Part shown: positions 1-64,000 of the stretch, in pieces
Position numbering within the stretch: the stretch's first letter is position 1
Layout of the letters: the number at the start of each line of letters is the position of its first letter
Assembly: GCF_004345675.1 (NCBI RefSeq)
Contig: NZ_SLWU01000003.1
Location: forward strand, 1-64,000
DNA from: Caldanaerobacter subterraneus
GTDB taxonomy: Bacteria; Bacillota; Thermoanaerobacteria; Thermoanaerobacterales; Thermoanaerobacteraceae
DNA: 64,000 nt
Direction of reading: 5' to 3'
Made by a program: the position numbers and the translations under genes
The notes under the pieces: model-generated
What the model saw: only the letters and a program-made list of their open reading frames with translations
Databases searched by the model: none
What the model was told of the DNA's origin: nothing

Positions 1-1152
1 ATGCCTTAGGTGTTCTGCTTCTTCTACATATCCTTCCCATATGTGCCTGAATATCCTCTTTGTGTAGTCTTTACTTTGGGTACACTTTTCTCTTAGAGGA
101 CAGTTTTTACATTTTTCTGGGTTTGATTTGTATTCTCTATATCCTTCTCTGTTGGTTGTAACATATGTTAATATTTCATTCTGCGGGCATATGTAACAGT
201 CATAGTATTCATCATAAACAAATTCATGTTTTTTCATGAAACCATCTTTTGTTTTTGGCCTTGTGTATGGTACTGCTGGTATTATTTGTCTATCAAATAT
301 TGTCTTTAATATGTACGGATTTTTATAGCCTGCATCTACTGCTATTGCTTTCGGTTTTCTTACCCTCTTTTCAACTTCTTCTAATACTTCTTGAAACATC
401 ACACTGTCGTGTACATTTGCTGCTTCAACTTTTACTCCTAATACAAATCCATTTTTATCGCAGGCTGTATGAAAAGAATATGCAAAGATTTTTTCTTTTC
501 CGTTTTTGTTTAACATTCCGCTATCTGGGTCTGTTTTGCTTACTTTCACTTCTTTCGTCTTTATCTTCTTGATTTTCTTTAATGGCTTTTTCCCATGAGC
601 CTCTCTATCCTTGTTTATTTCTTCTTCTAGTTTTTCTTGATAAATTCTAGCTTCTTGTTCTATTATCTCTTTTGTGTATTTCTTCTTGTTGGCGCTTGCT
701 TTTACATGAGTTGAATCTATGAATACTTCCTCCGCATTTACTAGCCCATGTTTTATTGCTTCCTCTAAAATTTTCGTAAATATTTTTTCAAATATATCCG
801 TCCCCTTGAATCTTCTTATGTAGTTCTGACTAAATGTTGAAAAATGAGGTATTTCTTCTGTCAGCCCATACCCTAAAAACCATCTATACGCTACATTTGT
901 TTTTATTTCTGCTATTGTCCTCCTCATCGATGGTATGCCAAAAAGATATTGAATGAAAAGTATTTTTATGAGTACTACTGGGTCTATGCTTGGTCTGCCG
1001 TGACCCTCGGAATATTTGTCTTTTACTAAATCGTATATGAAGCTAAAGTCTATGACTTTTTCTATCTTTCTTAAAAGGTGGTCTTGTGGTACTAATTGAT
1101 CTATGCTTACAAATTCTATTTGATGTCTTGCATCCTCTTTCTTTGATAACAT
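1..1152 (-). CDS. IS1182-type DDE transposase, 3' part beyond window
   Basis: The frame is open for 384 codons from an ATG at 1152 to the window edge, so the C-terminus is missing. The N-terminus resembles the DUF772-type domain of IS5/IS1182 transposases (SIDQLVPQDHLLRKIEK, then GRPSIDPVVLIKILFIQYLFG). A first catalytic Asp lies in EVFIDSTHVKAS near residue 151 and a second in AVDAGYKNP near residue 282. A Cys cluster (CYICPQ, then CKNCPLREKC) near residues 320-350 is common in IS1182 proteins. The ribosome site GGGGAGAGGAGAAGAA lies just upstream. No frameshift or stop is seen, so the visible part looks intact. Only one end of the element is in view, so family and termini cannot be closed. 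Confidence 0.85.
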   Translation of the reverse strand, partial: MLSKKEDARHQIEFVSIDQLVPQDHLLRKIEKVIDFSFIYDLVKDKYSEGHGRPSIDPVVLIKILFIQYLFGIPSMRRTIAEIKTNVAYRWFLGYGLTEEIPHFSTFSQNYIRRFKGTDIFEKIFTKILEEAIKHGLVNAEEVFIDSTHVKASANKKKYTKEIIEQEARIYQEKLEEEINKDREAHGKKPLKKIKKIKTKEVKVSKTDPDSGMLNKNGKEKIFAYSFHTACDKNGFVLGVKVEAANVHDSVMFQEVLEEVEKRVRKPKAIAVDAGYKNPYILKTIFDRQIIPAVPYTRPKTKDGFMKKHEFVYDEYYDCYICPQNEILTYVTTNREGYREYKSNPEKCKNCPLREKCTQSKDYTKRIFRHIWEGYVEEAEHLRH

Positions 1153-1197
1153 CTTTCTTCTCCTCTCCCCTTTTGCTTTGTACCGTTAAAAAAACAA

Positions 1198-1224
1198 GGA
1201 ACCCTTCTCATCATAACGGGTTCC
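1198..1224. repeat. Inverted repeat beside transposase start
   Basis: GGAACCC (1198-1204) and GGGTTCC (1218-1224) pair perfectly around a 13-base loop, about 45 bases upstream of the transposase start. It may be part of the insertion sequence end or a protective hairpin against read-through. The other end of the element is outside the window, so this cannot be decided. Confidence 0.4.
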
Positions 1225-1247
1225 CGATATTTTGTCAACAGTCTGAA

Positions 1248-1269
1248 GGCAGGGAGATTTTCCCCTGCC
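1248..1269 (-). terminator. Hairpin after the aldolase gene
   Basis: GGCAGGG (1248-1254) pairs with CCCTGCC (1263-1269) directly after the aldolase stop codon. On the minus strand only a short TT follows, so termination in that direction may be modest. In the plus direction the stem is followed by CTTTTATT. Confidence 0.5.
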
Positions 1270-1276
1270 CTTTTAT

Positions 1277-1927
1277 TCATATCTTCAATCCTGCTTTTTT
1301 CCAGTCCTCTTTGAATCTCTCAATCCCTATATCTGTGAGAGGATGCTTAATCATCTGCATGAGCACTTTGTAAGGAACTGTAGCAATATGGGCTCCCAGT
1401 TTTGCTGCCTCTAAAACGTGTATGGGATGCCTTACACTGGCAGTTATTATTTCTGCCTGTATATCATAGTTTGTGAATATAGTTACTATATCCTCAATTA
1501 TCTGCATCCCATCCGTATTTATGTCGTCCAGTCTCCCTACAAATGGACTCACATAGGTAGCACCAGCGTGAGCTGCAAGAAGCGCCTGATTTGCTGAAAA
1601 AATCAACGTCACATTTGTCTTAATTCCTTCTTTAGAAAGGATGTTAACAGCTTTCAGGCCCTCTGCCGTCATGGGTATTTTTATGACTATGTTTTTATGT
1701 ATCTTTGCAAGCTCTCTTGCTTCTTTCACCATCCCTTCATGGTCATCGCTTATAACCTCTGCGCTTATGGGCCCGTCCACAATCTCTGCTATCTCCCTTA
1801 TTACTTCTTTAAAATCCCTTCCCTCTTTGGCAACAAGCGACGGATTTGTAGTAACCCCAGATATCACTCCTAGAGAATAAGCCTCTTTTATCTCCTCTAT
1901 ATTTGCAGTGTCAAGAAAGAATTTCAT
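1277..1927 (-). CDS. fsa: Transaldolase / fructose-6-phosphate aldolase (TalC/MipB type)
   Basis: This 216-residue protein has the length and sequence of the short transaldolase family, cytosolic Schiff-base TIM-barrel enzymes. Asp6 ([10 protein letters not shown]) and the Schiff-base Lys83 in VIKIPMT are both in place, and [13 protein letters not shown] is the usual phosphate-side motif. Members are either transaldolases, exchanging dihydroxyacetone units in the pentose phosphate pathway, or fructose-6-phosphate aldolases. The two activities cannot be told apart by eye, and in Clostridia transaldolase is the more likely role. It is monocistronic, with a hairpin just after its stop. A minus-strand TATAAT lies at 1966-1971, about 40 bases before the ATG. 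The neighbours (IS, amidase) give no functional context. Confidence 0.88.
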
Positions 1928-2023
1928 ATTTTCATCCCTCCGCAGTTTAATTTAACTTTACCTTTATTATATAACTAACTTTCAAAAATTAAAAGCTTAA
2001 AGTCAAAAGGAAAAGCACAATGT

Positions 2024-2051
2024 AGAAAAATTTTATTTTACAGGGTATAAT
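2024..2051 (+). promoter_or_regulatory. Probable sigma-A promoter of the amidase
   Basis: TATAAT at 2046-2051 is perfect. The best -35 is a weak TAGAAA-like stretch about 17 bases upstream. The ribosome site GAGGGGGGA follows, a few bases before the ATG at 2084. Confidence 0.5.
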
Positions 2052-2083
2052 ATTGTTAATACAATTGTTGAGGGGGGATTTAA

Positions 2084-2983
2084 ATGAAGTACAGCCTTTC
2101 GGCAGACCATCACATATTTGCCTTTTCTAAGGAAAATAAGCCTGCCATTTCCGTGAAGAGCGGAGATGAATTAGAACTTGAAACAATGGACTGCTTCTCC
2201 AATCAAATTCAATCTAATGAGGACAAACTCGATGAGATGGACTGGAACAGAGTAAACCCCGCCACAGGTCCAATTTTTGTGGAAGGCGCAAAAGAAGGAG
2301 ATGTACTTAAAGTTAAAATCAAGAAAATTGAAGTAGCAGAAAAAGGCGTTCTGGCAACAGGAAAAGGTCTAGGCGTATTGGGAAATTTAATGGAAGGCCT
2401 GTATTCCAAAGTAGTAGATATAAAGGATGGAAAGGTAATATTTAATGAAAAACTAGCTCTTCCTGTAAAGCCAATGATAGGAGTAATAGGAGTTGCCCCA
2501 AAGGAAGGAAGCATTAACTGCGGAACGCCAGGGTCCCACGGTGGAAACATGGACACCACTTTAATAGCAGAAGGAGCAGAAGTCTACTTTCCTGTATTTG
2601 TAGAAGGAGCTTTGCTTGCTCTAGGGGACTTACACGCTTTAATGGGAGATGGAGAAGTAGGCGTTTCAGGCGTAGAAGTTGCTGGAAAAGTGCTTTTAGA
2701 AGTGGAAGTCATAAAGGGATTGAATCTCAAAAATCCTGTTGTGAAAACTGCTGAAGTAACAGCTACTATAGCTTCAGCCGAATCTTTAGACAAAGCAGTG
2801 GAAATAGCCGTACACGATATGGCAAAACTTTTTAAAAAGCACACAGACCTTTCTACCGAAGGAATAGCCACTCTCTTTAGCATAACAGGAAATGCACAAA
2901 TATCACAGGTGGTTGACCCACTAAAAACAGCTCGTTTTAGCCTCCCCAACTGGATACTGGAATCCTACGGCATAAGATTCTGA
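2084..2983 (+). CDS. Acetamidase/formamidase family protein
   Basis: At 299 residues this matches the FmdA/AmdA family of cytosolic amidases that hydrolyse short-chain amides such as formamide or acetamide to ammonia and the acid. Recognisable blocks are VNPATGPIFVEGAKEGDVL near residue 57, GVIGVAPKEGSINCGTPGSHGGNMDTT near residues 127-152, and GDLHALMGDGEVGVSGVE near residue 182. The Gly/Asp-rich blocks are family hallmarks. It is one of the few plus-strand genes here. Thirteen bases after its stop comes a broken ABC transporter, possibly once part of the same operon. Substrate specificity cannot be read from sequence. The family is often misannotated, and natural substrates in thermophilic Clostridia are not well established. 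Confidence 0.85.
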   Translation: MKYSLSADHHIFAFSKENKPAISVKSGDELELETMDCFSNQIQSNEDKLDEMDWNRVNPATGPIFVEGAKEGDVLKVKIKKIEVAEKGVLATGKGLGVLGNLMEGLYSKVVDIKDGKVIFNEKLALPVKPMIGVIGVAPKEGSINCGTPGSHGGNMDTTLIAEGAEVYFPVFVEGALLALGDLHALMGDGEVGVSGVEVAGKVLLEVEVIKGLNLKNPVVKTAEVTATIASAESLDKAVEIAVHDMAKLFKKHTDLSTEGIATLFSITGNAQISQVVDPLKTARFSLPNWILESYGIRF

Positions 2984-2996
2984 GGAGAGAAAGAAG

Positions 2997-3221
2997 ATGA
3001 TAGCAGAAGAAATAGTAAAACTAGAAAATGTTACTAAAAAGCTTGGAAGAAGGCTAACACTGGAGGATATAAATTTTGAAGTAAAAGAAGGAGAAAAAGT
3101 ATGTATAGTTGGACCAAAAAATTCTGGAAAAGCAGCTCTTGTGGAGATAATCACTGAAATATTAAAGCCAGATAAAGGTCATGTATCTGCTTTTGGAAAT
3201 GACCCTTACACAAATTCATAA
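2997..3221 (+). pseudogene. Truncated ABC transporter ATPase
   Basis: Only the first 74 residues of an ABC-2 type exporter ATPase remain. There is a normal opening (IVKLENVTKKLG), then a P-loop region GPKNSGKAALVEIITEILKPDKG, in which the usual GxxGxGKST is altered (Asn-Ser in place of Gly-Ala/Ser, and Ala for Ser/Thr after Lys). The frame stops at FGNDPYTNS, before the Q-loop, signature and Walker B. Family members run 230-310 residues. The next bases encode part of a permease, so an internal deletion has joined the two genes. It may still be translated, but it cannot be a working ATPase. Confidence 0.75.
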
Positions 3222-3455
3222 TAATTTCTCTCACCTTTTTTCTGTGCGCTGTTGGACTTTCTGTGGCAAGCACATCAAGGCTCTTACAATAAGCTATGCA
3301 CTTTTCTTTGGCTTTTTATTTTATTTGGACTCTATATAAGTTTCAAAAGGTCTGAAAGCCTTTTACTGCTCTTTTTACTTTTCCTACTCCTCTTCTTTTT
3401 CTCCTTCCTTGTAGCAAAGAAACTTGAAAAAGAAAAAATGGCTTTTATATACTAA
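3218..3455 (+). pseudogene. Remnant of an ABC-2 type permease
   Basis: Right after the ATPase fragment, one frame reads IIISLTFFLCAVGLSVASTSRLLQ and then a stop. Shifted frames give YALFFGFLFYLDSI and, near the end, LLLLFLLFLLLFFFSF followed by LVAKKLEKEKMAFIY. These are hydrophobic helix and cytoplasmic-tail pieces typical of ABC-2 permease C-termini, broken by at least two frame changes. The piece ends at a good terminator (3456-3487), supporting it as the 3' end of an old operon. It is non-functional. The ancestral substrate is unknown. Confidence 0.6.
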
Positions 3456-3494
3456 AAGGGGAAGCCCGTTTATCAGAGTTTCCCCTTATTTTTT
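3456..3494 (+). terminator. Terminator of the decayed ABC transporter operon
   Basis: AAGGGGAA (3456-3463) pairs with TTCCCCTT (3480-3487) and is followed by ATTTTTT, a standard rho-independent terminator. The roughly 70 bases between it and the permease pseudogene hold nothing recognisable. Confidence 0.8.
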
Positions 3495-3566
3495 ACTTTT
3501 GATTCTCTTTCCCAAATGTAGTACCCTGTTCTTTCCTTAGAATGCTTGTATCCATACCTAAAGTAA

Positions 3567-4304
3567 AGCCTTCACGCAGTCTTAGCAGGAACTTCTATTG
3601 CCGTTTTAAGTTTCTTAGGATTTGACATCATGACCACCCTCGCAGAAGAAACAGTAGAAGCCAGAAAAAACGTATCTCGAGCCGTTCGAATAGTAATTCC
3701 TTTAGTCGCATTAATGTTTGTGTTGCAGACCTATTTAGGCGCGGTGGTACACCCAGGGTATAAATTTGCAGATCCAGACGTGGCCTTCTTTGAAATCACA
3801 AAAGAGGTAGGCGGAAACTGGCTTCAGATGCTTGCCGTGTTGGGTACCGTGCTAGCCTGGGGAATAGGAGATACTATGGCTGCTCAAGCAGGTATATCAA
3901 GAGTTCTTTTCTCTATGGAGCGTCAAGGCCATTTTCCAAAAATCTTTGCACGAATTCACCCTCAATATAAAACTCCATACGTGGCTACAATATTTGTCGC
4001 CCTCATAACTGGACCTTTAATCTATCTCTTGCCCTTAAAAGATATCACTTCATTAGTAAACTTTGGTGCTCTTACTTCTTTCATCGCGATGCATCTCTCA
4101 TTAGGATACATCTTTTTAGCAAAAGAAAAGAAACCATTAGCCGTAATTATGCCAGCTATTGGCTTTATTGTTACTGCTGCCGTGTGGTGGGGCTTAGACA
4201 AGCTTGCTAAAGAATTAGGATTTGCATGGCTCATATTAGGTTTCATTTATTTGGCCATTATTACCCGAGGTTTTCGCGTCAAGACCACTCTGCCCATTGA
4301 TTGA
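3567..4304 (+). pseudogene. 5'-truncated APC-family amino-acid permease (copy A)
   Basis: The reading frame is open from a stop at 3564 and already encodes permease sequence (AVLAGTSIAVLSFLGFDIM) before the first ATG at 3630. The true start and roughly the first half are therefore gone. What remains, about 245 residues, is the C-terminal part of an APC-superfamily amino-acid permease: TLAEETVEARKNV loop, then about seven hydrophobic helices including AWGIGDTMAAQAGISRVLFSMERQG. Family proteins run 430-500 residues. A bidirectional terminator follows. Its last 204 bases are repeated at 5939-6142. It is unlikely to transport on its own. Confidence 0.78.
4101..4304 (+). repeat. Permease C-terminus repeat, copy A
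   Basis: These 204 bases match 5939-6142 without gaps, with 16 differences by my count (about 92 percent identity). Most differences are synonymous and clustered at the two ends. A central run of about 100 bases is identical. Confidence 0.85.
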
Positions 4305-4308
4305 AAAA

Positions 4309-4345
4309 GAGGGAACAGATTCTACAAGAGCTGTTCCCTCTTCTT
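4309..4345. terminator. Bidirectional terminator between permease remnant and ATPase gene
   Basis: GAGGGAACAG (4309-4318) and CTGTTCCCTC (4331-4340) form a perfect 10-bp stem. TTCTTTT follows on the plus strand and TTTTTC on the minus strand, so it can serve both converging genes. Confidence 0.85.
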
Positions 4346-5758
4346 TTAAATAATCGTATTTCTCCCTTCAGGGAAAGTAATAAGTATCAAATTTTTAACT
4401 TCCCTACTGAAACTCAAGAATCTTTCTGTAAATCCTGATTTACTAAATATAATGTAATATTCCTTAGTTTTATTTTTTGCATTTACTTTATTTGCCTTTT
4501 GTTTTAGAGAGTAAAATAAATCAATATCCACTTTAGAATTTGTATATTTGCATTCTCCATAGAGAAGAGAGCCAGTTGTTGTATCTATTCCTACAATATC
4601 AATTTCATTATTTTTATCCCACCATTTTCCAATTTTGCTTATCTTCAAAGGTAGCTTCCCCTTCTGTGACAATTCCCAAACATATTCCCTGCAGATATCT
4701 TCATACACATAGCTTATATGTTCAGTTATAATTCTTTCCTTTATGTTTTCTAAAACAAATTCTACATTATCAAGTTCTAGTTGTTCTTTAAAGGGATAAA
4801 CAAATTTAAACCAAAAATTCAAAAAATTATCATTAATAAAATATAATCCTTTTTTGCTTTTTTCAGGATATTCTTCTGTTACAGGAGTATCTCTGCGCAG
4901 TATATCCAAGTCTATCAGTGTATTTATATATTTTGTTAGTCTTGTCTGAGGAACGGAAAGGGTTTGAGCTATTTGTTGAAGTTTATGATTGCCAAAAGAA
5001 ATACTTTTAATTAGAGAAAAATAAGTACCAATGTCTTGAATTTCCCTTTCAAGCAAAAACAAAGGCTCTTCATATAAAAAACTCTGCTTATTTAGTACAT
5101 TCTCTTTTATAGCTTCAAAAATATCTCCTTTGTAATTAAATACCTCCAGATACTTTGGAACTCCACCCAATATAGCGTAAAGCCAAATAAGCTCATTCTC
5201 TGTCGACTGCGGAAAAAATTCTTTCAAAGATTTAAATTTTAGTGGTTTTAATTTTATTTGCCCAGTTCTCCTCCCATATAATGGACTTGAATAATTTAAA
5301 ACATGCTGTTCCATCATATTTACTAATGAGCCACATACGATAAGAAAAATGTTCTTCCCTTTTAATTTTTCATCCCATATCTTCTGTAAAATCGATGGAA
5401 AAGATGGATTTACTTTGCAAAGATACTGAAACTCATCAATGACTATAACCAGCTTTTCATTTGTCGTATTATTAGCTATAAATTCAAAAATTTCATCCCA
5501 CATAATGTTTTGTGCTTTTTCTAGTAAGCTATTATTAAAAAACCTTGCCACCAAAGTCTTGAAATTATTAATATTTTGACTTTCTATTTCTTCAGTTGCT
5601 AAAAAATATATGGCTTTTTTGTCTTTTATAAACTCCTTAATGAGTGCAGTTTTGCCTACTCTTCGCCTTCCATAAATAACAACAAAAGATGACCCTTCTC
5701 TAGAGAATTGAGTTTCTAGAAATTGAATTTCAGCTTCTCTATTAACAAATTTTTTCAT
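4346..5758 (-). CDS. AAA ATPase with C-terminal nuclease-like domain (ATPase_2/DUF234)
   Basis: This 470-residue protein belongs to the archaeal-type ATPase family common in archaea and anaerobic thermophiles. Walker A is GRRRVGKTA at residues 30-38 and Walker B is VIVIDEFQYL around 104-113. A winged-helix stretch (LQQIAQTLSVPQTRLTKYINTLIDLDILRR) lies near 260-295. The tail carries a PD-(D/E)XK-like pattern, NEIDIVGID then YGECKY, near residues 385-410. The family's function is not established; suggestions include mobile-element or defence roles. The gene is alone, with an ATG preceded by a GAGGTGAAAAATC ribosome site, and is flanked by two copies of an amino-acid permease tail. It therefore seems to have landed in, or replaced part of, an older transporter locus. 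Confidence 0.8.
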   Translation of the reverse strand: MKKFVNREAEIQFLETQFSREGSSFVVIYGRRRVGKTALIKEFIKDKKAIYFLATEEIESQNINNFKTLVARFFNNSLLEKAQNIMWDEIFEFIANNTTNEKLVIVIDEFQYLCKVNPSFPSILQKIWDEKLKGKNIFLIVCGSLVNMMEQHVLNYSSPLYGRRTGQIKLKPLKFKSLKEFFPQSTENELIWLYAILGGVPKYLEVFNYKGDIFEAIKENVLNKQSFLYEEPLFLLEREIQDIGTYFSLIKSISFGNHKLQQIAQTLSVPQTRLTKYINTLIDLDILRRDTPVTEEYPEKSKKGLYFINDNFLNFWFKFVYPFKEQLELDNVEFVLENIKERIITEHISYVYEDICREYVWELSQKGKLPLKISKIGKWWDKNNEIDIVGIDTTTGSLLYGECKYTNSKVDIDLFYSLKQKANKVNAKNKTKEYYIIFSKSGFTERFLSFSREVKNLILITFPEGRNTII

Positions 5759-5936
5759 GATTTTTCACCTCAATATTATTATACCACAAATTATTATACT
5801 TAAAAGTATAATAATTGAAATATAGTTTAAGCCTTTCTGTTTAAAAACTAGGTTTGGTAGTATTCCTTGTAAGGGTCAAGTTTTGAACCTCTCTTAGGCC
5901 GAGGTTTTCTTTTCGGGGATTCCCTCTTTAGTGACA

Positions 5937-6142
5937 CTTTAGGCTACATCTTCTTAACAAAAGAAAAGAGACCTCTAGCTGTAATTATGCCAGCTATTGG
6001 CTTTATTATTACTGCTGCCGTGTGGTGGGGCTTAGACAAGCTTGCTAAAGAATTAGGATTTGCATGGCTCATATTAGGTTTCATTTATCTAGCCATTATT
6101 ACCCGCGGCTTCCGCGTAAAAACCACCCTGCCCATTGATTGA
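5937..6142 (+). pseudogene. Fragment of a second amino-acid permease (copy B)
   Basis: The frame reads TLGYIFLTKEKRPLAVIMPA and onward to TTLPID with a stop at 6140-6142. These are the last 67 residues of an APC permease nearly identical to copy A. Nothing upstream continues the protein: bases 5929-5934 are TAG TGA-like in the surrounding sequence. It has its own, different terminator, so it is the tail of a former tandem paralogue rather than a simple recent copy of the whole 3' region. Confidence 0.8.
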
Positions 6143-6174
6143 AAAAGGAGTGGCGTTGCAAGCCACTCCTTTTT
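6142..6174 (+). terminator. Terminator after permease copy B
   Basis: AAAAAGGAGTGGC and GCCACTCCTTTTT pair around a 7-base loop (core stem 6146-6154 with 6162-6170). The structure also reads well on the minus strand and probably ends transcription of the beta-galactosidase operon, whose stop is at 6194. Confidence 0.82.
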
Positions 6175-6193
6175 AGTAATATTTCACTAAAAT

Positions 6194-8434
6194 TTAAACA
6201 TACGGAAAATCTATTTTTTTCGTGTTTACATTTGCCATAGCTTCTCCTTCTACATAATGAGATCTAGCTTTTAAAATTATTTCTCCCGGCTTTCGTGTCG
6301 ATTTTACATAAACTGCTCCTCTGCCAGCCTCTAATACCAATGGATTTTCTCCAATCAGTTGTCCTTCTCCTTCTATTTCAAATGATACAGGTATATTAGC
6401 ATATGGGAGAATAGAGCCGTTTTCATCCACAACACTTATAACAACCCGTGTACAATCAGCACCATCTGCTATCAATTCATTATCATCTGGTGATAAAATT
6501 AATTTATGCGGTTTTCCATATGGCCTTAATGTATGTCTTGCTGCTTCCTTGCCATCTATTAAACCTATCGCAGTAATAGAAGCATTATTAACTCTTACCT
6601 CTATATAGTCAATTCTACATTCCTTTAGTGAAAATTCAAATGGAGGATAAGGCAAACTTGGAAAATCAATTCTATTGGGCATTTGTCTTGCCACTAATTT
6701 GTCATTCAAATATAACTCCACTTCTTCACAATTACTAAATACAAGCAATTTATCACCATTTTCCTCTTCAAATGATGGTATTAAGTACGAAGCTATAAAC
6801 ACATAGGGCCCATATAAGTGAGGATCGGCCTGGCTTCTGTAAAAATGAGCTGCAAATTTTGGAAGCCTAAAAATATCACAGACTCCGTGATAGCATATAT
6901 TGTCTCCTGAACCAAAAGCACTCGTGGTATTATAATCAAATGCACACCAGCCTGATGCACCAGCCATGTTTGGTATTCCATATTGTTTGTCTTGGATAAG
7001 AGCATGTAACCTTGCATGAGTAATAAGTCTATTAAGGTTATCATATGATTTTGTTGGATACATATGGCCCATATATTCTGTTACCATATACTTTTTGTGG
7101 TTTGGAAGTTGTATTTTGCCTTCTAAATTGTATATAAAGTCGTTATATGTAAATACATCCTCTAGCTTTTCACTATCTCTTAAATATCTAACACCACCTG
7201 TTGGTCTACTTCTGTCTAATTTATGAGCTATTTCATTCATTTCTTTATAAAAATCGTGTTCATCTAAAGACTCATTTATTCGCACACCCCACATAAATAT
7301 ACAAGGATGATTTCTATCTCTTAAAATCATTTCTCTTAAATTCTCTTTTGCAATGTTCTTCCAATTTTCATCGCCTATATGCTGCCATCCAGGTATTTCT
7401 TCAAAAACTAACAAGCCTATTTCATCACATCTATCCAAAAATGAAACAGCCTGCGAATAATGTGACGTCCTAACATAATTTAATCCCAATTCATACTTTA
7501 ATATATCTGCATCTTTTCTTTGTACCCTATCCGGCATAGCACCACCAACATAAGGAAAAGTCTGATGCCTGTTTAATCCTCTTAATTTTAAAGGTTCACC
7601 ATTAATATAAAATTTGCCATCATCTCCAAAATGCACAGTCCTTATTCCTGTTCTAAAAGTATAATTATCTAAAATTTCACTCTCTGCAATAAGTTTCACA
7701 GATACATTATATAAATACGGATGATCTGGATGCCAAGTTAATGGATTCTCCATCTTTATTTGCTGTACAATCTCTTTTTGCATCTCTTTTATGTCAGTAA
7801 TCACTGATGAACACACAACACCTTCTTTATTTATAACCTCTGTCAATATTTTTGCATTTCTTACCTCTTTACCTTCGATGGTTGTAGTAATTGAAATTTC
7901 CGCAACAGAATCTTGCAATTTATCAACAACAAAATAAACATCTTTTATATGGGTATCATTTAAAATTTTCAACCATACATTTCTGTATATTCCACCAAAC
8001 AACATATAATCTACAAGATAACCTTCTGGAGGAATATCTTTATGCTCTCTTGAATCCACTTGTACAGCAATTAAATTTTCAAAATCGCCATATTTGACAT
8101 ATTCTGTAATGTCAAATTCAAAAGGGGTATATCCTCCTTTATGTTCTCCTACGAATTCGCCGTTTACATAAACCTTCGCAACAGTCATAACACCTTCAAA
8201 ATAAATATAAACCTTTTTCCCTTTGTATCTCTCATCTACTTTAAAATGTTTTCTGTACCATGAAACAAACCTATAGTCTTCTTCTTTAAAATAGTGGTGA
8301 GGAAATGTTTTGTTTGCATGAGGAAGACTAACAACTTCAAAATTGCTTTCATCAAAATCAAATTTATATGCATCATTTAAGTTTTCAGGAATATATAGCC
8401 AATCTACATTAAAATTCAATACTTCTCTACCCAT
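6194..8434 (-). CDS. Beta-galactosidase-like glycoside hydrolase, family 2
   Basis: A 746-residue cytosolic GH2 enzyme without signal peptide. Order: N-terminal jelly-roll sugar-binding domain (about 1-155), Ig-like domain (about 160-265), TIM barrel (about 270-545), a C-terminal beta domain (about 560-650) and a bacterial Ig-like domain (about 660-740). The acid/base Glu is in MWGVRINES (residue 388) and the nucleophile Glu in MVTEYMGHM (residue 453). It hydrolyses terminal beta-galactosyl or related beta-glycosidic bonds. GH2 also includes beta-glucuronidases and mannosidases, but the context (ABC importer, alpha-galactosidase, Leloir genes) favours galactosides. The start overlaps the alpha-galactosidase stop by 8 bases with ribosome site GGAGGAG, so the two are translationally coupled. 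Confidence 0.85.
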   Translation of the reverse strand: MGREVLNFNVDWLYIPENLNDAYKFDFDESNFEVVSLPHANKTFPHHYFKEEDYRFVSWYRKHFKVDERYKGKKVYIYFEGVMTVAKVYVNGEFVGEHKGGYTPFEFDITEYVKYGDFENLIAVQVDSREHKDIPPEGYLVDYMLFGGIYRNVWLKILNDTHIKDVYFVVDKLQDSVAEISITTTIEGKEVRNAKILTEVINKEGVVCSSVITDIKEMQKEIVQQIKMENPLTWHPDHPYLYNVSVKLIAESEILDNYTFRTGIRTVHFGDDGKFYINGEPLKLRGLNRHQTFPYVGGAMPDRVQRKDADILKYELGLNYVRTSHYSQAVSFLDRCDEIGLLVFEEIPGWQHIGDENWKNIAKENLREMILRDRNHPCIFMWGVRINESLDEHDFYKEMNEIAHKLDRSRPTGGVRYLRDSEKLEDVFTYNDFIYNLEGKIQLPNHKKYMVTEYMGHMYPTKSYDNLNRLITHARLHALIQDKQYGIPNMAGASGWCAFDYNTTSAFGSGDNICYHGVCDIFRLPKFAAHFYRSQADPHLYGPYVFIASYLIPSFEEENGDKLLVFSNCEEVELYLNDKLVARQMPNRIDFPSLPYPPFEFSLKECRIDYIEVRVNNASITAIGLIDGKEAARHTLRPYGKPHKLILSPDDNELIADGADCTRVVISVVDENGSILPYANIPVSFEIEGEGQLIGENPLVLEAGRGAVYVKSTRKPGEIILKARSHYVEGEAMANVNTKKIDFPYV

Positions 8435-10631
8435 TCTTAATACTCTCCTCCTTAAAATGCATCATAATGCTCTGAAAGTCCCCTTTAAGTTCTGGAATTA
8501 CTATCCCTGCATACATAAGTTCATCACCACTATATAGACTACCATCATCTTCTAAAACATAATTAAAATCTGGATTTATTCCTTTTAGACGAAGTCTTTT
8601 AATAGGTTCATTTGCTCCTCCCAAAACTCTAAAATAATAGAGCAAAAATTCTCTTTTATCCTCAGAAACAATCAACCAAGCAGTTTCATTCCCTTCAAAG
8701 GGACTTAACAATCGATAAAAATCTCCAAATTGCACCAGTTTCCTAATCTCTTTATACTTTTCAACATATTTCTTTATTTCCTCTTTTTCTTCACTGGATA
8801 GTTTTGTCAAATCAAGTTCAAAGCCAAAATTAGCTGACATTGCTACATGTGCACGTATTTTTAACGGCGTAATTCTGTGAACTTGATGATTTGGTACAGC
8901 AGATATGTGGCTTCCCATTGAAATAAGAGGATAAACTATGCTTGTACCATACTGTATTTTAAGTCTTTCAATTGCATCTGTATCGTCACTGGTCCAAGTC
9001 TGTGGCATGTAATAAAGCATTCCTGGATCGAAACGACCACCACCACCAGCACAACTTTCAAACAAAACATCAGGAAACCTTGTCGTTATTTCTTCTAATA
9101 TTCTGTAAAGTCCAAGTATATATCTGTGAGCAGTTTCTCTTTGTCTTTCAGGAGGCAAAAGTGCAGAGCCTATCTCTGTCATATTTCTATTCATATCCCA
9201 TTTTACATAACTTATGTTGGCGCTTTCCAAAATATCTGACACTACTTTTATAATATAATCTTGTACATCTTTTCGTGATAAGTCCAATACAAGTTGATTT
9301 CTGCTTTCACTTCTCGGCCTATCAGGTACATGTATACACCAATCAGGATGCCTTCTATATAGATCACTATCAGGAGACACCATTTCTGGTTCCATCCATA
9401 ATCCAAATTTTAAACCTAAAGAATTTATCCCTTTTGCAAGGCCATCCAAACCACTTGGAATCTTTTCTTTATTTACAAACCAATCTCCCAGTGAAGAATT
9501 GTCAGAATTTCTCTTTCCAAACCATCCATCGTCAAGAACAAACAATTCAATACCCAAATCTTTAGCTTCTTTAGCAAGTTCTTTAAGTTTTTCTTCGGTA
9601 AAATCAAAATAAGTGGCTTCCCAATTGTTTATAAGAATTGGTCTTTCTTTGTCCTTAAATTTACTTCTCATAAGTCTACTTCTGTACAGTTTGTGATAGG
9701 TATTTGACATTTTATTTAAGCCGCTATCCGAATAAACCATAACGACTTCTGGTGTTTGAAATGTTTCACTTGGCTTTAGAAGCCATGAAAAATCAAATGG
9801 ATTGATTCCCATAGAAACTCTTGCCATATTATATTGATCTACTTCTACTTGTGCCAAGAAATTGCCACTGTAAACAAGACTAAATCCATACACATCTCCA
9901 TGCCATTCATCAGCGTCTTTCCTTAAAAGCGCTATAAAAGGATTTTGCTGATGGCTGCTTGCACCTCTTCTACTTTCAATAGACTGGACTCCTGGTACAA
10001 GCGGTCTCCTTATAACATGTCTTTCTCTCGCCCAAGCTCCTGACAGTTGTAGCATGTCAAAGTTACTATCATTAAAATCAACATTCATAGACAAAGCTTT
10101 AAGTAGTTTTATGTCTTCTTTTCCCATGTTTTCAAATTTTGCCGACCTTGTTATAACATCATAATCTCTAAATGCTGTATAAATTAAAGTTACCTTTAAA
10201 TTAGCTACTTTATCATACAATTCTAACTCAAGAGTATCAGCTTCATCTTCATTTTCAACATAAGTAGCCGGGAGCCCTTCTAATTTAGGTTTACCTTTAT
10301 AGATTTTATGAGATAAATACCTTAAATCAGAAATTGTGGATCCATTTTCAAGCTGAATTTGATATGCAGGACTTCTAAAGTCAGTGTTACCATATGCAGG
10401 GTATTCTTGTGGCAAAAAATCTAGCATTAATTGGTTACCAAAATTAGTAATATCCGTATCTACTAAATTTATGTGTGGGAACTTTAGTAAATTATATATA
10501 TTGGGACTTTTCATTTTCTTACCAAAATATACATGTAAAACGGCCCCATTTTTTAAAACATGTAAGATATAACTTGTATCTTTCGCAGAAAGATGAAAAG
10601 TTCTTGTATTTTTATCGAAATAAATAGGCAT
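8427..10631 (-). CDS. Alpha-galactosidase, GH36
   Basis: The 734-residue length and motifs match GH36 alpha-galactosidases of bacilli and thermophilic Clostridia. The nucleophile is Asp479 in KWDMNRNMTE. The acid/base is Asp549 in TSDDTDAIERL. The substrate-binding Cys/Gly run SCAGGGGRFD is at about 526-535, and VLDDGWFGKRN at about 366. It removes alpha-1,6-galactose from melibiose, raffinose, stachyose and short galactomannan pieces inside the cell, as there is no signal sequence. It follows the ABC permease by 41 bases, has a strong GGGGGGG ribosome site, and overlaps the next gene. Galactose released here would feed galK, galT and galE about 6 kb upstream. Confidence 0.93.
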   Translation of the reverse strand: MPIYFDKNTRTFHLSAKDTSYILHVLKNGAVLHVYFGKKMKSPNIYNLLKFPHINLVDTDITNFGNQLMLDFLPQEYPAYGNTDFRSPAYQIQLENGSTISDLRYLSHKIYKGKPKLEGLPATYVENEDEADTLELELYDKVANLKVTLIYTAFRDYDVITRSAKFENMGKEDIKLLKALSMNVDFNDSNFDMLQLSGAWARERHVIRRPLVPGVQSIESRRGASSHQQNPFIALLRKDADEWHGDVYGFSLVYSGNFLAQVEVDQYNMARVSMGINPFDFSWLLKPSETFQTPEVVMVYSDSGLNKMSNTYHKLYRSRLMRSKFKDKERPILINNWEATYFDFTEEKLKELAKEAKDLGIELFVLDDGWFGKRNSDNSSLGDWFVNKEKIPSGLDGLAKGINSLGLKFGLWMEPEMVSPDSDLYRRHPDWCIHVPDRPRSESRNQLVLDLSRKDVQDYIIKVVSDILESANISYVKWDMNRNMTEIGSALLPPERQRETAHRYILGLYRILEEITTRFPDVLFESCAGGGGRFDPGMLYYMPQTWTSDDTDAIERLKIQYGTSIVYPLISMGSHISAVPNHQVHRITPLKIRAHVAMSANFGFELDLTKLSSEEKEEIKKYVEKYKEIRKLVQFGDFYRLLSPFEGNETAWLIVSEDKREFLLYYFRVLGGANEPIKRLRLKGINPDFNYVLEDDGSLYSGDELMYAGIVIPELKGDFQSIMMHFKEESIKNG

Positions 10632-10672
10632 CTCATCCCCCCCTTCTTAAACCAAATTTTACAATTTATAAA

Positions 10673-11491
10673 TTATTGTTTTATTGCTCCAGTCATACCT
10701 TGTACAAAATACCGTTGCAATGTAAAAAATACAATAATATTAGGCAAAGTAGCTATCACAATCGTCATCATGATAATTCCGTATTCAGGAAAATATGCCG
10801 AAGCCAAACTTGAAATTAATAGTGTGATCGTTTTTTGTTCATCTGTTTGCAATACAATAAGAGGCCATAGATATGAATTCCAACTTGTGGTAAATGAAAG
10901 AATAGCGGCTGCAGCATAAGTAGATTTCATCATGGGAACGACAATAGAACTAAATATTCTTAGTTCTCCCGCCCCATCGATTCTAGCTGCTTCTATAATC
11001 TCTTTAGGAAAAGATTTAAAACTTTGCCTAAAGAAAAACAGTATAAATACTGAAGCAATAGCTGGAAGTATCACTCCCCAAGGAGTATTCAAAAGCTTAA
11101 GTTCAACAATTAGCCTAAATAAAGGAACCATTAACGCCGCTAATGGGATCATCATTGATAAAAGAATTATATTATATATTTTTTCTCGAGTTCTTGCTCT
11201 ATAAATTTCGAAACCATATGCTGCCATAGAAGTCGCTATCAATGTCCCAATCATAGTTGACAATGAAATTTTTATAGAGTTAAATAATATTTTCCCTAGA
11301 TTATACGAAGCAGTAAGTGTTTTAAAATTGTAAATCAACTGATTCCCAAAAGTCATTTTACCTTTTATTACATCAACAGCACTGTTAGTCATTCCCACTA
11401 TCATCCAATAGAAAGGAAATACCGAAGCAATAAATACTAAAATCAAAAATATGTAAGCAAAAGATCTAAACAATAATTTTTTTAAATTCAT
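10673..11491 (-). CDS. Sugar ABC transporter permease, MalG type
   Basis: A 272-residue inner-membrane protein with six predicted helices. The cytoplasmic EAA loop, EAARIDGAGELRIFSSIVVPMMKS, lies near residues 180-203 and docks the shared ATPase. It pairs with the MalF-type permease, whose stop codon it overlaps by four bases (ATGA). Together with the binding protein they form an oligosaccharide importer of the CUT1 class. No ATPase gene lies in the operon, as is usual for Gram-positive CUT1 systems that borrow a common MsmX-like ATPase. The substrate is inferred from the downstream alpha- and beta-galactosidases to be a galactoside. Confidence 0.9.
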   Translation of the reverse strand: MNLKKLLFRSFAYIFLILVFIASVFPFYWMIVGMTNSAVDVIKGKMTFGNQLIYNFKTLTASYNLGKILFNSIKISLSTMIGTLIATSMAAYGFEIYRARTREKIYNIILLSMMIPLAALMVPLFRLIVELKLLNTPWGVILPAIASVFILFFFRQSFKSFPKEIIEAARIDGAGELRIFSSIVVPMMKSTYAAAAILSFTTSWNSYLWPLIVLQTDEQKTITLLISSLASAYFPEYGIIMMTIVIATLPNIIVFFTLQRYFVQGMTGAIKQ

Positions 11492-12423
11492 TCTTTCTCA
11501 CCTACCACTTTAAATTGAATGAAAGTTAATATTGCAGTAATAAAGACTATAACATATGAAACTGCAGCAGCATATCCAAAATTAGGCATATATTTAAAAA
11601 CCAGATTGTAAATATAAACAGAAAGGGTAAGTAAGGAATTTCCAGGCCCCACACTAGAAGCAGTAACTCCCCCACTTGAAAGATTTATAGGTTCATCAAA
11701 TAGTTGTAAAGTACCTATTGTGGACATGATAGTTGTAAAGATTATAATAGGTTTTAGCATTGGAATAGTTATATAGAAAAATTGCTGGATTTTATTTGCC
11801 CCGTCTATTGCTGCAGATTCATATAAATCATATGGAATATTTTGTAATCCAGATAAATAGAATACCATATTATAGCCTGTCCATCGCCAAGTCATTCCTA
11901 TAATAAGTGTAATTTTCGCCCAAAAAGGATCTAATAACCATGGAATAGGTTCTTTAAGTAAATGTAATTTTAATAAAATGGTGTTCACAAGACCATCTAA
12001 ACTAAACATCATTTTAAATAGCACGGCAGTGGCTACAAGTGAAGTAACTGTTGGTAGAAAAATTCCTGTTCTAAAAAATCCTCGAAATTTAATGTTCTTA
12101 TCATTAAGAATATCTGCAAGTATTAAAGCAAGAAAAAGCATTATGGGTACTTGTATTATTAAAATGGTAAAAGTATTTTTTAACGCTAGCAAAAACATTT
12201 GATCGTTAAAAAGCTTTATATAATTCTCAAAACCAATAAATTTTTGTACAATACCTTTCGAAGATGTGAAAGAAAGATAAAAAGAATAAACAATTGGATA
12301 AAATAAAAATATTACAAGTAACATAAGTGCAAATGATATAAAAAGCCAACCATAGTTATCCAAAATTCTATTGTAAGATAAATTTTTACATAAAATCGAA
12401 TGCTCCATTTTTCTCTTTACCAT
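11488..12423 (-). CDS. Sugar ABC transporter permease, MalF type
   Basis: About 311 residues with a hydrophobic first helix (LFISFALMLLVIFLFYPIVY) and the EAA loop ESAAIDGANKIQQFFYITIPMLKP near residue 205. I start it at the ATG at 12423, because AGAGGTG lies six bases before it. The alternative GTG at 12432 overlaps that ribosome site. It partners the MalG-type permease in a CUT1 importer for oligosaccharides. Upstream, a very stable hairpin separates it from the binding-protein gene, which probably lowers permease output relative to the binding protein. Confidence 0.88.
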   Translation of the reverse strand: MVKRKMEHSILCKNLSYNRILDNYGWLFISFALMLLVIFLFYPIVYSFYLSFTSSKGIVQKFIGFENYIKLFNDQMFLLALKNTFTILIIQVPIMLFLALILADILNDKNIKFRGFFRTGIFLPTVTSLVATAVLFKMMFSLDGLVNTILLKLHLLKEPIPWLLDPFWAKITLIIGMTWRWTGYNMVFYLSGLQNIPYDLYESAAIDGANKIQQFFYITIPMLKPIIIFTTIMSTIGTLQLFDEPINLSSGGVTASSVGPGNSLLTLSVYIYNLVFKYMPNFGYAAAVSYVIVFITAILTFIQFKVVGEKE

Positions 12424-12457
12424 AATCTGCACCTCTTCTTATTCTCCTTTTTCTGCC

Positions 12458-12492
12458 GTAGAAATAGCAGCTAAAGAAGCTGCTATTTCTAC
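12458..12492 (-). other. Stable intercistronic hairpin after the binding-protein gene
   Basis: Two 15-base arms (12458-12472 and 12478-12492) pair perfectly around a 5-base loop. The minus strand continues GGCAGAAAAAGG without a T-run, so this is more likely an mRNA-stabilising or partial-stop element than a full terminator. It lies 9 bases after the binding-protein stop. Confidence 0.75.
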
Positions 12493-12501
12493 AGCTAGAT
12501 G

Positions 12502-13824
12502 TTAATGATTAATTTGATTCTTCAACTGTTCTCCTGCTTTTTTCAAAGCTTCATCAATAGATATCTTTCCAGAATATACATCCGGCATTATCCCCATAAT
12601 TGCTGCATCTGCTTCATACGTGTATACTCCATAATTGACTGGAGGAATATTTTTCATGTACTCTGATAAATCAGCATATATTTTCTGACCGCCAAAAAAT
12701 GGATCAGGTGCAGAATATGCTTCTCCGCTTTGAGCAGGTAAATAAGTAGCAATTGCTCCCCTTTCTACAAGTATTTTTTGATAAAACTCTACATTACCTG
12801 CGTATATTTCTTTTAAGAAATCAATGGCAACGTCTTTATTCTTGGAACCATTTAAAACATACCAACTCGAACCCCCAAGATTCGATGCATTAACAGAATT
12901 ACTGAGAGAAAGTCTTGGTGTAGGCGCAAGGCCCCATTTGCCACTTTGGCTCGCCTCTGCTTTAATAGATCCAATAATCCATGCACCTGTAACAACTGTA
13001 GCCGTATCTCCTTTATTAAAAGCTGCAACCCATTCGTTCCAGCCACTTACCTTTTTTACTATACCTGAATCAAACAATTTTTTGTACGTTATCATCGCTT
13101 CTTTCATTGCTGGATTTTGAGTAAAATTAGGTTTCCCATCTTTATCAAAGTACCATTCACCAGCAGATTGAAGCATTATTCTCATTAATCCACCATCTGC
13201 TGGATCAAAACCAATCATTGCTTTTCCAGTTTTCTCTTTTACCTTTTTACCTATCTCTATGAATTGGTCCCAAGTTATGTTATTTAAATCTTCTGGTTTA
13301 TATCCAGCTTGTTCTAATATATCTCTTCTATAAAATAATCCCGTAACTCCAGAATCAAAAGGAACGCCATATATTTTCCCATCAAGAGTCATGAGCTCAA
13401 CTTTATATTTTGCAAATTTGCTATAATCAATTTTATCCGTTAAATCTGCAAACGCACCTGGATACGCTTGAAGATATTTTTGTGCGTTATAGTCCTCTAT
13501 TAATACAATATCAGGTAAACCTTCTTTAACACCTGAAGCAAGCACTGTATTTAATTTTTGTTCCAAATCAGCCTTCGCCATTTCTACCACATCAATTTGA
13601 ACATCAGGATGTTCCTTAGTATAAATTGCCTTTGCATCATTCATAATAGCGACATTAAAATTTGGATCCCAGCACCATACTGTAATTTTTTTAGTTCCAG
13701 AATTTGCTGTAGTACTCGATTGCTCAGAACCTTTAGAAACAGAATTCCCTGAACTCCCACATCCGGTCAATAAAATTGTCATTAGAAATACTACCGAGAC
13801 AAGGTAAGCAATAATTCTCTTCAT
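12502..13824 (-). CDS. Sugar-binding lipoprotein of ABC transporter (family 1)
   Basis: A 440-residue extracellular binding protein. The lipobox is LLTGC with Cys22 as lipidation site, after a hydrophobic signal and followed by a Ser/Gly/Thr linker. The body matches family 1 solute-binding proteins (KKITVWCWDPNFN opening, FNKGDTATVVTGAWIIGSIKAE in the middle). It captures the oligosaccharide outside the membrane and delivers it to the two permeases encoded next. The ribosome site AAAGGAGGAAG is strong, fitting the need for excess binding protein. The gene starts only 104 bases from the end of an insertion sequence, which may have cut off its original promoter. Galactoside specificity is inferred from neighbours. 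Confidence 0.9.
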   Translation of the reverse strand: MKRIIAYLVSVVFLMTILLTGCGSSGNSVSKGSEQSSTTANSGTKKITVWCWDPNFNVAIMNDAKAIYTKEHPDVQIDVVEMAKADLEQKLNTVLASGVKEGLPDIVLIEDYNAQKYLQAYPGAFADLTDKIDYSKFAKYKVELMTLDGKIYGVPFDSGVTGLFYRRDILEQAGYKPEDLNNITWDQFIEIGKKVKEKTGKAMIGFDPADGGLMRIMLQSAGEWYFDKDGKPNFTQNPAMKEAMITYKKLFDSGIVKKVSGWNEWVAAFNKGDTATVVTGAWIIGSIKAEASQSGKWGLAPTPRLSLSNSVNASNLGGSSWYVLNGSKNKDVAIDFLKEIYAGNVEFYQKILVERGAIATYLPAQSGEAYSAPDPFFGGQKIYADLSEYMKNIPPVNYGVYTYEADAAIMGIMPDVYSGKISIDEALKKAGEQLKNQINH

Positions 13825-13928
13825 AGTAAAACTTCCTCCTTTTTTAAAAAATATTTGTTTCGTTTTATCAAAAGTAACTATATTGCCTATTTTCTTATCA
13901 CCTTCTTTCCCCTCCTTTTAGGTATAAT

Positions 13929-15576
13929 TAGACTTGTGCAAAATTCAAAAGCCTTCATTTAAGCCATTCTACAGATATACTTTTTTCCTATCACTCTTGA
14001 ATTTTTTATCTTTTATGTACGATTTCCCCTCCCATTTGTCGAATTATTATATATACCGCATGAAAATATTTTTTAAGGAGGAGGAAATCCTACATGTACC
14101 AGCTTCAATTACTTTTAAATATACCTGAACTCTTTACTTCCCAGTCTAAAATAGACTTTTATTCTTCTATGTTTAAAAATCTTGATCTGTCTTCAATACC
14201 TGAATTCCCTTCCTCTAGTCCTGGCCGTAAGGGTTACTCTCATCATGCAATGTTTAGAGCTTTTATTGTTATGCAAGCTGAAAGATTCGGTACAATTTCT
14301 GACCTCCTGGATTATCTCCGCAATAATCTTATCATTGCTCATCTTTGTGGCTTCAACATTTTTAAACCTCTTCCTTCTTATTGGACTTTCCGCCGTTTTA
14401 TTAATGAGTTCTCTCATGATTATTTGACCTCTATCTTTCAAAATCAGGTCAATATCCTCAAAAATATGGGCATCATCTCCGGTTAGTTTATTTCCATGGA
14501 CTCTACCCCTATTAAAGCTAACACTAAGTTAAATAACCCTAAGTCTTTTTCTAAAAATAAATTCTCTAAAGATAATCAGCCTAAGTCTGATAAGGATTGT
14601 AAATTAGGTGTTTATTTTGCTTCTAATGATTCTTCTAATAAACGATATAAGTTTTATTGGGGCTATAAAAATCATATTATTGTTGATGCTATCTCTGGAT
14701 TACCTATCGCTGAAACTACTACTCCCGCTGATGTTCCTGATTTTGATGTCGCTTTGTCTTTACTTGCTGATACTAATAGTTGGTTTAAACTGACTGGTAC
14801 TAATTTTATTGGCGATAAGGGTTATGATGTTAAGAAACTTTATAATTATGTTAGAGATACTCTCCATGGTCATTGTTTTATTCCTCGAAACTGGCGTAAT
14901 TCTAAAAATCCCCCACTGACTGGTGATGGTTATATCATTTGTGAAGCAGGTATTAAAATGCTCAAAGACGGCAAGCAATATTTTGATGGTTTTATTAAGC
15001 AAAAATTTGTTTGCAAGTTCTGTAATTCTAAAAATGACTCTGCTTGCCCTATTCAGCATCCTAAATATTTTAATGGCAAAAAGCATAGAGGCTGTACTAA
15101 GTATGCTATTATATCTTCTGATTATAGGTCCTCTATTAATAGAGACTCCCTATATTTTAAGGCTGTCTATAAATTGAGGATTGAATCAGAAAGATATAAT
15201 TCTCGCTTTAAGGCCCTAGATTTTGAAAAGGCTTATGTTAGAAATATTAATTCTGTGAGCAACCTTAATACTTTTGGCCATATTACTTTGCTTACTGTCG
15301 CTATTGTAGCTATTAAACTGGGTAAATTTGATGAGTTTAAGTCTCTTGTTGCTCTGATGCAATCGGCTTAATTTTTACTGAATTTAGTTCATGCCACTTT
15401 TTAACATTTGACTTCTACAGGATATTCATGCCCTTTTTTAGCTCCTCTTTTTGTCTTTTCTTTTCCCTTACCACTTCCTTTATGTTTTATTGTCAGTCTT
15501 GATTACTATATATTGTATGTCATACATATTTTGGTTTTTTGATTATGATTATTTTAATTAATTTTGCACAGCCCTA
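13929..15576 (+). mobile_element. Insertion sequence, DDE transposase, about 1.65 kb
   Basis: The imperfect terminal inverted repeats are TAGACTTGTGCAAAATT (13929-13945) and its partner at 15560-15576 (minus-strand reading TAGGGCTGTGCAAAATT, 14 of 17 matching). TATAAT occurs just outside both ends (13923-13928 and 15578-15583, one extra G on the right) and may be the duplicated target. The single transposase frame runs left to right, opposite to the surrounding operons. The element separates the galactoside ABC operon from the Leloir operon and a sigma-H-like promoter. Exact ends are my estimate. Confidence 0.75.
14094..15371 (+). pseudogene. IS transposase with in-frame TAG stop
   Basis: One continuous frame of 425 codons is interrupted only by TAG at 14484-14486. 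Upstream is a 130-residue DUF772-like N-terminus (GRKGYSHHAMFRAFIVMQAERFGT). Downstream, in the same frame, are the catalytic parts: Asp in MDSTPIKANT, Asp in IGDKGYDVKK and Glu in IESERYNSRFK, so the DDE triad is intact apart from the stop. The downstream ATG (14496) has no good ribosome site. Either the element is dead through one nonsense mutation or it yields little full-length protein by read-through. The IS4/IS5-like superfamily is clear; the exact group is uncertain. Codon use (many TAT, TTT, GAT) differs from nearby metabolic genes, as expected of acquired DNA. Confidence 0.85.
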
Positions 15577-15583
15577 GTATAAT

Positions 15584-15902
15584 AGTAAATACAAATGTAG
15601 TTAACGTTCTCACTAAATTTAAAAACTCTCTTTTTACCTAAGTTTTTTAGTTATTTTAATTTATATGGTAAATTGTTCTATGTATTTTGCTTTATTTTTT
15701 AATATATTTTAGAATTATTTTCTTTTATTTCGTAACTTTAATACAAAAATTTTGCATACGTATTATCAAATTCGCCATGTATTTAGCTTAACTTTCTTTT
15801 TCATTTTAACTAACTCTATATTTATATATTCGCCATAAATTTAAAAATTCCTTCTTCTCAGCCTCAATTTATTAAAATTTTTTATAAAGTTTCTTATTCC
15901 TC
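15584..15902. promoter_or_regulatory. AT-rich intergenic stretch between IS and gal operon
   Basis: About 320 bases with no reading frame of note and no clear terminator for the gal operon. It contains the sigma-H-like promoter at 15828-15852 pointing toward the IS, plus an isolated second GCGAAT-like -10 with no -35 (minus strand around 15770). Otherwise nothing recognised. Confidence 0.55.
15828..15852 (-). promoter_or_regulatory. Sigma-H-type promoter P1
   Basis: The minus strand reads AGGAATTTTT, then GCGAAT. AGGA and GAAT are separated by exactly 17 bases, the spacing of Bacillus sigma-H promoters such as spoVG. It points toward the galactoside ABC operon, from which the IS at 13929-15576 now separates it. 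Confidence 0.55.
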
Positions 15903-16808
15903 TTACTTCCTGCAATACTTCTTTGCAATTTCATCAAACACATCTTCATCTATATCCTTTACATATACTCCATCGTAAAGCTCCCATTCTTCAATGTGTT
16001 CAACTGTTTCACCGGGCTGTAGTTTTGTTAAAGGACTTAATGTCTCTATTTCAAGCATCCAGTCGTTTGTGTATGTTTCAAAAGACACACCAAAGTCAGG
16101 ATATGTTGCATTCTCCTTCGGATAATATCTTTTTATGAAAAGGTGTCCCCCTCTTACGTAAGCAGCCCAACCTTCTTGGTTATTAATTCCTAACTTAAAA
16201 GGTTTTCTGTTATTAGGATCTTGTTTCAGTGCAATATATTTTTCTCCCCAATACACCCTTTTATCATTCATTTTAGAATAAGGCCAAAGTACAATTTGCC
16301 TATTTGGAAGTAAATCTGTGTCTTTATTTGGTTGAGGAATTATTTCGATGCCCTCAGGTGCAAGTACTGTTATTGTCCATGCTGAAAGCTCAATAGGCCA
16401 TGCTCCAAGATTAGTTATCCTGTGTACAAGCCTTACTTTGTTCTCATTCGGATTTAAAACTATGTCAATTTCCTTCTGTGTGTTTACCCATTTTTCAGGC
16501 TTCTGAATAAGCCTTATCCCGTTTTCTATTTCATGCCAATCAACAGGGTCATTATCTGGTATATAAGTCCTCTTTCTGTCTTCAGGACTGTGCCATAGCC
16601 TGTGGCCGCCGTAAAACCTGAATTCATCCCCTCCTTTTAATCTGAGAGTTCTTGGATCTAAATTAAACTCGTTTGCATCTTCCTCAAATCCAAATCTCAC
16701 GATTCTGGGCCCTATATCTGTAGTCGCCACAACATCAATAATGCCATTTGAAAGTCTTATGCTGTTCTCCCATCCAGAAAAGTTTATTTTTTCAATTTTT
16801 ACTGACAT
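15903..16808 (-). CDS. Galactose-mutarotase-fold protein (DUF4380-like), last gene of gal operon
   Basis: A 301-residue cytosolic protein with the sequence style of the aldose-1-epimerase/mutarotase superfold (VVATTDIGPRIVRFGF at about 28-43, FYGGHRLWHSPED at about 85-97, WTITVLAPEG near 165). It fits the DUF4380 group rather than classical GalM. Classical mutarotases use a His and Glu pair; here His90 and His94 are visible candidates, but the full site cannot be confirmed. It lies 28 bases after the ROK regulator, in line with galT, galK and galE. No galM is present in the operon, so it may supply alpha-galactose for GalK. That role is inferred from position only. Confidence 0.7.
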   Translation of the reverse strand: MSVKIEKINFSGWENSIRLSNGIIDVVATTDIGPRIVRFGFEEDANEFNLDPRTLRLKGGDEFRFYGGHRLWHSPEDRKRTYIPDNDPVDWHEIENGIRLIQKPEKWVNTQKEIDIVLNPNENKVRLVHRITNLGAWPIELSAWTITVLAPEGIEIIPQPNKDTDLLPNRQIVLWPYSKMNDKRVYWGEKYIALKQDPNNRKPFKLGINNQEGWAAYVRGGHLFIKRYYPKENATYPDFGVSFETYTNDWMLEIETLSPLTKLQPGETVEHIEEWELYDGVYVKDIDEDVFDEIAKKYCRK

Positions 16809-16836
16809 ATTCCTCCTCCTTCCTGTTACAGTGCTT

Positions 16837-18045
16837 TCATAGTACTTCGTCCATCACAAGATTAGCAGCTCCTATTAGCGTAGCGTTGGGCCCAAGCTCA
16901 GAAAAAGCTATAGAACACGCATTAAAAGCACTTTCAAAAGCCCTCTTTTTGGCTGTTTCTCTCATTATGTCTTCAAAGAACTCACGTCCTTGTACAATTC
17001 CACCTCCTATAAGTATTAATTCAGGGTTAAATGTATTTATTATATTTGCTATGCCTATGCCCAAATATCTTCCTATTATCCTCAATGTAGATACAGCCAA
17101 GTCATCGTTTAATTTGGCAGCTTCATATATCATTTCAGGAGTAACACTATCCAGCATTCCCTCTGCCATTTGGTACACAATAGAATCCGTTCCTTCTTTG
17201 ATCGCTTTTACAACAAAATTGACCAACGCCTTTTCAGACGCCAAAGCTTCAAAGCAGCCATAATTGCCGCAGCTGCACTGAGGTCCTGCTACGTCAATTG
17301 TCGTATGCCCTATTTCACCTGCACTGTCACTAGCGCCAGTGTATATCCTGCCGTTTATGAGAATTGCAGAACCTATTCCGTAACCGACTTTTAAAAATAT
17401 CATGTTCTCCACATCTTTTGCCTTCCCCATATGAAATTCCCCTAAAGCCATTGCTCTCACGTCATTTACAATATAGGTAGGTATTCCAAATTTCTCTTCT
17501 ACAATTGACTTTAATGGCATATTTCTCCAACCTATATTGGGCGCAAAAACTGATATACCTTCTTTCATCTTTACAGGACCTCTTACCACAATCCCTATCC
17601 CTGAAACATTTTGAGGCGCCTCTTTTATCGCTTTCTCTAATGTAGACAATAGTAAATCTAAGACTTCTTCTTTTTTTAGCCCTTTTATTGAGTGTTTTTC
17701 GCTCTTCTTTGTGTTAAGCTCTGCATCAAGAGTATACTGGTGCAAAGTGTAAGTACTTATGTGAATTACAATAATATTCATGAAATCCGGGTTTAATTTA
17801 ATAAGTATTGGAGGCCTCCCTCCACTGGATTCCCCAACCTTGTACTCTATCACCACATTATCTGCCAGAAGTTTATTTACAATATTTGTAACAGTTGGAG
17901 GAGTTAAATTAGTCTCCTTTGCAATATCTGCTCGGGAAATCGGCCCCATTTTTCGTATAATATTTAATATGACAGACTCATTCATTCCTTTTAGTAGCTT
18001 GTAACTTACTGGTATTAAATTTTCCATTTCCATCCCTTCCTTCAA
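16837..18045 (-). CDS. ROK-family transcriptional repressor of the gal operon
   Basis: A 402-residue NagC/XylR-type regulator. The winged helix-turn-helix is at about 28-65 (GPISRADIAKETNLTPPTVTN), followed by a sugar-kinase-fold ROK domain with a zinc site in CSCGNYGCFEALASE (near 255-270). Loss of DNA binding on sugar binding is the known mode for this family. Its ATG overlaps the galE stop (ATGA), so it is translated with the Leloir genes and very likely controls them, perhaps sensing galactose. The effector is not visible in the sequence. The inverted repeat at 21859-21879 upstream of galT is a candidate operator. Confidence 0.88.
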   Translation of the reverse strand: MKEGMEMENLIPVSYKLLKGMNESVILNIIRKMGPISRADIAKETNLTPPTVTNIVNKLLADNVVIEYKVGESSGGRPPILIKLNPDFMNIIVIHISTYTLHQYTLDAELNTKKSEKHSIKGLKKEEVLDLLLSTLEKAIKEAPQNVSGIGIVVRGPVKMKEGISVFAPNIGWRNMPLKSIVEEKFGIPTYIVNDVRAMALGEFHMGKAKDVENMIFLKVGYGIGSAILINGRIYTGASDSAGEIGHTTIDVAGPQCSCGNYGCFEALASEKALVNFVVKAIKEGTDSIVYQMAEGMLDSVTPEMIYEAAKLNDDLAVSTLRIIGRYLGIGIANIINTFNPELILIGGGIVQGREFFEDIMRETAKKRAFESAFNACSIAFSELGPNATLIGAANLVMDEVL

Positions 18046-19031
18046 TCCCTTTTAAAGCCATTTGGATGGTTTTTATGCCACATCCAGGCACTTTCAATTA
18101 TCTCTTCTAAAGAAGCATATTTAGGCCTCCACCCAAGATCTTTCATCGCTTTTTCGGAAGATGCAACTAAAACTGCAGGGTCTCCTGGGCGCCTTCCTGT
18201 AACTTCTGCTGGAATAGGATGTCCTGTCACTTTCCTCGCAACCTCTATGACTTCTTTTACAGTAAAGCCTTCCCCATTACCTAGATTGTAAACTTCGCTT
18301 TTATTTTCTTTTCTTAACTTCTCCAAAGCCAAAATGTGTGCATCTACTAAGTCCATGACATGTATATAATCTCTTATAGGTGTGCCGTCTTTTGTAGGGT
18401 AGTCATCTCCATAAATCATTACTTTATCTCTTTTCCCCAAAGCTACCTGGAGTATAATGGGAATAAGGTGTGTCTCAGGAGAATGGTCTTCTCCAATTTC
18501 ACCTGTTTCAAGAGCTCCCGCGACATTAAAATAACGAAGCGCCACGTACTTAATCCCATAAGCGGCATCCGCCCATTTTAACATCTTTTCAATAGCGAGC
18601 TTTGTCTCCCCATAAGGATTCGTAGGTTCGGTCCTGTCCTCTTCCTTTATAGGAATTCTCTCAGGTTCACCGTACACTGCTGCAGTTGAAGAAAATACAA
18701 TTTTTTTGACACCATGTTTTTTCATAGCCTTTAAAAGAGATAAAGTCCCGCATACATTGTTTTCATAGTACTTAAAGGGATTTTCAACGCTTTCTCCAAC
18801 AAGTGAAGAAGCTGCAAAGTGCATTACAGCCTCAATATTATTTTCTGAAAAAACTTTGTCTAAAAAATCTTCATCCCTTAAATCTCCTATGTATAATTTT
18901 CCTCCTAAAACAGATTCACTGTGCCCTGTGGCGAGGTTGTCTACCACAACTACTTCCTCATTCCTTTTTAATAAAGCATAAACTGCATGACTTCCAATAT
19001 AACCTGCTCCACCACAAACCAGAATCGCCAT
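18042..19031 (-). CDS. galE: UDP-glucose 4-epimerase
   Basis: A 329-residue short-chain dehydrogenase. The NAD-binding motif is GGAGYIGSH (residues 7-15). The catalytic Ser-Tyr-Lys set is SSTAAVYGE (114-122) and Tyr140/Lys144 in NPYGETK. The GalE-specific C-terminal stretch with EVTGRRPGDPAVLVAS is present. It interconverts UDP-galactose and UDP-glucose, closing the Leloir cycle. Four bases separate it from the galK stop and it overlaps the ROK regulator, so the whole galT-galK-galE-regulator set is one transcript. The start at MAILVCGG follows a good GGAGGTAATG context. Confidence 0.96.
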   Translation of the reverse strand: MAILVCGGAGYIGSHAVYALLKRNEEVVVVDNLATGHSESVLGGKLYIGDLRDEDFLDKVFSENNIEAVMHFAASSLVGESVENPFKYYENNVCGTLSLLKAMKKHGVKKIVFSSTAAVYGEPERIPIKEEDRTEPTNPYGETKLAIEKMLKWADAAYGIKYVALRYFNVAGALETGEIGEDHSPETHLIPIILQVALGKRDKVMIYGDDYPTKDGTPIRDYIHVMDLVDAHILALEKLRKENKSEVYNLGNGEGFTVKEVIEVARKVTGHPIPAEVTGRRPGDPAVLVASSEKAMKDLGWRPKYASLEEIIESAWMWHKNHPNGFKRD

Positions 19032-19035
19032 TTCA

Positions 19036-20208
19036 TTACCTCCTCAAATATTCAACTTCTCCTGCTCCCTCACCTACTCCTGTGATATAGACTGTTGGAG
19101 CATATCCTATTTTCTGCGTGTAATTGCGTGTCACTACCTCTATGAATTCTTCCACTGCGTCTTCTTTTACAATGCTTACTGTGCACCCTCCAAATCCTGC
19201 TCCAGTCATTCGAGAGCCCACTACTCCCTTTAATTTTAGCGCTTCTTCTACCAGTGTGTCCAGTTCTTTCCCTGTAACTTCAAAGTCATTTCTTAACGAA
19301 TTATGCGACTCTATCATCAATTTACCAAATTTGACTATATCATTATCATTTAAGGCTTTTACTGCATCTAAAACTCTTTTATTCTCTGTTATGACATGCC
19401 TTGCCCTTTTTCTCAAGACCTCATCAGGTATCAAATCTTTATACTCTTCAAACCGTTCAACTGTAACTTCAGATAAATTTTTTACAGGCAAAGCTTTCTT
19501 GAGATAAGTAAGAGCTTTCTCACATTCACTTCTTCTTTCATTGTATTTTGAGTCTAAAAGTCCTCTTTTTTTATTTGTATTTGTAATCAAAATTTTGTAG
19601 CCTTCAAGATTTAAGGGCACATACGAGTATTCCAAAGTATCACTTTTCAAGAGGATTGCATGGCCTTTTTTACCCATTCCAACGGCAAATTGGTCCATTA
19701 TACCGCAGTTTACCCCCACAAACGTATTTTCTGCCCTCTGACAAAGCTTTACAAGATTTATCCTGTCAATGTTTAAATTGAAAACTTCATTGACTGCAAC
19801 AGCTGTAACCATTTCTATTGAAGCTGACGAGGAAAGGCCTGCACCAACCGGGATATTACCCCCAAATACAATTTCAAACCCAGAAAATTCATACCCTTCC
19901 TCCTGCAATATCTTTAAAACCCCTTTAGGATAATTTGCCCAGTCATGCTCTTTATCGTAGAAAATCGAGTCCAAATCCACCTCTACCTTTAAATCAAAAT
20001 TTAATGAAGCCATAAATACTTTTTTGTCATCTCTTTTTCTTATAGCAGCATAAGTTCCAAAATCAAGAGCACATGGAAATACATAGCCTCCGTTATAATC
20101 CGTGTGCTCTCCAATTAGATTCACTCTTCCTGGCGAGTAAAAAAGCCTTATTTCTCTGTCACTCTTGCCATAAAATTTTTCTAAAGCTTCTACCACTGCT
20201 ATTTCCAT
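19036..20208 (-). CDS. galK: Galactokinase
   Basis: A GHMP-family kinase of 390 residues that phosphorylates alpha-D-galactose at C1 with ATP. The galactokinase signature is [13 protein letters not shown] (27-39), the GHMP ATP loop is [13 protein letters not shown] (near 120-132), and the C-terminal motif is [13 protein letters not shown]. The start is the ATG at 20208, eight bases after AAAGGAGA. The frame is open further upstream into galT, but that extra 43-residue stretch is not galactokinase-like. Thirteen bases separate it from galT. Confidence 0.96.
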
Positions 20209-20221
20209 CTTTCGTCTCCTT

Positions 20222-21781
20222 TCATGATAATTTTTTAAATCCTGCTGTTTCCATAAATTTTTCAAAGGCTTTTTTGCCTTTTTCGTCTCTCTTAAAAACT
20301 CCTGCATCCAGAAGAACCTGCAAAAATTTATTTCCAACTTCCTGTTTTATATAATTTTCGGCTTCCTCTTCAGTGCAATGAGTCCCATATTTGACAATCA
20401 ATTCTTCAATCCAATGAAGGTGTTTGTACAATGGATGATTTTCATCATACATATCTTTATTAAACTTCTCTTTCCCAGTTAAAATTTTTCTAATTTCCTC
20501 CAATTCAAATTTCAACCTTCCTGGTAAAACTGCCAGCCCCATGACTTCTATGAGGCCAATATTTTCTTTCTTTATATGATGAAGTTCCTCATGAGGGTGA
20601 AAAATTCCGTAAGGGTATTTATCAGTTGTCCTGTTATTTCTTAGGACCAAGTCAATTTCATATTCTCCTTCTTTATTGAATCTGGCAATTGGCGTGATTG
20701 TATTGTGAGGGACAATCTTCCCATCCTTTTCTGAGTATGCCAATACATCTACAGATTCATCACTGTAGCCCTTCCACACATTCAATATATGGGAAGACAG
20801 CTCTATAAGTTTTTCTCTATCTTTACTTGATAGGCGAATAACTGACATGGGCCATTTTAATATCCCTGCTTTCACTTCTTTATATTTAGGATGTATAAAA
20901 TATTCCTCTATAGGCGCTTCCTCCATTGGAAAGGTATGCCTTCCCCCTTGAAAATGCTCATGGACTAAAATTGACCCGCCTACAATTGGCAAATCTGCAT
21001 TGGATCCCATGAAATAATGGGGAAATTGGTCAATAAAGTCAAAAAGCCTCACAAAAGTTTTTTCTGAAATTTTCATAGGTATATGCTCTTCGTGTAGGAG
21101 GATGCAGTGCTCATTGTAGTAGACATAGGGGGAATACTGGAAATACCATTGCTCTCCCGCAACTTTTACGGGTATTATCCTTAAGTTTTGTCTTGCAGGA
21201 TGATTTAAATTTCCAGCAAAACCTACATTTTCGATACACAGAAGGCACTTTGGATATCCTGATTGGGGAATTTTCTTGGCTTTCTCTATCTCTTTTGGGT
21301 CTTTTTCCGGCTTTGAAAGATTTATTGTAATCTCTAAAGCCCCATATTCAGTGGGAGTGCGCCAGTATAAATTCTGTGAAGTCCTGTCCATACGTATATA
21401 ATTAGAAGCTTTAGAAAGCTCATAAAAATATTCTGTAGCTTTTTCAATCCCATCTTTTGATGCAATTTCATTAAATTTCCTAATAATTTCCGATTCCCTT
21501 GGCATTAAAAGCCCCATAATCCTTGCATCCATTAAATCTCTATAAGTTACACTATCTTCAATGAGTCCTATCTCTACCGTATAGTCGAGCAATTCATTCA
21601 GAATTGGAGAAGGGCTATCCAGTTTTTCCTCAGGTACCTCACCCTCATAGGGCTTTTCTATTTTAAACAGGTCCATAAGTGCATTGCGACTCGGAATTAC
21701 GTCTAATTCCTCTATCAAGCCTTTTTGAAGTGCAAACTTTAAAAGCCTTTCAATGTGAAATGCTGCATCTTTTTGAGTCAT
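20222..21781 (-). CDS. galT: Galactose-1-phosphate uridylyltransferase, class II
   Basis: The 519-residue length and sequence fit the Firmicutes-type GalT (N- and C-terminal GalT domains), about 150 residues longer than the E. coli type. The block [20 protein letters not shown] near 260 carries the substrate His/Gln environment of this class, and ECC-type zinc sites of class I are absent, as expected. It exchanges UMP between UDP-glucose and galactose-1-phosphate. It is the first gene of the gal operon, and the sigma-H-like promoter P2 lies about 185 bases upstream of the ATG. Confidence 0.95.
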
Positions 21782-21858
21782 TTTCTTTCCCTCACAGACT
21801 TTATTATATTTTTTAATTAAGTCTTCAAAAGAAAAGCGCCTGGTATGTCAACAATAGC

Positions 21859-21879
21859 AGTTACAATAAAAACGTAACT
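21859..21879. promoter_or_regulatory. Candidate operator upstream of galT
   Basis: AGTTAC and GTAACT form a perfect inverted repeat with a 9-base spacer, about 80 bases before the galT ATG and downstream of promoter P2. The position suits repression by the ROK regulator in the same operon. No second copy is visible in the window, so this stays tentative. Confidence 0.35.
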
Positions 21880-21964
21880 TCTAATGCACTACAATATACC
21901 CTCAACAAATTTTGTTTTATGTGAAAGGTTTATTTATTATTTTAATTAACATCTTTTTTATTAT

Positions 21965-21989
21965 ATTCGACACATACTCAAAAATTCCT
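21965..21989 (-). promoter_or_regulatory. Sigma-H-type promoter P2 of the gal operon, with a 0A-box-like site
   Basis: The minus strand reads AGGAATTTTTGAG then TGTCGAAT, with AGGA and GAAT 17 bases apart. The -10 overlaps TGTCGAA (21966-21972), identical to the Spo0A box of Bacillus. It lies between the GH20 stop and galT, on the galT strand. Confidence 0.6.
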
Positions 21990-22008
21990 TCTAATTTGTG
22001 AAAAATTT

Positions 22009-23736
22009 TTAGAAAATCCTCAAGTCAGCTCTTCCAGCAGCCCCATAAATTTTTACAATTACAACTTCTAAATTCTCTTTTTTCCTCTCAGAAAGCCACA
22101 GCCTTGCATATCTATTTCCAAATTCAACAAAATCAGAAAAATTGACTTCGCCTCTTAGCCTTTTTATTCCAATTCTTAACATATCCCTTATCATTTCTAA
22201 ATCCTCTGGTAGCGTTACATTGTAAACTTTTTCTAACATTTTTTCATATTCCTTCAAAAGAGCTTCAGTATCTTTAAGGTTTTTTATGAATCCCATGTAA
22301 TAGTCCAGCCACAAATCTCCTGTACTTTTTTCTCTCCTGTGCACATTATCTTTCAAAATCTCTGAATAATATCTAAAAGTAGGTGTTCCTAAAAATACAT
22401 GCTTAATTGTCATTGAAAAGAGGTCATTTCCAAATAATTTTCTTACCTCTAGCACTTCATGCCTTTCTCCAGAAAGTGCAATCCACTTTTCCTCCCAATT
22501 TCCATTCCCTTCTGCAATTTCCATATTTGCAAGTATCAAAGGATCTAAAAAGCTGTAAAGTGCTTCTGCTCCATCGTCTCCCCATGAGGTTACTAAAAAA
22601 CCTTTTACCCCTTCTTCTTTCGCAGGTTTCAAAAAGTTAGTTATATTAGTTATGGCTATGTCAAAACTTGGATAAAATCTTCCCCAGTTAGAAAAACCGG
22701 GACATACTATTTGCTTTTCCTTCCTTTTCCCAAAAAGATTTATTTTTTCACGGAAGTGCTTCTCAGAAAGGTTTGTATAATCCCAGTTAGCAATAATTAC
22801 ATCATCCCATATTTCACTTTCAAGCACTACTTTCCACTTTTCTCTTTCATCAGGTCTTAGATACATCCCTGTCAGCATATCTCCCCAAACTATAGGGGTT
22901 TTGCCTTTATCCCTTACTATATTTATTAAATTTCTGTGATGAAGTTCAAAAAGCTCTGGCCCCTTGAAAGTATTTGTTTTGTCAAGACTTTTACCCCTAC
23001 CTAAAGCCCATGTCTCATCTCCTCCAATGTGAATGTGCTCTGATGGGAAAAATTCTACAACTTCTCTTAGAAGGTCATATGTAAACTCCCTCGCCTCTTC
23101 ATCAAAAACGTTAATGGTACCTTCCTGGGGTCTGTGCCATTCACTAAACCTTGTAAATTCGGGAAGAGATAATATATTTTCCATATGGCCGCAAAGCTCA
23201 AGAGAAGGAAAAACTTCTATGCCTAAATTCTCCCCATAAGATATTATTTCTTCCAATTCTTCTCTCTCTAATCTACCTCTTAATTTTCCAATCTGAGGGT
23301 ATTTCTGCCATGGAAAAAGGTCTTCGAAATAAATGCCAAAATAGTTGTATTTCAGTAAAAACAACCATCTTAAAATCTTTTTAAAAGTATCTAAATTGGG
23401 CACCCCACCTCTAGCAATATCCAAATGATACCCTCTAAATGGAAAATGAAACTCCTCTTCTATCTCTACTTCTGGAAGGCGATTTTTTGTCTGCATCACA
23501 ATCTGTATAATTGTAGCATAGGAGACTTTCTCATCCCCCCAAATCTCTACCTCTCTTTCTTTTATTTTTACACCAGTACCTTCTCTATCTATCTTCTTAA
23601 TAACCCAACTACCTTGAGGTATGTTAAACTCTTTTCTAAAAAATTCAGGTAAGTTATTAAAACCATCAAATGAAAACCAATTGCCATTAAAAACAAATCT
23701 TTTAGGTTCTGGAACAATAAATACTTTATCCAGCAT
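22009..23736 (-). CDS. Family 20 glycoside hydrolase (beta-N-acetylhexosaminidase type)
   Basis: A 575-residue cytosolic protein with a short N-terminal alpha/beta domain (VPEPKRFVFNG, about 8-18) and a TIM barrel from about 95 on (RGYHLDIARGG). The GH20 catalytic Asp-Glu pair is seen in HIHIGGDETWALG near 235-247. In GH20 the Asp orients the substrate N-acetyl group and the Glu is the acid. It would remove terminal beta-linked N-acetylglucosamine or N-acetylgalactosamine. No signal peptide is visible, so it acts on imported sugars or recycled wall fragments. It stands alone between the gal and inositol operons with its own promoter P3. The long C-terminal helical part (about 450-560) is typical of GH20 subfamilies found in Clostridia. 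Exact substrate is unknown. Confidence 0.85.
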   Translation of the reverse strand: MLDKVFIVPEPKRFVFNGNWFSFDGFNNLPEFFRKEFNIPQGSWVIKKIDREGTGVKIKEREVEIWGDEKVSYATIIQIVMQTKNRLPEVEIEEEFHFPFRGYHLDIARGGVPNLDTFKKILRWLFLLKYNYFGIYFEDLFPWQKYPQIGKLRGRLEREELEEIISYGENLGIEVFPSLELCGHMENILSLPEFTRFSEWHRPQEGTINVFDEEAREFTYDLLREVVEFFPSEHIHIGGDETWALGRGKSLDKTNTFKGPELFELHHRNLINIVRDKGKTPIVWGDMLTGMYLRPDEREKWKVVLESEIWDDVIIANWDYTNLSEKHFREKINLFGKRKEKQIVCPGFSNWGRFYPSFDIAITNITNFLKPAKEEGVKGFLVTSWGDDGAEALYSFLDPLILANMEIAEGNGNWEEKWIALSGERHEVLEVRKLFGNDLFSMTIKHVFLGTPTFRYYSEILKDNVHRREKSTGDLWLDYYMGFIKNLKDTEALLKEYEKMLEKVYNVTLPEDLEMIRDMLRIGIKRLRGEVNFSDFVEFGNRYARLWLSERKKENLEVVIVKIYGAAGRADLRIF

Positions 23737-23770
23737 AAACGTACCCCCTAATAATTTTTGTCCTTAATAA

Positions 23771-23795
23771 ATTCTCTACATTTTTGAAAAATCCT
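23771..23795 (-). promoter_or_regulatory. Sigma-H-type promoter P3 of the GH20 gene
   Basis: The minus strand reads AAGGATTTTTC then AGAGAAT, AGGA to GAAT spacer exactly 17. The -10 ends about 35 bases before the GH20 ATG at 23736, a normal leader length. Confidence 0.6.
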
Positions 23796-23825
23796 TTTAG
23801 AGGGAGAAGATTTTTAAAAAACTTT

Positions 23826-23854
23826 AAAAGTGCAGAGAAAATCCCTGCACTTTT
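23826..23854 (-). terminator. Terminator of the inositol operon
   Basis: AAAAGTGCAG (23826-23835) and CTGCACTTTT (23845-23854) form a perfect 10-bp stem after the last gene. The minus strand continues AAAGTTTTTTA. Confidence 0.85.
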
Positions 23855-23882
23855 TAATGAAGAATGAGGTAAGGACAAGCTT

Positions 23883-24692
23883 TTAATTTTTAAATAAGTT
23901 CTTTACAAACTCCAATCCTTTTACTGCTGCAGTTTCACTATCTGGCAGTGGAAGATACTCAAAAGCTATTACACCATTGTAATTAATACTTTCCAGTGCA
24001 TTTTTTACTTCTACAAAATTTATATGTCCACTTCCCGGATATTTCCTATTGCTATCTGCAAAATGAATATGTCCCAATTTATCTCCGGCTAACATGACTG
24101 CTTTGTGAAAATTTTCTTCTTCAATGTTCATATGAAAAGTATCCAGATGTATTTTTAAATACTTGGATGAAAGTTTTTCTATCAATTCGAGTGCTTCTTT
24201 TGTGGTATTGATAAAATTGGTTTCATATCTGTTAATTGGTTCAATAAGTAACTCCACTTCTTCTTTTTCGGCCTTTTCTAGTACTTTAGCAAAACATTCA
24301 AGAGCATAATTTTCGTACCGTTCTTTTTCCCCTTCTGGCAGTTTCCCTCTTATTGAACCTATTATAACTTTTGCGTTAAAAATTTTAGCTATATCTATGA
24401 ATTCTTTCACACGTTCTATAGCTTTTTCCCTTACACACTCATCAGAATGAGTAAAACTTAGTCCTTCCTTTACAAACGCAAGCCCCGTACCAAAAGTAGA
24501 AATTGATATTTTTTCTCTTTTGAGTATCTCTAAAACACTTCCTATATCGAGTAATTTGGGATTTTCTACATGGATTTCAACTGCATCGTATCCTATCTCT
24601 TTTGCCTTTTTTATACTTCCTTCTATATCCCCTCTCAAAACTGCCGGAAATTTCTCTGGCACTTCTTTACCAATAGCAATACTAACTTTCAT
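23883..24692 (-). CDS. iolO: Sugar epimerase, probable 5-dehydro-L-gluconate epimerase
   Basis: A 269-residue xylose-isomerase-fold TIM barrel with the metal-binding pattern of the family: EVELLIEPINRYE near 148 (Glu), HLDTFHMNIEE near 182 and HIHFADSNR near 208, with a final Glu in VIAFEYLPLP. By itself the family is broad. Co-location with IolG, IolM and IolN matches the Thermotoga inositol pathway, in which IolO epimerises 5-dehydro-L-gluconate to D-tagaturonate. It is the last gene of the operon, 14 bases after iolG, and is followed by a strong terminator. The function is an inference from gene context plus length. Confidence 0.75.
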   Translation of the reverse strand: MKVSIAIGKEVPEKFPAVLRGDIEGSIKKAKEIGYDAVEIHVENPKLLDIGSVLEILKREKISISTFGTGLAFVKEGLSFTHSDECVREKAIERVKEFIDIAKIFNAKVIIGSIRGKLPEGEKERYENYALECFAKVLEKAEKEEVELLIEPINRYETNFINTTKEALELIEKLSSKYLKIHLDTFHMNIEEENFHKAVMLAGDKLGHIHFADSNRKYPGSGHINFVEVKNALESINYNGVIAFEYLPLPDSETAAVKGLEFVKNLFKN

Positions 24693-24706
24693 TTAAAAAA
24701 CACCGC

Positions 24707-25720
24707 CTATCTCTCTACCTTCACTGCTCTTTTTTCTTCTAAAGATTTCTTTGCCGCAAGACCTATAAGAACAGGTTCCAGACCATCTATACCAGTTACA
24801 GGTGTTTCTTTATCATTAATGATAGCATCTATAAAAGCTTTAATTTCTTCTATGTAAGCTTCCTTATATCTTTCTATGAAAAAGTATTTAGGCTTATCAC
24901 TTAAAATTCCACCATCACCGCTATAAACCACATTTGTATTCAGTTCATTGCCCACGGAAAGACTACCTTTAGATCCAAAGACTTCTATTCTCTGATCATA
25001 TCCGTATACTGATTTTCTGCTATTATCTATTACCCCTAATACTCCATTTTTGAATTTTAGAGTTACTATAGCTGTATCTACATCTCCCACTTCACCAATT
25101 TTTGGATCAACAAGTACATTAGCTACTGCAAATACTTCTTCCACTTCAGATCCTGTTAGATATCTCGCCATGTCAAAATCGTGTATTGTCATATCGAGAA
25201 AAATTCCGCCTGAAACTTTTATATAATCAATAGGTGGAGGTTCAGGATCCCGAGAGGTTATTTTAAGTATATGCATTTCGCCAATTTTCCCTTCTAATAT
25301 CATTTGTTTCATTTTCCTAAAATGAGGATCAAATCTTCTCTGAAAACCTATCTGTAACTTTACTCCAGCTTTTTCTACCTCAGATAAGGCTTGCTTTATT
25401 TTCTCCACATTAAAATCAATAGGTTTTTCACAAAATATATGCTTTCCTTCTTGTGCTGCTTCAATAATAAATTGACTATGAGTATCAGTAGAAGAACATA
25501 TCAAAACAGCGTCTATTTCTTTATTTTCTAAAACTGCTCTATGGTCTTTATACACTCTACTTACTCCAATACTGTTTGCCCAATCCAAAATTTTATCAGC
25601 AAAAATATCGGCAATAGAAATAATTTCCACTTCTTCACTAAAATATCTTTTTATGTTTTCCGCATGCATTTTGCCTATTCGTCCTGCACCTATTATTCCA
25701 ACCTTTAATTTGCTTTTCAT
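24707..25720 (-). CDS. iolG: Inositol 2-dehydrogenase
   Basis: A 337-residue Gfo/Idh/MocA dehydrogenase with NAD motif GIIGAGRIGKMHAENI (8-23), catalytic Lys in CEKPIDFN near 97, and the substrate stretch GIFLDMTIHDFDMARYL with Asp/His near 170-180. These residues agree with IolG-type inositol dehydrogenases, which oxidise myo-inositol to scyllo-inosose with NAD+. It is preceded by a 113-base gap containing a large hairpin, so its mRNA level may differ from that of iolN. Other cyclitols or sugars are possible substrates for this family. Confidence 0.85.
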   Translation of the reverse strand: MKSKLKVGIIGAGRIGKMHAENIKRYFSEEVEIISIADIFADKILDWANSIGVSRVYKDHRAVLENKEIDAVLICSSTDTHSQFIIEAAQEGKHIFCEKPIDFNVEKIKQALSEVEKAGVKLQIGFQRRFDPHFRKMKQMILEGKIGEMHILKITSRDPEPPPIDYIKVSGGIFLDMTIHDFDMARYLTGSEVEEVFAVANVLVDPKIGEVGDVDTAIVTLKFKNGVLGVIDNSRKSVYGYDQRIEVFGSKGSLSVGNELNTNVVYSGDGGILSDKPKYFFIERYKEAYIEEIKAFIDAIINDKETPVTGIDGLEPVLIGLAAKKSLEEKRAVKVER

Positions 25721-25757
25721 AAAATTTGCCTCCTAACGCAAATTTGTATTCCAAAAT

Positions 25758-25809
25758 CTGCTCCTCCTGGCAGTTTATCTTTCTGTATACCAGATACCAG
25801 GAGGAGCAG
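25758..25809 (-). other. Large intercistronic hairpin between iolN and iolG
   Basis: CTGCTCCTCCTGG (25758-25770) pairs perfectly with CCAGGAGGAGCAG (25797-25809). A smaller TCTG/CAGA stem lies in the 26-base loop. The minus strand continues ATTTTGG, a poor T-run. It probably modulates or processes the operon mRNA. It also contains AGGAGGAG on the minus strand, which the stem would hide. Confidence 0.7.
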
Positions 25810-25833
25810 ATACTACCTATTTGTTAATACTTA

Positions 25834-26955
25834 TCATAGTTTATGGAACACGCCAATCATGGGCAATTCATAAACTGACTTCCATCCCGGGCTCAAAGGT
25901 TCCTTCAAGAAAGGCTCCATTTCTTTTTCTGTCCTTAATGTCACCTTTTCTACTGGTGGTACAGTACCAGGTGGAAATGCTTCTAAAATCTGATCAATTA
26001 CAAGAGTTAAATATTTCAATATTGCAGCAATAGGCCTTTTAGCTTTCCTTGGATCAGCTAAACTAGGTTTTCCAACCACTCCTTGAGGAGTAGCTGCCCT
26101 TTCTATAGCCATGTGTCCTTCTCCTTCAGACCATCGACTCGGCCTACGGAAAGGATCTACTGATTTATCAAAATGCCCATCTGGTAAAAAGCTTTCTCCT
26201 TCTGCATCTTCAACAACACTCATATCTATCATTTCTGGGAAGAGTAATAGCGCTACAGACGTTTCAGCTTCATCAGCATGTACAAAATGTGTTTCCAAAC
26301 TATCTGGCCTATCTGTTGGATAGAAGAATTCTCTTACAGCTCTATGCCAATCTATTACTCTGTAAATACCTGGCAACTGGAATCTTTTCATAAACTCTTG
26401 TATGGCTGATTCCAACATCCATAAATGACCATGATTATTTACTAAGATAATTTTCCTAAACCCGTCATTCCATAACCCTAACATTGTGTAAATAATAGTT
26501 TCTTCTACAACTTCTTTAGGCATTACTATAGTTCCTGGCATTCCCAGGTGATGATATGGATGGCCTCCATAGTTAAGAGGCGGTAAAGCAAGACTTACTT
26601 CTCTTCCTTGTTTAGCGGTATAACGGCGTACACCTTCTAAAATCTGAGTAACCATAAACGTATCTAATCCGCTATTTGCATGCATACCATGGTTTTCCGT
26701 ACAACCTATTGGCACAAGCACAATATCATTTTTCTTTCTTTTCTCAATTACTTTTACGCGCGGGGTAGTTTGTATATAACACCCTGGCTTGCCCAATTCA
26801 GAAGGTGAAGGAATTTCATATTCCTTTAAAATTTGATCTATCTCTTCCTCTGATGCATCCCAAATTTGTTTTTTCAGTCTGCCAACTTCATTATCTTCAA
26901 AAATTATCGCAGGGTTATCAGTCAACAACCATTTTTTGTCCTTTGGCTTTTCCAT
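25834..26955 (-). CDS. iolN: Creatininase-family hydrolase, probable 3-dehydro-scyllo-inosose hydrolase
   Basis: A 373-residue creatininase-fold metalloenzyme. Metal ligands are visible in VPIGCTENHGMHANSGLDTFM (about 80-101), with NYGGHPYHHLGMPGT (about 128-142), LVNNHGHLWMLE (about 170) and a later HADEAETS (about 225). Ordinary creatininases are about 250 residues; this longer form fits the ring-opening enzyme IolN of the Thermotoga inositol pathway, which converts 3-dehydro-scyllo-inosose to 5-dehydro-L-gluconate. It sits directly after the zinc dehydrogenase proposed as IolM, with ribosome site AAAGGAGAAAAG. The assignment rests on length and gene neighbourhood. Confidence 0.78.
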   Translation of the reverse strand: MEKPKDKKWLLTDNPAIIFEDNEVGRLKKQIWDASEEEIDQILKEYEIPSPSELGKPGCYIQTTPRVKVIEKRKKNDIVLVPIGCTENHGMHANSGLDTFMVTQILEGVRRYTAKQGREVSLALPPLNYGGHPYHHLGMPGTIVMPKEVVEETIIYTMLGLWNDGFRKIILVNNHGHLWMLESAIQEFMKRFQLPGIYRVIDWHRAVREFFYPTDRPDSLETHFVHADEAETSVALLLFPEMIDMSVVEDAEGESFLPDGHFDKSVDPFRRPSRWSEGEGHMAIERAATPQGVVGKPSLADPRKAKRPIAAILKYLTLVIDQILEAFPPGTVPPVEKVTLRTEKEMEPFLKEPLSPGWKSVYELPMIGVFHKL

Positions 26956-26979
26956 TTTCTTTTCTCCTTTCTTTTATTT

Positions 26980-28173
26980 TTAGTCCATTACACAAGTAAC
27001 CTTTGCATCTGTTTTATCTGTTTGTAATCTAATAATATACTCAGGAACCTCTTCTAATTTAATTGTCCTTGTGATTATCGGTGTCATATCCATTCCAGCA
27101 GCCATGCTTTCGATTACTCTTGGGAAAGTACCATGTCCAGAATGTCCTTGTGAACCAATTATCTTAGCTCGTTTCACCTGCAAAACTTCTCCTGTTACTG
27201 GAATCTTTGCATCAGCTCTTGCAACTATTACTACCGTAGCTCCTATTGTCCTACCTTCCCATATAGTTTTTTCAATCTGTGGATATACAATATGTGGGAG
27301 TCCTGTTGCTTCTAAGTATAGGTTAGCACCATACCCATTAGTAAGTCTCAACACTTCTTCAGTAAAATCTACCTTTGTAGGATCAATCACATAATCTGCA
27401 CCTAATTTCTTCCCAAGTTCAGCTCTTGCAGGAGAGGGTTCAGAAAGAATTACTTTTGCTGCACCATTCCTTTTCATTATAGCTACTGCTGCAAGACCTA
27501 TAGGACCTCCACCGCATATAACTACACTGTCACCTGGCCTTACTCCACCTCCTATTTCCATGACTGCATGATAAGCCACAGAAGTAGGTTCTACTAGACT
27601 ACCTGCAAGAAACATTTTTTCTTCTCCATAACGTTCTCTCAAAGCTTCAATGTTCCATACATACTTAGCTGGAAGAACAATATATTTAGCAAAAGCTCCA
27701 TTTACATTAAATCCTATTTCGTTTAGCCTCTCACATTGGTTAGGATATCCAATAGCACAGGCATAGCACTCGCCACACCATAACATCTCTTCAGCACATA
27801 CTGGTTCTCCACCTTTAAAAGGTTTATTCGTTTTTCTATCTATTGCTCCTGGTCCTGCTTCTACAACAACTCCAGAAAATTCATGTCCTAAAATAACTGG
27901 AAAACCTGTCAATCCTGGGTAAAGTATATACCCTTCTTCATCAGTTTGAGCCATATGAACGTCACTTCCACAAATACCACACGCTTTTACTTCAATTAAA
28001 ACTTCTCCTGGACCAGGTTTAGGAACATCATATTCCCTGATTTCTAATCTAGGATTCCTCCATACTTTGCTTCCTAGATAGGTCTGCTTTCCTTCAATGT
28101 CTTTGGGTCCAAGTTCAAAACCTGGTCTTGGATCCCAATCTGCAACTAAAGTAACTCCTTTCATTTTTGCCAT
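26980..28173 (-). CDS. iolM: Zinc-dependent dehydrogenase, probable scyllo-inosose 3-dehydrogenase
   Basis: A 397-residue MDR-family dehydrogenase. Catalytic zinc ligands are Cys in ACGICGSDVHM and the His in GHEFSGVVVE. The structural zinc is held by four Cys in CAEEMLWCGECYACAIGYPNQC. The NAD-binding loop is GGGPIGLAAVAI. The family is broad, but in Thermotoga a homologous enzyme (IolM) oxidises scyllo-inosose at C3 between IolG and IolN, which are both encoded next to it here. I start at MAKMKG (28173), since GAAGGAGGAG is six bases upstream; the frame is open six codons further. Confidence 0.78.
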   Translation of the reverse strand: MAKMKGVTLVADWDPRPGFELGPKDIEGKQTYLGSKVWRNPRLEIREYDVPKPGPGEVLIEVKACGICGSDVHMAQTDEEGYILYPGLTGFPVILGHEFSGVVVEAGPGAIDRKTNKPFKGGEPVCAEEMLWCGECYACAIGYPNQCERLNEIGFNVNGAFAKYIVLPAKYVWNIEALRERYGEEKMFLAGSLVEPTSVAYHAVMEIGGGVRPGDSVVICGGGPIGLAAVAIMKRNGAAKVILSEPSPARAELGKKLGADYVIDPTKVDFTEEVLRLTNGYGANLYLEATGLPHIVYPQIEKTIWEGRTIGATVVIVARADAKIPVTGEVLQVKRAKIIGSQGHSGHGTFPRVIESMAAGMDMTPIITRTIKLEEVPEYIIRLQTDKTDAKVTCVMD

Positions 28174-28216
28174 ATATAACTCCTCCTTCAAATTTTTTAT
28201 AAATTTTTAAATATTA

Positions 28217-29215
28217 TCATTTTGTTTTTGTTTCCATTCTTCTTCTTAATACGTCTAAATAAACCGCACCAATTATTACAGAACCAATAATCACTGTTTG
28301 CCACTCTGGCGAAACGCTTAGGAGGTTAAGTCCGTTTCTTATGACTGCCATGATTATTGCACCAACAAGAGTTCCCCAAACTGTTCCAACACCTCCCATG
28401 AAACTTGCTCCTCCTATAATAACAGCTGCTATAGCATCTAATTCATATCCTAAACCAGCTAAAGGATAAGCTGCATTAACTCTTCCTACCAGTACTAATC
28501 CACCCACTGCAGCCATTAATCCACTCAAGGTATATACTATCACCAATACTTTCTCTACGTTAATTCCTGAAAGTCTTGCCGCTTCTATATTCCCTCCAAT
28601 AGCATAGATATACCTTCCTGTAGGGGTCCTAGTTAGAAATATATGGTAAATTATATAAACACCTATCACTACCAAGAAACTTATAGGCACCACTCCTATG
28701 CTACCCGCCCCAATAAATTGGACAACAGGAGGAAACCCTGAAATAGGAGTAGCTTTTGTAAGAATCAACGCAAGTCCTCTAGCTATATTCATCATACCTA
28801 ATGTAGATATAAATGGATGTGGAAGATGAAGTTTTGTCAACATAATTCCGTTCAAAAATCCAAGGAAAGCTCCCACTCCAAGTCCTACTATCATTCCTAA
28901 AAGTGGATTTATCCCCATATTCTTTATCAATATTGCCATTACCACTGAAGACAGCGCCAAAACGGAACCTACAGAAAGATCTATACCTGCCGTTAAAATA
29001 GTAAGGAGCATTCCTACTGCAATTAGACTATTGATCGCAGACTGTCTGGCTATATTCATTAAATTTTCCACTTCGAGAAAATAGGGTGATAATATTGCTA
29101 AAATCGCACTTAAAACAATTAATGCTATTAACACGCCTGCTGAAGATAAAATATTTTTCACCTTACCCCAATTAATTTTGGCTGCTTCTTGCGTATTTTT
29201 CGCCTTTTCCAGCAC
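28217..29215 (-). CDS. Sugar ABC transporter permease, RbsC type
   Basis: A 332-residue inner-membrane permease with about nine to ten hydrophobic segments and the family blocks LLTILTAGIDLSVGSVLAL (near 93-111) and AAVIIGGASFMGGVGTVWGTLVGA (near 265-288). Members import ribose, xylose, galactose or inositol. It is encoded between the two-domain ATPase and iolM, 14 bases after the ATPase gene, so inositol is the likely cargo. Caulobacter IatP is a known inositol permease of this class; the specific cargo here is inferred. Confidence 0.88.
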   Translation of the reverse strand: MLEKAKNTQEAAKINWGKVKNILSSAGVLIALIVLSAILAILSPYFLEVENLMNIARQSAINSLIAVGMLLTILTAGIDLSVGSVLALSSVVMAILIKNMGINPLLGMIVGLGVGAFLGFLNGIMLTKLHLPHPFISTLGMMNIARGLALILTKATPISGFPPVVQFIGAGSIGVVPISFLVVIGVYIIYHIFLTRTPTGRYIYAIGGNIEAARLSGINVEKVLVIVYTLSGLMAAVGGLVLVGRVNAAYPLAGLGYELDAIAAVIIGGASFMGGVGTVWGTLVGAIIMAVIRNGLNLLSVSPEWQTVIIGSVIIGAVYLDVLRRRMETKTK

Positions 29216-29229
29216 CTTTGGCTCCTCCT

Positions 29230-30732
29230 TTACCCTGCAGCTGTAGCAGCTTTCATTATTTTTTCTTGGTCAGCATCTTCACGACTGAATTCAGCAGTCA
29301 CCCTTCCTTCATGGATGACAATTATCCTATCACTCATCCCTAATATTTCTGGTAATTCTGATGAAATCATAATCACACTAGCTCCATTTTTAACTAATTC
29401 GTTCATTATATTGTAAATCTCTACCTTTGCACCTACATCAATCCCTCTCGTAGGTTCGTCAAAAATAAATATCCTAGCTTTTTGAGTTAGCCATTTTGCT
29501 ATCACTACTTTTTGCTGGTTGCCTCCACTTAATTCTTTAACTACTTTTTTAGCAGTAGGTGTTTTTATGTTTAATCTTTTAATCAAATCAAAACTCTCAT
29601 TAGTCATTTCCCGATAGTTTAACAGTAATCCTTTTTTATATTTGGGTAACGAACTTAAAACTATATTATCTAACACAGTTTGTATAAGAATTAGCCCTTG
29701 TGTTTTTCTATCTTCTGGAATTAATACTAGTCCTTCTCTGATTGCGTCCTGAGGTGAAGTTATTTTTCGCTCTTTACCGAATATATAAATCTTCCCACTA
29801 TCAATAGGGTCGGCCCCAAAAATAGCTCTTACTATTTCTGTTCTACCTGCTCCAACTAATCCTGCTATACCTAATATCTCTCCTGTGTATGCTGTAAAGG
29901 AAATATTTTCAAAAAGTCCTTTTCTGGTTAAATTCTCAACACGTAAAGCTTCTTCACCTTTTTTAGTCTCAATTTTGGGATAGTGTTGCTCTAATGTCCT
30001 ACCTACCATGTATCTTATAAGTTCATCTTTTGTTGTAGTTTTTGGATTTAAAGTTACAATTTTCTCTCCATCTCTCATAACAGTAACTCTATCACAAATT
30101 TTAAAGATTTCTTCTAAACGATGAGAAATATAGATCACAGATATACCCTTTTCTTTTAGGCGGAAAATAACCTTAAACAATTCTTCTGTTTCTTTTTCAC
30201 TTAGAGAGGAAGTTGGTTCATCCATAATTACAATTTTTGCATTTTTGGATAAAACCTTAGCGATTTCTACCATCTGTTGTTGCCCTATTCCTAACTCCTT
30301 AATAGGAGTATTTAAATCTAAATCTAACTCCAATTCCTTCAGAATTTTTCTGGCCTCTTCATGTGTTTTCTTCCAATTAATAAATCTTACAAGCTTGGAT
30401 TGTTTTGTTATTTCATGTCCCAAAAAGATATTCTCTGCAACAGACAAATAGGGTTGTAATGCTAGTTCCTGATAAATAGCAGCAATTCCTAAATTCAAAG
30501 CATCTCTAGGATTATTAATAACAACGGGTTTACCTTCTAAAAAAATTTCACCTTCGTCTTTTTGATATACTCCTGTCAAAATCTTAATGAGCGTAGATTT
30601 ACCTGCACCATTTTCCCCCAATAAACCATGTACTTCACCCTTCATCAAATCAAAATCCACATTTTTCAGCGCTTGTACTCCTGGAAAACTTTTACTAATT
30701 CCTTTCATTAACAATATCGTTTTTTCATCCAT
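29230..30732 (-). CDS. Sugar ABC transporter ATPase, two-domain RbsA/MglA type
   Basis: A 500-residue protein with two fused ATPase domains. First half: Walker A GENGAGKST (about 39-47), signature region LGIGQQQMVEIAK, Walker B IVIMDEPTSSLSE. Second half: degenerate Walker A GLVGAGRTE (about 295), LSGGNQQKV and IFIFDEPTRGID. The degenerate second P-loop is normal for the family. It drives the RbsC-type permease encoded next. A 15-bp perfect hairpin lies between it and the binding-protein gene. The inositol role is inferred from the operon. Confidence 0.92.
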   Translation of the reverse strand: MDEKTILLMKGISKSFPGVQALKNVDFDLMKGEVHGLLGENGAGKSTLIKILTGVYQKDEGEIFLEGKPVVINNPRDALNLGIAAIYQELALQPYLSVAENIFLGHEITKQSKLVRFINWKKTHEEARKILKELELDLDLNTPIKELGIGQQQMVEIAKVLSKNAKIVIMDEPTSSLSEKETEELFKVIFRLKEKGISVIYISHRLEEIFKICDRVTVMRDGEKIVTLNPKTTTKDELIRYMVGRTLEQHYPKIETKKGEEALRVENLTRKGLFENISFTAYTGEILGIAGLVGAGRTEIVRAIFGADPIDSGKIYIFGKERKITSPQDAIREGLVLIPEDRKTQGLILIQTVLDNIVLSSLPKYKKGLLLNYREMTNESFDLIKRLNIKTPTAKKVVKELSGGNQQKVVIAKWLTQKARIFIFDEPTRGIDVGAKVEIYNIMNELVKNGASVIMISSELPEILGMSDRIIVIHEGRVTAEFSREDADQEKIMKAATAAG

Positions 30733-30748
30733 TGCCTTTTACCTCCAT

Positions 30749-30786
30749 CTTCCCCCAATAAAGCCCTTTCGCTTTATTGGGGGAAG
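30749..30786 (-). other. Stable hairpin between binding-protein and ATPase genes
   Basis: Two 15-base arms (30749-30763 and 30772-30786) pair perfectly around an 8-base loop, 12 bases after the binding-protein stop. No T-run follows (minus strand ATGGAGGT, the next ribosome site). As in the galactoside ABC operon, it probably raises binding protein over transporter levels. Confidence 0.75.
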
Positions 30787-30798
30787 AAATTTTTAAAT

Positions 30799-31812
30799 TC
30801 ATTTGCCTAGTATCTGGTTGAGTTTTTGTTGTTCTTCTTGTACATTGTCTTTAGTAATGAGGTAGGTACCTGTATCTATCCTTTTTTCTACTGGTTCTCC
30901 TTTAACAGCTTTTACTGCAGCTTCTACACCTTTGTACCCAATGTTATATGGGCTCTGAGCAACTGAAGCAGTAAGCTCTCCTGCGGCAATAGATTTCAAT
31001 GCATCTGGTGAACCGTCAAATCCTACTACAATAATTTTCTTGTTTGCAGCTTGAATTGCTCTTAACGCTCCAAGAGCCATCTCGTCGTTAGTAGCAAATA
31101 CTCCCTGAACATCTGGGTGAGCCTGAAGTATATTTTCCATAACGCTCATGCCCATTCCTCTCTCACTGTTAGCCGGTTGAATATCTAAAATTTTTAGGCC
31201 TTTCTCCTTTAAAACATCTACAGCTCCGTTGGTTCTTTCATCATGTGTTGGATCTCCCATTGCTCCTCTTATGATTACCACTTTACCGCCTGGCCCAAGT
31301 TCTTTCACAAGAAATTCTCCTGCTAATTTTCCACCATTATAGTTTCCTGTTCCTACAAAGCTTACTTTACCATCCCAATTTGCATCGGTATCTATCAGCA
31401 CAACTGGAATTCCAGCAGCTTTAGCTTTCTCAAAAAATGGAATAGCAGATGGTGGCTGTGAAGGTGCCACTGCAAGAGCGGAAACTTTTTTAGTTATTTG
31501 GTCTTCAATTAAAGCCAACTGCCCAGAAACATCTGTTTCTGCAGAAGGTCCCAATACTGTTACTTCAACACCTAAATCCTTTCCTGCTGCCTTTGCACCT
31601 GCTTCTACAATTTTCCAATAGTCACTATTCAGTGCCTTTACAATAACTGCTATCTTTATTGGCTTTGATTGCTCGCTTGTCTGAGACGTTTTAGTTTCTT
31701 GAGATGATTGAGCTGGTTGTTGAGAAGATTTAGTACTACATGCTGTAAAGATGCTTAATACAAATATTACCACCACAAAAAGTGTTAAAAACTTTTTCAA
31801 ACCGGGCTTCAT
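30799..31812 (-). CDS. Sugar-binding lipoprotein, RbsB type
   Basis: A 337-residue periplasmic-binding-protein-like lipoprotein. The signal ends in SIFTAC (Cys25), followed by a Ser/Gln/Thr linker of about 25 residues and the RbsB fold (IKIAVIVKALNSDYWKIVEAG, FVGTGNYNGGKLAGEFL, VFATNDEMALGALRAIQAA). I start at MKPGLKKF (31812): GGAGGGGGA lies eight bases upstream, and starting 12 codons earlier would put charged residues before the signal. It is the first gene of the proposed inositol import and catabolism operon. No consensus promoter stands out in the 136 bases before it. Confidence 0.9.
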   Translation of the reverse strand: MKPGLKKFLTLFVVVIFVLSIFTACSTKSSQQPAQSSQETKTSQTSEQSKPIKIAVIVKALNSDYWKIVEAGAKAAGKDLGVEVTVLGPSAETDVSGQLALIEDQITKKVSALAVAPSQPPSAIPFFEKAKAAGIPVVLIDTDANWDGKVSFVGTGNYNGGKLAGEFLVKELGPGGKVVIIRGAMGDPTHDERTNGAVDVLKEKGLKILDIQPANSERGMGMSVMENILQAHPDVQGVFATNDEMALGALRAIQAANKKIIVVGFDGSPDALKSIAAGELTASVAQSPYNIGYKGVEAAVKAVKGEPVEKRIDTGTYLITKDNVQEEQQKLNQILGK

Positions 31813-31948
31813 TTTCCTAATCCCCCTCCATTTTTTCTTTAATTGCATAGATTTTTCTTAAACCACCTTACTAGGTACTATTAAGTTACTTTATCCTCCC
31901 CCTTTCTAATTTAAATCTAAAAAACTTACTGTTTGCTGTTAAAATTAA

Positions 31949-33562
31949 TTAGCACTCCACATATTTTTCCAATACTTTCCTCACTGCGCCTGGTCCTTCT
32001 ATAAGCTCTTTGAAATAGCTCTCTATTCTTTCTCCTAGTCCCACTTCATAAAGATTTACTCCAAAAATGTTTTCATTCGAAAGAATAGGTTTTAAGTTGT
32101 CTTGGACAGAATCTACATCTCCCAACTTTATCTTTGAAACATGGGATTTTAAATCTTCAAGCAATGGGTCTGGGCTTAATGTCATTGGATTGCCTTCATC
32201 ATCTAAACCCATTAAATACCTCAACCATCCTGCTATCACAAGAGGAATGTATTTTAAGTCTGTCACTTTTAAATCTGACCTTTGTTTATAGGATTTTATC
32301 GTCTCTCCAAATCTTATTGCCATCTTTTGTGACGTGTCTGTTGCAATCCTCTGCGGCGTATCTGGCATGTACGGATTAGGAAATCTCACTTCGATTACTT
32401 CCCTTAAGAATTCTTCTGGGTCTAACACACCTGGATGAACAACTACAGGTAGCCCCTCGTCATATCCCACTTTTTCAACAAGCTTTTTAAGACATGGATC
32501 TTTCATTTCGTCTGCTATTGTGTTATAATTTAGTAAACAACCGAAAATCGCTAATGTAGTATGGAGAGGATTTAGACAGGTTGTTACTTTCATCCTCTCT
32601 ACTTTTTCTACTGTTTCTTTATCTGTAAAAATCACTCCTGCCTCTTCTAAAGGGGGTCTTCCATTAGGAAATTTGTCTTCTATCACTAGGTAGTGTATTT
32701 TTTCAGCATTTACAAAAGGCGCTATTACAGTGTTTTTACTGGTTTTAATTATGTCCATCTTTTCTATGCCAAGGTCTTCTAACTTCTTTTTCACCTCTTC
32801 TGAAGGCCTTGGCACTATTTTATCTATCATACTAAGCGGGAAAGATACTTTTGTAGAATCTGTTAAGTAATTCAAAAATCCCTCTTCAACAAAACCTTTT
32901 TTTATCCATTCTTCTGCGATAGTCTTTATCGAATTGAAAAGTCTTTCTCCATTTCCAGAGAAATTGTCTAAACTCAAAAGAGCAAGAGGGTATTTTCCTG
33001 CTTTGTATCTTTCATAGAGTAAAGAAGTTACTTTTGAAATGATGTGTTTAGGTTTATCCAGCCCTCCCTCTATGTCTTCTTTTACATCTTTTATATATTC
33101 ACCTGAAAAGTCTTTTAAGTTATAAGCTTTTTCTGTTATTGTAAAACTTGCTATCTGCAGTGATGGATTAGAGAAGATGTTTTTCAATCTTTCCCAATCA
33201 TTATGGGATGGATCAGCTATTATTTTATCGCTTATACTACCTATGACTTCTATTTCAAGTGTTCCATCTATGTTCATGACTACTAGCATACTTAAATTGT
33301 CATAAGGAACATATATTTTTTCAATTATTTCATAATCATATGACTCCACTGCGATAATTCCTTTATCAATAAGTCCTTTATCTAAAAGATTCTGTTGTAG
33401 AAGTGCTATAAATCCTCTAAAAATGTTCCCTGCTCCAAAATGTAGCCAAATTGGACTTTCTTTGGTTCTTTTTGAAATCTCCTCAACATCGTAGTTGGGA
33501 AGTTTTATGCCCCGATTCCGCCATTTTTCAACATCTTTTATACCTTCCCTTGTCAGTAGCAT
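31949..33562 (-). CDS. uxuB: Mannitol-dehydrogenase-family reductase, probable fructuronate reductase
   Basis: A 537-residue polyol-specific long-chain dehydrogenase. N-terminal Rossmann part includes LHFGAGNIFRGF (about 40-51); the catalytic region includes KVTTCLNPLHTTLAIFGCLLNYNT (about 326-349) with the family's Lys and Asn-x-x-His. Length and style fit D-mannonate oxidoreductases (UxuB) of Thermotoga more than the roughly 480-residue UxaB. It would reduce D-fructuronate to D-mannonate. The gene stands alone behind promoter P4, between the inositol operon and the gluconate operon, and its promoter strongly resembles that of the DeoR operon. Tagaturonate reductase is an alternative. Confidence 0.75.
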   Translation of the reverse strand: MLLTREGIKDVEKWRNRGIKLPNYDVEEISKRTKESPIWLHFGAGNIFRGFIALLQQNLLDKGLIDKGIIAVESYDYEIIEKIYVPYDNLSMLVVMNIDGTLEIEVIGSISDKIIADPSHNDWERLKNIFSNPSLQIASFTITEKAYNLKDFSGEYIKDVKEDIEGGLDKPKHIISKVTSLLYERYKAGKYPLALLSLDNFSGNGERLFNSIKTIAEEWIKKGFVEEGFLNYLTDSTKVSFPLSMIDKIVPRPSEEVKKKLEDLGIEKMDIIKTSKNTVIAPFVNAEKIHYLVIEDKFPNGRPPLEEAGVIFTDKETVEKVERMKVTTCLNPLHTTLAIFGCLLNYNTIADEMKDPCLKKLVEKVGYDEGLPVVVHPGVLDPEEFLREVIEVRFPNPYMPDTPQRIATDTSQKMAIRFGETIKSYKQRSDLKVTDLKYIPLVIAGWLRYLMGLDDEGNPMTLSPDPLLEDLKSHVSKIKLGDVDSVQDNLKPILSNENIFGVNLYEVGLGERIESYFKELIEGPGAVRKVLEKYVEC

Positions 33563-33590
33563 ATCCCTTCTCCCTTTCTTGACTTGCTTT

Positions 33591-33600
33591 GTAATATTAC
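33591..33600. promoter_or_regulatory. Small palindrome upstream of uxuB
   Basis: GTAATATTAC is a perfect 10-bp palindrome between promoter P4 and the uxuB start. Next to it, ACATTATTTG (33599-33608) recurs at 39956-39965 in the DeoR operon leader. It may belong to a shared operator. Confidence 0.3.
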
Positions 33601-33659
33601 ATTATTTGCATTATATGTTCCACCTTACTTTGTGGATTATCTTGTGTTTAATAATATAT

Positions 33660-33684
33660 ATTCTACACAAATCCAAAAAATCCT
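33660..33684 (-). promoter_or_regulatory. Sigma-H-type promoter P4 of uxuB
   Basis: The minus strand reads AGGATTTTTTGGATTT then GTAGAAT, AGGA to GAAT spacer 17. The core 25 bases are identical to promoter P5 of the DeoR operon. The -10 ends about 98 bases before the uxuB ATG. Confidence 0.62.
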
Positions 33685-33727
33685 TCTTGATTTTTAAATT
33701 TTTTTATTGAATTTTTGTTGAAAGAAA

Positions 33728-33750
33728 ATGGGAGGACAAAAAACTCCCAT
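33728..33750 (-). terminator. Terminator after gnd
   Basis: ATGGGAG (33728-33734) pairs with CTCCCAT (33744-33750), and the minus strand continues TTTCTTTC. It lies 12 bases after the gnd stop and ends the DeoR-gluconate operon. Confidence 0.6.
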
Positions 33751-33761
33751 CAATTCAACAT

Positions 33762-35171
33762 TTAATCGATTGGCTCCCATTCTGTATGGAAAATTCCTTC
33801 TTTATCTATTCTTCTATAGGTGTGGGCTCCAAAGAAATCTCTTTGCGCCTGTATCAGGTTTGCAGGTAGGTTACCTTCAACCATGCTTAAGAAATAGTCA
33901 AGTGAAGAACTAAGTACTAGAGTTGGGATATAAAATTCTTTTGCTAAGTTAGTCACATATCTTATTGAATCCAACTTATCCATGAGGAATGAAATAGATT
34001 TATCGCTGTCTAACAAGTTCACATTTTCTTTGTTTTCATTTAATATTTCCCTCAAAAAGTCTAAAATCTTTGCCCTTATAATACAGCCGCCCTTCCATAT
34101 GCGCAATACCTCTGGAAGGTCAATATTGTACTCAAAAGTTTTTGAGGCCTCATGTATAAGCCACAACCCTTGAGAAAAGGAGGTGAATACGCTAAATAAA
34201 AGGGCATTTTCTAAGTCTTTTATCACTTTTTCTTTATCCAATTTTACATCAGGATATGTTTTTTTAACTTTCCCTGAAAGTTTTACTCTATCTTCTTTAA
34301 AGAATGACAAACTCCTTGCCTCTACTGCAAGGCTCAGTGAGGGAGTTGGTATTCCTAAATCCAGTGCAGTCTGAGAAGTCCATTTTCCTGTACCTTTTTG
34401 TTCTGCTTCATCCAATATCAAATCTACAAGATGTTTTCCTGTCTCTTCATCTTTATACCTCATAATTTTGTAGGAAATCTCCATTAGGAAAGAGTTCAAT
34501 TCTCCATTATTCCATCTTTCAAATACATCTCCTATCTCTTCAGGAGAAAGCTTTAAAATTTTTCTCATTATATCGTAAACCTCAGCTATTGCCTGCATTA
34601 TGGCATATTCTATTCCATTGTGAACCATTTTAACAAAATGTCCTGCTGAGTCATTTCCTACATATGTACAGCAAGGACCTGATTCTGTCTGTGCTGCAAT
34701 CTTTAAAAGAACATCTTTTACCATTTCATAAGCCTCAATACTTCCTCCAGGCATTAATGAAGGACCGTGCAATGCTCCTGCCTCTCCTCCCGATACTCCC
34801 ATTCCTAAATAGAGTATGCCTTTTTCTTTTAATTCTTTTATACGCCTTGAAGTATCTTTAAAATAGGAATTGCCCCCATCAATGATAAGGTCACCTTTTT
34901 CAAGATAGGGCAGAAGCTCCTGTATAACATCATCTACAGGCTTCCCTGCCTTTACCATAAGTATAATTTTTCTAGGTTTTTTTAAAGATTCAACAAAAGA
35001 TTTTATATCGTGATACCCCTCTATTTTTTCATTTTTTACTCTTTCTTCTAAGAATTCTTTTGTCTTTTCTGAAGTTCTGTTAAATACAGATACGGAATAA
35101 CCTTTCCTGGCAATGTTTAAAGCTAAATTTTGACCCATAACTGCTAAGCCAATCAGCCCTATTTCATTCAT
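33762..35171 (-). CDS. gnd: 6-phosphogluconate dehydrogenase, decarboxylating
   Basis: A full-length 469-residue enzyme. The cofactor motif is GLIGLAVMGQNLALN (4-18), the substrate signature is LIIDGGNSYFKDTSRR (about 124), the catalytic Lys/His-Asn set is AGHFVKMVHNGIEYA (about 178-192), and the tail GAHTYRRID is characteristic. It converts 6-phosphogluconate to ribulose 5-phosphate and CO2, giving NAD(P)H. It follows gluconate kinase by 18 bases, so the operon turns gluconate into a pentose phosphate in two steps. The fingerprint Asn-Arg-Thr after the second strand suggests NADP use, as in typical enzymes. Confidence 0.95.
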   Translation of the reverse strand: MNEIGLIGLAVMGQNLALNIARKGYSVSVFNRTSEKTKEFLEERVKNEKIEGYHDIKSFVESLKKPRKIILMVKAGKPVDDVIQELLPYLEKGDLIIDGGNSYFKDTSRRIKELKEKGILYLGMGVSGGEAGALHGPSLMPGGSIEAYEMVKDVLLKIAAQTESGPCCTYVGNDSAGHFVKMVHNGIEYAIMQAIAEVYDIMRKILKLSPEEIGDVFERWNNGELNSFLMEISYKIMRYKDEETGKHLVDLILDEAEQKGTGKWTSQTALDLGIPTPSLSLAVEARSLSFFKEDRVKLSGKVKKTYPDVKLDKEKVIKDLENALLFSVFTSFSQGLWLIHEASKTFEYNIDLPEVLRIWKGGCIIRAKILDFLREILNENKENVNLLDSDKSISFLMDKLDSIRYVTNLAKEFYIPTLVLSSSLDYFLSMVEGNLPANLIQAQRDFFGAHTYRRIDKEGIFHTEWEPID

Positions 35172-35189
35172 TTTTTAATACCTCCTGTT

Positions 35190-36674
35190 TTATAATTTGC
35201 TGTGAGCTTCGAATAGGCTTTTGAGCTCTCGAGATAATTTTTTGAAAAATTGAAATTTCTTTTCATAATAATTGATCTCTTTTTCGTCTGGCATATAAAC
35301 ATTTTCTACACTAACCATTTCCTTCGTAGCTTCAGATAAATCTTTGTATCTTCCAAGAACATAGTATCCTAGAATAGCGGAGCCAACAAGAGCAGGTTCT
35401 TCTACTTTAGAGACTTTAATAGGCAGCCCCAGTGTCGATGCAAAAATTTCCATCCAGAATGGTGAATTTGTCGCTCCTCCTCCTGCCCTAATTTCTCTTA
35501 TCTTTATATTATTGTCCTTCAACGCCTCATAAATCATACGCAGGGAAAAGGCTACTCCTTCCATAGCCGCTCTTATCATATGACCCTTTGTGTGAATATT
35601 CTTTAATCCAAAAAACACTCCTGATGCAATATTGCCTATTTCTTTGTCCCTTTCACCTGTCAAGTAGGGCAGGAAAAAGAGATTTGAAGAATCTTCTTTT
35701 GAAGCCTCATGAGTTAATTCTTCATAGGGCATGTTAAAAATATTGTCTCTAAGCCATTTTAGTACAACTCCTGCATTGTTTATAGCAGCCCCAATGAACC
35801 ATTTACCCGAAGATAAATAATAAGTTTGAAGCCTCATAGCCTCTTCTTTGTCAAAAACAGGTTCAGGATAGGCTACTCTGAACATTCCAGTAGTCCCTAT
35901 GTTTATCGCACCAACTTCTTCCTCAAAAGCCCCAATTCCTATTCCCACCGCTCCTCCATCGTAAACTCCTGTAAGTACTTTCACATCTTTTGTTAGTCCC
36001 AAAAGCTTTTTAGATTGTTCGGGCAAATCGGCCAAAATTTTATCTGAAGGCATGATGGGAGGAAGTTTTTCTTTAGAAACCCCTAAAATATCAAGTACAT
36101 AGTCATCCCATTCAAGTGTATTTACATTCATATAAGCAGTTGCAGAAGAAAGGCTGGGCTCTGTAAAAGGTTCTCCTAAAAGTTTTAAAAGTATAAAATC
36201 TTTAGAGCTCAAGAAAAACCTTGTTTTATTAAATATATCACTTCTTTTCTTTTTTAACCAGTAAATTTTAAACAAAGGGGCATGAAAAGTTGGAGTAAAG
36301 CCTGTCCTTCTGTAAACCTCCTTTACATCAATTCTTTCTAAAAGTTCCTCATAGGTTTCTCTCGCCCTCAAATCCAGAAGTGTCATAATGCCCATTAAAG
36401 GATTTAATTTGTCATCTATGGGAATTAAGCCAAACATATAAGAAGAAGGAACGATTAAGGAAATCCTATCTTCAAAGCCTTTTGCCGCCCCCCCTGCTGC
36501 TTCTACAAAAGCGTTAAAAAGGGTATCTGGGTCGTGCTCTGCTTTTCCTTCGTTGTCTCTTTCAATAGGCGTTTCCTTCCTGTACAAGCTTAAAATATTT
36601 CCTTTTTCGTCCACCACACCTGCTTTTAAGTTTGTCGTCCCTATGTCAACAGAAAGAATCAAATCTTTTTCCAT
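35190..36674 (-). CDS. gntK: Gluconate kinase, FGGY family
   Basis: A 494-residue FGGY sugar kinase: phosphate-1 motif LSVDIGTTNLKAGVVD (7-22), adenosine region GGVFDGGAVGIGIG-like TGVYDGGAVGIGIGAFEE (about 240), and the C-terminal signature EIRAGGGATNSPFWMEIFAS (about 415-434). FGGY gluconokinases of bacilli and Thermotoga are this size. Being next to gnd points to D-gluconate as substrate, phosphorylated at C6. Xylulose or other sugars are alternatives by family. It overlaps the upstream 2-hydroxyacid dehydrogenase by 16 bases, indicating translational coupling. Confidence 0.87.
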   Translation of the reverse strand: MEKDLILSVDIGTTNLKAGVVDEKGNILSLYRKETPIERDNEGKAEHDPDTLFNAFVEAAGGAAKGFEDRISLIVPSSYMFGLIPIDDKLNPLMGIMTLLDLRARETYEELLERIDVKEVYRRTGFTPTFHAPLFKIYWLKKKRSDIFNKTRFFLSSKDFILLKLLGEPFTEPSLSSATAYMNVNTLEWDDYVLDILGVSKEKLPPIMPSDKILADLPEQSKKLLGLTKDVKVLTGVYDGGAVGIGIGAFEEEVGAINIGTTGMFRVAYPEPVFDKEEAMRLQTYYLSSGKWFIGAAINNAGVVLKWLRDNIFNMPYEELTHEASKEDSSNLFFLPYLTGERDKEIGNIASGVFFGLKNIHTKGHMIRAAMEGVAFSLRMIYEALKDNNIKIREIRAGGGATNSPFWMEIFASTLGLPIKVSKVEEPALVGSAILGYYVLGRYKDLSEATKEMVSVENVYMPDEKEINYYEKKFQFFKKLSRELKSLFEAHSKL

Positions 36675-37669
36675 TTCTCCCCCTCCAGCACCTCTTTATT
36701 TACAACCCCATCGGGTATTTCGCCTCGTAGAACTTTTTCTGCATCTGAAACAACTTTATCTCCCATGCCTTTTAAACACTCGTATGTGTAGGCAGAAGTG
36801 TGAGGGGTTATCACAACATTGTCAAATTTAAGGAGTGGATGATTTTCATCAATAGGTTCTCCTTCTACCACGTCAAGTCCAACCCCGGCGACTTTCCCTT
36901 CCCTTAAGGCTTTTATAAGAGCGTCTGGATCAATGAGCTCTCCTCTCGCAGTATTTACAATAAATACATTCTTTTTCATAAGGGAAAATTCCCTTTCTGA
37001 AAGCATGTGATAATTTCTCTCATTTAATGAAGCATTAAGAGAAATTATGTCTGATGACCTTAATAACTCCTCTAAAGACACAGGACGAGCTCCTCTCTTT
37101 ATTATTTCTTCTTTTGAAAGATTTGGGTCATAGGCTATTACGTCCGCCCCAAAGCCGTATTTTAATATCTCAGCAACTCTACTTCCAATATTGCCAATAC
37201 CTATTATCCCCGCAGTCTTGCCCTTTATCTCATACCCTATGAAATTCGCTCTTTCATGCCATTTCCCTTCTTTTACTTTAATTGAGGCTTCTCTTACTTT
37301 TCTCATCACATCTAAAAGGAGTGCAACTGCATTTTCTGCCACAGCTTCTCTTTCAACTATTCCTTCAACTATGGTGACTATAGTGCCTTTTTTTGTCGCA
37401 CTTTCTATATCTATAGCATCGTAACCTATGCCATGGCGAGCAATTAAAAGAGTTTCATCCTTGTACTCAAAAAACTCCCTGTCATAAAAGGGCTTTACAC
37501 TGGCAATTATTATAGAATAGCCCATTAATTTTTCTGCCAGAGCCTTCCCTCTCATGTCATGAGGAAGCTCAAACCTGTCTACCTGCCCTAATGCTTTTAA
37601 TCTTTCAATATGTTCAGGAAAGTACTTCCCGAAACTGCTAGAATTCACAATTGCAATTTTTACACCCAT
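36659..37669 (-). CDS. D-2-hydroxyacid dehydrogenase, possibly 2-ketogluconate reductase
   Basis: A 336-residue NAD(P)-dependent D-isomer-specific 2-hydroxyacid dehydrogenase. The Rossmann loop is GIIGIGNIGSR (about 152), the catalytic Arg is in NTARGELIDPDAL (about 238), with Glu in VVEGEPIDE and His in ITPHTSAYTYE (about 290). The family includes glyoxylate, hydroxypyruvate, phosphoglycerate and 2-ketogluconate reductases. Here it lies between the tagaturonate epimerase and gluconate kinase, so reduction of a ketogluconate to gluconate is my preferred guess. I start at MGVKIAIV (37669) with GGGTGGTTGAA upstream. The frame is open earlier, overlapping uxaE. Confidence 0.8.
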   Translation of the reverse strand: MGVKIAIVNSSSFGKYFPEHIERLKALGQVDRFELPHDMRGKALAEKLMGYSIIIASVKPFYDREFFEYKDETLLIARHGIGYDAIDIESATKKGTIVTIVEGIVEREAVAENAVALLLDVMRKVREASIKVKEGKWHERANFIGYEIKGKTAGIIGIGNIGSRVAEILKYGFGADVIAYDPNLSKEEIIKRGARPVSLEELLRSSDIISLNASLNERNYHMLSEREFSLMKKNVFIVNTARGELIDPDALIKALREGKVAGVGLDVVEGEPIDENHPLLKFDNVVITPHTSAYTYECLKGMGDKVVSDAEKVLRGEIPDGVVNKEVLEGEKWKKI

Positions 37670-37685
37670 TTCAACCACCCTTTCT

Positions 37686-39137
37686 TTATTTACTGAATAT
37701 CTCTTTAAAGTGATTTTCAACATTTTTTCTGACAAATTCGTAATGCTCCTCTTCGTACTTATTTAAAACTTCAAAAATTTGTTTTTTCCTTTCTTCCAGT
37801 AAAACTCCATAAGAGATGTGGAAAAGCTGCTTAATTTCCGGCTTTGAAACAATCTGAGAGTCTTCCAAGTTTATATTTTCAGGAAAGTCCTTCTTATCAA
37901 TCAGCACTTTGTAGGCTTTTTTACTTTCTTCAAGGTTATAAAGGGCAATCTGGTAAAGTTCTTTAAAAAGCTCTTTGTCTTTTTCAAAAATCAAATTAAC
38001 TGCCTGAAGCCAGCTCGTGCCAGAAGTTTTTATGTGAAATTCCCCTTCGGTGATTTCGCTGAATACTTTGTAAATGCTAAATTTATCACTTCCAGAATGA
38101 AGACTCAATTTGTATCCTCCAAATTCTCTGGAGAGAAATTGATGTTTCTTCAATTCTACAGCAAATTTATCCACATCGCCTATATAATCTATGGCCTTTT
38201 GAAATTCCCCAGGAAATTTAGGGGCCAAACTCCAGAAATCTATCCCTTTCTCATGCAGATATTCAGCGACAAATATGTGATCTTCTACTGTTGTGTCTTT
38301 GTCTCCTTCGTCAATTGAAATCTCTAGGTCAAAATTTTTTACTTTATCCTTCAGAATACCATACACTTTTTCTACGAAGTCCATGGCTTTTTCATAAGTG
38401 AGAGCAGATTTATACAATTCCTCTTCTGAAACTGTAAAAGCTTCTTTTGTTGGCATCACAAATTTTTTGCCTTTAAATCTTTCAATTATCCTCTTGCTTG
38501 TAATATTTAACTTCTCCGCTTTTTCTTTTAACTGGGATTCTGTATAGTATGATAGTTTCACCAGCATATCACTTAAATCAAGAGTATACATGGTATAGCC
38601 TGCATCAATTGCCTCCATCAAATAATTTTCATCTTTTATGTGGTCAGCGTCTGCACCAAATTTCCCTGTATATCCTTCTTCCAGCACACCCAAAATCGCT
38701 TTTAAAATAGCCTCTTTGAAACTCCGATGGGTTTTCATAAGCTCTCTAGGAGATTGCTGAGCTAAAACAGGGAAGACATCGTAATTCTCTACTGCTCTAA
38801 TATGAGCAGCAGTAACAAGCCCTAACCTATCACCCATTCCAAAAGAAGCCTTTTTATCACACGGGGCAGGCGCAATATTAAACTTGTCTTTTAAAATTAC
38901 AAAATTTTCATAAGTCAGCGGATAGAGATTTAAATAAAAGCCTATCTCTTTTAAATATTTCCTTTCGGTGAAATAGGGAGAAGAAAGTGTAAAACCTCCT
39001 TGTGTTAAAAGGCCAATGCTCTTTTCATTTGCCTTTTTTACAACAAAAATATAAATGTCTTCTGAAAGCTTTCTAAATGATTTTTCGTAAAAATAAAAAC
39101 CTTCTAGTGAAAGATACTCAGCTACCTTGTTAATCAT
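37686..39137 (-). CDS. uxaE: Tagaturonate/fructuronate epimerase
   Basis: A 483-residue protein of the UxaE type first recognised in Thermotoga, which interconverts D-tagaturonate and D-fructuronate. Visible blocks are FGMGDRLGLVTAAHIRAV (about 99-116), TGKFGADADHIKDENYLMEA (about 157-176) and the metal-site-like LEISIDEGDKDTTVEDHIF (about 265-283) and HSGSDKFSIYK (about 341). The family has no close relatives outside its own, so length and these Asp/His-rich blocks are the evidence. It connects the tagaturonate made by the inositol operon to the UxuB-like reductase. It is the second gene of the DeoR operon, with a clear GAAAGGAAG ribosome site. Confidence 0.82.
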   Translation of the reverse strand: MINKVAEYLSLEGFYFYEKSFRKLSEDIYIFVVKKANEKSIGLLTQGGFTLSSPYFTERKYLKEIGFYLNLYPLTYENFVILKDKFNIAPAPCDKKASFGMGDRLGLVTAAHIRAVENYDVFPVLAQQSPRELMKTHRSFKEAILKAILGVLEEGYTGKFGADADHIKDENYLMEAIDAGYTMYTLDLSDMLVKLSYYTESQLKEKAEKLNITSKRIIERFKGKKFVMPTKEAFTVSEEELYKSALTYEKAMDFVEKVYGILKDKVKNFDLEISIDEGDKDTTVEDHIFVAEYLHEKGIDFWSLAPKFPGEFQKAIDYIGDVDKFAVELKKHQFLSREFGGYKLSLHSGSDKFSIYKVFSEITEGEFHIKTSGTSWLQAVNLIFEKDKELFKELYQIALYNLEESKKAYKVLIDKKDFPENINLEDSQIVSKPEIKQLFHISYGVLLEERKKQIFEVLNKYEEEHYEFVRKNVENHFKEIFSK

Positions 39138-39160
39138 CTTTATCTTCCTTTCAAATATAA

Positions 39161-39916
39161 TTACACTATTTCAATCTTTACATACTCTGTTAACTGCTCC
39201 ACTATTTCCCTGTTTTCTTCCCCTGCAGTTATTATCTTCTCAATATCGTTAAAGGTAGCAAAGGAGACCATAGCAACTTTTCCAAATTTACTACTATCGG
39301 CAACCACAATCACTCTGCTGGCAGACCTTATCATGGCTTTTTTAGCTTCAGCTTCAAAAATATCCGAAGTGGTAAGCCCTTTTTCTACAGATATGCCGCC
39401 AGTTCCTAAAAACAATATATCTATGTTGTACTTGCCTATGCAGTTTACAGTTTCGAAACCTACCATAGACTGATTGTCATGTTTTAATTTGCCACCAGTG
39501 ATAAAAAGGTTAATGTCTGGATTGGTAGAGAGTTCTGTAGCAACATTTAAAGCATTTGTGATAACTGTTATGCCTTTTAAACTCTTTATGGCCTTAGCTA
39601 TATGATAGGTGGTAGATCCTGCATCTAAGAATATGACATTTCCCTCTTTAATCTCTGTTACAGCTTTTGCAGCAATTCTCTGCTTTTCCTCTATGTGCTC
39701 TTTAAACCTTTTGACAAGGGGAGGAACTACTATATTTTCTTTCAATACTGCTCCTCCGTAATTTCTCTCAATAAGCCCCTGTCTCTCAAGTTCCTCTAAA
39801 TCCCTTCTTATTGTTTCGTCTGAGACTTTGAATATTTCACACAGTTCTGAAACCTTGACAGCTTTTTTCTTTAAGATGATTTCCTTAATCTTTTCCCTCC
39901 TCGTTGAAACAAGCAT
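39161..39916 (-). CDS. DeoR-family transcriptional repressor
   Basis: A 251-residue DeoR/GlpR-type regulator. The winged helix (VKVSELCEIFKVSDETIRRDLEELERQGLIERNYGGAV) is at about 19-57. The sugar-phosphate sensing domain carries NVIFLDAGSTTYHIA (about 91) and DILFLGTGGISVEKGLTTSD (about 165). It is the first gene of the operon with uxaE, the 2-hydroxyacid dehydrogenase, gntK and gnd, and most likely represses that operon until a sugar phosphate (perhaps 6-phosphogluconate or 2-keto-3-deoxygluconate phosphate) appears. A perfect inverted repeat in its own leader is a likely autoregulatory site. Confidence 0.9.
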   Translation of the reverse strand: MLVSTRREKIKEIILKKKAVKVSELCEIFKVSDETIRRDLEELERQGLIERNYGGAVLKENIVVPPLVKRFKEHIEEKQRIAAKAVTEIKEGNVIFLDAGSTTYHIAKAIKSLKGITVITNALNVATELSTNPDINLFITGGKLKHDNQSMVGFETVNCIGKYNIDILFLGTGGISVEKGLTTSDIFEAEAKKAMIRSASRVIVVADSSKFGKVAMVSFATFNDIEKIITAGEENREIVEQLTEYVKIEIV

Positions 39917-39930
39917 CTACACCCTCTCCT

Positions 39931-39958
39931 ATGTTATAAGATGTTAAAATCCTAACAT
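39931..39958. promoter_or_regulatory. Candidate DeoR operator
   Basis: ATGTTA (39941-39946) and TAACAT (39953-39958) are a perfect inverted repeat with a 6-base spacer. A further ATGTTA at 39931-39936 lies exactly one helical turn away. It lies between promoter P5 and the regulator start, a good place to block transcription. Confidence 0.5.
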
Positions 39959-39991
39959 TATTTGTGGATTTTTATTGCTTTCATTATATTA

Positions 39992-40016
39992 ATTCTACAC
40001 AAATCCAAAAAATCCT
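39992..40016 (-). promoter_or_regulatory. Sigma-H-type promoter P5 of the DeoR-gluconate operon
   Basis: The minus strand reads AGGATTTTTTGGATTT then GTAGAAT with a 17-base AGGA to GAAT spacer, the same 25 bases as P4. It lies about 76 bases upstream of the regulator ATG. Confidence 0.62.
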
Positions 40017-40069
40017 CCTTTATTTCTAAATTTTTTATTGGCCTTTATGGAATTTTTGGAGTTAAAAAA

Positions 40070-40089
40070 GGAATCCCAAAAGGGACCCC
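40070..40089 (-). terminator. Terminator after the glyoxylate reductase gene
   Basis: On the minus strand GGGGTCCC and GGGATTCC pair with two G-T pairs around TTTT and are followed by TTTTTTAAC. It lies just after the stop at 40096. Confidence 0.75.
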
Positions 40090-40095
40090 CAAAGA

Positions 40096-41070
40096 TTATC
40101 TTTTATTCAGAATATCCTTGTTAACCAATGTACGAGAAACTCTTCCTTCTATCACGTCAATTATATTCTGGGCGACAAGCACTGACATGTCTCTTCTAGC
40201 TTCTTCTGTTGCACTTCCTATGTGAGGAAGCATTACAACATTGTCAAGTTCGGCCAGCTCTTTTTCAAATTCTGGTTCTCTTTCATAGACGTCTAAGCCT
40301 GCAGCGTAAATCCATTTTTCTTTTAAAGCCTTAACCAGTGCCTTTTCATCTACCACAGGCCCTCTACCTGTGTTTATCAATATTGCAGAATTTTTCATAA
40401 GTTTTAGCTCTCTTTCTCCAATTAAATGCCTTGTCTCAGGTGTTAAAGGAAGGTGTATTGAGACAAAATCGGATTCTTTCAAGAGAGTGTCCAAATCAAC
40501 GTACTTGGCTCCTGTCTCTTTTTCAAATTCGGGTTTTGGAGTTCTGGCATTATATAAAATCTTCATCTCAAAGCCTTTTGCCATTTTAGCAAAAGCTTGT
40601 CCTATTCTCCCTGCGCCTATAACTCCTAACGTTTTCCCGGTTACACCTTTTCCTAAGAAAAGCATTGGCGCCCAGCCCTGAAATTTACCTGCCCTCATGA
40701 ATTTATCCGCTTCTACCACTCTTCTCGCTGCAGCAAATAAAAGAGCCCAAGCTAGTTCTGCAGTAGCATTTGTCAAGACATCGGGCGTATTTGTTATGTA
40801 AACTCCCCTTTTTGTAGCTTCTTCTAGATCTATATTGTCAAAGCCCACAGCATAATTTGCGACAATCTTTACATTTTTGGCAGCTTCAAAAAACTCTTTA
40901 TCCACCTTGTCAGTAAGCTGTGTTATCACTGCATCCTTGTCTTTTATTTTTTCCAAAAGCTCCTCTTTGGTAAGCATTCTGTCATATGGGCTCACCTCCA
41001 CTTCGCAATACTTCCTTAAAAGTTCCAGTCCCTCCTCTGGAATAGCTCTTGTCACAAAAACTTTAAACAT
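40096..41070 (-). CDS. gyaR: Glyoxylate/hydroxypyruvate reductase (D-2-hydroxyacid dehydrogenase)
   Basis: A 324-residue D-2-hydroxyacid dehydrogenase close in style to GyaR/GRHPR enzymes: Rossmann motif GVIGAGRIGQAFAKMAKG (about 150-167), catalytic Arg in INTGRGPVVDEKAL (about 233), Glu in YEREPEFE and His in LPHIGSATEEAR (about 283). It reduces glyoxylate or hydroxypyruvate with NAD(P)H, giving glycolate or D-glycerate. I start at the ATG 41070, about 11 bases after GGAGGAG. It follows the AEC transporter by about 20 bases, so uptake or export of a small hydroxyacid may go with it. Confidence 0.86.
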   Translation of the reverse strand: MFKVFVTRAIPEEGLELLRKYCEVEVSPYDRMLTKEELLEKIKDKDAVITQLTDKVDKEFFEAAKNVKIVANYAVGFDNIDLEEATKRGVYITNTPDVLTNATAELAWALLFAAARRVVEADKFMRAGKFQGWAPMLFLGKGVTGKTLGVIGAGRIGQAFAKMAKGFEMKILYNARTPKPEFEKETGAKYVDLDTLLKESDFVSIHLPLTPETRHLIGERELKLMKNSAILINTGRGPVVDEKALVKALKEKWIYAAGLDVYEREPEFEKELAELDNVVMLPHIGSATEEARRDMSVLVAQNIIDVIEGRVSRTLVNKDILNKR

Positions 41071-41090
41071 ACTTGCTATCACTCCTCCAC

Positions 41091-42011
41091 TTAAAGTTTA
41101 TTTATCAACACCAAAAATATTGGTATTGTTAAAAACGAAAGCAGGTTTGCAATGAAGACTACTGTAGAAGCAAAGCCGTTCTTTTCACTCATCTGCCTTG
41201 CGACAATTGCCACAGTAATCATTGTGGGCATTGCAGCTTCAAGTACAGCAACTTTCTTGGCAATAACAGGCAGGTTCAGATAATAGACCAATAAAAAAGC
41301 GATTAAGGGGGTTAAAATTAGCTTTATCAAAGCAGGAATAAAGAGCAAATAGTTTAAGTCTCCTTTTTCTATGACGTACATATTCATCCCTATAAATAAA
41401 AGGGCCATTGGAATTGCTATACTCCCTATCATATAAGCGCTCTTCATTATGACCTCTGGTACATATATTCGCAGTGATGCTACCATAAAGCTTAAAACTA
41501 TGGAAATAAAAGAGGGATTTAAAATCTGTTTAAGTCCTTTTACATCAAAAGATTTATCATCAGATAAAACCCAGATGCCTAAAGTCCAGAATAAAGGTGT
41601 ATGCCCCAAATCGTAGAGGATGACATATGGAAGGCTTATATCCCCAAATAGTGCCATATTTATTGGGAGACCCAAAAATATAGTATTGCTAAAGGAAGAA
41701 AGAGCGTACAGAGCATTTTTCTTCTCTTTTGGAACCTTAAGTAGTTTAAAAATAAAAGCAGAAATCAGTAAAGTTAAAACCACAGTAAAAGAGCTCACAA
41801 GAGGCAATTTGTAAGAGGCTTTTAATAGCTCTGGAGTGTAATTTACATACATGCTGTAGAATATAAGCAGTGGAGTTGCAACCAAAATGGTTAAATCTGC
41901 TAGCATCTTGAAATGTTCTTCTTTTACAAGCTTTATATAAGCTACGTAATAACCGACAGCCATAACGATGAAGATTTCTACGAGGATTTCAGCTATTTTA
42001 GATGTGACCAT
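41091..42011 (-). CDS. AEC-family transporter
   Basis: A 306-residue membrane protein with about ten hydrophobic segments in two sets of five, the auxin-efflux-carrier/malate permease layout (opening IVMAVGYYVAYIKLV, closing TMITVAIVARQMSEKNGFA). Bacterial members move malate, malonate or other organic acids. It is first in a two-gene unit with gyaR and has its own promoter at 42038-42066. A hydroxyacid cargo is therefore plausible but not shown. The ribosome site GAGGTGAAAAA precedes the ATG directly. Confidence 0.85.
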   Translation of the reverse strand: MVTSKIAEILVEIFIVMAVGYYVAYIKLVKEEHFKMLADLTILVATPLLIFYSMYVNYTPELLKASYKLPLVSSFTVVLTLLISAFIFKLLKVPKEKKNALYALSSFSNTIFLGLPINMALFGDISLPYVILYDLGHTPLFWTLGIWVLSDDKSFDVKGLKQILNPSFISIVLSFMVASLRIYVPEVIMKSAYMIGSIAIPMALLFIGMNMYVIEKGDLNYLLFIPALIKLILTPLIAFLLVYYLNLPVIAKKVAVLEAAMPTMITVAIVARQMSEKNGFASTVVFIANLLSFLTIPIFLVLINKL

Positions 42012-42037
42012 TTTTTCACCTCATCCTGTCAATTTCG

Positions 42038-42066
42038 ATTATACCACAGTTTTAAAATATTTACAA
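42038..42066 (-). promoter_or_regulatory. Sigma-A-type promoter of AEC transporter and gyaR
   Basis: On the minus strand TTGTAA (42061-42066) and a perfect TATAAT (42038-42043) are 17 bases apart. The -10 lies about 27 bases before the ATG. Confidence 0.68.
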
Positions 42067-42070
42067 AAAA

Positions 42071-42091
42071 GGCCCAACTTAAAGTTGAGCC
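42071..42091 (-). terminator. Terminator of the LacI-controlled operon
   Basis: GGCTCAACTT and AAGTTGGGCC pair on the minus strand and are followed by TTTTTTG. It begins immediately after the last stop (42092). Confidence 0.85.
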
Positions 42092-43006
42092 TTATATAAA
42101 CTGTTTTAGGTATTTTAATCCTAAAAGAAGTCCTTCTTTTACTTTTTCTTCGCTACCCTCATACACAGGGTCTTCGTGCTCTATGCTTATAACTCCATCA
42201 TATCCGCTTTCCTTCAACGTTTTTATAAACCTTTCCCAATCGACTTTTCCCATGCCTGGCATTCTGTACCTCCAATATCCCATTCCAGGTGAGAGCTGCC
42301 TTCCAAAAATTCCGTATCTTCTCAGTTTATCCTCAAAAATTTCCGTGTCTTTTGCGTGGACGTGGAATATTCTGTCTTTGAATTCTGGTATGACTTCTAT
42401 GTAGTCTATAAACTGCCACACAAGGTGAGAGGGGTCCAAATTCAATCCAAAGTTTGGGGATGGAATCCTTCTAAACATTTCTTCCCAGAGTTCCGGCGTA
42501 AAGGATATTGTCCCAGGAAGCCCGTGTACCTGCCAGCCCTCCATAGGGCAGTTTTCTATTATGATTTTCACACCTCTGTCTTCAGCATACTTTATTATAT
42601 CCGTAAAAACCCTCTCAAATTCGTCAAAATTGTCTTTTATGCTCTTTTCAATGTTTCTTCCCACAAAGGTTCCTACCATATCAGTGCCCAGCATTTTAGC
42701 CGCATCAATGCATTTTTTAAGATGGTTGTTTATAAATTTCCTTTTTTCAGGGTCTTTATCCAGGTTATTGTCATAATATGCTAAAGAAGAAATTGTGAGC
42801 CCGTACTCTTTAAAATATTTTTTTATCTCTTCTGCTTCTTCCTCTGTCAAAGTCTCCACGTCTATGTCAGTACCTGAATAATCCCTAGTGTTATCTTTAG
42901 GCCAGCAGGCAACCTCTAAGGATTTAAATCCATTTTCACTCGCCCATTTGGCTTTTTCTTTTAAAGGCATGTCTCTTAAAGCCACTGTTAAAAATCCTAT
43001 ATACAT
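42092..43006 (-). CDS. Xylose-isomerase-fold sugar epimerase (1 of 2)
   Basis: A 304-residue TIM barrel of the sugar phosphate isomerase/epimerase family. Candidate metal ligands are Glu in IIIENCPMEGW (about 150), Asp/His in NLDPSHLVWQ (about 190), His in IFHVHAKDTEI (about 215) and Glu in ISIEHEDPVY (about 275). These fit the usual Glu-Asp-His-Glu set. It is the last gene of the LacI operon, two bases from its sister gene. Relatives act on inosose, 3-keto sugars and other keto sugars. No specific substrate can be read here. Confidence 0.8.
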   Translation of the reverse strand: MYIGFLTVALRDMPLKEKAKWASENGFKSLEVACWPKDNTRDYSGTDIDVETLTEEEAEEIKKYFKEYGLTISSLAYYDNNLDKDPEKRKFINNHLKKCIDAAKMLGTDMVGTFVGRNIEKSIKDNFDEFERVFTDIIKYAEDRGVKIIIENCPMEGWQVHGLPGTISFTPELWEEMFRRIPSPNFGLNLDPSHLVWQFIDYIEVIPEFKDRIFHVHAKDTEIFEDKLRRYGIFGRQLSPGMGYWRYRMPGMGKVDWERFIKTLKESGYDGVISIEHEDPVYEGSEEKVKEGLLLGLKYLKQFI

Positions 43007-43008
43007 AA

Positions 43009-43755
43009 TTACAATTCCTCCTTTAAAATCCTTTTTAAATTCTCAAGGCTTATTCTTGCACTCTCAAGAGGGGACCTTTTGCACTCATCCTGCTCAACAA
43101 TCAGCCACTCCACACCATTTTCTTCTGCAACTTTTACTATCTTTTTAAAGTTGATTATTCCATTCCCTATCTCTGTATTGCTCCTATCCTTTCCATCCAT
43201 ATCTTTTAAATGAATGAGAGGAAGCCTTCCAGAAAATTTCTTTAAATATTCGAGAGGGTCTACTCCAGCGTATTTTACCCAGTAGACATCAATTTCTGCT
43301 TTCACTGACTCTTTATCCGTATTCTTAAAAAGTATATCAAGGCCGTATTCTCCATCATAAATTTCAAATTCATGGGCGTGATTGTGATAGCAGAAAATAA
43401 GCCCTTTTTCTTTGCACCTTTCCCCTACTTCATTGAAAAACTTTGCCATCTCAATATAGTCCTCTTTTGATTTATAGGGAACGCCGGGACACACTATATA
43501 CCTGTTCCCTATTTCAAGGCTATACTCTAAAACTCCGTTTAAATCCTTCTTCAGTAACTCTATACCCACATGCGACCCGGCTGCCTTAAGACCAGTCCTA
43601 TCTAAAACCTTTTTAAGTTCGCTTGCCTTTAATCCGCCATATCCTGCAAATTCTACACCTTCATATCCCATCTCTGCCACTTTTTCAAGAGTGCCTGTAA
43701 AGTCTTTCTGTGCTTCTTCCCTAACAGTATAAAGCTGAAGCGCAATAGGTAGCAT
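43009..43755 (-). CDS. Xylose-isomerase-fold sugar epimerase (2 of 2)
   Basis: A 248-residue TIM barrel, shorter than its neighbour. Motifs: LIFCYHNHAHEFE (about 118-130), VKAEIDVYWVKYAGVD (about 150), LIHLKDMDG (about 183) and a closing WLIVEQDECKRSP. The Asp-x-x-W and His/Glu residues suit a divalent-metal site. Such short members are often found beside Gfo/Idh dehydrogenases, as here, in pathways where a sugar is oxidised to a keto form, isomerised or cleaved, and reduced again. The start has only a weak AAGGGGGAAG ribosome site 7 bases upstream. Confidence 0.8.
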   Translation of the reverse strand: MLPIALQLYTVREEAQKDFTGTLEKVAEMGYEGVEFAGYGGLKASELKKVLDRTGLKAAGSHVGIELLKKDLNGVLEYSLEIGNRYIVCPGVPYKSKEDYIEMAKFFNEVGERCKEKGLIFCYHNHAHEFEIYDGEYGLDILFKNTDKESVKAEIDVYWVKYAGVDPLEYLKKFSGRLPLIHLKDMDGKDRSNTEIGNGIINFKKIVKVAEENGVEWLIVEQDECKRSPLESARISLENLKRILKEEL

Positions 43756-43768
43756 CCTAACTTCCCCC

Positions 43769-44815
43769 TTAAAGAACTATTTCAACTCCCTTTTCAGCGG
43801 ACAGATACGCCGCATCTATTATTTCCATAAGTTTTGCTCCCTCTTCCGCTGAAGCCAAAGGTTCTTTACCTTCTTTTATGCAGTTTACAAAGTGTTCAAA
43901 CTCGTCTAAAGGCTTCTTGGGATAGTTTGTATTTGGTATTATGTCCACTAAAGTATTCACAACTTCTGAAAATACCTTTATCTGACCATTTTTGAACCAT
44001 ATACCGCCTTTATCTCCTAAAATTTCATAGTAGTTGTAATCTCCCTCAATATTGGAGGCCCAGCTAAATTCAAAGTCAATTGTAGTACCATTTTTAAGTC
44101 TTATAAATCCCACTGCCATATCCTCTACATTGTAAATGCCATTGCCTGATTTTGCTTCACTCCATCCATTCCAGCTAGTACTATTTGAAAATTTAGAGTA
44201 GGTAGCTGCTGAAACGGACTTAACCTCCGGATAATCCATAAAATACATGACCAGGTCAATAAAATGCACGCCCAAATCTATCAAAGGCCCTCCTCCAGAT
44301 AATTTTTTTGTGGTAAACCATCCACCTTTACCCGGAATGCCTCTTCTCCTCCTCCATCCCGTCTTTACATGGTATATTTCTCCAAGATAGCCTTCTTCTA
44401 TGTACTTTTTTACAAAGTAAGATTCGTTTGTAAATCTGTTATTTAATCCCACCATAAATTTTGTCTTGTATTTATTCTTCGCTTCAATTACTTTGTGGGC
44501 CTCTTTGGCATTTAAAGTCATGGGCTTTTCGCAGTGGATGTGAATTCCCTTCTCCATCGCTTTTATAGAAATAGGGGCATGCAAATAATTAGGAGTACAT
44601 ATGCTAATTAGATCAAGTTTTTCTTTTTCAAACATTTCTTCATAGTTTTCGTAAACATGAGGAATACTGTACTTCTCTGCCAGCCTCTTAGCCGCCCCAA
44701 CATCCGGGTCAGATATGGCTACAATTTCAACATCTTTTAATCTTGAATAACCGAGTAGGTGCTTGTAATCAGCAACTGCACCTGCACCGACACATGCGTA
44801 TCTGAGTTTTTTCAT
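43769..44815 (-). CDS. Gfo/Idh/MocA sugar dehydrogenase (1 of 2)
   Basis: A 348-residue NAD(P)-dependent oxidoreductase: cofactor motif CVGAGAVADYKHLLGYSRL (9-27), catalytic Lys in HCEKPMTLNAKEA (about 97) and GGGPLIDLGVHFIDLVMYFM with Asp/His near 175-185. The region GWRRRRGIPGKGGWFTTKK between them matches its neighbour (AVRRRAVPTWGVF), so the two dehydrogenases are related and may form the two redox steps of one pathway. It is third after the LacI regulator, 13 bases behind the other dehydrogenase. Substrate unknown. Confidence 0.85.
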   Translation of the reverse strand: MKKLRYACVGAGAVADYKHLLGYSRLKDVEIVAISDPDVGAAKRLAEKYSIPHVYENYEEMFEKEKLDLISICTPNYLHAPISIKAMEKGIHIHCEKPMTLNAKEAHKVIEAKNKYKTKFMVGLNNRFTNESYFVKKYIEEGYLGEIYHVKTGWRRRRGIPGKGGWFTTKKLSGGGPLIDLGVHFIDLVMYFMDYPEVKSVSAATYSKFSNSTSWNGWSEAKSGNGIYNVEDMAVGFIRLKNGTTIDFEFSWASNIEGDYNYYEILGDKGGIWFKNGQIKVFSEVVNTLVDIIPNTNYPKKPLDEFEHFVNCIKEGKEPLASAEEGAKLMEIIDAAYLSAEKGVEIVL

Positions 44816-44828
44816 ACATAAACCTCCA

Positions 44829-45917
44829 TTACTTATTAAAGTATACAGGCTTTCCTGTCTTAGCTGATGTGTAAATAGCCTCTAATATCTCGCTTACCAC
44901 CAAAGCTTCTTCTGGCTTTACAACCGGTTCTCTGTCATTTACAATGGCATCTATCCAGGACTTGGCTTCCAGATACCCGGGGTCTTCTCCTTTCCCTTCG
45001 TAATACGCGACACCGCCTATGTCAAAAGATACTTTTGTAGTGTAAAGGCGTCCAAACCTCTCGCCATTTATGCGAAGCCCATCTCTCATATCGGCTCCGC
45101 CTTCTGTCCCGCAGAGAGTCGTCATCGCTTCCCCGACATCCAGTGTGTTCAAAGCCCAGCTGGATTCTAATATGATGGTAGCGCCATTTTCCATGACTAT
45201 AAACCCAAAGGCAGAATCTTCTACTGTGAATTTTTCAGGGTCCCATGGTCCCCATGCGTTTGCCGCGTTTGCCATCTTGCCAAGTTTGTGGTACACTGTG
45301 CCAACCACCATCCTAGGCTTGTAATTGTTCATCATCCAAAGGGTTAAATCGAGAGAATGGGTTCCTATATCGATTAGAGGACCTCCTCCCTGCTCTTCTT
45401 CATCCAAGAAAACCCCCCATGTGGGAACAGCACGGCGCCTCACTGCATATGCCTTTGCAAAATAAACTTCGCCAAGCTCTCCATTCTGGCAAATCTTATG
45501 TAAATACTGCGAATCTGGCCTGAAGCGATTCTGATACCCTATTGTAAGCTTTTTGCCTGTCTTCTTATAAGCTTCTACCATCTTTCTTGCGCCTTCTGCA
45601 GTCTTTGCCATTGGCTTTTCACACATTACATGCTTTCCGGCGTAAAGAGCATCCACAGTTATGCCTGCATGAGACTTATTCGGTGTGCAGACGTGCACTA
45701 CGTCTATAGTCTTGTCTTCTAAAAGCTTTCTGTAATCTGTGTACACTTTCGCATCGTCTGTTCCGTATTCCTTTGCTGCCTTCCTAGCCCTCTCCTCTAT
45801 GATGTCGCAAAAGGCCACCATTTCAACGTTATCAAGCTTTGCCAAAGAGGGCATGTGCTTTCCAAAAGCTATCCCTCCGCAACCAATTATTCCTACTCTC
45901 ACTTTTTCCTTGGACAT
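44829..45917 (-). CDS. Gfo/Idh/MocA sugar dehydrogenase (2 of 2)
   Basis: A 362-residue NAD(P)-dependent oxidoreductase: GIIGCGGIAFGKHMPSL (8-24), catalytic Lys in MCEKPMAKTAEGARKM (about 98), and GGGPLIDIGTHSLDLTLWMMN near 178. It is the first enzyme gene of the LacI operon and starts about 28 bases after a hairpin at the end of lacI. Four-gene sets of two Gfo/Idh proteins with two TIM-barrel isomerases are known from keto-sugar and glycoside-oxidation pathways; the exact reaction here is unknown. Confidence 0.85.
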   Translation of the reverse strand: MSKEKVRVGIIGCGGIAFGKHMPSLAKLDNVEMVAFCDIIEERARKAAKEYGTDDAKVYTDYRKLLEDKTIDVVHVCTPNKSHAGITVDALYAGKHVMCEKPMAKTAEGARKMVEAYKKTGKKLTIGYQNRFRPDSQYLHKICQNGELGEVYFAKAYAVRRRAVPTWGVFLDEEEQGGGPLIDIGTHSLDLTLWMMNNYKPRMVVGTVYHKLGKMANAANAWGPWDPEKFTVEDSAFGFIVMENGATIILESSWALNTLDVGEAMTTLCGTEGGADMRDGLRINGERFGRLYTTKVSFDIGGVAYYEGKGEDPGYLEAKSWIDAIVNDREPVVKPEEALVVSEILEAIYTSAKTGKPVYFNK

Positions 45918-45946
45918 TTTTCTTCCTCCCTTTGCTGTTTATTTTG

Positions 45947-45970
45947 AAAATTGCCTCAAAGGGCAATTTT
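45947..45970 (-). terminator. Hairpin overlapping the lacI stop codon
   Basis: AAAATTGCC (45947-45955) and GGCAATTTT (45962-45970) form a perfect 9-bp stem. The minus strand continues only CAAAATAAAC, so termination is likely partial. No promoter is visible in the short gap to the next gene, so the enzymes are probably expressed by read-through. Confidence 0.6.
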
Positions 45971-46965
45971 TAATACTTGACTGTTGACTCTCTTATAACA
46001 AGCTCGTGCTCCAGAAAAATTCTCTGCGGATCTTCCAGTTCCCCTTCAATATGCTTTAAGAGGACTTCCATCGCGATACATCCCAAATCGTATTTGGGCT
46101 GAGATACCGTGGTAAGGGCCGGGTCGTACATGGAGGCAAAGCTTATATCGTCAAATCCTACAACTGCTACATCTTCTGGAACCTTAAATCCCTCTTCTTT
46201 TAAAGCCTTTATAGCTCCGATGGCCATTATGTCAGAAATTGCAAATATGGCAGTAGGCTTTTCTTCTAAAGATAAAAGCTGTCTGGCCGCTCTCATCCCG
46301 CTTTTAAAACTGTAATCTCCATATTTTATCAAATTTTCATCAAATTCTATATTCGCATCCTCCAGGGCCTTTCTGTATCCTGTTTCTCTTTGCCTGGTGG
46401 AAATAAAGTCGTTTTTACAGGTAATCAGTGCTATCCTCCTGAGGCCCAAATTTATAAGGTGCTTTACAGCTTTATAGGCAGCAGAAAAATTGTCTATAGA
46501 GACGTAAGATGCACCCGCTCCTTCTATGTATTCACAGCATTGAACTACAGGGTAATTTTTAGCCAGAAGAGTTAACTCGTCTTTTCCCATAACTGATGCC
46601 ATGAGGATGACTCCATCTGCCAGCTTATTTTTCAAAAGGTCCAAATACGCTTTTTCCCTCTCAGGGTCTGAATCTGTGTTGCAAAGCATTACATTGTACC
46701 CATTTTTATGAGCTACATCTTCTATTCCCTTTACAACTCTTGCATAAAAGGGGTTCGACACGTTTGGCATAAGTGCCAGTACCATTTTCGTTTTTAAGCG
46801 CCTTAAATTTCTGCCAAGAAGATTGGGATGGTAATTTAGCTCTTTTATGGCTTTCAAAACCCTCTCACGTGTTTCTTCTGACACCAAATCGCTGTTATTT
46901 AAAACTCTTGAGACTGTGGCAACAGAAACCCCTGCCCTCTTTGCAACCTCTCTTATATTAGCCAT
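45970..46965 (-). CDS. LacI-family transcriptional regulator
   Basis: A 331-residue repressor. The LacI helix-turn-helix and hinge are canonical: IREVAKRAGVSVATVSRVLN (4-23) and LGRNLRRLKT (about 54-63). The effector domain resembles RbsB/CcpA-type folds (GVILMASVMGKDEL, AIFAISDIMAIGAIKAL, VAVVGFDDISFASM). It heads the operon with two dehydrogenases and two isomerases and two near-identical operator palindromes occur in its own leader, so autoregulation is very likely. The effector is unknown; with no HPr-Ser-P contact pattern that I can confirm, I do not call it CcpA. Confidence 0.9.
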   Translation of the reverse strand: MANIREVAKRAGVSVATVSRVLNNSDLVSEETRERVLKAIKELNYHPNLLGRNLRRLKTKMVLALMPNVSNPFYARVVKGIEDVAHKNGYNVMLCNTDSDPEREKAYLDLLKNKLADGVILMASVMGKDELTLLAKNYPVVQCCEYIEGAGASYVSIDNFSAAYKAVKHLINLGLRRIALITCKNDFISTRQRETGYRKALEDANIEFDENLIKYGDYSFKSGMRAARQLLSLEEKPTAIFAISDIMAIGAIKALKEEGFKVPEDVAVVGFDDISFASMYDPALTTVSQPKYDLGCIAMEVLLKHIEGELEDPQRIFLEHELVIRESTVKY

Positions 46966-46978
46966 CGCAAGCCTCCTA

Positions 46979-46992
46979 TGTAACAGATTACA
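46979..46992. promoter_or_regulatory. LacI operator O1
   Basis: TGTAACAGATTACA, a near-perfect palindrome (arms extend to ATGTAA/TTACAT), lies directly before the lacI ribosome site. The same TGTAAC-NN-ATTACA pattern recurs at O2. Confidence 0.7.
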
Positions 46993-47034
46993 TAATATTT
47001 TTCAATAAATTTCAACCATCTTTTCTGCAATTTT

Positions 47035-47048
47035 TGTAACGCATTACA
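47035..47048. promoter_or_regulatory. LacI operator O2
   Basis: TGTAACGCATTACA matches O1 at 12 of 14 positions, with a central CG-type core. The O1 and O2 starts are 56 bases apart, so the promoter lies between them and a repression loop is possible. Confidence 0.7.
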
Positions 47049-47093
47049 TTAACTATTATACCACTAAATTTTAAAAAATCAATAATTAAAAAA

Positions 47094-47114
47094 GCCCAAC
47101 CTAAAAGGTCAGGC
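47094..47114 (-). terminator. Terminator of the small coiled-coil gene pair
   Basis: On the minus strand GCCTGACCT and AGGTTGGGC pair around TTT and TTTTTTAATT follows, right after the stop at 47118. Confidence 0.8.
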
Positions 47115-47117
47115 AAT

Positions 47118-47453
47118 TCACTCTAAGGATTTTATTTCTTCCTCCAAAGCCTGAATTTTAGCTTTAAGATATTCTAACTGGTTCAAAGCCTCTTCTTTCT
47201 GTTTGGTTATACTGCCTTTTTGCGCAGTCTGATTTAATTCTTCTATTTTTTTCTTAATCGCTTCGGTTATTTTTTGTTTATTTTCATCAAAAAATTTGAC
47301 CGCTTTATTTATGGCATCCTGCATTTCTTTTAAGCTTTTCTCCAATGAGGGCTTTATATTCTCTTTAGCCTTGGGGTAAAACATCATGCCTAAAGCCGCT
47401 GCAACAGCCCCCCAGTAAAATTTTCTGGAGGAAAGAAATTTTAAAATAGCCAT
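47118..47453 (-). CDS. Small membrane-anchored coiled-coil protein, unknown function
   Basis: A 111-residue protein starting at MAILKF (47453), since AAAGGAGGAAAG is ten bases upstream. A short hydrophobic segment (FYWGAVAAALGMMFYP, about 11-26) is followed by a charged helical tail of about 80 residues rich in Lys, Glu and Gln (EKSLKEMQDAINKAVKFFDENKQKITEAIKKKIEEL, then LEYLKAKIQALEEEIKSLE). It looks like a YtxH-type or tail-exposed coiled coil, but I cannot assign it. It is the second of two small genes that share a transcript and end at a clear terminator. Confidence 0.7.
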   Translation of the reverse strand: MAILKFLSSRKFYWGAVAAALGMMFYPKAKENIKPSLEKSLKEMQDAINKAVKFFDENKQKITEAIKKKIEELNQTAQKGSITKQKEEALNQLEYLKAKIQALEEEIKSLE

Positions 47454-47520
47454 ATTTATCTTTCCTCCTTTCTTTAGCTCATTAATATTTTGCCCCCGTT
47501 TTTTGATAAAATTTAATGTG

Positions 47521-47748
47521 TTATTTGCCAAAAATCATAACTTTTGTTATAGCTTTATACAAGTCCTTTGCATTGTATTTTTCACTAATCTTAGAAAAAT
47601 ATTGCAAAAATTCTCCTATGGTATTCTGCCACAAGGCCACTATCTGGTCTTTTTTGGATGGGTCTTTCTTGTATTCTTTAAAAGAAAGCTCTATAGCGTA
47701 TTTTAAGGCATCGACTGCCTTCTGAAATTCTTTTTTTATGTCATCCAT
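47521..47748 (-). CDS. Small helical protein, unknown function
   Basis: A 75-residue, highly charged protein predicted all-helical (MDDIKKEFQKAVDALKYAIELSFKEYKKD, then DQIVALWQNTIGEFLQYFSK). I start at 47748, because GGAGGGAGATTA precedes it directly; the frame is open 14 codons further up. It has no recognisable domain. It precedes the membrane-anchored coiled-coil gene by 67 bases, and the paired small helical proteins could interact. Amphipathic repeats of this kind also occur in phasin-like surface-binding proteins, but that is only a resemblance. Confidence 0.65.
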   Translation of the reverse strand: MDDIKKEFQKAVDALKYAIELSFKEYKKDPSKKDQIVALWQNTIGEFLQYFSKISEKYNAKDLYKAITKVMIFGK

Positions 47749-47827
47749 TAATCTCCCTCCAAAATTTAAAGAAGTATAATCTAAAGACAATATATGAAAA
47801 GAAGCTCAATATTGTCACAAAAAAAGA

Positions 47828-47848
47828 AAAAGGCAGAACATGCCTTTT
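47828..47848 (-). terminator. Terminator after amrS
   Basis: AAAAGGCA (47828-47835) pairs with TGCCTTTT (47841-47848) around GTTCT/AGAAC, and the minus strand continues TCTTTTTTTG. Confidence 0.82.
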
Positions 47849-47851
47849 CAC

Positions 47852-48838
47852 CTATACAACTACATTTATGACACTTCCGCATTTACTGCACCTATTGCCG
47901 TCAAGCCCTTTTATTTTTGCATAAAATCCATGCCTTTCAATGAGAAGATTGCTACAATAAGGGCAATAGGTGTTGCTGTCAATTCCTAAAACATTTCCCA
48001 CATACACAAAATTTAGATATTCCTTTGCAATATCCCTCGCTTTCTCCAGAGTTGATATGGGAGTAGGGGGCTTAGTCAGCTTGTAGTGAGGAAAATATCT
48101 GGAAAAATGTAAAGGAATATTTTTATCAATTTGGGAAAGCCATTTAGACAAATTCCTTATCTCCTCTTCACTGTCATTTAAATCCGTCACAATCAAATTC
48201 GTAATTTCTACATGACTGTGTTTTGAGGCTTCCTCCACTGTTTTTAGTACAGGATCTAATCTCCCACCTACTATTTTTTTGTAAAAATCTTCTGTAAAGG
48301 CTTTTACATCTATATTCATCGCGTCGACATATGGAAGCAAATTTTTTAAAGGTTCAGGGTTTATATATCCATTTGTCACGAGAACTGTCTTCAGCCCTTG
48401 CTTTTTCGCCTCTTGCAAGCCTTCATATACGTATTCATACCATATGAGAGGCTCATTATAAGTAAAAGCTATACCTATGTTGTGCCTCTGCCTCTTTGCG
48501 TGGAGTATGAGGTCTTGAGGCGAGATAAAGTCCCCCTCCCACTTTTGATGAGCAATTTCCCAATTTTGACAAAACTTGCATTTTAAATTGCAGCCGTAAG
48601 TACCTACAGAAAAGATGTAAGTGCCAGGATAAAAATGATAAAGGGGCTTTTTCTCTATAGGGTCCAAGGCAATAGAAGTTATCACTCCGTAATTTTCTGA
48701 AAAAAGTCTGCCACCTACGTTTTTTCTGACCCCGCATATACCGTATCGCCCTTCAGTGATATAGCAGTTGTGAGGGCATAGCCGGCACCTAATGGCATTA
48801 TTTTCTAATTTTTCATAAAACATGGCTTCTTTTAGCAT
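47852..48838 (-). CDS. amrS: AmmeMemoRadiSam system radical SAM enzyme
   Basis: A 328-residue radical SAM protein of the AmrS type. N-terminal Cys-rich part CRLCPHNCYITEGRYGICGVR (about 18-38), then the iron-sulfur cluster motif CNLKCKFC (about 82-89) with the following GxxGE-type stretch GIAFTYNEP (about 118), and a C-terminal zinc-like pair CPYCS and CSKCG. The three-protein AmmeMemoRadiSam set is conserved in archaea and anaerobes, but I know of no firmly established reaction. It begins at the base after the stop of the fused partner gene, so the two are co-translated. Confidence 0.9.
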   Translation of the reverse strand: MLKEAMFYEKLENNAIRCRLCPHNCYITEGRYGICGVRKNVGGRLFSENYGVITSIALDPIEKKPLYHFYPGTYIFSVGTYGCNLKCKFCQNWEIAHQKWEGDFISPQDLILHAKRQRHNIGIAFTYNEPLIWYEYVYEGLQEAKKQGLKTVLVTNGYINPEPLKNLLPYVDAMNIDVKAFTEDFYKKIVGGRLDPVLKTVEEASKHSHVEITNLIVTDLNDSEEEIRNLSKWLSQIDKNIPLHFSRYFPHYKLTKPPTPISTLEKARDIAKEYLNFVYVGNVLGIDSNTYCPYCSNLLIERHGFYAKIKGLDGNRCSKCGSVINVVV

Positions 48839-50227
48839 TTAAAACACCCTTTGTTCGTGCCTTTCAACTTCAAACTTCTCAATTGTGTAGTCTTCATCGG
48901 GCCTAATCCCAGCTTTTCTCAAAGCAATGGAAAGCTGCTCCTCCACAGTGTCCACTCCCTCTATATCAGGCAGTAAAAGTCCTGCCCTAAATCCTTTTCT
49001 CACAATAACTCCATATCTTTTGGGGTCAAGCTCATCTTTTGATTTCACAGGCTGCGTAGGCATTAATACATCGACAGAATATTCGATTTCGGGAAGCTCT
49101 TCCTCTCTAACCGGGGGAAAACGGGGGTCTTCAAAACCTGCACTTATAGCGTTTCTTATTATCTCTTCAGCTACGTTTTTCTTCTGCGGAACTACTGTTC
49201 CTATACAGCCTCTAAGCTCTCCCTTTTTGTGAAGGGTCACAAAAACTCCCGCTTTTCTTCTGTACATTTCCTCAGGAAGCCCTTCGGGGACAGGCATGGG
49301 ACGCCTGTATTTCACATAGTATTCAAGGCTTTCCTTAGCAAGTTTCACATAAGGGTCTTCTTCTATTGTAGAAAATCTTTCAAGTAAACTTGTGCTTTTA
49401 TAGCCTGTTACATCAAATTTTGCAACACCATACCCGACTCCAAAAGGACCTTCGTGGGAAAGAACTTTAGCATTGACTTCATATCCATCCAAGACTCCCA
49501 GCATTACGCAGACAGATCTAAAACCACATTCGGCAGCTTCTTCTATCAAATCCTTATCCATTCTTATTACTTCTTCTACTTTCATCTCTGAAAGCAATTG
49601 TAAAAGGGTCTTGTCAAAAACTTCTCCTTTTGGAGTGTAACCATTTGGGCTGTTTGGCGTCAGTTTATGGGATAAGTCACCACTTGCTATGAAGACTACC
49701 CTTCTATCCGATTTATTTATTGCATCTTTGATTGCAACGCCAAACTCATAAAGCTTTTCAAAAGGCAAAAAGCCATAAGACATGTGGATTAATTTGAAAT
49801 CAGGGTAATGTTTGGTAACAAAGTATAAAGGTACAATTGTCCCGTGGTCAAGTTTTTTGGGAAGTACGTATTTTTTTATCAGTTCCTCACTTACTTCTGC
49901 TATTGGTATGTTCCTTTTCTTCGTCTCTTCCATTATTTCTCTTGCCAGGTCTAAATCATTTTCAAATTTAAATTTTACTTCTCTTGCGCCAAATTGAGAT
50001 AAATCTCCTTCTAGAGAAGGTAATGTAGTTATTGAAACAGCATCTTTAAATACATAGCCATGGGGTGTTATCACTATCACCGTGTCCGGCCGCTTTTGTT
50101 TTATTTCTTGGGAAATATTTTCAAGAGAGTCAATTGTCTTTTGTATTTTTCTTTCTTCTCCGCGCCCTACCTCGTGCACAATTATAGGAGGATGAGGCAT
50201 CAGGTAACAACCCACCAGTTCTCCCAT
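48839..50227 (-). CDS. AmmeMemoRadiSam fusion protein: Memo/LigB-like plus AMMECR1
   Basis: A 462-residue two-domain protein. The N-terminal part (about 1-270) is a Memo/LigB-like dioxygenase-fold domain ([15 protein letters not shown] near 9; [11 protein letters not shown] near 52; [12 protein letters not shown] near 176) with His and Asp residues suited to a metal site. The C-terminal part (about 285-460) is AMMECR1 ([49 protein letters not shown]). In many genomes these are separate genes; here they are fused and followed at once by amrS. I start at the ATG 50227, six bases after AGAGGTG. Upstream lies one of two 78-bp repeats. Confidence 0.88.
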
Positions 50228-50232
50228 ATTTA

Positions 50233-50310
50233 ACACCTCTTTGATATTCTCTATAATTGATTATACCACAATAATAAAAGCCTCATCCCATTTATTTGAG
50301 ATGAAGCTTT
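50233..50310. repeat. 78-bp perfect direct repeat, copy 1
   Basis: Identical over 78 bases to 51008-51085. On the minus strand it contains a terminator-like hairpin (AGCTTCATC/GATGAGGCT then TTTTATT), a TATAAT and an AGAGGTG ribosome site, i.e. a complete intergenic control segment for the AmmeMemo gene. Confidence 0.95.
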
Positions 50311-50314
50311 ATAG

Positions 50315-50635
50315 CTATACAACCTTAATCCCCTTAGTTACAATTTCTTTTACATAAGGATTAGAAACATCAAAATCCACTGTTCTAAAAGGGTGTGGTT
50401 CAATACGCATATCAATCTTTCTCCTCAGCCTCATTAGTCTAAACGTATCTTCAATCATATCTCCTGTAAAGTCATCACTAACTATAGCAATATCTATATC
50501 ACTGTTTTCATCATATTTCCCTCTTGCATAAGAACCAAATAAATAAGCATTTTTGACATTTATTTCTTTTTTCACTAAGTCAATGTATTCTTTTACTAAT
50601 TTTTGTATCATTTTTCTATCAACATCAGTATCCAT
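50315..50635 (-). CDS. MNT-type nucleotidyltransferase, antitoxin of HEPN/MNT pair
   Basis: A 106-residue minimal nucleotidyltransferase. The pol-beta motif GSYARGKYDENSDIDIAIV (about 34-52) has the Gly-Ser and the two catalytic Asp (Asp-x-Asp), and a third acidic residue lies in RIEPHPFRTVDFD. In known HEPN/MNT modules the MNT protein neutralises its HEPN ribonuclease, in studied cases by attaching AMP to it. Here the gene overlaps the HEPN end by 28 bases and has its own GGAGTTGAGAGA ribosome site. The pair is bounded by the 78-bp direct repeats, so it is a discrete cassette. Confidence 0.85.
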   Translation of the reverse strand: MDTDVDRKMIQKLVKEYIDLVKKEINVKNAYLFGSYARGKYDENSDIDIAIVSDDFTGDMIEDTFRLMRLRRKIDMRIEPHPFRTVDFDVSNPYVKEIVTKGIKVV

Positions 50636-51000
50636 TCTCTCAACTCCTTTACGACATTAATAATTGACGCTGTAAATTCAGGAGTACATTTTTTATAAAA
50701 AGTTTGCTTATAATCAGGATATCTAGCAGTTATGTTAAAGGTAGTAAGTAAATCAAAATAATCTCTCGTTTGTTCAGTTAAAGAAATCCCAATTTTTTCA
50801 GCTATTCTCAATAAATCATGTGTCCTTGGTACATCGGGACCTATATTTTTAACATACAATGCTTTTAGCAATTTTTCAATTACTAAATGCCCCATAAAAA
50901 GGCTCCAATGATAATCTTTACTTTCATATAAATGAAGCATAGTATTGTAATCTTTCTCAGCTGTTTCAAGCCAAAATTTTACCAATTCATCTTTTTCCAA
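50608..51000 (-). CDS. HEPN-domain protein, toxin-like partner
   Basis: A HEPN protein of about 130 residues (KFWLETAEKDYNTMLHLYESKDYHWSLFMGHLVIEKLLKALYV at about 6-50; RTHDLLRIAEKIG near 60). The start is uncertain: I chose TTG at 51000, eight bases after GAGGTG. A GTG at 51009 in the same frame would overlap that ribosome site. The usual RNase motif Arg-x4-6-His is not clear: RTHD in the right helix has only one residue between Arg and His, so RNase activity is doubtful. It precedes the MNT gene and shares its transcript. Confidence 0.78.
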   Translation of the reverse strand: MEKDELVKFWLETAEKDYNTMLHLYESKDYHWSLFMGHLVIEKLLKALYVKNIGPDVPRTHDLLRIAEKIGISLTEQTRDYFDLLTTFNITARYPDYKQTFYKKCTPEFTASIINVVKELREWILMLIEK

Positions 51001-51007
51001 TTTTGAC

Positions 51008-51085
51008 ACACCTCTTTGATATTCTCTATAATTGATTATACCACAATAATAAAAGCCTCATCCCATTTATTTGAGATGAAGCTTT
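51008..51085. repeat. 78-bp perfect direct repeat, copy 2
   Basis: Identical to 50233-50310. It abuts the HEPN start, providing its promoter (TATAAT) and ribosome site, while its hairpin end would terminate transcription from upstream. Confidence 0.95.
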
Positions 51086-51133
51086 CATATGAGAATAAGA
51101 ACTTCTTGTAGAGATTTGCTAAAATGTAAATCA

Positions 51134-51727
51134 CTAATCTTTCTTTATGTACTTTTTTACAATCCCTTCAAAGACAATGTCTATAAGATATGCCGTTCCA
51201 CTTATTAAAATGAGGAAAAAAGTTATTGGTACAACCTGAAGCACAAAGAAAGCAAGTGCTATTATGCCTATTATAAGAATTGTCTGGGGCAAATGTCCTA
51301 ACCCCAGTACAAAAGATGTCTTCCAAAGCCCTAAAAGATTGCCTTCGTAATACTGCACTGTTAAGAAAGTGTAAATTAAAGTTATTAAAAACATAAGTCC
51401 CATTGAGAGAAGAAGCCCGCTTAAAATATAGCCAAAGGAGGAGCGCTGGTGAGTAAAAAACTGTATGTCCACATAGAGTATAAAGAGAGTCAACGCCGTG
51501 ATAAAGAAATTTGCTGTCATCCACCAGAAGTGCTTTACAAATCCTCTCCAAAACTCCCTTAAGGCGCTTCCTCCCTCATCCTTTCTCAAAAGGCGTATAG
51601 AATAAAATAGGGCATCTGTAGAGTGAAAAACAGTGATAACAGGCAGTGAAGCTAAAAGCCACAGGACATTGAGTATCATCAGGTCTGTTACAAAATATGC
51701 AAAATCCCAGAATTTAGAATCTCTCAT
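51134..51727 (-). CDS. DUF624 (YesL-type) membrane protein
   Basis: A 197-residue protein with about five hydrophobic helices and the DUF624 N-terminus (FVTDLMILNVLWLLASLPVITVFHSTDALFYSIRLL, about 12-46). Family members often sit by carbohydrate transporters in Firmicutes, and their role is not settled. It is the last gene of the glucokinase/acyl-CoA synthetase unit, 11 bases after the synthetase stop. The gap downstream to the HEPN cassette holds the second 78-bp repeat. Confidence 0.8.
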   Translation of the reverse strand: MRDSKFWDFAYFVTDLMILNVLWLLASLPVITVFHSTDALFYSIRLLRKDEGGSALREFWRGFVKHFWWMTANFFITALTLFILYVDIQFFTHQRSSFGYILSGLLLSMGLMFLITLIYTFLTVQYYEGNLLGLWKTSFVLGLGHLPQTILIIGIIALAFFVLQVVPITFFLILISGTAYLIDIVFEGIVKKYIKKD

Positions 51728-51738
51728 CTGACTTCACC

Positions 51739-53226
51739 TTACATCTGTTTTAAAAGTTTTTTATTCACCTTCCCTGTAGGAGTTTTAGGAAGTTCTTTCA
51801 CAAATTCAAAATATTTTGGGATTTTATAGGAGGCAATTTTGTCCTTTAAGAAAGATTGAAGCTCTCTTCTGTCTGCTTCAGCACCCTCTTTTAATACTAT
51901 AAAAGCTTTTATCTCTTCGCCCTTTAGAGGGTCCCCAACTCCTACTACAGCTGCTTCAAGAACAGCAGGGTGAGTTAAAAGCACCTCCTCAATCTCTCTT
52001 GGATATACGTTGAACCCCCCTGTTATTATCATGTCCTTCAATCTATCCACAATGTAGAAATACCCATCTTCATCTTTTTTGGCAAGGTCTCCTGTGTGTA
52101 GCCACCCATTTCTCAAAGTCTTAGCCGTCTCTTCTGGCATATTGTGATAACCCACCATTACATTAGGCCCCTTAAGGACAAGCTCTCCTATTTCTCCTAC
52201 TGGAAGCTCATTGTCATTTTCATCAACTATTTTTGCTTCAACTCCTGGCAGTGGAAAACCTATGGAACCCGGCTTTCTTAAGGCTTTTGGATCAAGAGGA
52301 TTTAAAAGGGCAACAGGGGCTGCTTCACTTAATCCATAGCCTTCTACAAGCAGAAAGTTGAATTTTTCTTCAAAACCCCTCTGTACTTCTGCTGCCAGCG
52401 GCGCTCCTCCAGATATTGCAAGCCTTAATGCTTTAAATTGTCCTTTTTCTGCCATTCTCATCAATACTGCAAACATAGAGGGAACACCGCAAAAAACAGT
52501 TATGTCTTCCTGTATGAGGGTCTCCAGCGTATCTTTCGGCATAAAAGTTTCTTTAAGAGTTATGGTAGAACCCAGGTAAAGCCCTAAAAGCACATTGACT
52601 GTCCAGGAAAAACTGTGGAAAAGAGGAAGCACTGTAAGGAAATTATCATTGGGTCCTAAGTCAATCACTCTCGACACATCATATAGCATTTTTACATCAG
52701 AGACAAAATTGTCGTGTGTAAGCATAGCACCTTTTGGCTTGCCTGTAGTTCCAGAAGTGTACAAAAAGGCGCACACTTCACCTGATTCTATATCCACTGG
52801 CGCAGGAGACTTCATTTTTAAAATTTCATTAACAGTGTTCTCATCCATAATCACCACATTTTTTAAATTAAGCCTTGCAAGCTGCGACTTATCCACTTTT
52901 TGAGCAATAGCAGGGTGAACTACAAGGACGCTAGTCCCTGACTCCATTATGATATACCCTATTTCTTCTAAAGTAAGCATCATGTTAAGAGGCACAACAA
53001 TCGCTCCTGCCTTTGAAGCTCCCATAAATGAAAATATGTATTCGGGACAATTTGGGAAGCTCAAGGCAACTCTATCTCCTTTTTTAACCCCTATTGATTG
53101 AAAGTAAGAGGCATATTTGTCAATTAAGGCATCTACTTCTCCATAGGTATAAACTCTGCCTTTAAATTTTATGGCTATGTGACTGTCCGAAACGCCTGAC
53201 TTTTTATGCACTTCAAAAATTCTCAT
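51739..53226 (-). CDS. Long-chain acyl-CoA synthetase (AMP-binding family)
   Basis: A 495-residue adenylate-forming enzyme. A3-type motif YTSGTTGKPKGAML (about 155-168), A5 region EGYGLSEAAPV (about 287), A7/A8 stretch GWLHTGDLAKKDEDGYFYIVDRLKDMI (about 370-396), and a final Lys in KTPTGKVNKK (about 485). The family activates carboxylic acids, here most likely medium or long fatty acids, to acyl-CoA by way of an acyl-AMP. It is close in length to bacterial LcfB/FadD. The pairing with glucokinase is genomic only; no pathway link is apparent. Confidence 0.88.
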   Translation of the reverse strand: MRIFEVHKKSGVSDSHIAIKFKGRVYTYGEVDALIDKYASYFQSIGVKKGDRVALSFPNCPEYIFSFMGASKAGAIVVPLNMMLTLEEIGYIIMESGTSVLVVHPAIAQKVDKSQLARLNLKNVVIMDENTVNEILKMKSPAPVDIESGEVCAFLYTSGTTGKPKGAMLTHDNFVSDVKMLYDVSRVIDLGPNDNFLTVLPLFHSFSWTVNVLLGLYLGSTITLKETFMPKDTLETLIQEDITVFCGVPSMFAVLMRMAEKGQFKALRLAISGGAPLAAEVQRGFEEKFNFLLVEGYGLSEAAPVALLNPLDPKALRKPGSIGFPLPGVEAKIVDENDNELPVGEIGELVLKGPNVMVGYHNMPEETAKTLRNGWLHTGDLAKKDEDGYFYIVDRLKDMIITGGFNVYPREIEEVLLTHPAVLEAAVVGVGDPLKGEEIKAFIVLKEGAEADRRELQSFLKDKIASYKIPKYFEFVKELPKTPTGKVNKKLLKQM

Positions 53227-53242
53227 AAAAATTAATCCTCCT

Positions 53243-54181
53243 TTAACTTAATATAGCGGCACCAATTATGCCGGCATCATTTCCAAGCTCAGCCTTTCTT
53301 ATGTCAGCATAGGGAAGTTCTTTAAAGAGTATATTTTCTGCCACTTCTTTTTTGAGAGGCTTTAAGAGGAAATCTCCCGCATTTGCAACCCCGCCACCTA
53401 ATATTATTACTTCCGGGTCAAACAGGTTTATTATGTTTACAATCCCAACTGCCAAATATTTTACATATTCCTCAAAAATCTTTAGAGCCTCCTCATCATA
53501 TTGTTTTGCAGCGTCTATCACATTTTTAGCAGTAATGCCCTCAATATCGCCATTTGCAAATTTTAAAATCAGAGTATTGGGATTTCTCTTAGCAGCTTTT
53601 TTCCCTTCCCTTATCAATGCAGTAGCAGAGGCATAGGTTTCAAAGCAGCCAATTTTGCCGCAGTTACACCTTATGCCATTATCCCCTATGACCATGTGAC
53701 CTATCTCCGGAGCAAAGTGATGAGCGCCGCTGTAAATCTTCCCATCCAGTATAAATCCGGAGCCAACTCCTGTCCCTAAAGTGATTGTCACAGAAGACTT
53801 TGAACCCCTCCCTGCTCCAAAAGTAGCCTCTGCTAGTGCCGCCACATTTGCATCATTTTCCATATATATCGGCAAATCAATGTATTTTCTTATCTCCTTC
53901 GCCAGAGGCACTTTTGTCCAGAACAAATTTACTGCTCTTATCACTATTCCCTTTTCATTGTCCGCAACTCCTGGAACACCAATTCCCATGGATTTTACGT
54001 CTTTTACGCTTATTCCCATCCTTTGAAGAAGCTCAAAACTCAGTTCTGCTATGTCTCTTGCAATTGCCTCATATCCTCTCTCAGGCTTGGTAGGCCTGCT
54101 ACCTGTAGCAATTATCTTGCCATCCTCTTCTACCAAGCCAACTGCTATGTTTGTTCCTCCAAGGTCAACACCTATCCTCAT
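53243..54181 (-). CDS. glcK: ROK-family glucokinase
   Basis: A 312-residue ROK kinase without DNA-binding domain: ATP motif IGVDLGGTNIAVGLV (3-17), catalytic Asp in MENDANVAALAEA (about 105), and zinc site CNCGKIGCFETYAS (about 168-181). It phosphorylates intracellular glucose (from beta- and alpha-galactoside or other cleavage) to glucose-6-phosphate. It is 16 bases ahead of the acyl-CoA synthetase. Upstream, an IS607-like element with tnpB sits between it and the PHP/hprK genes, so its promoter may be altered. A GGAGATGT ribosome site precedes its ATG. Confidence 0.9.
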   Translation of the reverse strand: MRIGVDLGGTNIAVGLVEEDGKIIATGSRPTKPERGYEAIARDIAELSFELLQRMGISVKDVKSMGIGVPGVADNEKGIVIRAVNLFWTKVPLAKEIRKYIDLPIYMENDANVAALAEATFGAGRGSKSSVTITLGTGVGSGFILDGKIYSGAHHFAPEIGHMVIGDNGIRCNCGKIGCFETYASATALIREGKKAAKRNPNTLILKFANGDIEGITAKNVIDAAKQYDEEALKIFEEYVKYLAVGIVNIINLFDPEVIILGGGVANAGDFLLKPLKKEVAENILFKELPYADIRKAELGNDAGIIGAAILS

Positions 54182-54198
54182 ACATCTCCTGGTTACCC

Positions 54199-54222
54199 AA
54201 ACTGTACAAAAATGTACAGTTT
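54199..54222. repeat. Perfect 10-bp hairpin before glcK
   Basis: AAACTGTACA (54199-54208) and TGTACAGTTT (54213-54222) pair around AAAA. No T-run follows in either direction. It may be a transposon-end hairpin or the 3' end of a small RNA. Confidence 0.8.
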
Positions 54223-54316
54223 AGATAGCTGGGGTATTTGTAGTCCGCCTTTCAGACTTTCCCAGCCCCAGCAGGCGGTTTTTGGGAAAGCCATAGCCCC
54301 TGCCCCAAGAAGCAGG
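54199..54316 (-). ncRNA. Candidate omega (guide-scaffold) RNA downstream of tnpB
   Basis: On the minus strand: hairpin CCTGC/GCAGG (54316-54299), then three interleaved helices: CTTTCCCA (54290-54283) with TGGGAAAG (54264-54257), CCGCCT (54278-54273) with AGGCGG (54250-54245), and GCTGGGG (54272-54266) with CCCCAGC (54234-54228), then the terminal hairpin 54222-54199. The nested order gives a pseudoknot, as in TnpB guide RNAs. It follows the tnpB stop directly. Boundaries and expression are unproven. Confidence 0.5.
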
Positions 54317-54327
54317 AACTCGCGCCC

Positions 54328-55779
54328 TTAAGGGTCTCTCCACTTACCCTGAATTAGTAATCCTTTCAGGGTAGAGAAGTCTCTTAATATCTTCTCAGGA
54401 GAGAGTGGTGTTACCACCGCTACCTTGAGAACTCGCCAGAAATTATAGGTACTAAAACTTGTTCCGTACAGAGGTTTTAGTACCCTTTCTGACTCACTCT
54501 CAAGGCTTTGTATGAGTTTTATTACTTTGTTTATCTCTTTCATGTGCTTTTTCTTTAAATGTATGTTTTTGACTGTTTTCTTTACATGGTCTTTTAATTC
54601 TTCTAATTCTTCTACAGTCAATGCGTTGAGAAACTTCATATAATTATCTGGTATCTCTTCCTGCAGTCCCAACCCTCTTCTTGCTATTACATAGGCTGCT
54701 GCTACATCTTTTGTTATCATATACTGCGGTGCATATTTCAACATCCCTATTATTGAGGTGTAAGAAGGATTGACTTCTATTACTTCTATCCCTTCTCTTT
54801 TTGCCAGTGTTTTTATTTTTGAAAGAAGTGATTTATAGCTAAAGCTATGCCTTATTCTCCTTGATTTTCTCCCTGAAAAGTCTCCTCTTTTGCCTTTGTC
54901 TTTTATTTCTAATCCCTCAATTACAATTGCTTTTCCTTTCTCTTTTGCTATCTTTACTATTTCATGGGCATATTGCCATCTGTAATATTCTTTTTTGTCT
55001 TTACTGCCACTTGTAAGCTCTGGCATTGGTATACTGCCATAACTTATTAGATTGCCCTTTTCATCTACTTCTGCCCATGATATGTTGTCTGGATATGCAT
55101 TTATGTCTATTCCTATGACTCCTTTTTCTTTTGTTATTTTTATTTCTGGATATTCTTCTTCAATAGCAAAATAGGCGTATATATTGCCATTCTTGAGTTT
55201 TAATTCTACAGAGTAAGGTATGTTTGATTCTGCAATTTCCTGCAGGAGTTCTCCTCTGCTCTTATTCTTTCTGCTCTTATTCTTTTTGTAGCCTGCTTCT
55301 ATTCTGGCATACACATATTTTCTTTCCCATACATTTATCCTTAAGAAAGTGCCATTTTTTCTTACTTCTATTCTTGTGTTGAGATTTCCTTTTTTGCTTT
55401 TATCTCCTCTTGAATAGAGATTTCCTTTTCTTCTTTCTTGCCACTTTGTTTTTAGCTTTTGATATTCTTTCCCATTTATATGGCGATTTTGAAGTTTTTT
55501 AAATAAGTCTCTTCCTCCAAAAATGACTTTCTTTGGATTATTCCCTAATTCCTTGGAGGATTCTAATACGCTTCCTGCTTTCATTATTGCGTCATCTACA
55601 TATCTTGAGTTTAACTCAAAAGGTTCCTGAAGGTCTCTTTTTAGCGTTTTTCTGTCATGGCCTTCTAGAAGCCTTTTATATGCATATCTCATGCAGGAGG
55701 ACCATCTTCTCATTAAGTCTAATACTATTTGTTTGTCTTCTTGGTTTAGAAAAATAAGTTTAGCCTGTATCACTATCAT
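54328..55779 (-). CDS. tnpB: TnpB-type RuvC nuclease lacking the zinc finger
   Basis: A 483-residue IS200/IS605/IS607 TnpB-type protein. RuvC residues are all visible: Asp225 in GVIGIDINAYP, Glu288 in VIEGLEIKDK and Asp358 in ITKDVAAAYVIARRG. The usual Cys4 zinc finger between the last two motifs is missing: VNPSYTSIIGMLKYAPQYMITKD runs straight through. In better-known TnpB the finger holds CxxC pairs and the protein cuts DNA using an omega RNA. I start at MIVIQAKL (55779) with AAAGGGG upstream; the frame is open further because the old TnpA tail is fused in frame. No tnpA helper is functional here. Confidence 0.85.
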   Translation of the reverse strand: MIVIQAKLIFLNQEDKQIVLDLMRRWSSCMRYAYKRLLEGHDRKTLKRDLQEPFELNSRYVDDAIMKAGSVLESSKELGNNPKKVIFGGRDLFKKLQNRHINGKEYQKLKTKWQERRKGNLYSRGDKSKKGNLNTRIEVRKNGTFLRINVWERKYVYARIEAGYKKNKSRKNKSRGELLQEIAESNIPYSVELKLKNGNIYAYFAIEEEYPEIKITKEKGVIGIDINAYPDNISWAEVDEKGNLISYGSIPMPELTSGSKDKKEYYRWQYAHEIVKIAKEKGKAIVIEGLEIKDKGKRGDFSGRKSRRIRHSFSYKSLLSKIKTLAKREGIEVIEVNPSYTSIIGMLKYAPQYMITKDVAAAYVIARRGLGLQEEIPDNYMKFLNALTVEELEELKDHVKKTVKNIHLKKKHMKEINKVIKLIQSLESESERVLKPLYGTSFSTYNFWRVLKVAVVTPLSPEKILRDFSTLKGLLIQGKWRDP

Positions 55780-55956
55780 GCTTTTTACCCCTTTCCCGTA
55801 AATTCTTGCTGCGAAAGACGCCACTATTGCTATTAGGTCCTCTGCCTTCTTCCTTTTGGTGTTCTAACTGGGGTTATTAATCCTTCCTTTTCCCAGTTAT
55901 TAATATAATTCTGCTTATATCATATAGCTCTTTAACTTTTTTATAGTTAATAACAT
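55777..55956 (-). pseudogene. Remnant of IS607-type TnpA serine recombinase
   Basis: From ATG at 55956 the frames read MLLTIKKLK, then (shifted) ELYDIS and (shifted) NWEKEGLITPVRTPKGRR, the MerR-like DNA-binding front of IS607 TnpA. Sixty bases on comes DLIAIVASFAARIYGK, which resembles its C-terminus. The catalytic recombinase middle, about 120 residues, is missing. At least two frameshifts and one deletion make it inactive. Confidence 0.72.
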
Positions 55957-55994
55957 TTATCATCACTCAATTAAAATTATATCATTTTTTACTA

Positions 55995-56747
55995 CTAATT
56001 CCAACTGTTTTGACCTCCCCCAATTCTTTTCCTCTTTTCTTGTAAGTATTGCTTTACTTTATCTACAGAAGTATTTAATACGAGCTCTTCTGGCATATTG
56101 ATGTCTTCTAAAAGCCTTATCGCCTCGTCAAACCGTCCTACGTCAAAGCATATGTGGGCATCACTTCCTACAGCCACTCTAACACCCATTTCCTTAGCTT
56201 TTCCGGCTATTATAGGGCATATTTTTTCACTGCCTCTTCTAGAGGTTACAAAAGAGCTGTTGTTTATTTCTATAAACTTGCCGTATTCTTTAGCAGCTTC
56301 AAGCACTCTCTCAATATCAATGGGATATATGGGATTGCCCGGATGTCCTATTATGTCCACATAGGGATTTTTTATGGCATTTATTAAAGCTTTAGTATTT
56401 CTCTCTACATCCTCACTTGGCTCAAAGCACTCATCGTGAAGGCTTGCAATGACAATATCCAGCTTTTTTAAAATCCTCTCAGGAAGGTCTATCCTCCCTT
56501 CCTCGTCCATTATATTGGCTTCCACTCCTTTTAGTATCTCCACCCCCTCTATTTTCTCAGGTATCACCTTTAAGTTCCCAAAGTAGTATATATGCGGACC
56601 TCCTGGCATTTCCGGTCCGTGGTCAGTAATGCATATAAGCTGAAGCCCCTTTCTAAAGGCTTCCCTGGCATTTTCTATAATTGTGCTAAATGCGTGCCCA
56701 CTGGCGATGGTGTGGGTGTGAGTATCTAGCACCAGCCTCAATTTCAT
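55995..56747 (-). CDS. PHP-domain phosphoesterase (YcdX type)
   Basis: About 250 residues of the YcdX/PHP class, with metal-binding THTHTIASGHAFSTI (near the start), ITDHGPEMPGGPH (about 42), ASLHDECFEP (about 108), DIIGHPGNPIY (about 132), FIEINNSSF (about 160) and GSDAHICFDVG (about 195). These supply the trinuclear zinc/iron-type site of the family, which hydrolyses phosphoesters of unknown physiological target. The start is uncertain: ATG 56747 sits directly on GGGGAGG, while TTG at 56741 has ideal spacing. It overlaps or abuts the hprK end, so both are co-transcribed. The C-terminal tail GGGQNSWN may have been altered by the adjacent transposon. Confidence 0.84.
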   Translation of the reverse strand: MKLRLVLDTHTHTIASGHAFSTIIENAREAFRKGLQLICITDHGPEMPGGPHIYYFGNLKVIPEKIEGVEILKGVEANIMDEEGRIDLPERILKKLDIVIASLHDECFEPSEDVERNTKALINAIKNPYVDIIGHPGNPIYPIDIERVLEAAKEYGKFIEINNSSFVTSRRGSEKICPIIAGKAKEMGVRVAVGSDAHICFDVGRFDEAIRLLEDINMPEELVLNTSVDKVKQYLQEKRKRIGGGQNSWN

Positions 56748-56755
56748 CCTCCCCT

Positions 56756-57673
56756 TCAATTTCCTATTTGCTTTAGAAGTTTTTTATTGAGCTCATGGGC
56801 TGCGTTGTAGCCCATCTGTTTCTGCCTATGGTTCATTGCAGCAACCTCTACAATAATTGCCAGGTTTCTTCCAGGTCGAACAGGGATGGTGAGCTTGGGA
56901 ACTTCCACGTCAAGGAATTTTATATACTCGTCCTCAAGCCCCAACCTGTCATAGTACTTGTCCTCATCCCACTCCTCCAGCTGAATTACCAAGTCTATGC
57001 TCATGCTGTTTCTCACAGAACCTACGCCGTATAAAGTTTTAACGTCCAAAATTCCTATCCCTCTTATTTCAATAAAATGCCTTATTATCTCAGGAGCACT
57101 GCCCTGAAGCTTGTCTTCACCTATTTTACGTATCTCCACGGCATCATCTGCCACCAGCCTGTGCCCTCTTTTCACAAGCTCCAGAGCTGTCTCGCTCTTA
57201 CCTATGCCACTTTCCCCTAAAAGCAGTACTCCTATCCCGTAGACATCCACCAGGTTTCCGTGAATGGTGATTTGAGGTGCTAGCTTCTCATCAAGATAGT
57301 TTATAAGCCTGTTTATAAACTTGGTGGAAGCCTCCTTTGTCCTTAGAAGGTATCTGTCGTGCTTTTTTGCAGCTTCTATTATCTCCTGCCTTATATTTAA
57401 ATCCCTCGTCACAATCAGACAGGGAATAGGGTATGCGAAGAATTTATCTGCCCTTTCTGCTAAAACCTCATCCGGAAGTTGCTCTACAAAAGTAGTTTCC
57501 ACTTTTCCCATTATCTGCACTCTCTCGTAGGCAAAGTGCTCGTAAAAGCCAGCAAACTGGAGCCCTGGCCTGTTGACATCGCTTGTAGTTATGTCTATCT
57601 TGTTATTTTCTGCTTCTACAATCACTTCCAAGTTCAAATCCTTTATCAGAGTTTCTACAGAGACCTTTTCCAC
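56756..57673 (-). CDS. hprK: HPr kinase/phosphorylase
   Basis: A 305-residue bifunctional enzyme: Walker A GESGIGKS (about 153-160), the family signature LVADDAVEIRKI (about 170) and EIRGIGILDVKTLYG (about 198). It phosphorylates Ser46 of HPr when fructose-bisphosphate is high, which lets CcpA repress catabolic genes, and reverses this when phosphate is high. It is thus the likely global controller of the sugar operons in this window. I start at GTG 57673, with GGAGGTG six bases upstream; earlier in-frame codons lack this. Its promoter overlaps that of birA on the opposite strand. Confidence 0.96.
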   Translation of the reverse strand: MEKVSVETLIKDLNLEVIVEAENNKIDITTSDVNRPGLQFAGFYEHFAYERVQIMGKVETTFVEQLPDEVLAERADKFFAYPIPCLIVTRDLNIRQEIIEAAKKHDRYLLRTKEASTKFINRLINYLDEKLAPQITIHGNLVDVYGIGVLLLGESGIGKSETALELVKRGHRLVADDAVEIRKIGEDKLQGSAPEIIRHFIEIRGIGILDVKTLYGVGSVRNSMSIDLVIQLEEWDEDKYYDRLGLEDEYIKFLDVEVPKLTIPVRPGRNLAIIVEVAAMNHRQKQMGYNAAHELNKKLLKQIGN

Positions 57674-57711
57674 ATTTTCACCTCCGCCCCAAAAGCCCCG
57701 CATTTAATTCA

Positions 57712-57740
57712 ATTATATTATTTATTGGAAAGTAAGTAAA
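57712..57740 (-). promoter_or_regulatory. Promoter of hprK
   Basis: Minus strand TTTACT (57735-57740), a 17-base spacer and TATAAT (57712-57717). It overlaps the birA promoter, so the two divergent promoters should compete for RNA polymerase. Confidence 0.6.
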
Positions 57741-57753
57741 CCTGGTTTATAAT
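57725..57753 (+). promoter_or_regulatory. Promoter of birA
   Basis: TTGGAA (57725-57730), a 17-base spacer and a perfect TATAAT (57748-57753), about 30 bases before birA. A palindrome TAAACC-T-GGTTTA (57737-57749) covers the start of the -10 and could be an operator, though it is not the usual wide biotin operator. Confidence 0.72.
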
Positions 57754-57783
57754 ATTTTCTAGAGGAAAAAATGGGGTGAAAAA

Positions 57784-58764
57784 ATGCTCAGACAAAAACT
57801 TGTAGAAATTCTAAAGCAAAACAGAGAAGACTTCATCTCAGGTCAAAAGCTTTCTGAGATTATGAAAGTCTCAAGGACGGCTATCTGGAAGCAAATAAAA
57901 GAGCTTGAAAAGCTGGGATACAAAATACAGGCTCATCGCAAACTGGGCTATCGCTTGATTTCAGAGCCTGACCTTTTAATTTACGAAGAAATCGCACCCT
58001 ATCTCAATACCAAATTCATAGGAAGAAATTACATACATAAAGAAAGCTTAAGCTCTACAAATGACATGGCAAAAGAGCTCGCTTACAAAGTGCCAGATGG
58101 AACAGTAATTGTAGCAGAAGAACAGACAAAAGGCAGAGGGAGAATGGGCAGAAGTTGGTTCTCTGAAAAAAGCTCCTGTATCCTTACATCCGTAATATTA
58201 AAGCCTCAAATAAGACCTGAAAAGACTGTGGCTTTGACTCAAGTAGCAGCTTTAACAGTGGTAAAGGCAATAGAAGAGGTTTGCAGCGTAAAAACAAAAA
58301 TCAAATGGCCAAACGATATAATTCTAAACAGCAAGAAAGTTTGCGGGATTTTGACAGAAATGTCATCGGAAATAGATGTCGTAAACTACATAGTGATAGG
58401 TATAGGAATAAATGTAAACTGTACAGAATTCCCAGATGACTTAAAAGAAAAAGCCACCTCTTTGCAGTTGGAATTAGAAAAGCCTGTGGACAGAAAAAAG
58501 CTTTTGGCTTCTCTCTTAAACAATTTGGAAATTTATTACAAAGAATATGAAGAAAAGGGGTTTGAATCATTAAGGCCTCTAATACTTGAAAATTCTATAA
58601 CAATAGGGAAAGAAGTGAGAGTAATTTACACTGACAGAGAAATAAGAGGGCAGGCCATCGCAATAGATAAAGAGGGAAAACTAGTAATAAAGACAGAAAA
58701 AGGTGAAGAAATAGCCCTCCTATCAGGGGAAGTCTCTGTAAGAGGACTTTTGGACTACATTTAA
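57784..58764 (+). CDS. birA: Bifunctional biotin ligase and repressor
   Basis: A 326-residue group II BirA. An N-terminal winged helix (ISGQKLSEIMKVSRTAIWKQIKELEKLGYKI, about 19-49) binds DNA, the catalytic core has the biotinyl-AMP loop KGRGRMGRSWFS (about 117-128), IKWPNDIILNSKKVCGILTE (about 176-195), and a C-terminal SH3-like cap. It attaches biotin to acyl carrier subunits and, when saturated, represses biotin genes. It has a GGGGTG ribosome site. Its 3' end overlaps the uvrC end by four bases on the opposite strand; no biotin synthesis genes are in the window. Confidence 0.94.
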   Translation: MLRQKLVEILKQNREDFISGQKLSEIMKVSRTAIWKQIKELEKLGYKIQAHRKLGYRLISEPDLLIYEEIAPYLNTKFIGRNYIHKESLSSTNDMAKELAYKVPDGTVIVAEEQTKGRGRMGRSWFSEKSSCILTSVILKPQIRPEKTVALTQVAALTVVKAIEEVCSVKTKIKWPNDIILNSKKVCGILTEMSSEIDVVNYIVIGIGINVNCTEFPDDLKEKATSLQLELEKPVDRKKLLASLLNNLEIYYKEYEEKGFESLRPLILENSITIGKEVRVIYTDREIRGQAIAIDKEGKLVIKTEKGEEIALLSGEVSVRGLLDYI

Positions 58765-60623
58765 ACTTCGCCGTGAAAATATTCATAAACTGCTTTTGCT
58801 GACCTCTCATTCATTCCCTTAACTTTTTTAAGTTCCTCTAAAGAGGCCTTTTTTATCTCCTCAATTGAGCCAAAAGCTTCATAGAGGACTTTTGCCCTCT
58901 TTTCTCCAATCCCTTTGATGTTTAAAAGATCTGTCTTAAATCTTTTGCTCTGCCTTTCTCTGTGAAAAGTTATAGCAAACCGGTGTGCTTCTTCCTGTAT
59001 CTGTGCTACCAGCCTAAAGGCTCTTCCAGTCACGGGCATCTGAACTTCCCCAGAAACCCCCACAAGCCCTCTCGTCCTGTGCCTTGAATCCTTTACCATT
59101 CCATACACGGGTACCGAAATTCCTAGCTTTTCTATTACCTCCAAAGCCGCATTTACATGGCCAATTCCTCCATCTACCAGTATGAGGTCGGGCATTTCTA
59201 TAAACTTGGCTTTTTCTTTAGAAAGGGTACCTTCCTCTATTTGTTTTTTCTCTTCCAGTGCATGCAGGAACCTTCTTTCAATCATCTCCCTCATGCTCTG
59301 ATAGTCATCCTGCCCTTCCACGTACTTGATAGTAAACTTCCTGTACTCGCTCTTTTTAGGCTTTCCATCTACAAAAACCACCATAGAACCTACATTGTCT
59401 TCTCCTCTCACATTGGATATATCATAGGCTTCTATCCTCTTAGGGTATTCAATCCCTAAAAGGTTTGAAAGCTCTAATACAGCCGGGTCTTTTAATATCT
59501 TTTCTCTCGCCAGGATCTCGTTTTTTAGAGCTTCTACCGCATTTTGATACACCATGTCCACAAGCTCTTTTTTCTTTCCTCTTAAAGGTACTGTAATGCT
59601 CACTCTGTTTCCCCTCTTCTGTGAAAGCCAGTCCTCTAGAAGGTCCTTTTCCTCTAACTCCACATCGATTATTATTTCTTTTGGCACAGAAGGAGAACTT
59701 TCATAAAACTGCTTTATAAAAGAAGAAATTATCTCTTCTCTTCCCATTCCCTCTGTATTTTTCATGTAGTAATGTTCTCTCCCGCTCAATTTCCCTTCCC
59801 TTACAAAAAACACCTCTATGTGCGCAATGTCATCACTTCTCGCCATTGAAATTACATCCTGTTCATCTTCACTGATAGAGGTCACCTTTTGTTTTTCTGA
59901 AATCTTCTCTATGGCAAAAATCTGGTCTCTTAACCTTGCTGCTTCTTCAAACCTAAGCTCATCGGCAGCCTTCTGCATTTCTTCCTTTAATTTCTCAACA
60001 AGCCATTCTCTTTTCCCTTCTAAAAACATGACTGCCTGATCTACCAATTTTCTGTACTCCTCTTTCTCTATTCTCCCTGTGCAGGGCGCAGAACAAAGCC
60101 CTATGTGGTAATAAAGGCATTCTCTCACTTTTCCCAGGCTTTTTTCTATATTTACATTGCAGGTCCTTATAGGAAACATCTTCCTCACAAGTTTTATCGT
60201 CTCTCTGACAGCAAAAGCACTGCCATAGGGTCCAAAATATTTGGACCCGTCCATGTCTATTTTTCTTGTGAACATTATTCTGGGATAATCTTCTGCCACC
60301 GTAATTTTTATATAGGGATAATTTTTGTCGTCTTTTAAAAGCACGTTGTACTTTGGCTTGTATTTTTTAATGAGGTTGCACTCTAGCATCAAAGCCTCAA
60401 GCTCTGTATCTGTTACGATGTATTCAAAGTCTTCCACGTGAGAAAGCATTACTTTCACTTTTGGAGGATGATTGTCTGTGTTTTGGAAGTACTGCCTCAC
60501 TCTGTTTTTCAAAACAGAGGCTTTGCCCACATAGATTATATTCCCTTCCTCATCCTTCATCAGGTATACCCCAGGCTTTTCAGGCAAAAGCTTTAACTTT
60601 TCCTGCAAATCCACCTCTCTCAC
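58761..60623 (-). CDS. uvrC: UvrABC excinuclease subunit C
   Basis: A full-length 620-residue protein. GIY-YIG domain (KPGVYLMKDEEGNIIYVGKA, about 16-35), UVR domain binding UvrB (EKLKEEMQKAADELRFEEAARLRDQI, about 209-234), C-terminal RNase H-type endonuclease domain (YDISNVRGEDNVGSMVVF, about 389, and LILVDGGIGH, about 470) and a double helix-hairpin-helix end (LLNIKGIGEKRAKVLYEAFGS, about 567). It makes the two cuts around damaged DNA. Its start overlaps the PBP stop (ATGA), so this repair gene is co-translated with cell-wall genes. Confidence 0.97.
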   Translation of the reverse strand: MREVDLQEKLKLLPEKPGVYLMKDEEGNIIYVGKASVLKNRVRQYFQNTDNHPPKVKVMLSHVEDFEYIVTDTELEALMLECNLIKKYKPKYNVLLKDDKNYPYIKITVAEDYPRIMFTRKIDMDGSKYFGPYGSAFAVRETIKLVRKMFPIRTCNVNIEKSLGKVRECLYYHIGLCSAPCTGRIEKEEYRKLVDQAVMFLEGKREWLVEKLKEEMQKAADELRFEEAARLRDQIFAIEKISEKQKVTSISEDEQDVISMARSDDIAHIEVFFVREGKLSGREHYYMKNTEGMGREEIISSFIKQFYESSPSVPKEIIIDVELEEKDLLEDWLSQKRGNRVSITVPLRGKKKELVDMVYQNAVEALKNEILAREKILKDPAVLELSNLLGIEYPKRIEAYDISNVRGEDNVGSMVVFVDGKPKKSEYRKFTIKYVEGQDDYQSMREMIERRFLHALEEKKQIEEGTLSKEKAKFIEMPDLILVDGGIGHVNAALEVIEKLGISVPVYGMVKDSRHRTRGLVGVSGEVQMPVTGRAFRLVAQIQEEAHRFAITFHRERQSKRFKTDLLNIKGIGEKRAKVLYEAFGSIEEIKKASLEELKKVKGMNERSAKAVYEYFHGEV

Positions 60624-62044
60624 CTCGAAAGATAAGCCTTTATTATGTCTCTTGCAATAGGTGCTGCTACTTTTCCACCTTCCCCGCCATTTTCAACAAC
60701 CACAGCTACAGCTATCTCTGGATTTTCCGCAGGTGCAAAGGCCACAAACCAGGCATGAGGAGCACCAAATGGATTTTCAGCAGTGCCGGTTTTCCCCGCC
60801 ACTGTAATGCCCGGTATCTGAGCTAATCTTCCAGTCCCTTCAGGATTGTTGACAACTCCTATCATGAGACTTTTTATAGCATCAGCTACTTCCTTTGTTA
60901 TGGGGGTCAAATACTTATTGGGAGTATTTCTCTCTATGACAGCACCTGAAAGAGGATCCACCACATATTTCATGAGATAGGGCTTCATTATGACTCCATC
61001 ATTGGCAACAGCAGAAGCAGCTAAAGCCATTGTCAGAGGAGTTACGAGAATCTTCCCCTGCCCTATTGAAGTTTCTGCCAGAGCAACTTTCCCATCAATT
61101 GAGGGAAAGTAATTTTTCGCCGTATCAATTTCTAAAGGAACTCTCTGATTCAAGCCAAAAGCATAAGCCATCTTCTCCAAATTGTCACTACCGAGCTTTA
61201 ACCCTATCTCTATGAAAAAAGAGTTGCAGGACACATAAAAAGCTCTCTCAAAATTTTCTTTACCGTGAGCAATACCTCCAAAATCGCTTATCTTGTTGCC
61301 ATCCACTACCACGTAACCTTTACAATCGTACACTTCTTTAAAGAGCTCTGGCATGTAGGTTAAAACTGCAGCAGTTGTTATTATTTTAAAAGTAGACCCC
61401 GGAGGATAGAGGCCTTGAGTGGCTCTATTTAAAACTACATGTTCAGGGCTTGTCATTATTTTTTCCCAATCCCTATCGAGAAGGTTAGGGTCATAAGAAG
61501 GAGTGGATACCATAGCAAGTATTTCCCCAGTTTTAGGGTTTAATGCGACTACAGCACCCTTTTTCCCCTCCATTTCCCTGTAAGCCAAGTCCTGAAGAGC
61601 CTTGTCTATAGTAAGGTAGACATTATCCCCTATCTGCCCTTTCCCCAAAATAAGTTTTCTCAAAAGCACCATTGGGTCAGAACCTACCATGCCAAGCAGT
61701 TCCCTGTCATAAGCCTTTTCAATTCCAGTACTGCCCTGCTGGTATATCCTGCGGCTATATCCTATCACCTGCGCAAAGGCAGGTCCATCCAGGTAAATTC
61801 TCTTTTGCGTCCCATCAGCCTCTATCACGCTTTTTGCAAGCACAATGCCATTTCTATCAAGAATGCTACCTCTTAAAATTTTCTTTTCCTGTTCTATAAG
61901 CCTTCTATTGTACACGCTGTAAGAGCTGGTAATCAATTTATCCCTTTCATACAGTTGAAAATATGTCAAATACGCAATCAAACTAAAAAAGAGGAGGGCA
62001 AAGATTCCAAAGAGTATTTTAATATTGCGCTTCAAATTGGACAT
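60620..62044 (-). CDS. Class B penicillin-binding protein (transpeptidase)
   Basis: A 474-residue class B PBP with an N-terminal membrane anchor (IKILFGIFALLFFSLIAYLTYF, about 8-29), a short dimerisation domain, and a transpeptidase domain with SxxK in PPGSTFKII (about 214-222), SxN in YVSCNSFF (about 270) and KTG in VAGKTGTAEN (about 412). It cross-links peptidoglycan. It is shorter than E. coli PBP2 or PBP3 and is encoded next to an FtsW/RodA partner, as in the elongation or division synthase. Its start lies inside the ftsW/rodA frame, with a 26-base overlap. Confidence 0.92.
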   Translation of the reverse strand: MSNLKRNIKILFGIFALLFFSLIAYLTYFQLYERDKLITSSYSVYNRRLIEQEKKILRGSILDRNGIVLAKSVIEADGTQKRIYLDGPAFAQVIGYSRRIYQQGSTGIEKAYDRELLGMVGSDPMVLLRKLILGKGQIGDNVYLTIDKALQDLAYREMEGKKGAVVALNPKTGEILAMVSTPSYDPNLLDRDWEKIMTSPEHVVLNRATQGLYPPGSTFKIITTAAVLTYMPELFKEVYDCKGYVVVDGNKISDFGGIAHGKENFERAFYVSCNSFFIEIGLKLGSDNLEKMAYAFGLNQRVPLEIDTAKNYFPSIDGKVALAETSIGQGKILVTPLTMALAASAVANDGVIMKPYLMKYVVDPLSGAVIERNTPNKYLTPITKEVADAIKSLMIGVVNNPEGTGRLAQIPGITVAGKTGTAENPFGAPHAWFVAFAPAENPEIAVAVVVENGGEGGKVAAPIARDIIKAYLSR

Positions 62045-63263
62045 CTTCTTCCTCCTCCCCGACGGAAATGCCGTTTAGCATTCCCAGTGTAAAAAAGCTC
62101 ATCACCATTGAACTTCCCCCGTAGCTCACAAAAGGTAGAGTAACTCCTGTAAGAGGTATGAACTTTATAACCCCTCCTATGATAGTAAAAACTTGAAGGC
62201 TAAACATGGAAATAAGACCTGCCGCCAGCAAAGCGCCAAACTCATCTCTTGCCTCCAAAGCCACCTTAATTCCTCTGTACATTATAACAAAATACACCAG
62301 TATTATGGCAATTCCTCCTAAAATACCAAATTCCTCACAGATAGCAGAGAATATGAAGTCGCTGGCAACAACGGGTATATATTCAGGATGCCCCATTCCC
62401 AGCCCCGTTCCAAAAAAGCCTCCCGCAGCAATTGCGAAAAGGGACTGCACGATTTGATACGTCTTCCCCGGAACATCCATCCAGGGATTTAGCCAAGCTT
62501 CAATCCTCACTCTTACGTGCCAGAAGAGAAAATAGGCCAAAATGCCGCCAATTGCCATAAGTCCAAATCCTGAGGCTACATAAAAAAGGTTAGAAGTCAC
62601 TAAAAAAACCATGAGAACTGTGGTAGTGTAAAACAAAAAAGCCATTCCAAGGTCTTTTTCTAAAGCGAAAATTCCAGCAATTCCTATCGTTATAGCTCCC
62701 AGTATAAGGATATTTTTCAAATCTCTTTTGTCTTTCAAATACCTGGCAAGGAAAATTATATATATGACTTTTGCAGCTTCTGCAGGCTGCACGTATATCC
62801 CATCGAAAGTAAGCCAGTTCTTCGCTCCTCCTATTTCTTTTCCAAAAAAGAGAGTAGAAATTATAAGCCCTACTGCCAAAAAAATATAGATGTACTCTCC
62901 GTACTTTAAATTGTAAAGCCATCCGTAATGTTTAAAAAGATATGAAGCTATAAAATAAAGGCCAAAACCTATAGCGATCCAGATTATCTGCTTTACAAGA
63001 AGTTCTGGAGCAACTCTATATATCATTATGAGCCCCATTTCAGTTAAAAAGGCTGTGAGGATTACAAATTGTATTTCTCCCAATGGGAAAAGCCTCACAT
63101 GCAAGTAATAGACAATAAAAATTAAGACAGGAAAAGCAAGTGTATAGTATATTGTGTTAGCCTCCTCCGGTCTTCTGTGCATAAATAAAAGTGCAAAGGC
63201 TATTACAAATATCCAGAAAACGTCCTTTAAAGCCTTAGAACCCGTTTTTACATATTCATCCAT
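62019..63263 (-). CDS. FtsW/RodA/SpoVE-family peptidoglycan polymerase
   Basis: A 414-residue protein with about ten membrane helices. Family SEDS motifs are present: an Asp/Lys-rich loop near TYQIVQSLFAIAAGGFFGTGLGMGHPEYIPVVASDFIFSAICEEFG (about 268-313) and PLTGVTLPFVSYGGSSM (about 376). SEDS proteins polymerise lipid II and work with a class B PBP, here the next gene. Whether it serves division, elongation or spore cortex cannot be told from sequence alone. It lies between an FHA protein and the PBP in what looks like one operon. Confidence 0.92.
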   Translation of the reverse strand: MDEYVKTGSKALKDVFWIFVIAFALLFMHRRPEEANTIYYTLAFPVLIFIVYYLHVRLFPLGEIQFVILTAFLTEMGLIMIYRVAPELLVKQIIWIAIGFGLYFIASYLFKHYGWLYNLKYGEYIYIFLAVGLIISTLFFGKEIGGAKNWLTFDGIYVQPAEAAKVIYIIFLARYLKDKRDLKNILILGAITIGIAGIFALEKDLGMAFLFYTTTVLMVFLVTSNLFYVASGFGLMAIGGILAYFLFWHVRVRIEAWLNPWMDVPGKTYQIVQSLFAIAAGGFFGTGLGMGHPEYIPVVASDFIFSAICEEFGILGGIAIILVYFVIMYRGIKVALEARDEFGALLAAGLISMFSLQVFTIIGGVIKFIPLTGVTLPFVSYGGSSMVMSFFTLGMLNGISVGEEEEDVQFEAQY

Positions 63264-63274
63264 ATCATTTCACC

Positions 63275-63673
63275 CTAAGCTATAAACTTTAAATCAACAT
63301 CCCCAAGGGTGATTATGTCGCCATTTTTAATCCTAGCGACCTTCACCCTCTTGCCATTCACAAAAGTACCATTTGTGCTATTTAAATCCTCTATATAAAA
63401 CCTCTTTCCCCTTTTTTTGATCAAGGCATGTCTGGCAGAGACATAAGGACTTTCTATAACTATATCGCACTCGTCAGACCTTCCAATAGAGGTAACCTCA
63501 AAAAGAGTAAAAGTCCTTTCTCCGGTCAAAAAGGAAAGCTTGGCAGAGGTCAGCTGTCTTTCCCTTCTGACCCCCTTTATGTCCATGTATATTATCTTAA
63601 AAACCCTGTACAAAAAAAGGTAAATCAAAAAAATGAGCACATATTTTAAAATTTGGGATAAAATGTAATACAT
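63275..63673 (-). CDS. FHA-domain membrane protein
   Basis: A 132-residue protein: one N-terminal membrane helix (about 3-25) followed by a forkhead-associated domain with GRSDECDIVIESPYVSARHALI (about 63-84) and LNSTNGTFVNGKRV (about 97-110). FHA domains bind phosphothreonine. A membrane-bound FHA protein right before FtsW/RodA and PBP genes, as in actinobacteria and Clostridia, suggests control of wall synthesis by a Ser/Thr kinase. No kinase is in the window. Confidence 0.9.
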   Translation of the reverse strand: MYYILSQILKYVLIFLIYLFLYRVFKIIYMDIKGVRRERQLTSAKLSFLTGERTFTLFEVTSIGRSDECDIVIESPYVSARHALIKKRGKRFYIEDLNSTNGTFVNGKRVKVARIKNGDIITLGDVDLKFIA

Positions 63674-63682
63674 AAATTCACC

Positions 63683-64000
63683 TCAATTTCGAGAAAGGAC
63701 TTTCCTTAAAAACCATCCTGTATAAGAATTCTCATTGGCTGCAACCTCTTCAGGAGTTCCCGTAGCTATGACCATTCCCCCTCTGTCTCCACCTTCTGGC
63801 CCTAAGTCTATGATGTAATCTGCGCTTTTTATCACATCTAGATTGTGCTCTATAACTATCACAGTATTCCCTGCATCTGTCAATTTGTTTAGGACATTTA
63901 GCAGTCTGTGTATATCAGCAAAGTGAAGCCCTGTCGTAGGCTCATCTAAAATATACAAAGTCCTTCCTGTAGGCCTCTTTGAAAGTTCTGTAGCGAGTTT
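63683..64000 (-). CDS. uvrA: UvrABC excinuclease subunit A, C-terminal part
   Basis: The last 105 residues are in view; the rest lies beyond the window. [21 protein letters not shown] is the Walker B/D-loop region of the second ATPase, [27 protein letters not shown] is the H-loop and signature C-terminus of UvrA, and the ending GWFLRK is normal. It scans DNA for damage with UvrB. It is upstream of the FHA, FtsW/RodA, PBP and uvrC genes on the same strand, so repair and wall genes share a transcript. Confidence 0.97.

Follow-up and report, generated by a model that had tools for sequence, protein, structure and literature searches.

The window, that is, the whole 64,000-nucleotide stretch of Caldanaerobacter subterraneus DNA analysed here, carries on its minus strand an IS607-type element (54188..56013, the left end being placed at about 56013) from which most of tnpA has been deleted. 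Its borders were read from empty sites in relatives, where the uninterrupted sequence runs directly from GGGGGAGG into AGATGTATG; the element sits between a PHP-domain gene and a ROK glucokinase gene, in the glucokinase ribosome-binding site, with minus-strand junctions GGGGGAGG/TCAAAACAG on the left and AACCAGG/AGATGTATG on the right. Both junctions carry GG, as expected for IS607. Full copies have an IS607-type serine recombinase TnpA upstream of tnpB (L022 matches NF033518 transpos_IS607 with an E-value of 1.5e-68), and the same genome, which holds 16 right-end copies of the element, contains further intact tnpA copies in that position, whereas the window copy keeps tnpA remnants only. An IS200/IS605 origin was rejected because the TnpA partner is of the IS607 type and not a Y1 HUH transposase. 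A separate IS200/IS605-type element is present in this genome (L093, G000:C39), with a Y1 TnpA, a canonical zinc-finger TnpB and a different right end. The insertion has truncated the end of the PHP-domain gene (window 55995-56759, against 54188-56013 for the element), so that the transposon left end now supplies its last residues, ..GGGQNSWN and stop. Ahead of the ROK glucokinase ATG, CCAGG stands in place of that gene's own Shine-Dalgarno sequence.

The tnpB open reading frame (54328..55824, minus strand) encodes 498 amino acids from a GTG, the first residues being a fused remnant of tnpA. Matches to TIGR01765 and TIGR01766 relate the product to TnpB; PF07282 gives a weak match over the first 28 positions only, the guided_TnpB model stays below its cut-off, and no CxxC zinc finger (TNB domain) was found in the family sequences. 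An AlphaFold model, whose pLDDT was 60 at first and 74 with a deeper alignment, has AsCas12f (2.9e-11), ISFba1 TnpB (2e-6) and ISDra2 TnpB (5.4e-6) as its top Foldseek matches. The RuvC residues are D227, E290 and D360 (numbering of window:54331-55785), with D227 and E290 invariant in 31 sequences and D360 present in the close family; a nuclease-dead TnpB (a TldR-like repressor), suggested by the insertions at start codons described below, was rejected on the presence of all three in that close family. The third acidic position is His in five distant relatives, and in such TnpB-like proteins the site may be rearranged or inactive; His-for-D360 relatives occur in Bacillaceae, clostridial and Hermodarchaeota sequences (L171, L179, L180, L181, L184, L186). 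PADLOC model PDLC01039, named Csx1, matches this TnpB (54328-55785) at 3.3e-52 and looks like a mislabelled model.

The original prediction was that six words just beyond the tnpB stop codon pair as three mutually crossing helices, with hairpins on either side. The minus strand carries all six, ordered X1 Y1 Z1 X2 Y2 Z2 (54292-54228), with hairpin H2 (54320-54295) before them and hairpin H3 (54222-54199) after. The 5' arm of X (CTTTCCCA, 54290-54283, or GGCTTTCCCA, 54292-54283, in its longer form) pairs with TGGGAAAG (54264-54257; longer form TGGGAAAGTC, 54264-54255), giving a 10-bp helix in the window copy; CCGCCT (Y1, 54278-54273) pairs with AGGCGG (Y2, 54250-54245) and GCTGGGG (Z1, 54272-54266) with CCCCAGC (Z2, 54234-54228). 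Across relatives Y is dependable over five of its six base pairs and Z over six of seven. Any A-B-C-A-B-C triple with helices of at least 6 bp arose in 11 of 2,000 dinucleotide shuffles of the 118-nt stretch, and the native total of 21 bp was matched by one. Nested folding of the window copy favors Z (0.89) and yields almost no X (0.04) or Y (0.002); conservation of these two helices therefore requires a pseudoknot or else a switch between alternative folds.

Covariation among other copies, which had been named at the outset as a check on the pairings, was found. In an unfitted MAFFT alignment that covered 54 right ends of two genera, two-sided changes occur at 9 of 10 X pairs and 2 of 7 Z pairs, and Y is invariant at five of six. 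A protein-based search of named genomes then brought in wider relatives (Thermovorax, Fervidicola, Caldicoprobacter, Carboxydothermus, Aquificales and Thermus), and among 95 parsed right ends X, Y and Z occur in essentially every copy that bears the domain, all three pairings being retained, across bacterial phyla, in Thermoanaerobacter, Caldicellulosiruptor-like, Thermovorax, Caldicoprobacter, Carboxydothermus and Aquificales relatives. In 52 distinct 44-mers, which were anchored on the Y motifs and the best X register so that counts lean towards structure, 96.3% of pair cells are paired and there are 131 two-sided changes as against 30 +/- 4 in shuffles, a number equalled by none of 500; sliding the partner columns by one lowers pairing to 52% or less. 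Unfitted alignments agree with this picture for Y and Z.

The three helices are not equally well supported. X has the strongest covariation, with two-sided changes at eight of nine pairs in the 44-mers, and has been swapped wholesale many times (CTTTCCCA:TGGGAAAG, GAGTGCTTA:TGAGCACTC, GTTGTTCC:GGAACAAC, GGCAAGCCA:TGGCTTGCC, GGTGTGGATA:TATCCACACC). Z exceeds the shuffles by itself, with two-sided changes at six of seven pairs and variants such as GCTGGG:CCCAGC, GTTGGGG:CCCCAAC, GCCGGG:CCCGGC and GCCAGTG:CACTGGC. Y exceeds them only narrowly: it is CCGCC:GGCGG in nearly all copies, GCGCC:GGCGC in three from Aquificales (L131/L141/L143) and TCGCC:GGCGA in one from Clostridia (L127), which amounts to about two independent compensatory events, and there is one clear break (L118) and a sixth pair that is frequently lost. 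Linkers are nearly constant: in almost all copies Y1 follows X1 after 4 nt, Z1 directly adjoins Y1, and Z1 and X2 are 0-3 nt apart. Each helix of the proposed A-B-C-A-B-C arrangement is thus backed by compensatory change, Y being the weakest.

That this RNA would be the guide RNA of the adjacent TnpB was also part of the original prediction, and it is supported by position as well as by covariation, though over some 230 nt rather than 118. The predicted omega RNA scaffold (54188..54420, minus strand, ~233 nt) overlaps the last ~30 tnpB codons with its 5' half; its other end coincides exactly with the right end of the transposon, beyond which lies the flank that would act as guide. Over the last ~60 codons of tnpB, synonymous agreement between two genus groups is 0.70-0.89 where 0.33-0.37 is expected, and over the remainder it is much closer to expectation. 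The consensus fold of the tnpB 3' stretch has 41 pairs, 15 of them with two-sided changes, and consists of a branched 5' domain, the small hairpin H1 (54324..54336), which holds the tnpB stop codon, and H2 (AGTTCCTGC / GCAGGGGCT, 54295..54320), which covaries and exposes CTTGG (54309-54305) in its apical loop. AlphaFold predicts the C-terminal protein tail encoded by the RNA-overlapping stretch to be disordered. Downstream of X/Y/Z, H3 is a terminal inverted repeat that forms a perfect 10-bp hairpin, AAACTGTACA-TTTT-TGTACAGTTT (54199..54222), and also covaries.

Next to the guide stands CCAGG (54188..54192), whose GG is the IS607 core dinucleotide and which can pair with the H2 apical loop, making this a candidate for the canonical guide-adjacent pseudoknot of TnpB RNAs. 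The pairing, CYUGG with CCAGG, is possible in nearly all copies and shows no two-sided change in the counted set; being nearly invariant, it is thinly supported, though natural variants that keep it exist, namely CCAAG (L003), CUAAG (L174) and the loop CCUGG in Aquificales. The predicted guide, AGATGTATGAGGATAGGTGT (54168..54187), for which a length of 20 nt was taken from PMC11061315, covers the ROK glucokinase start codon. In the Aquificales copies L131, L132, L136, L141 and L144 the tnpB frame runs on across the entire omega RNA and reaches its stop within the right-end GTTAACCAGG. Rfam (15) gave no gathering-score match in the window or in relatives, RAGATH-18 included, and nothing relevant at E up to 10; open-licence papers yielded no description of an X/Y/Z RNA. 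Together, the location and the comparative data strongly support the view that an omega RNA for the element's own TnpB is encoded at the right end.

The insertion site is itself informative. At the left junction stands GGAGG (56014..56018, minus strand), the Shine-Dalgarno sequence of the target and a candidate TAM, and in most of 15 distinct cases the left flank ends in GGAGG or a near variant. Right flanks have a start codon and an open frame 2-14 nt downstream in 63 of 96 distinct cases, as against 17 in a control interval. In the ISFba1 group of IS607 TnpBs the TAM is AGGAG or GAGGG (PMC11061315), and GGAGG is thus likely to be Shine-Dalgarno sequence and TAM at once, so that a G-rich, TAM-like motif adjoins the left end as in other IS607-family TnpB RNA systems. 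We found no earlier statement of a link between TAM and Shine-Dalgarno sequence in the open-licence literature.

Copies of the module also occur without tnpB, a point outside the original prediction, as recovered by a covariance model that includes X/Y/Z, so that remnants lacking X/Y/Z would escape detection. In Caldicellulosiruptor-like genomes, 10 examined and an eleventh (L281), X/Y/Z and the hairpin stand alone between uxuA and a beta-galactosidase-like gene (L224-L231, L233, L234, L281); one of these genomes, G027, has no such TnpB. In a second genome family all eight genomes examined have between 2 and 27 copies each. Classification of 52 copies gave 8 full elements, 12 in which some of the transposon tip or of H2 survives, and 32 stand-alone modules, which lie directly before start codons. 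Orthologous leaders precede the gene for AmmeMemoRadiSam protein B in seven genomes and, among others, those for threonine aldolase, YjbQ, RadA and a ComEC-like protein; several groups are orthologous across genera (L218, L219, L284, L285, L335, L356, L359; L220, L331, L352; L341, L351, L362; L338, L349). Several of the stand-alone leaders belong to genomes that lack this TnpB, and they have no counterpart in Rfam. X continues to covary strongly in these tnpB-free copies, with 133 two-sided changes as against 44 in shuffles (37 distinct sequences), and differs wholly between some orthologs, as between L218 and L284.

Several of these leaders retain transposon ends at different stages of decay. 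In three genomes the tip ahead of one iron-alcohol-dehydrogenase-like gene is CCAGG, CCACG or CGAGG; L223 ends in GCACAGTTTGGGTTAAAAGG where intact ends have GCACAGTTTGGGTAACCAGG; and upstream of a DmpA-like gene one genome keeps tnpB and H2 and a relative X/Y/Z only. The idea that the tnpB-free copies are a free-standing metabolite riboswitch was set aside, since the downstream genes are unrelated and several transposon ends are decaying; exaptation is preferred for the same reasons. On present sequence comparisons the tnpB-free modules are apparently exapted IS607 right ends, and their existence shows that the module either has a TnpB-independent role or is able to gain one.

Conversely, some copies of the transposon have a reduced module or none. 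Four Aquificota copies with open tnpB (L142, L145, L147, L149) keep X as a plain hairpin only, the Y and Z arms having been lost together in this lineage; the domain is absent from the Caldicellulosiruptor-like copies L045, whose tnpB is open, and L052, and from Thermus copies. In L045 and L052 X/Y/Z are cleanly gone, with H2, the terminal hairpin and TAACCAGG still in place. Since tnpB stays open in such variants, the module is peripheral and is probably not essential for TnpB.

We consider it probable that these observations reflect an omega RNA scaffold bearing X/Y/Z as a peripheral knot, which directs target cutting, and a right end that is reused as a leader. The scaffold would extend from within the tnpB 3' end to the CCAGG tip, the next ~20 nt of flank serving as guide, and the RNA would be processed from, or transcribed through, tnpB. 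By analogy with ISDra2, ISXfa1 and ISFba1, the core recognized by TnpB would be H2 with its apical loop paired to CCAGG, and X/Y/Z would form a compact, probably heat-stable peripheral domain between H2 and H3. Were the three helices to form simultaneously, X and Z would most likely make an H-type pseudoknot with short A-rich linkers, with Y tying its two loops. Once bound to this RNA, TnpB would cut the empty, GGAGG-flanked allele and thereby preserve the transposon. Because insertion takes place in Shine-Dalgarno sequences, the downstream gene acquires the right end as its 5' leader, and after decay of the transposon X/Y/Z and the hairpin would repeatedly have been retained in that capacity.

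The alternative that survives best assigns the module mainly to the host gene. Here X/Y/Z and H3 would be a mobile 5' leader that keeps the interrupted gene expressed: insertion would otherwise silence the target, and the right end would supply a structured leader with AGG just ahead of the start codon; TnpB would have no need of it. The insertion sites speak for this, as do the persistence of the module where tnpB, H2 and the CCAGG tip are gone, in leaders orthologous across genera with X covarying, its presence in genomes without such a TnpB and its absence from some open-tnpB copies. Set against these are the position of the module, within what by analogy is the omega RNA scaffold, and the composition of the search model, by which remnants without the module go unseen. 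In its fullest form, which makes the X/Y/Z pseudotrefoil a mobile RNA leader in its own right, carried by IS607 within the guide RNA and exapted many times as a host leader that outlasts the transposon, we regard the proposal as a serious but minority reading; were it true, one RNA fold would be both a guide-RNA domain and a translation leader delivered by a transposon.

A switch is a somewhat weaker contender, which we regard as less likely than not. X, Y and Z would then be alternative pairings, for instance Z/Y in the long tnpB mRNA and the X pseudoknot in the processed omega RNA. That the nested fold prefers Z, yet X covaries most strongly, is as expected if different states matter, and the copies reduced to a plain X hairpin fit as well; the near-constant linkers, by comparison, are expected of one packed fold, Y and Z vanish together in the X-only lineage, and the A-B-C-A-B-C topology exists in real RNAs (51 of 1,939 sequences; PMC3390330). 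It is very improbable that the pairings are a feature of DNA, such as a recombinase-binding site or cruciform, and this reading was rejected on the ground that unrelated sequences have taken the place of X and still pair. H3, as the terminal inverted repeat, may double as a recombinase site, and the tip has a GG core, but X/Y/Z does not form an inverted repeat about the end, is also kept in mRNA leaders that lack transposon ends, and belongs to a region whose synonymous conservation reaches into tnpB. Chance complementarity or protein-coding constraint, the latter prompted by the Aquificales tnpB frame that reads through the RNA region, is scarcely credible, given that one shuffle in 2,000 reaches the native arrangement, that compensatory changes are far more numerous than in the shuffled and slid controls, and that the region lies beyond the stop codon in the window and most relatives.

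The preferred reading, an omega RNA with X/Y/Z as a peripheral knot, would add to TnpB guide RNAs an architecture that Rfam 15 does not contain, built on a rare interlocked fold and found in thermophiles with a long, zinc-finger-less TnpB. It would also link the IS607 TAM to the Shine-Dalgarno sequence: as the element lands between ribosome-binding site and start codon, its right end must serve both as guide RNA and as host leader. With tnpB-free copies orthologous across genera, this exaptation of a transposon end as a leader is directly testable.

Among known systems, the closest likeness is to the ISFba1-type IS607 TnpBs with RAGATH-18 reRNA, which share a serine-recombinase TnpA, an RNA at the right end and a G-rich TAM (AGGAG) beside the left end (PMC11061315). 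The ISFba1 RNA has two pseudoknots, one of which joins guide-adjacent bases to an apical loop, and its TnpB, like the one here, a D-E-D RuvC site (PMC11061315). The TnpB described here is longer (~485 aa, as against ~390 aa for the ISFba1 type) and lacks the zinc finger; its RNA overlaps the tnpB 3' end, which the ISFba1 reRNA does not (PMC11061315), matches neither RAGATH-18 nor any other Rfam family, and contains three mutually crossing helices. The reRNA of ISXfa1, also an IS607 element, likewise takes invariant transposon-boundary bases into its scaffold, and the part of the published account available to us describes a pseudoknot between guide-adjacent bases and the apical loop of a stem-loop, which mutation and rescue proved in that system, and no domain like X/Y/Z (PMC10711439). 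With the ISDra2 omega RNA there is a common right-end location, its guide-adjacent pseudoknot is of the kind that is a candidate here, and the peripheral, partly disordered stem 3 of that RNA is comparable in position to X/Y/Z; ISDra2 differs in being an IS200/IS605 element with a Y1 transposase, a TTGAT TAM and a canonical TnpB, and in having a triple helix instead of X/Y/Z (PMC10097598). No TnpB guide RNA with A-B-C-A-B-C topology was found described in the open-licence literature. The topology of X/Y/Z is that of the A-B-C-A-B-C 'pseudotrefoils', which are of genus 1 and rare among the RNAs of RNA STRAND (PMC3390330).
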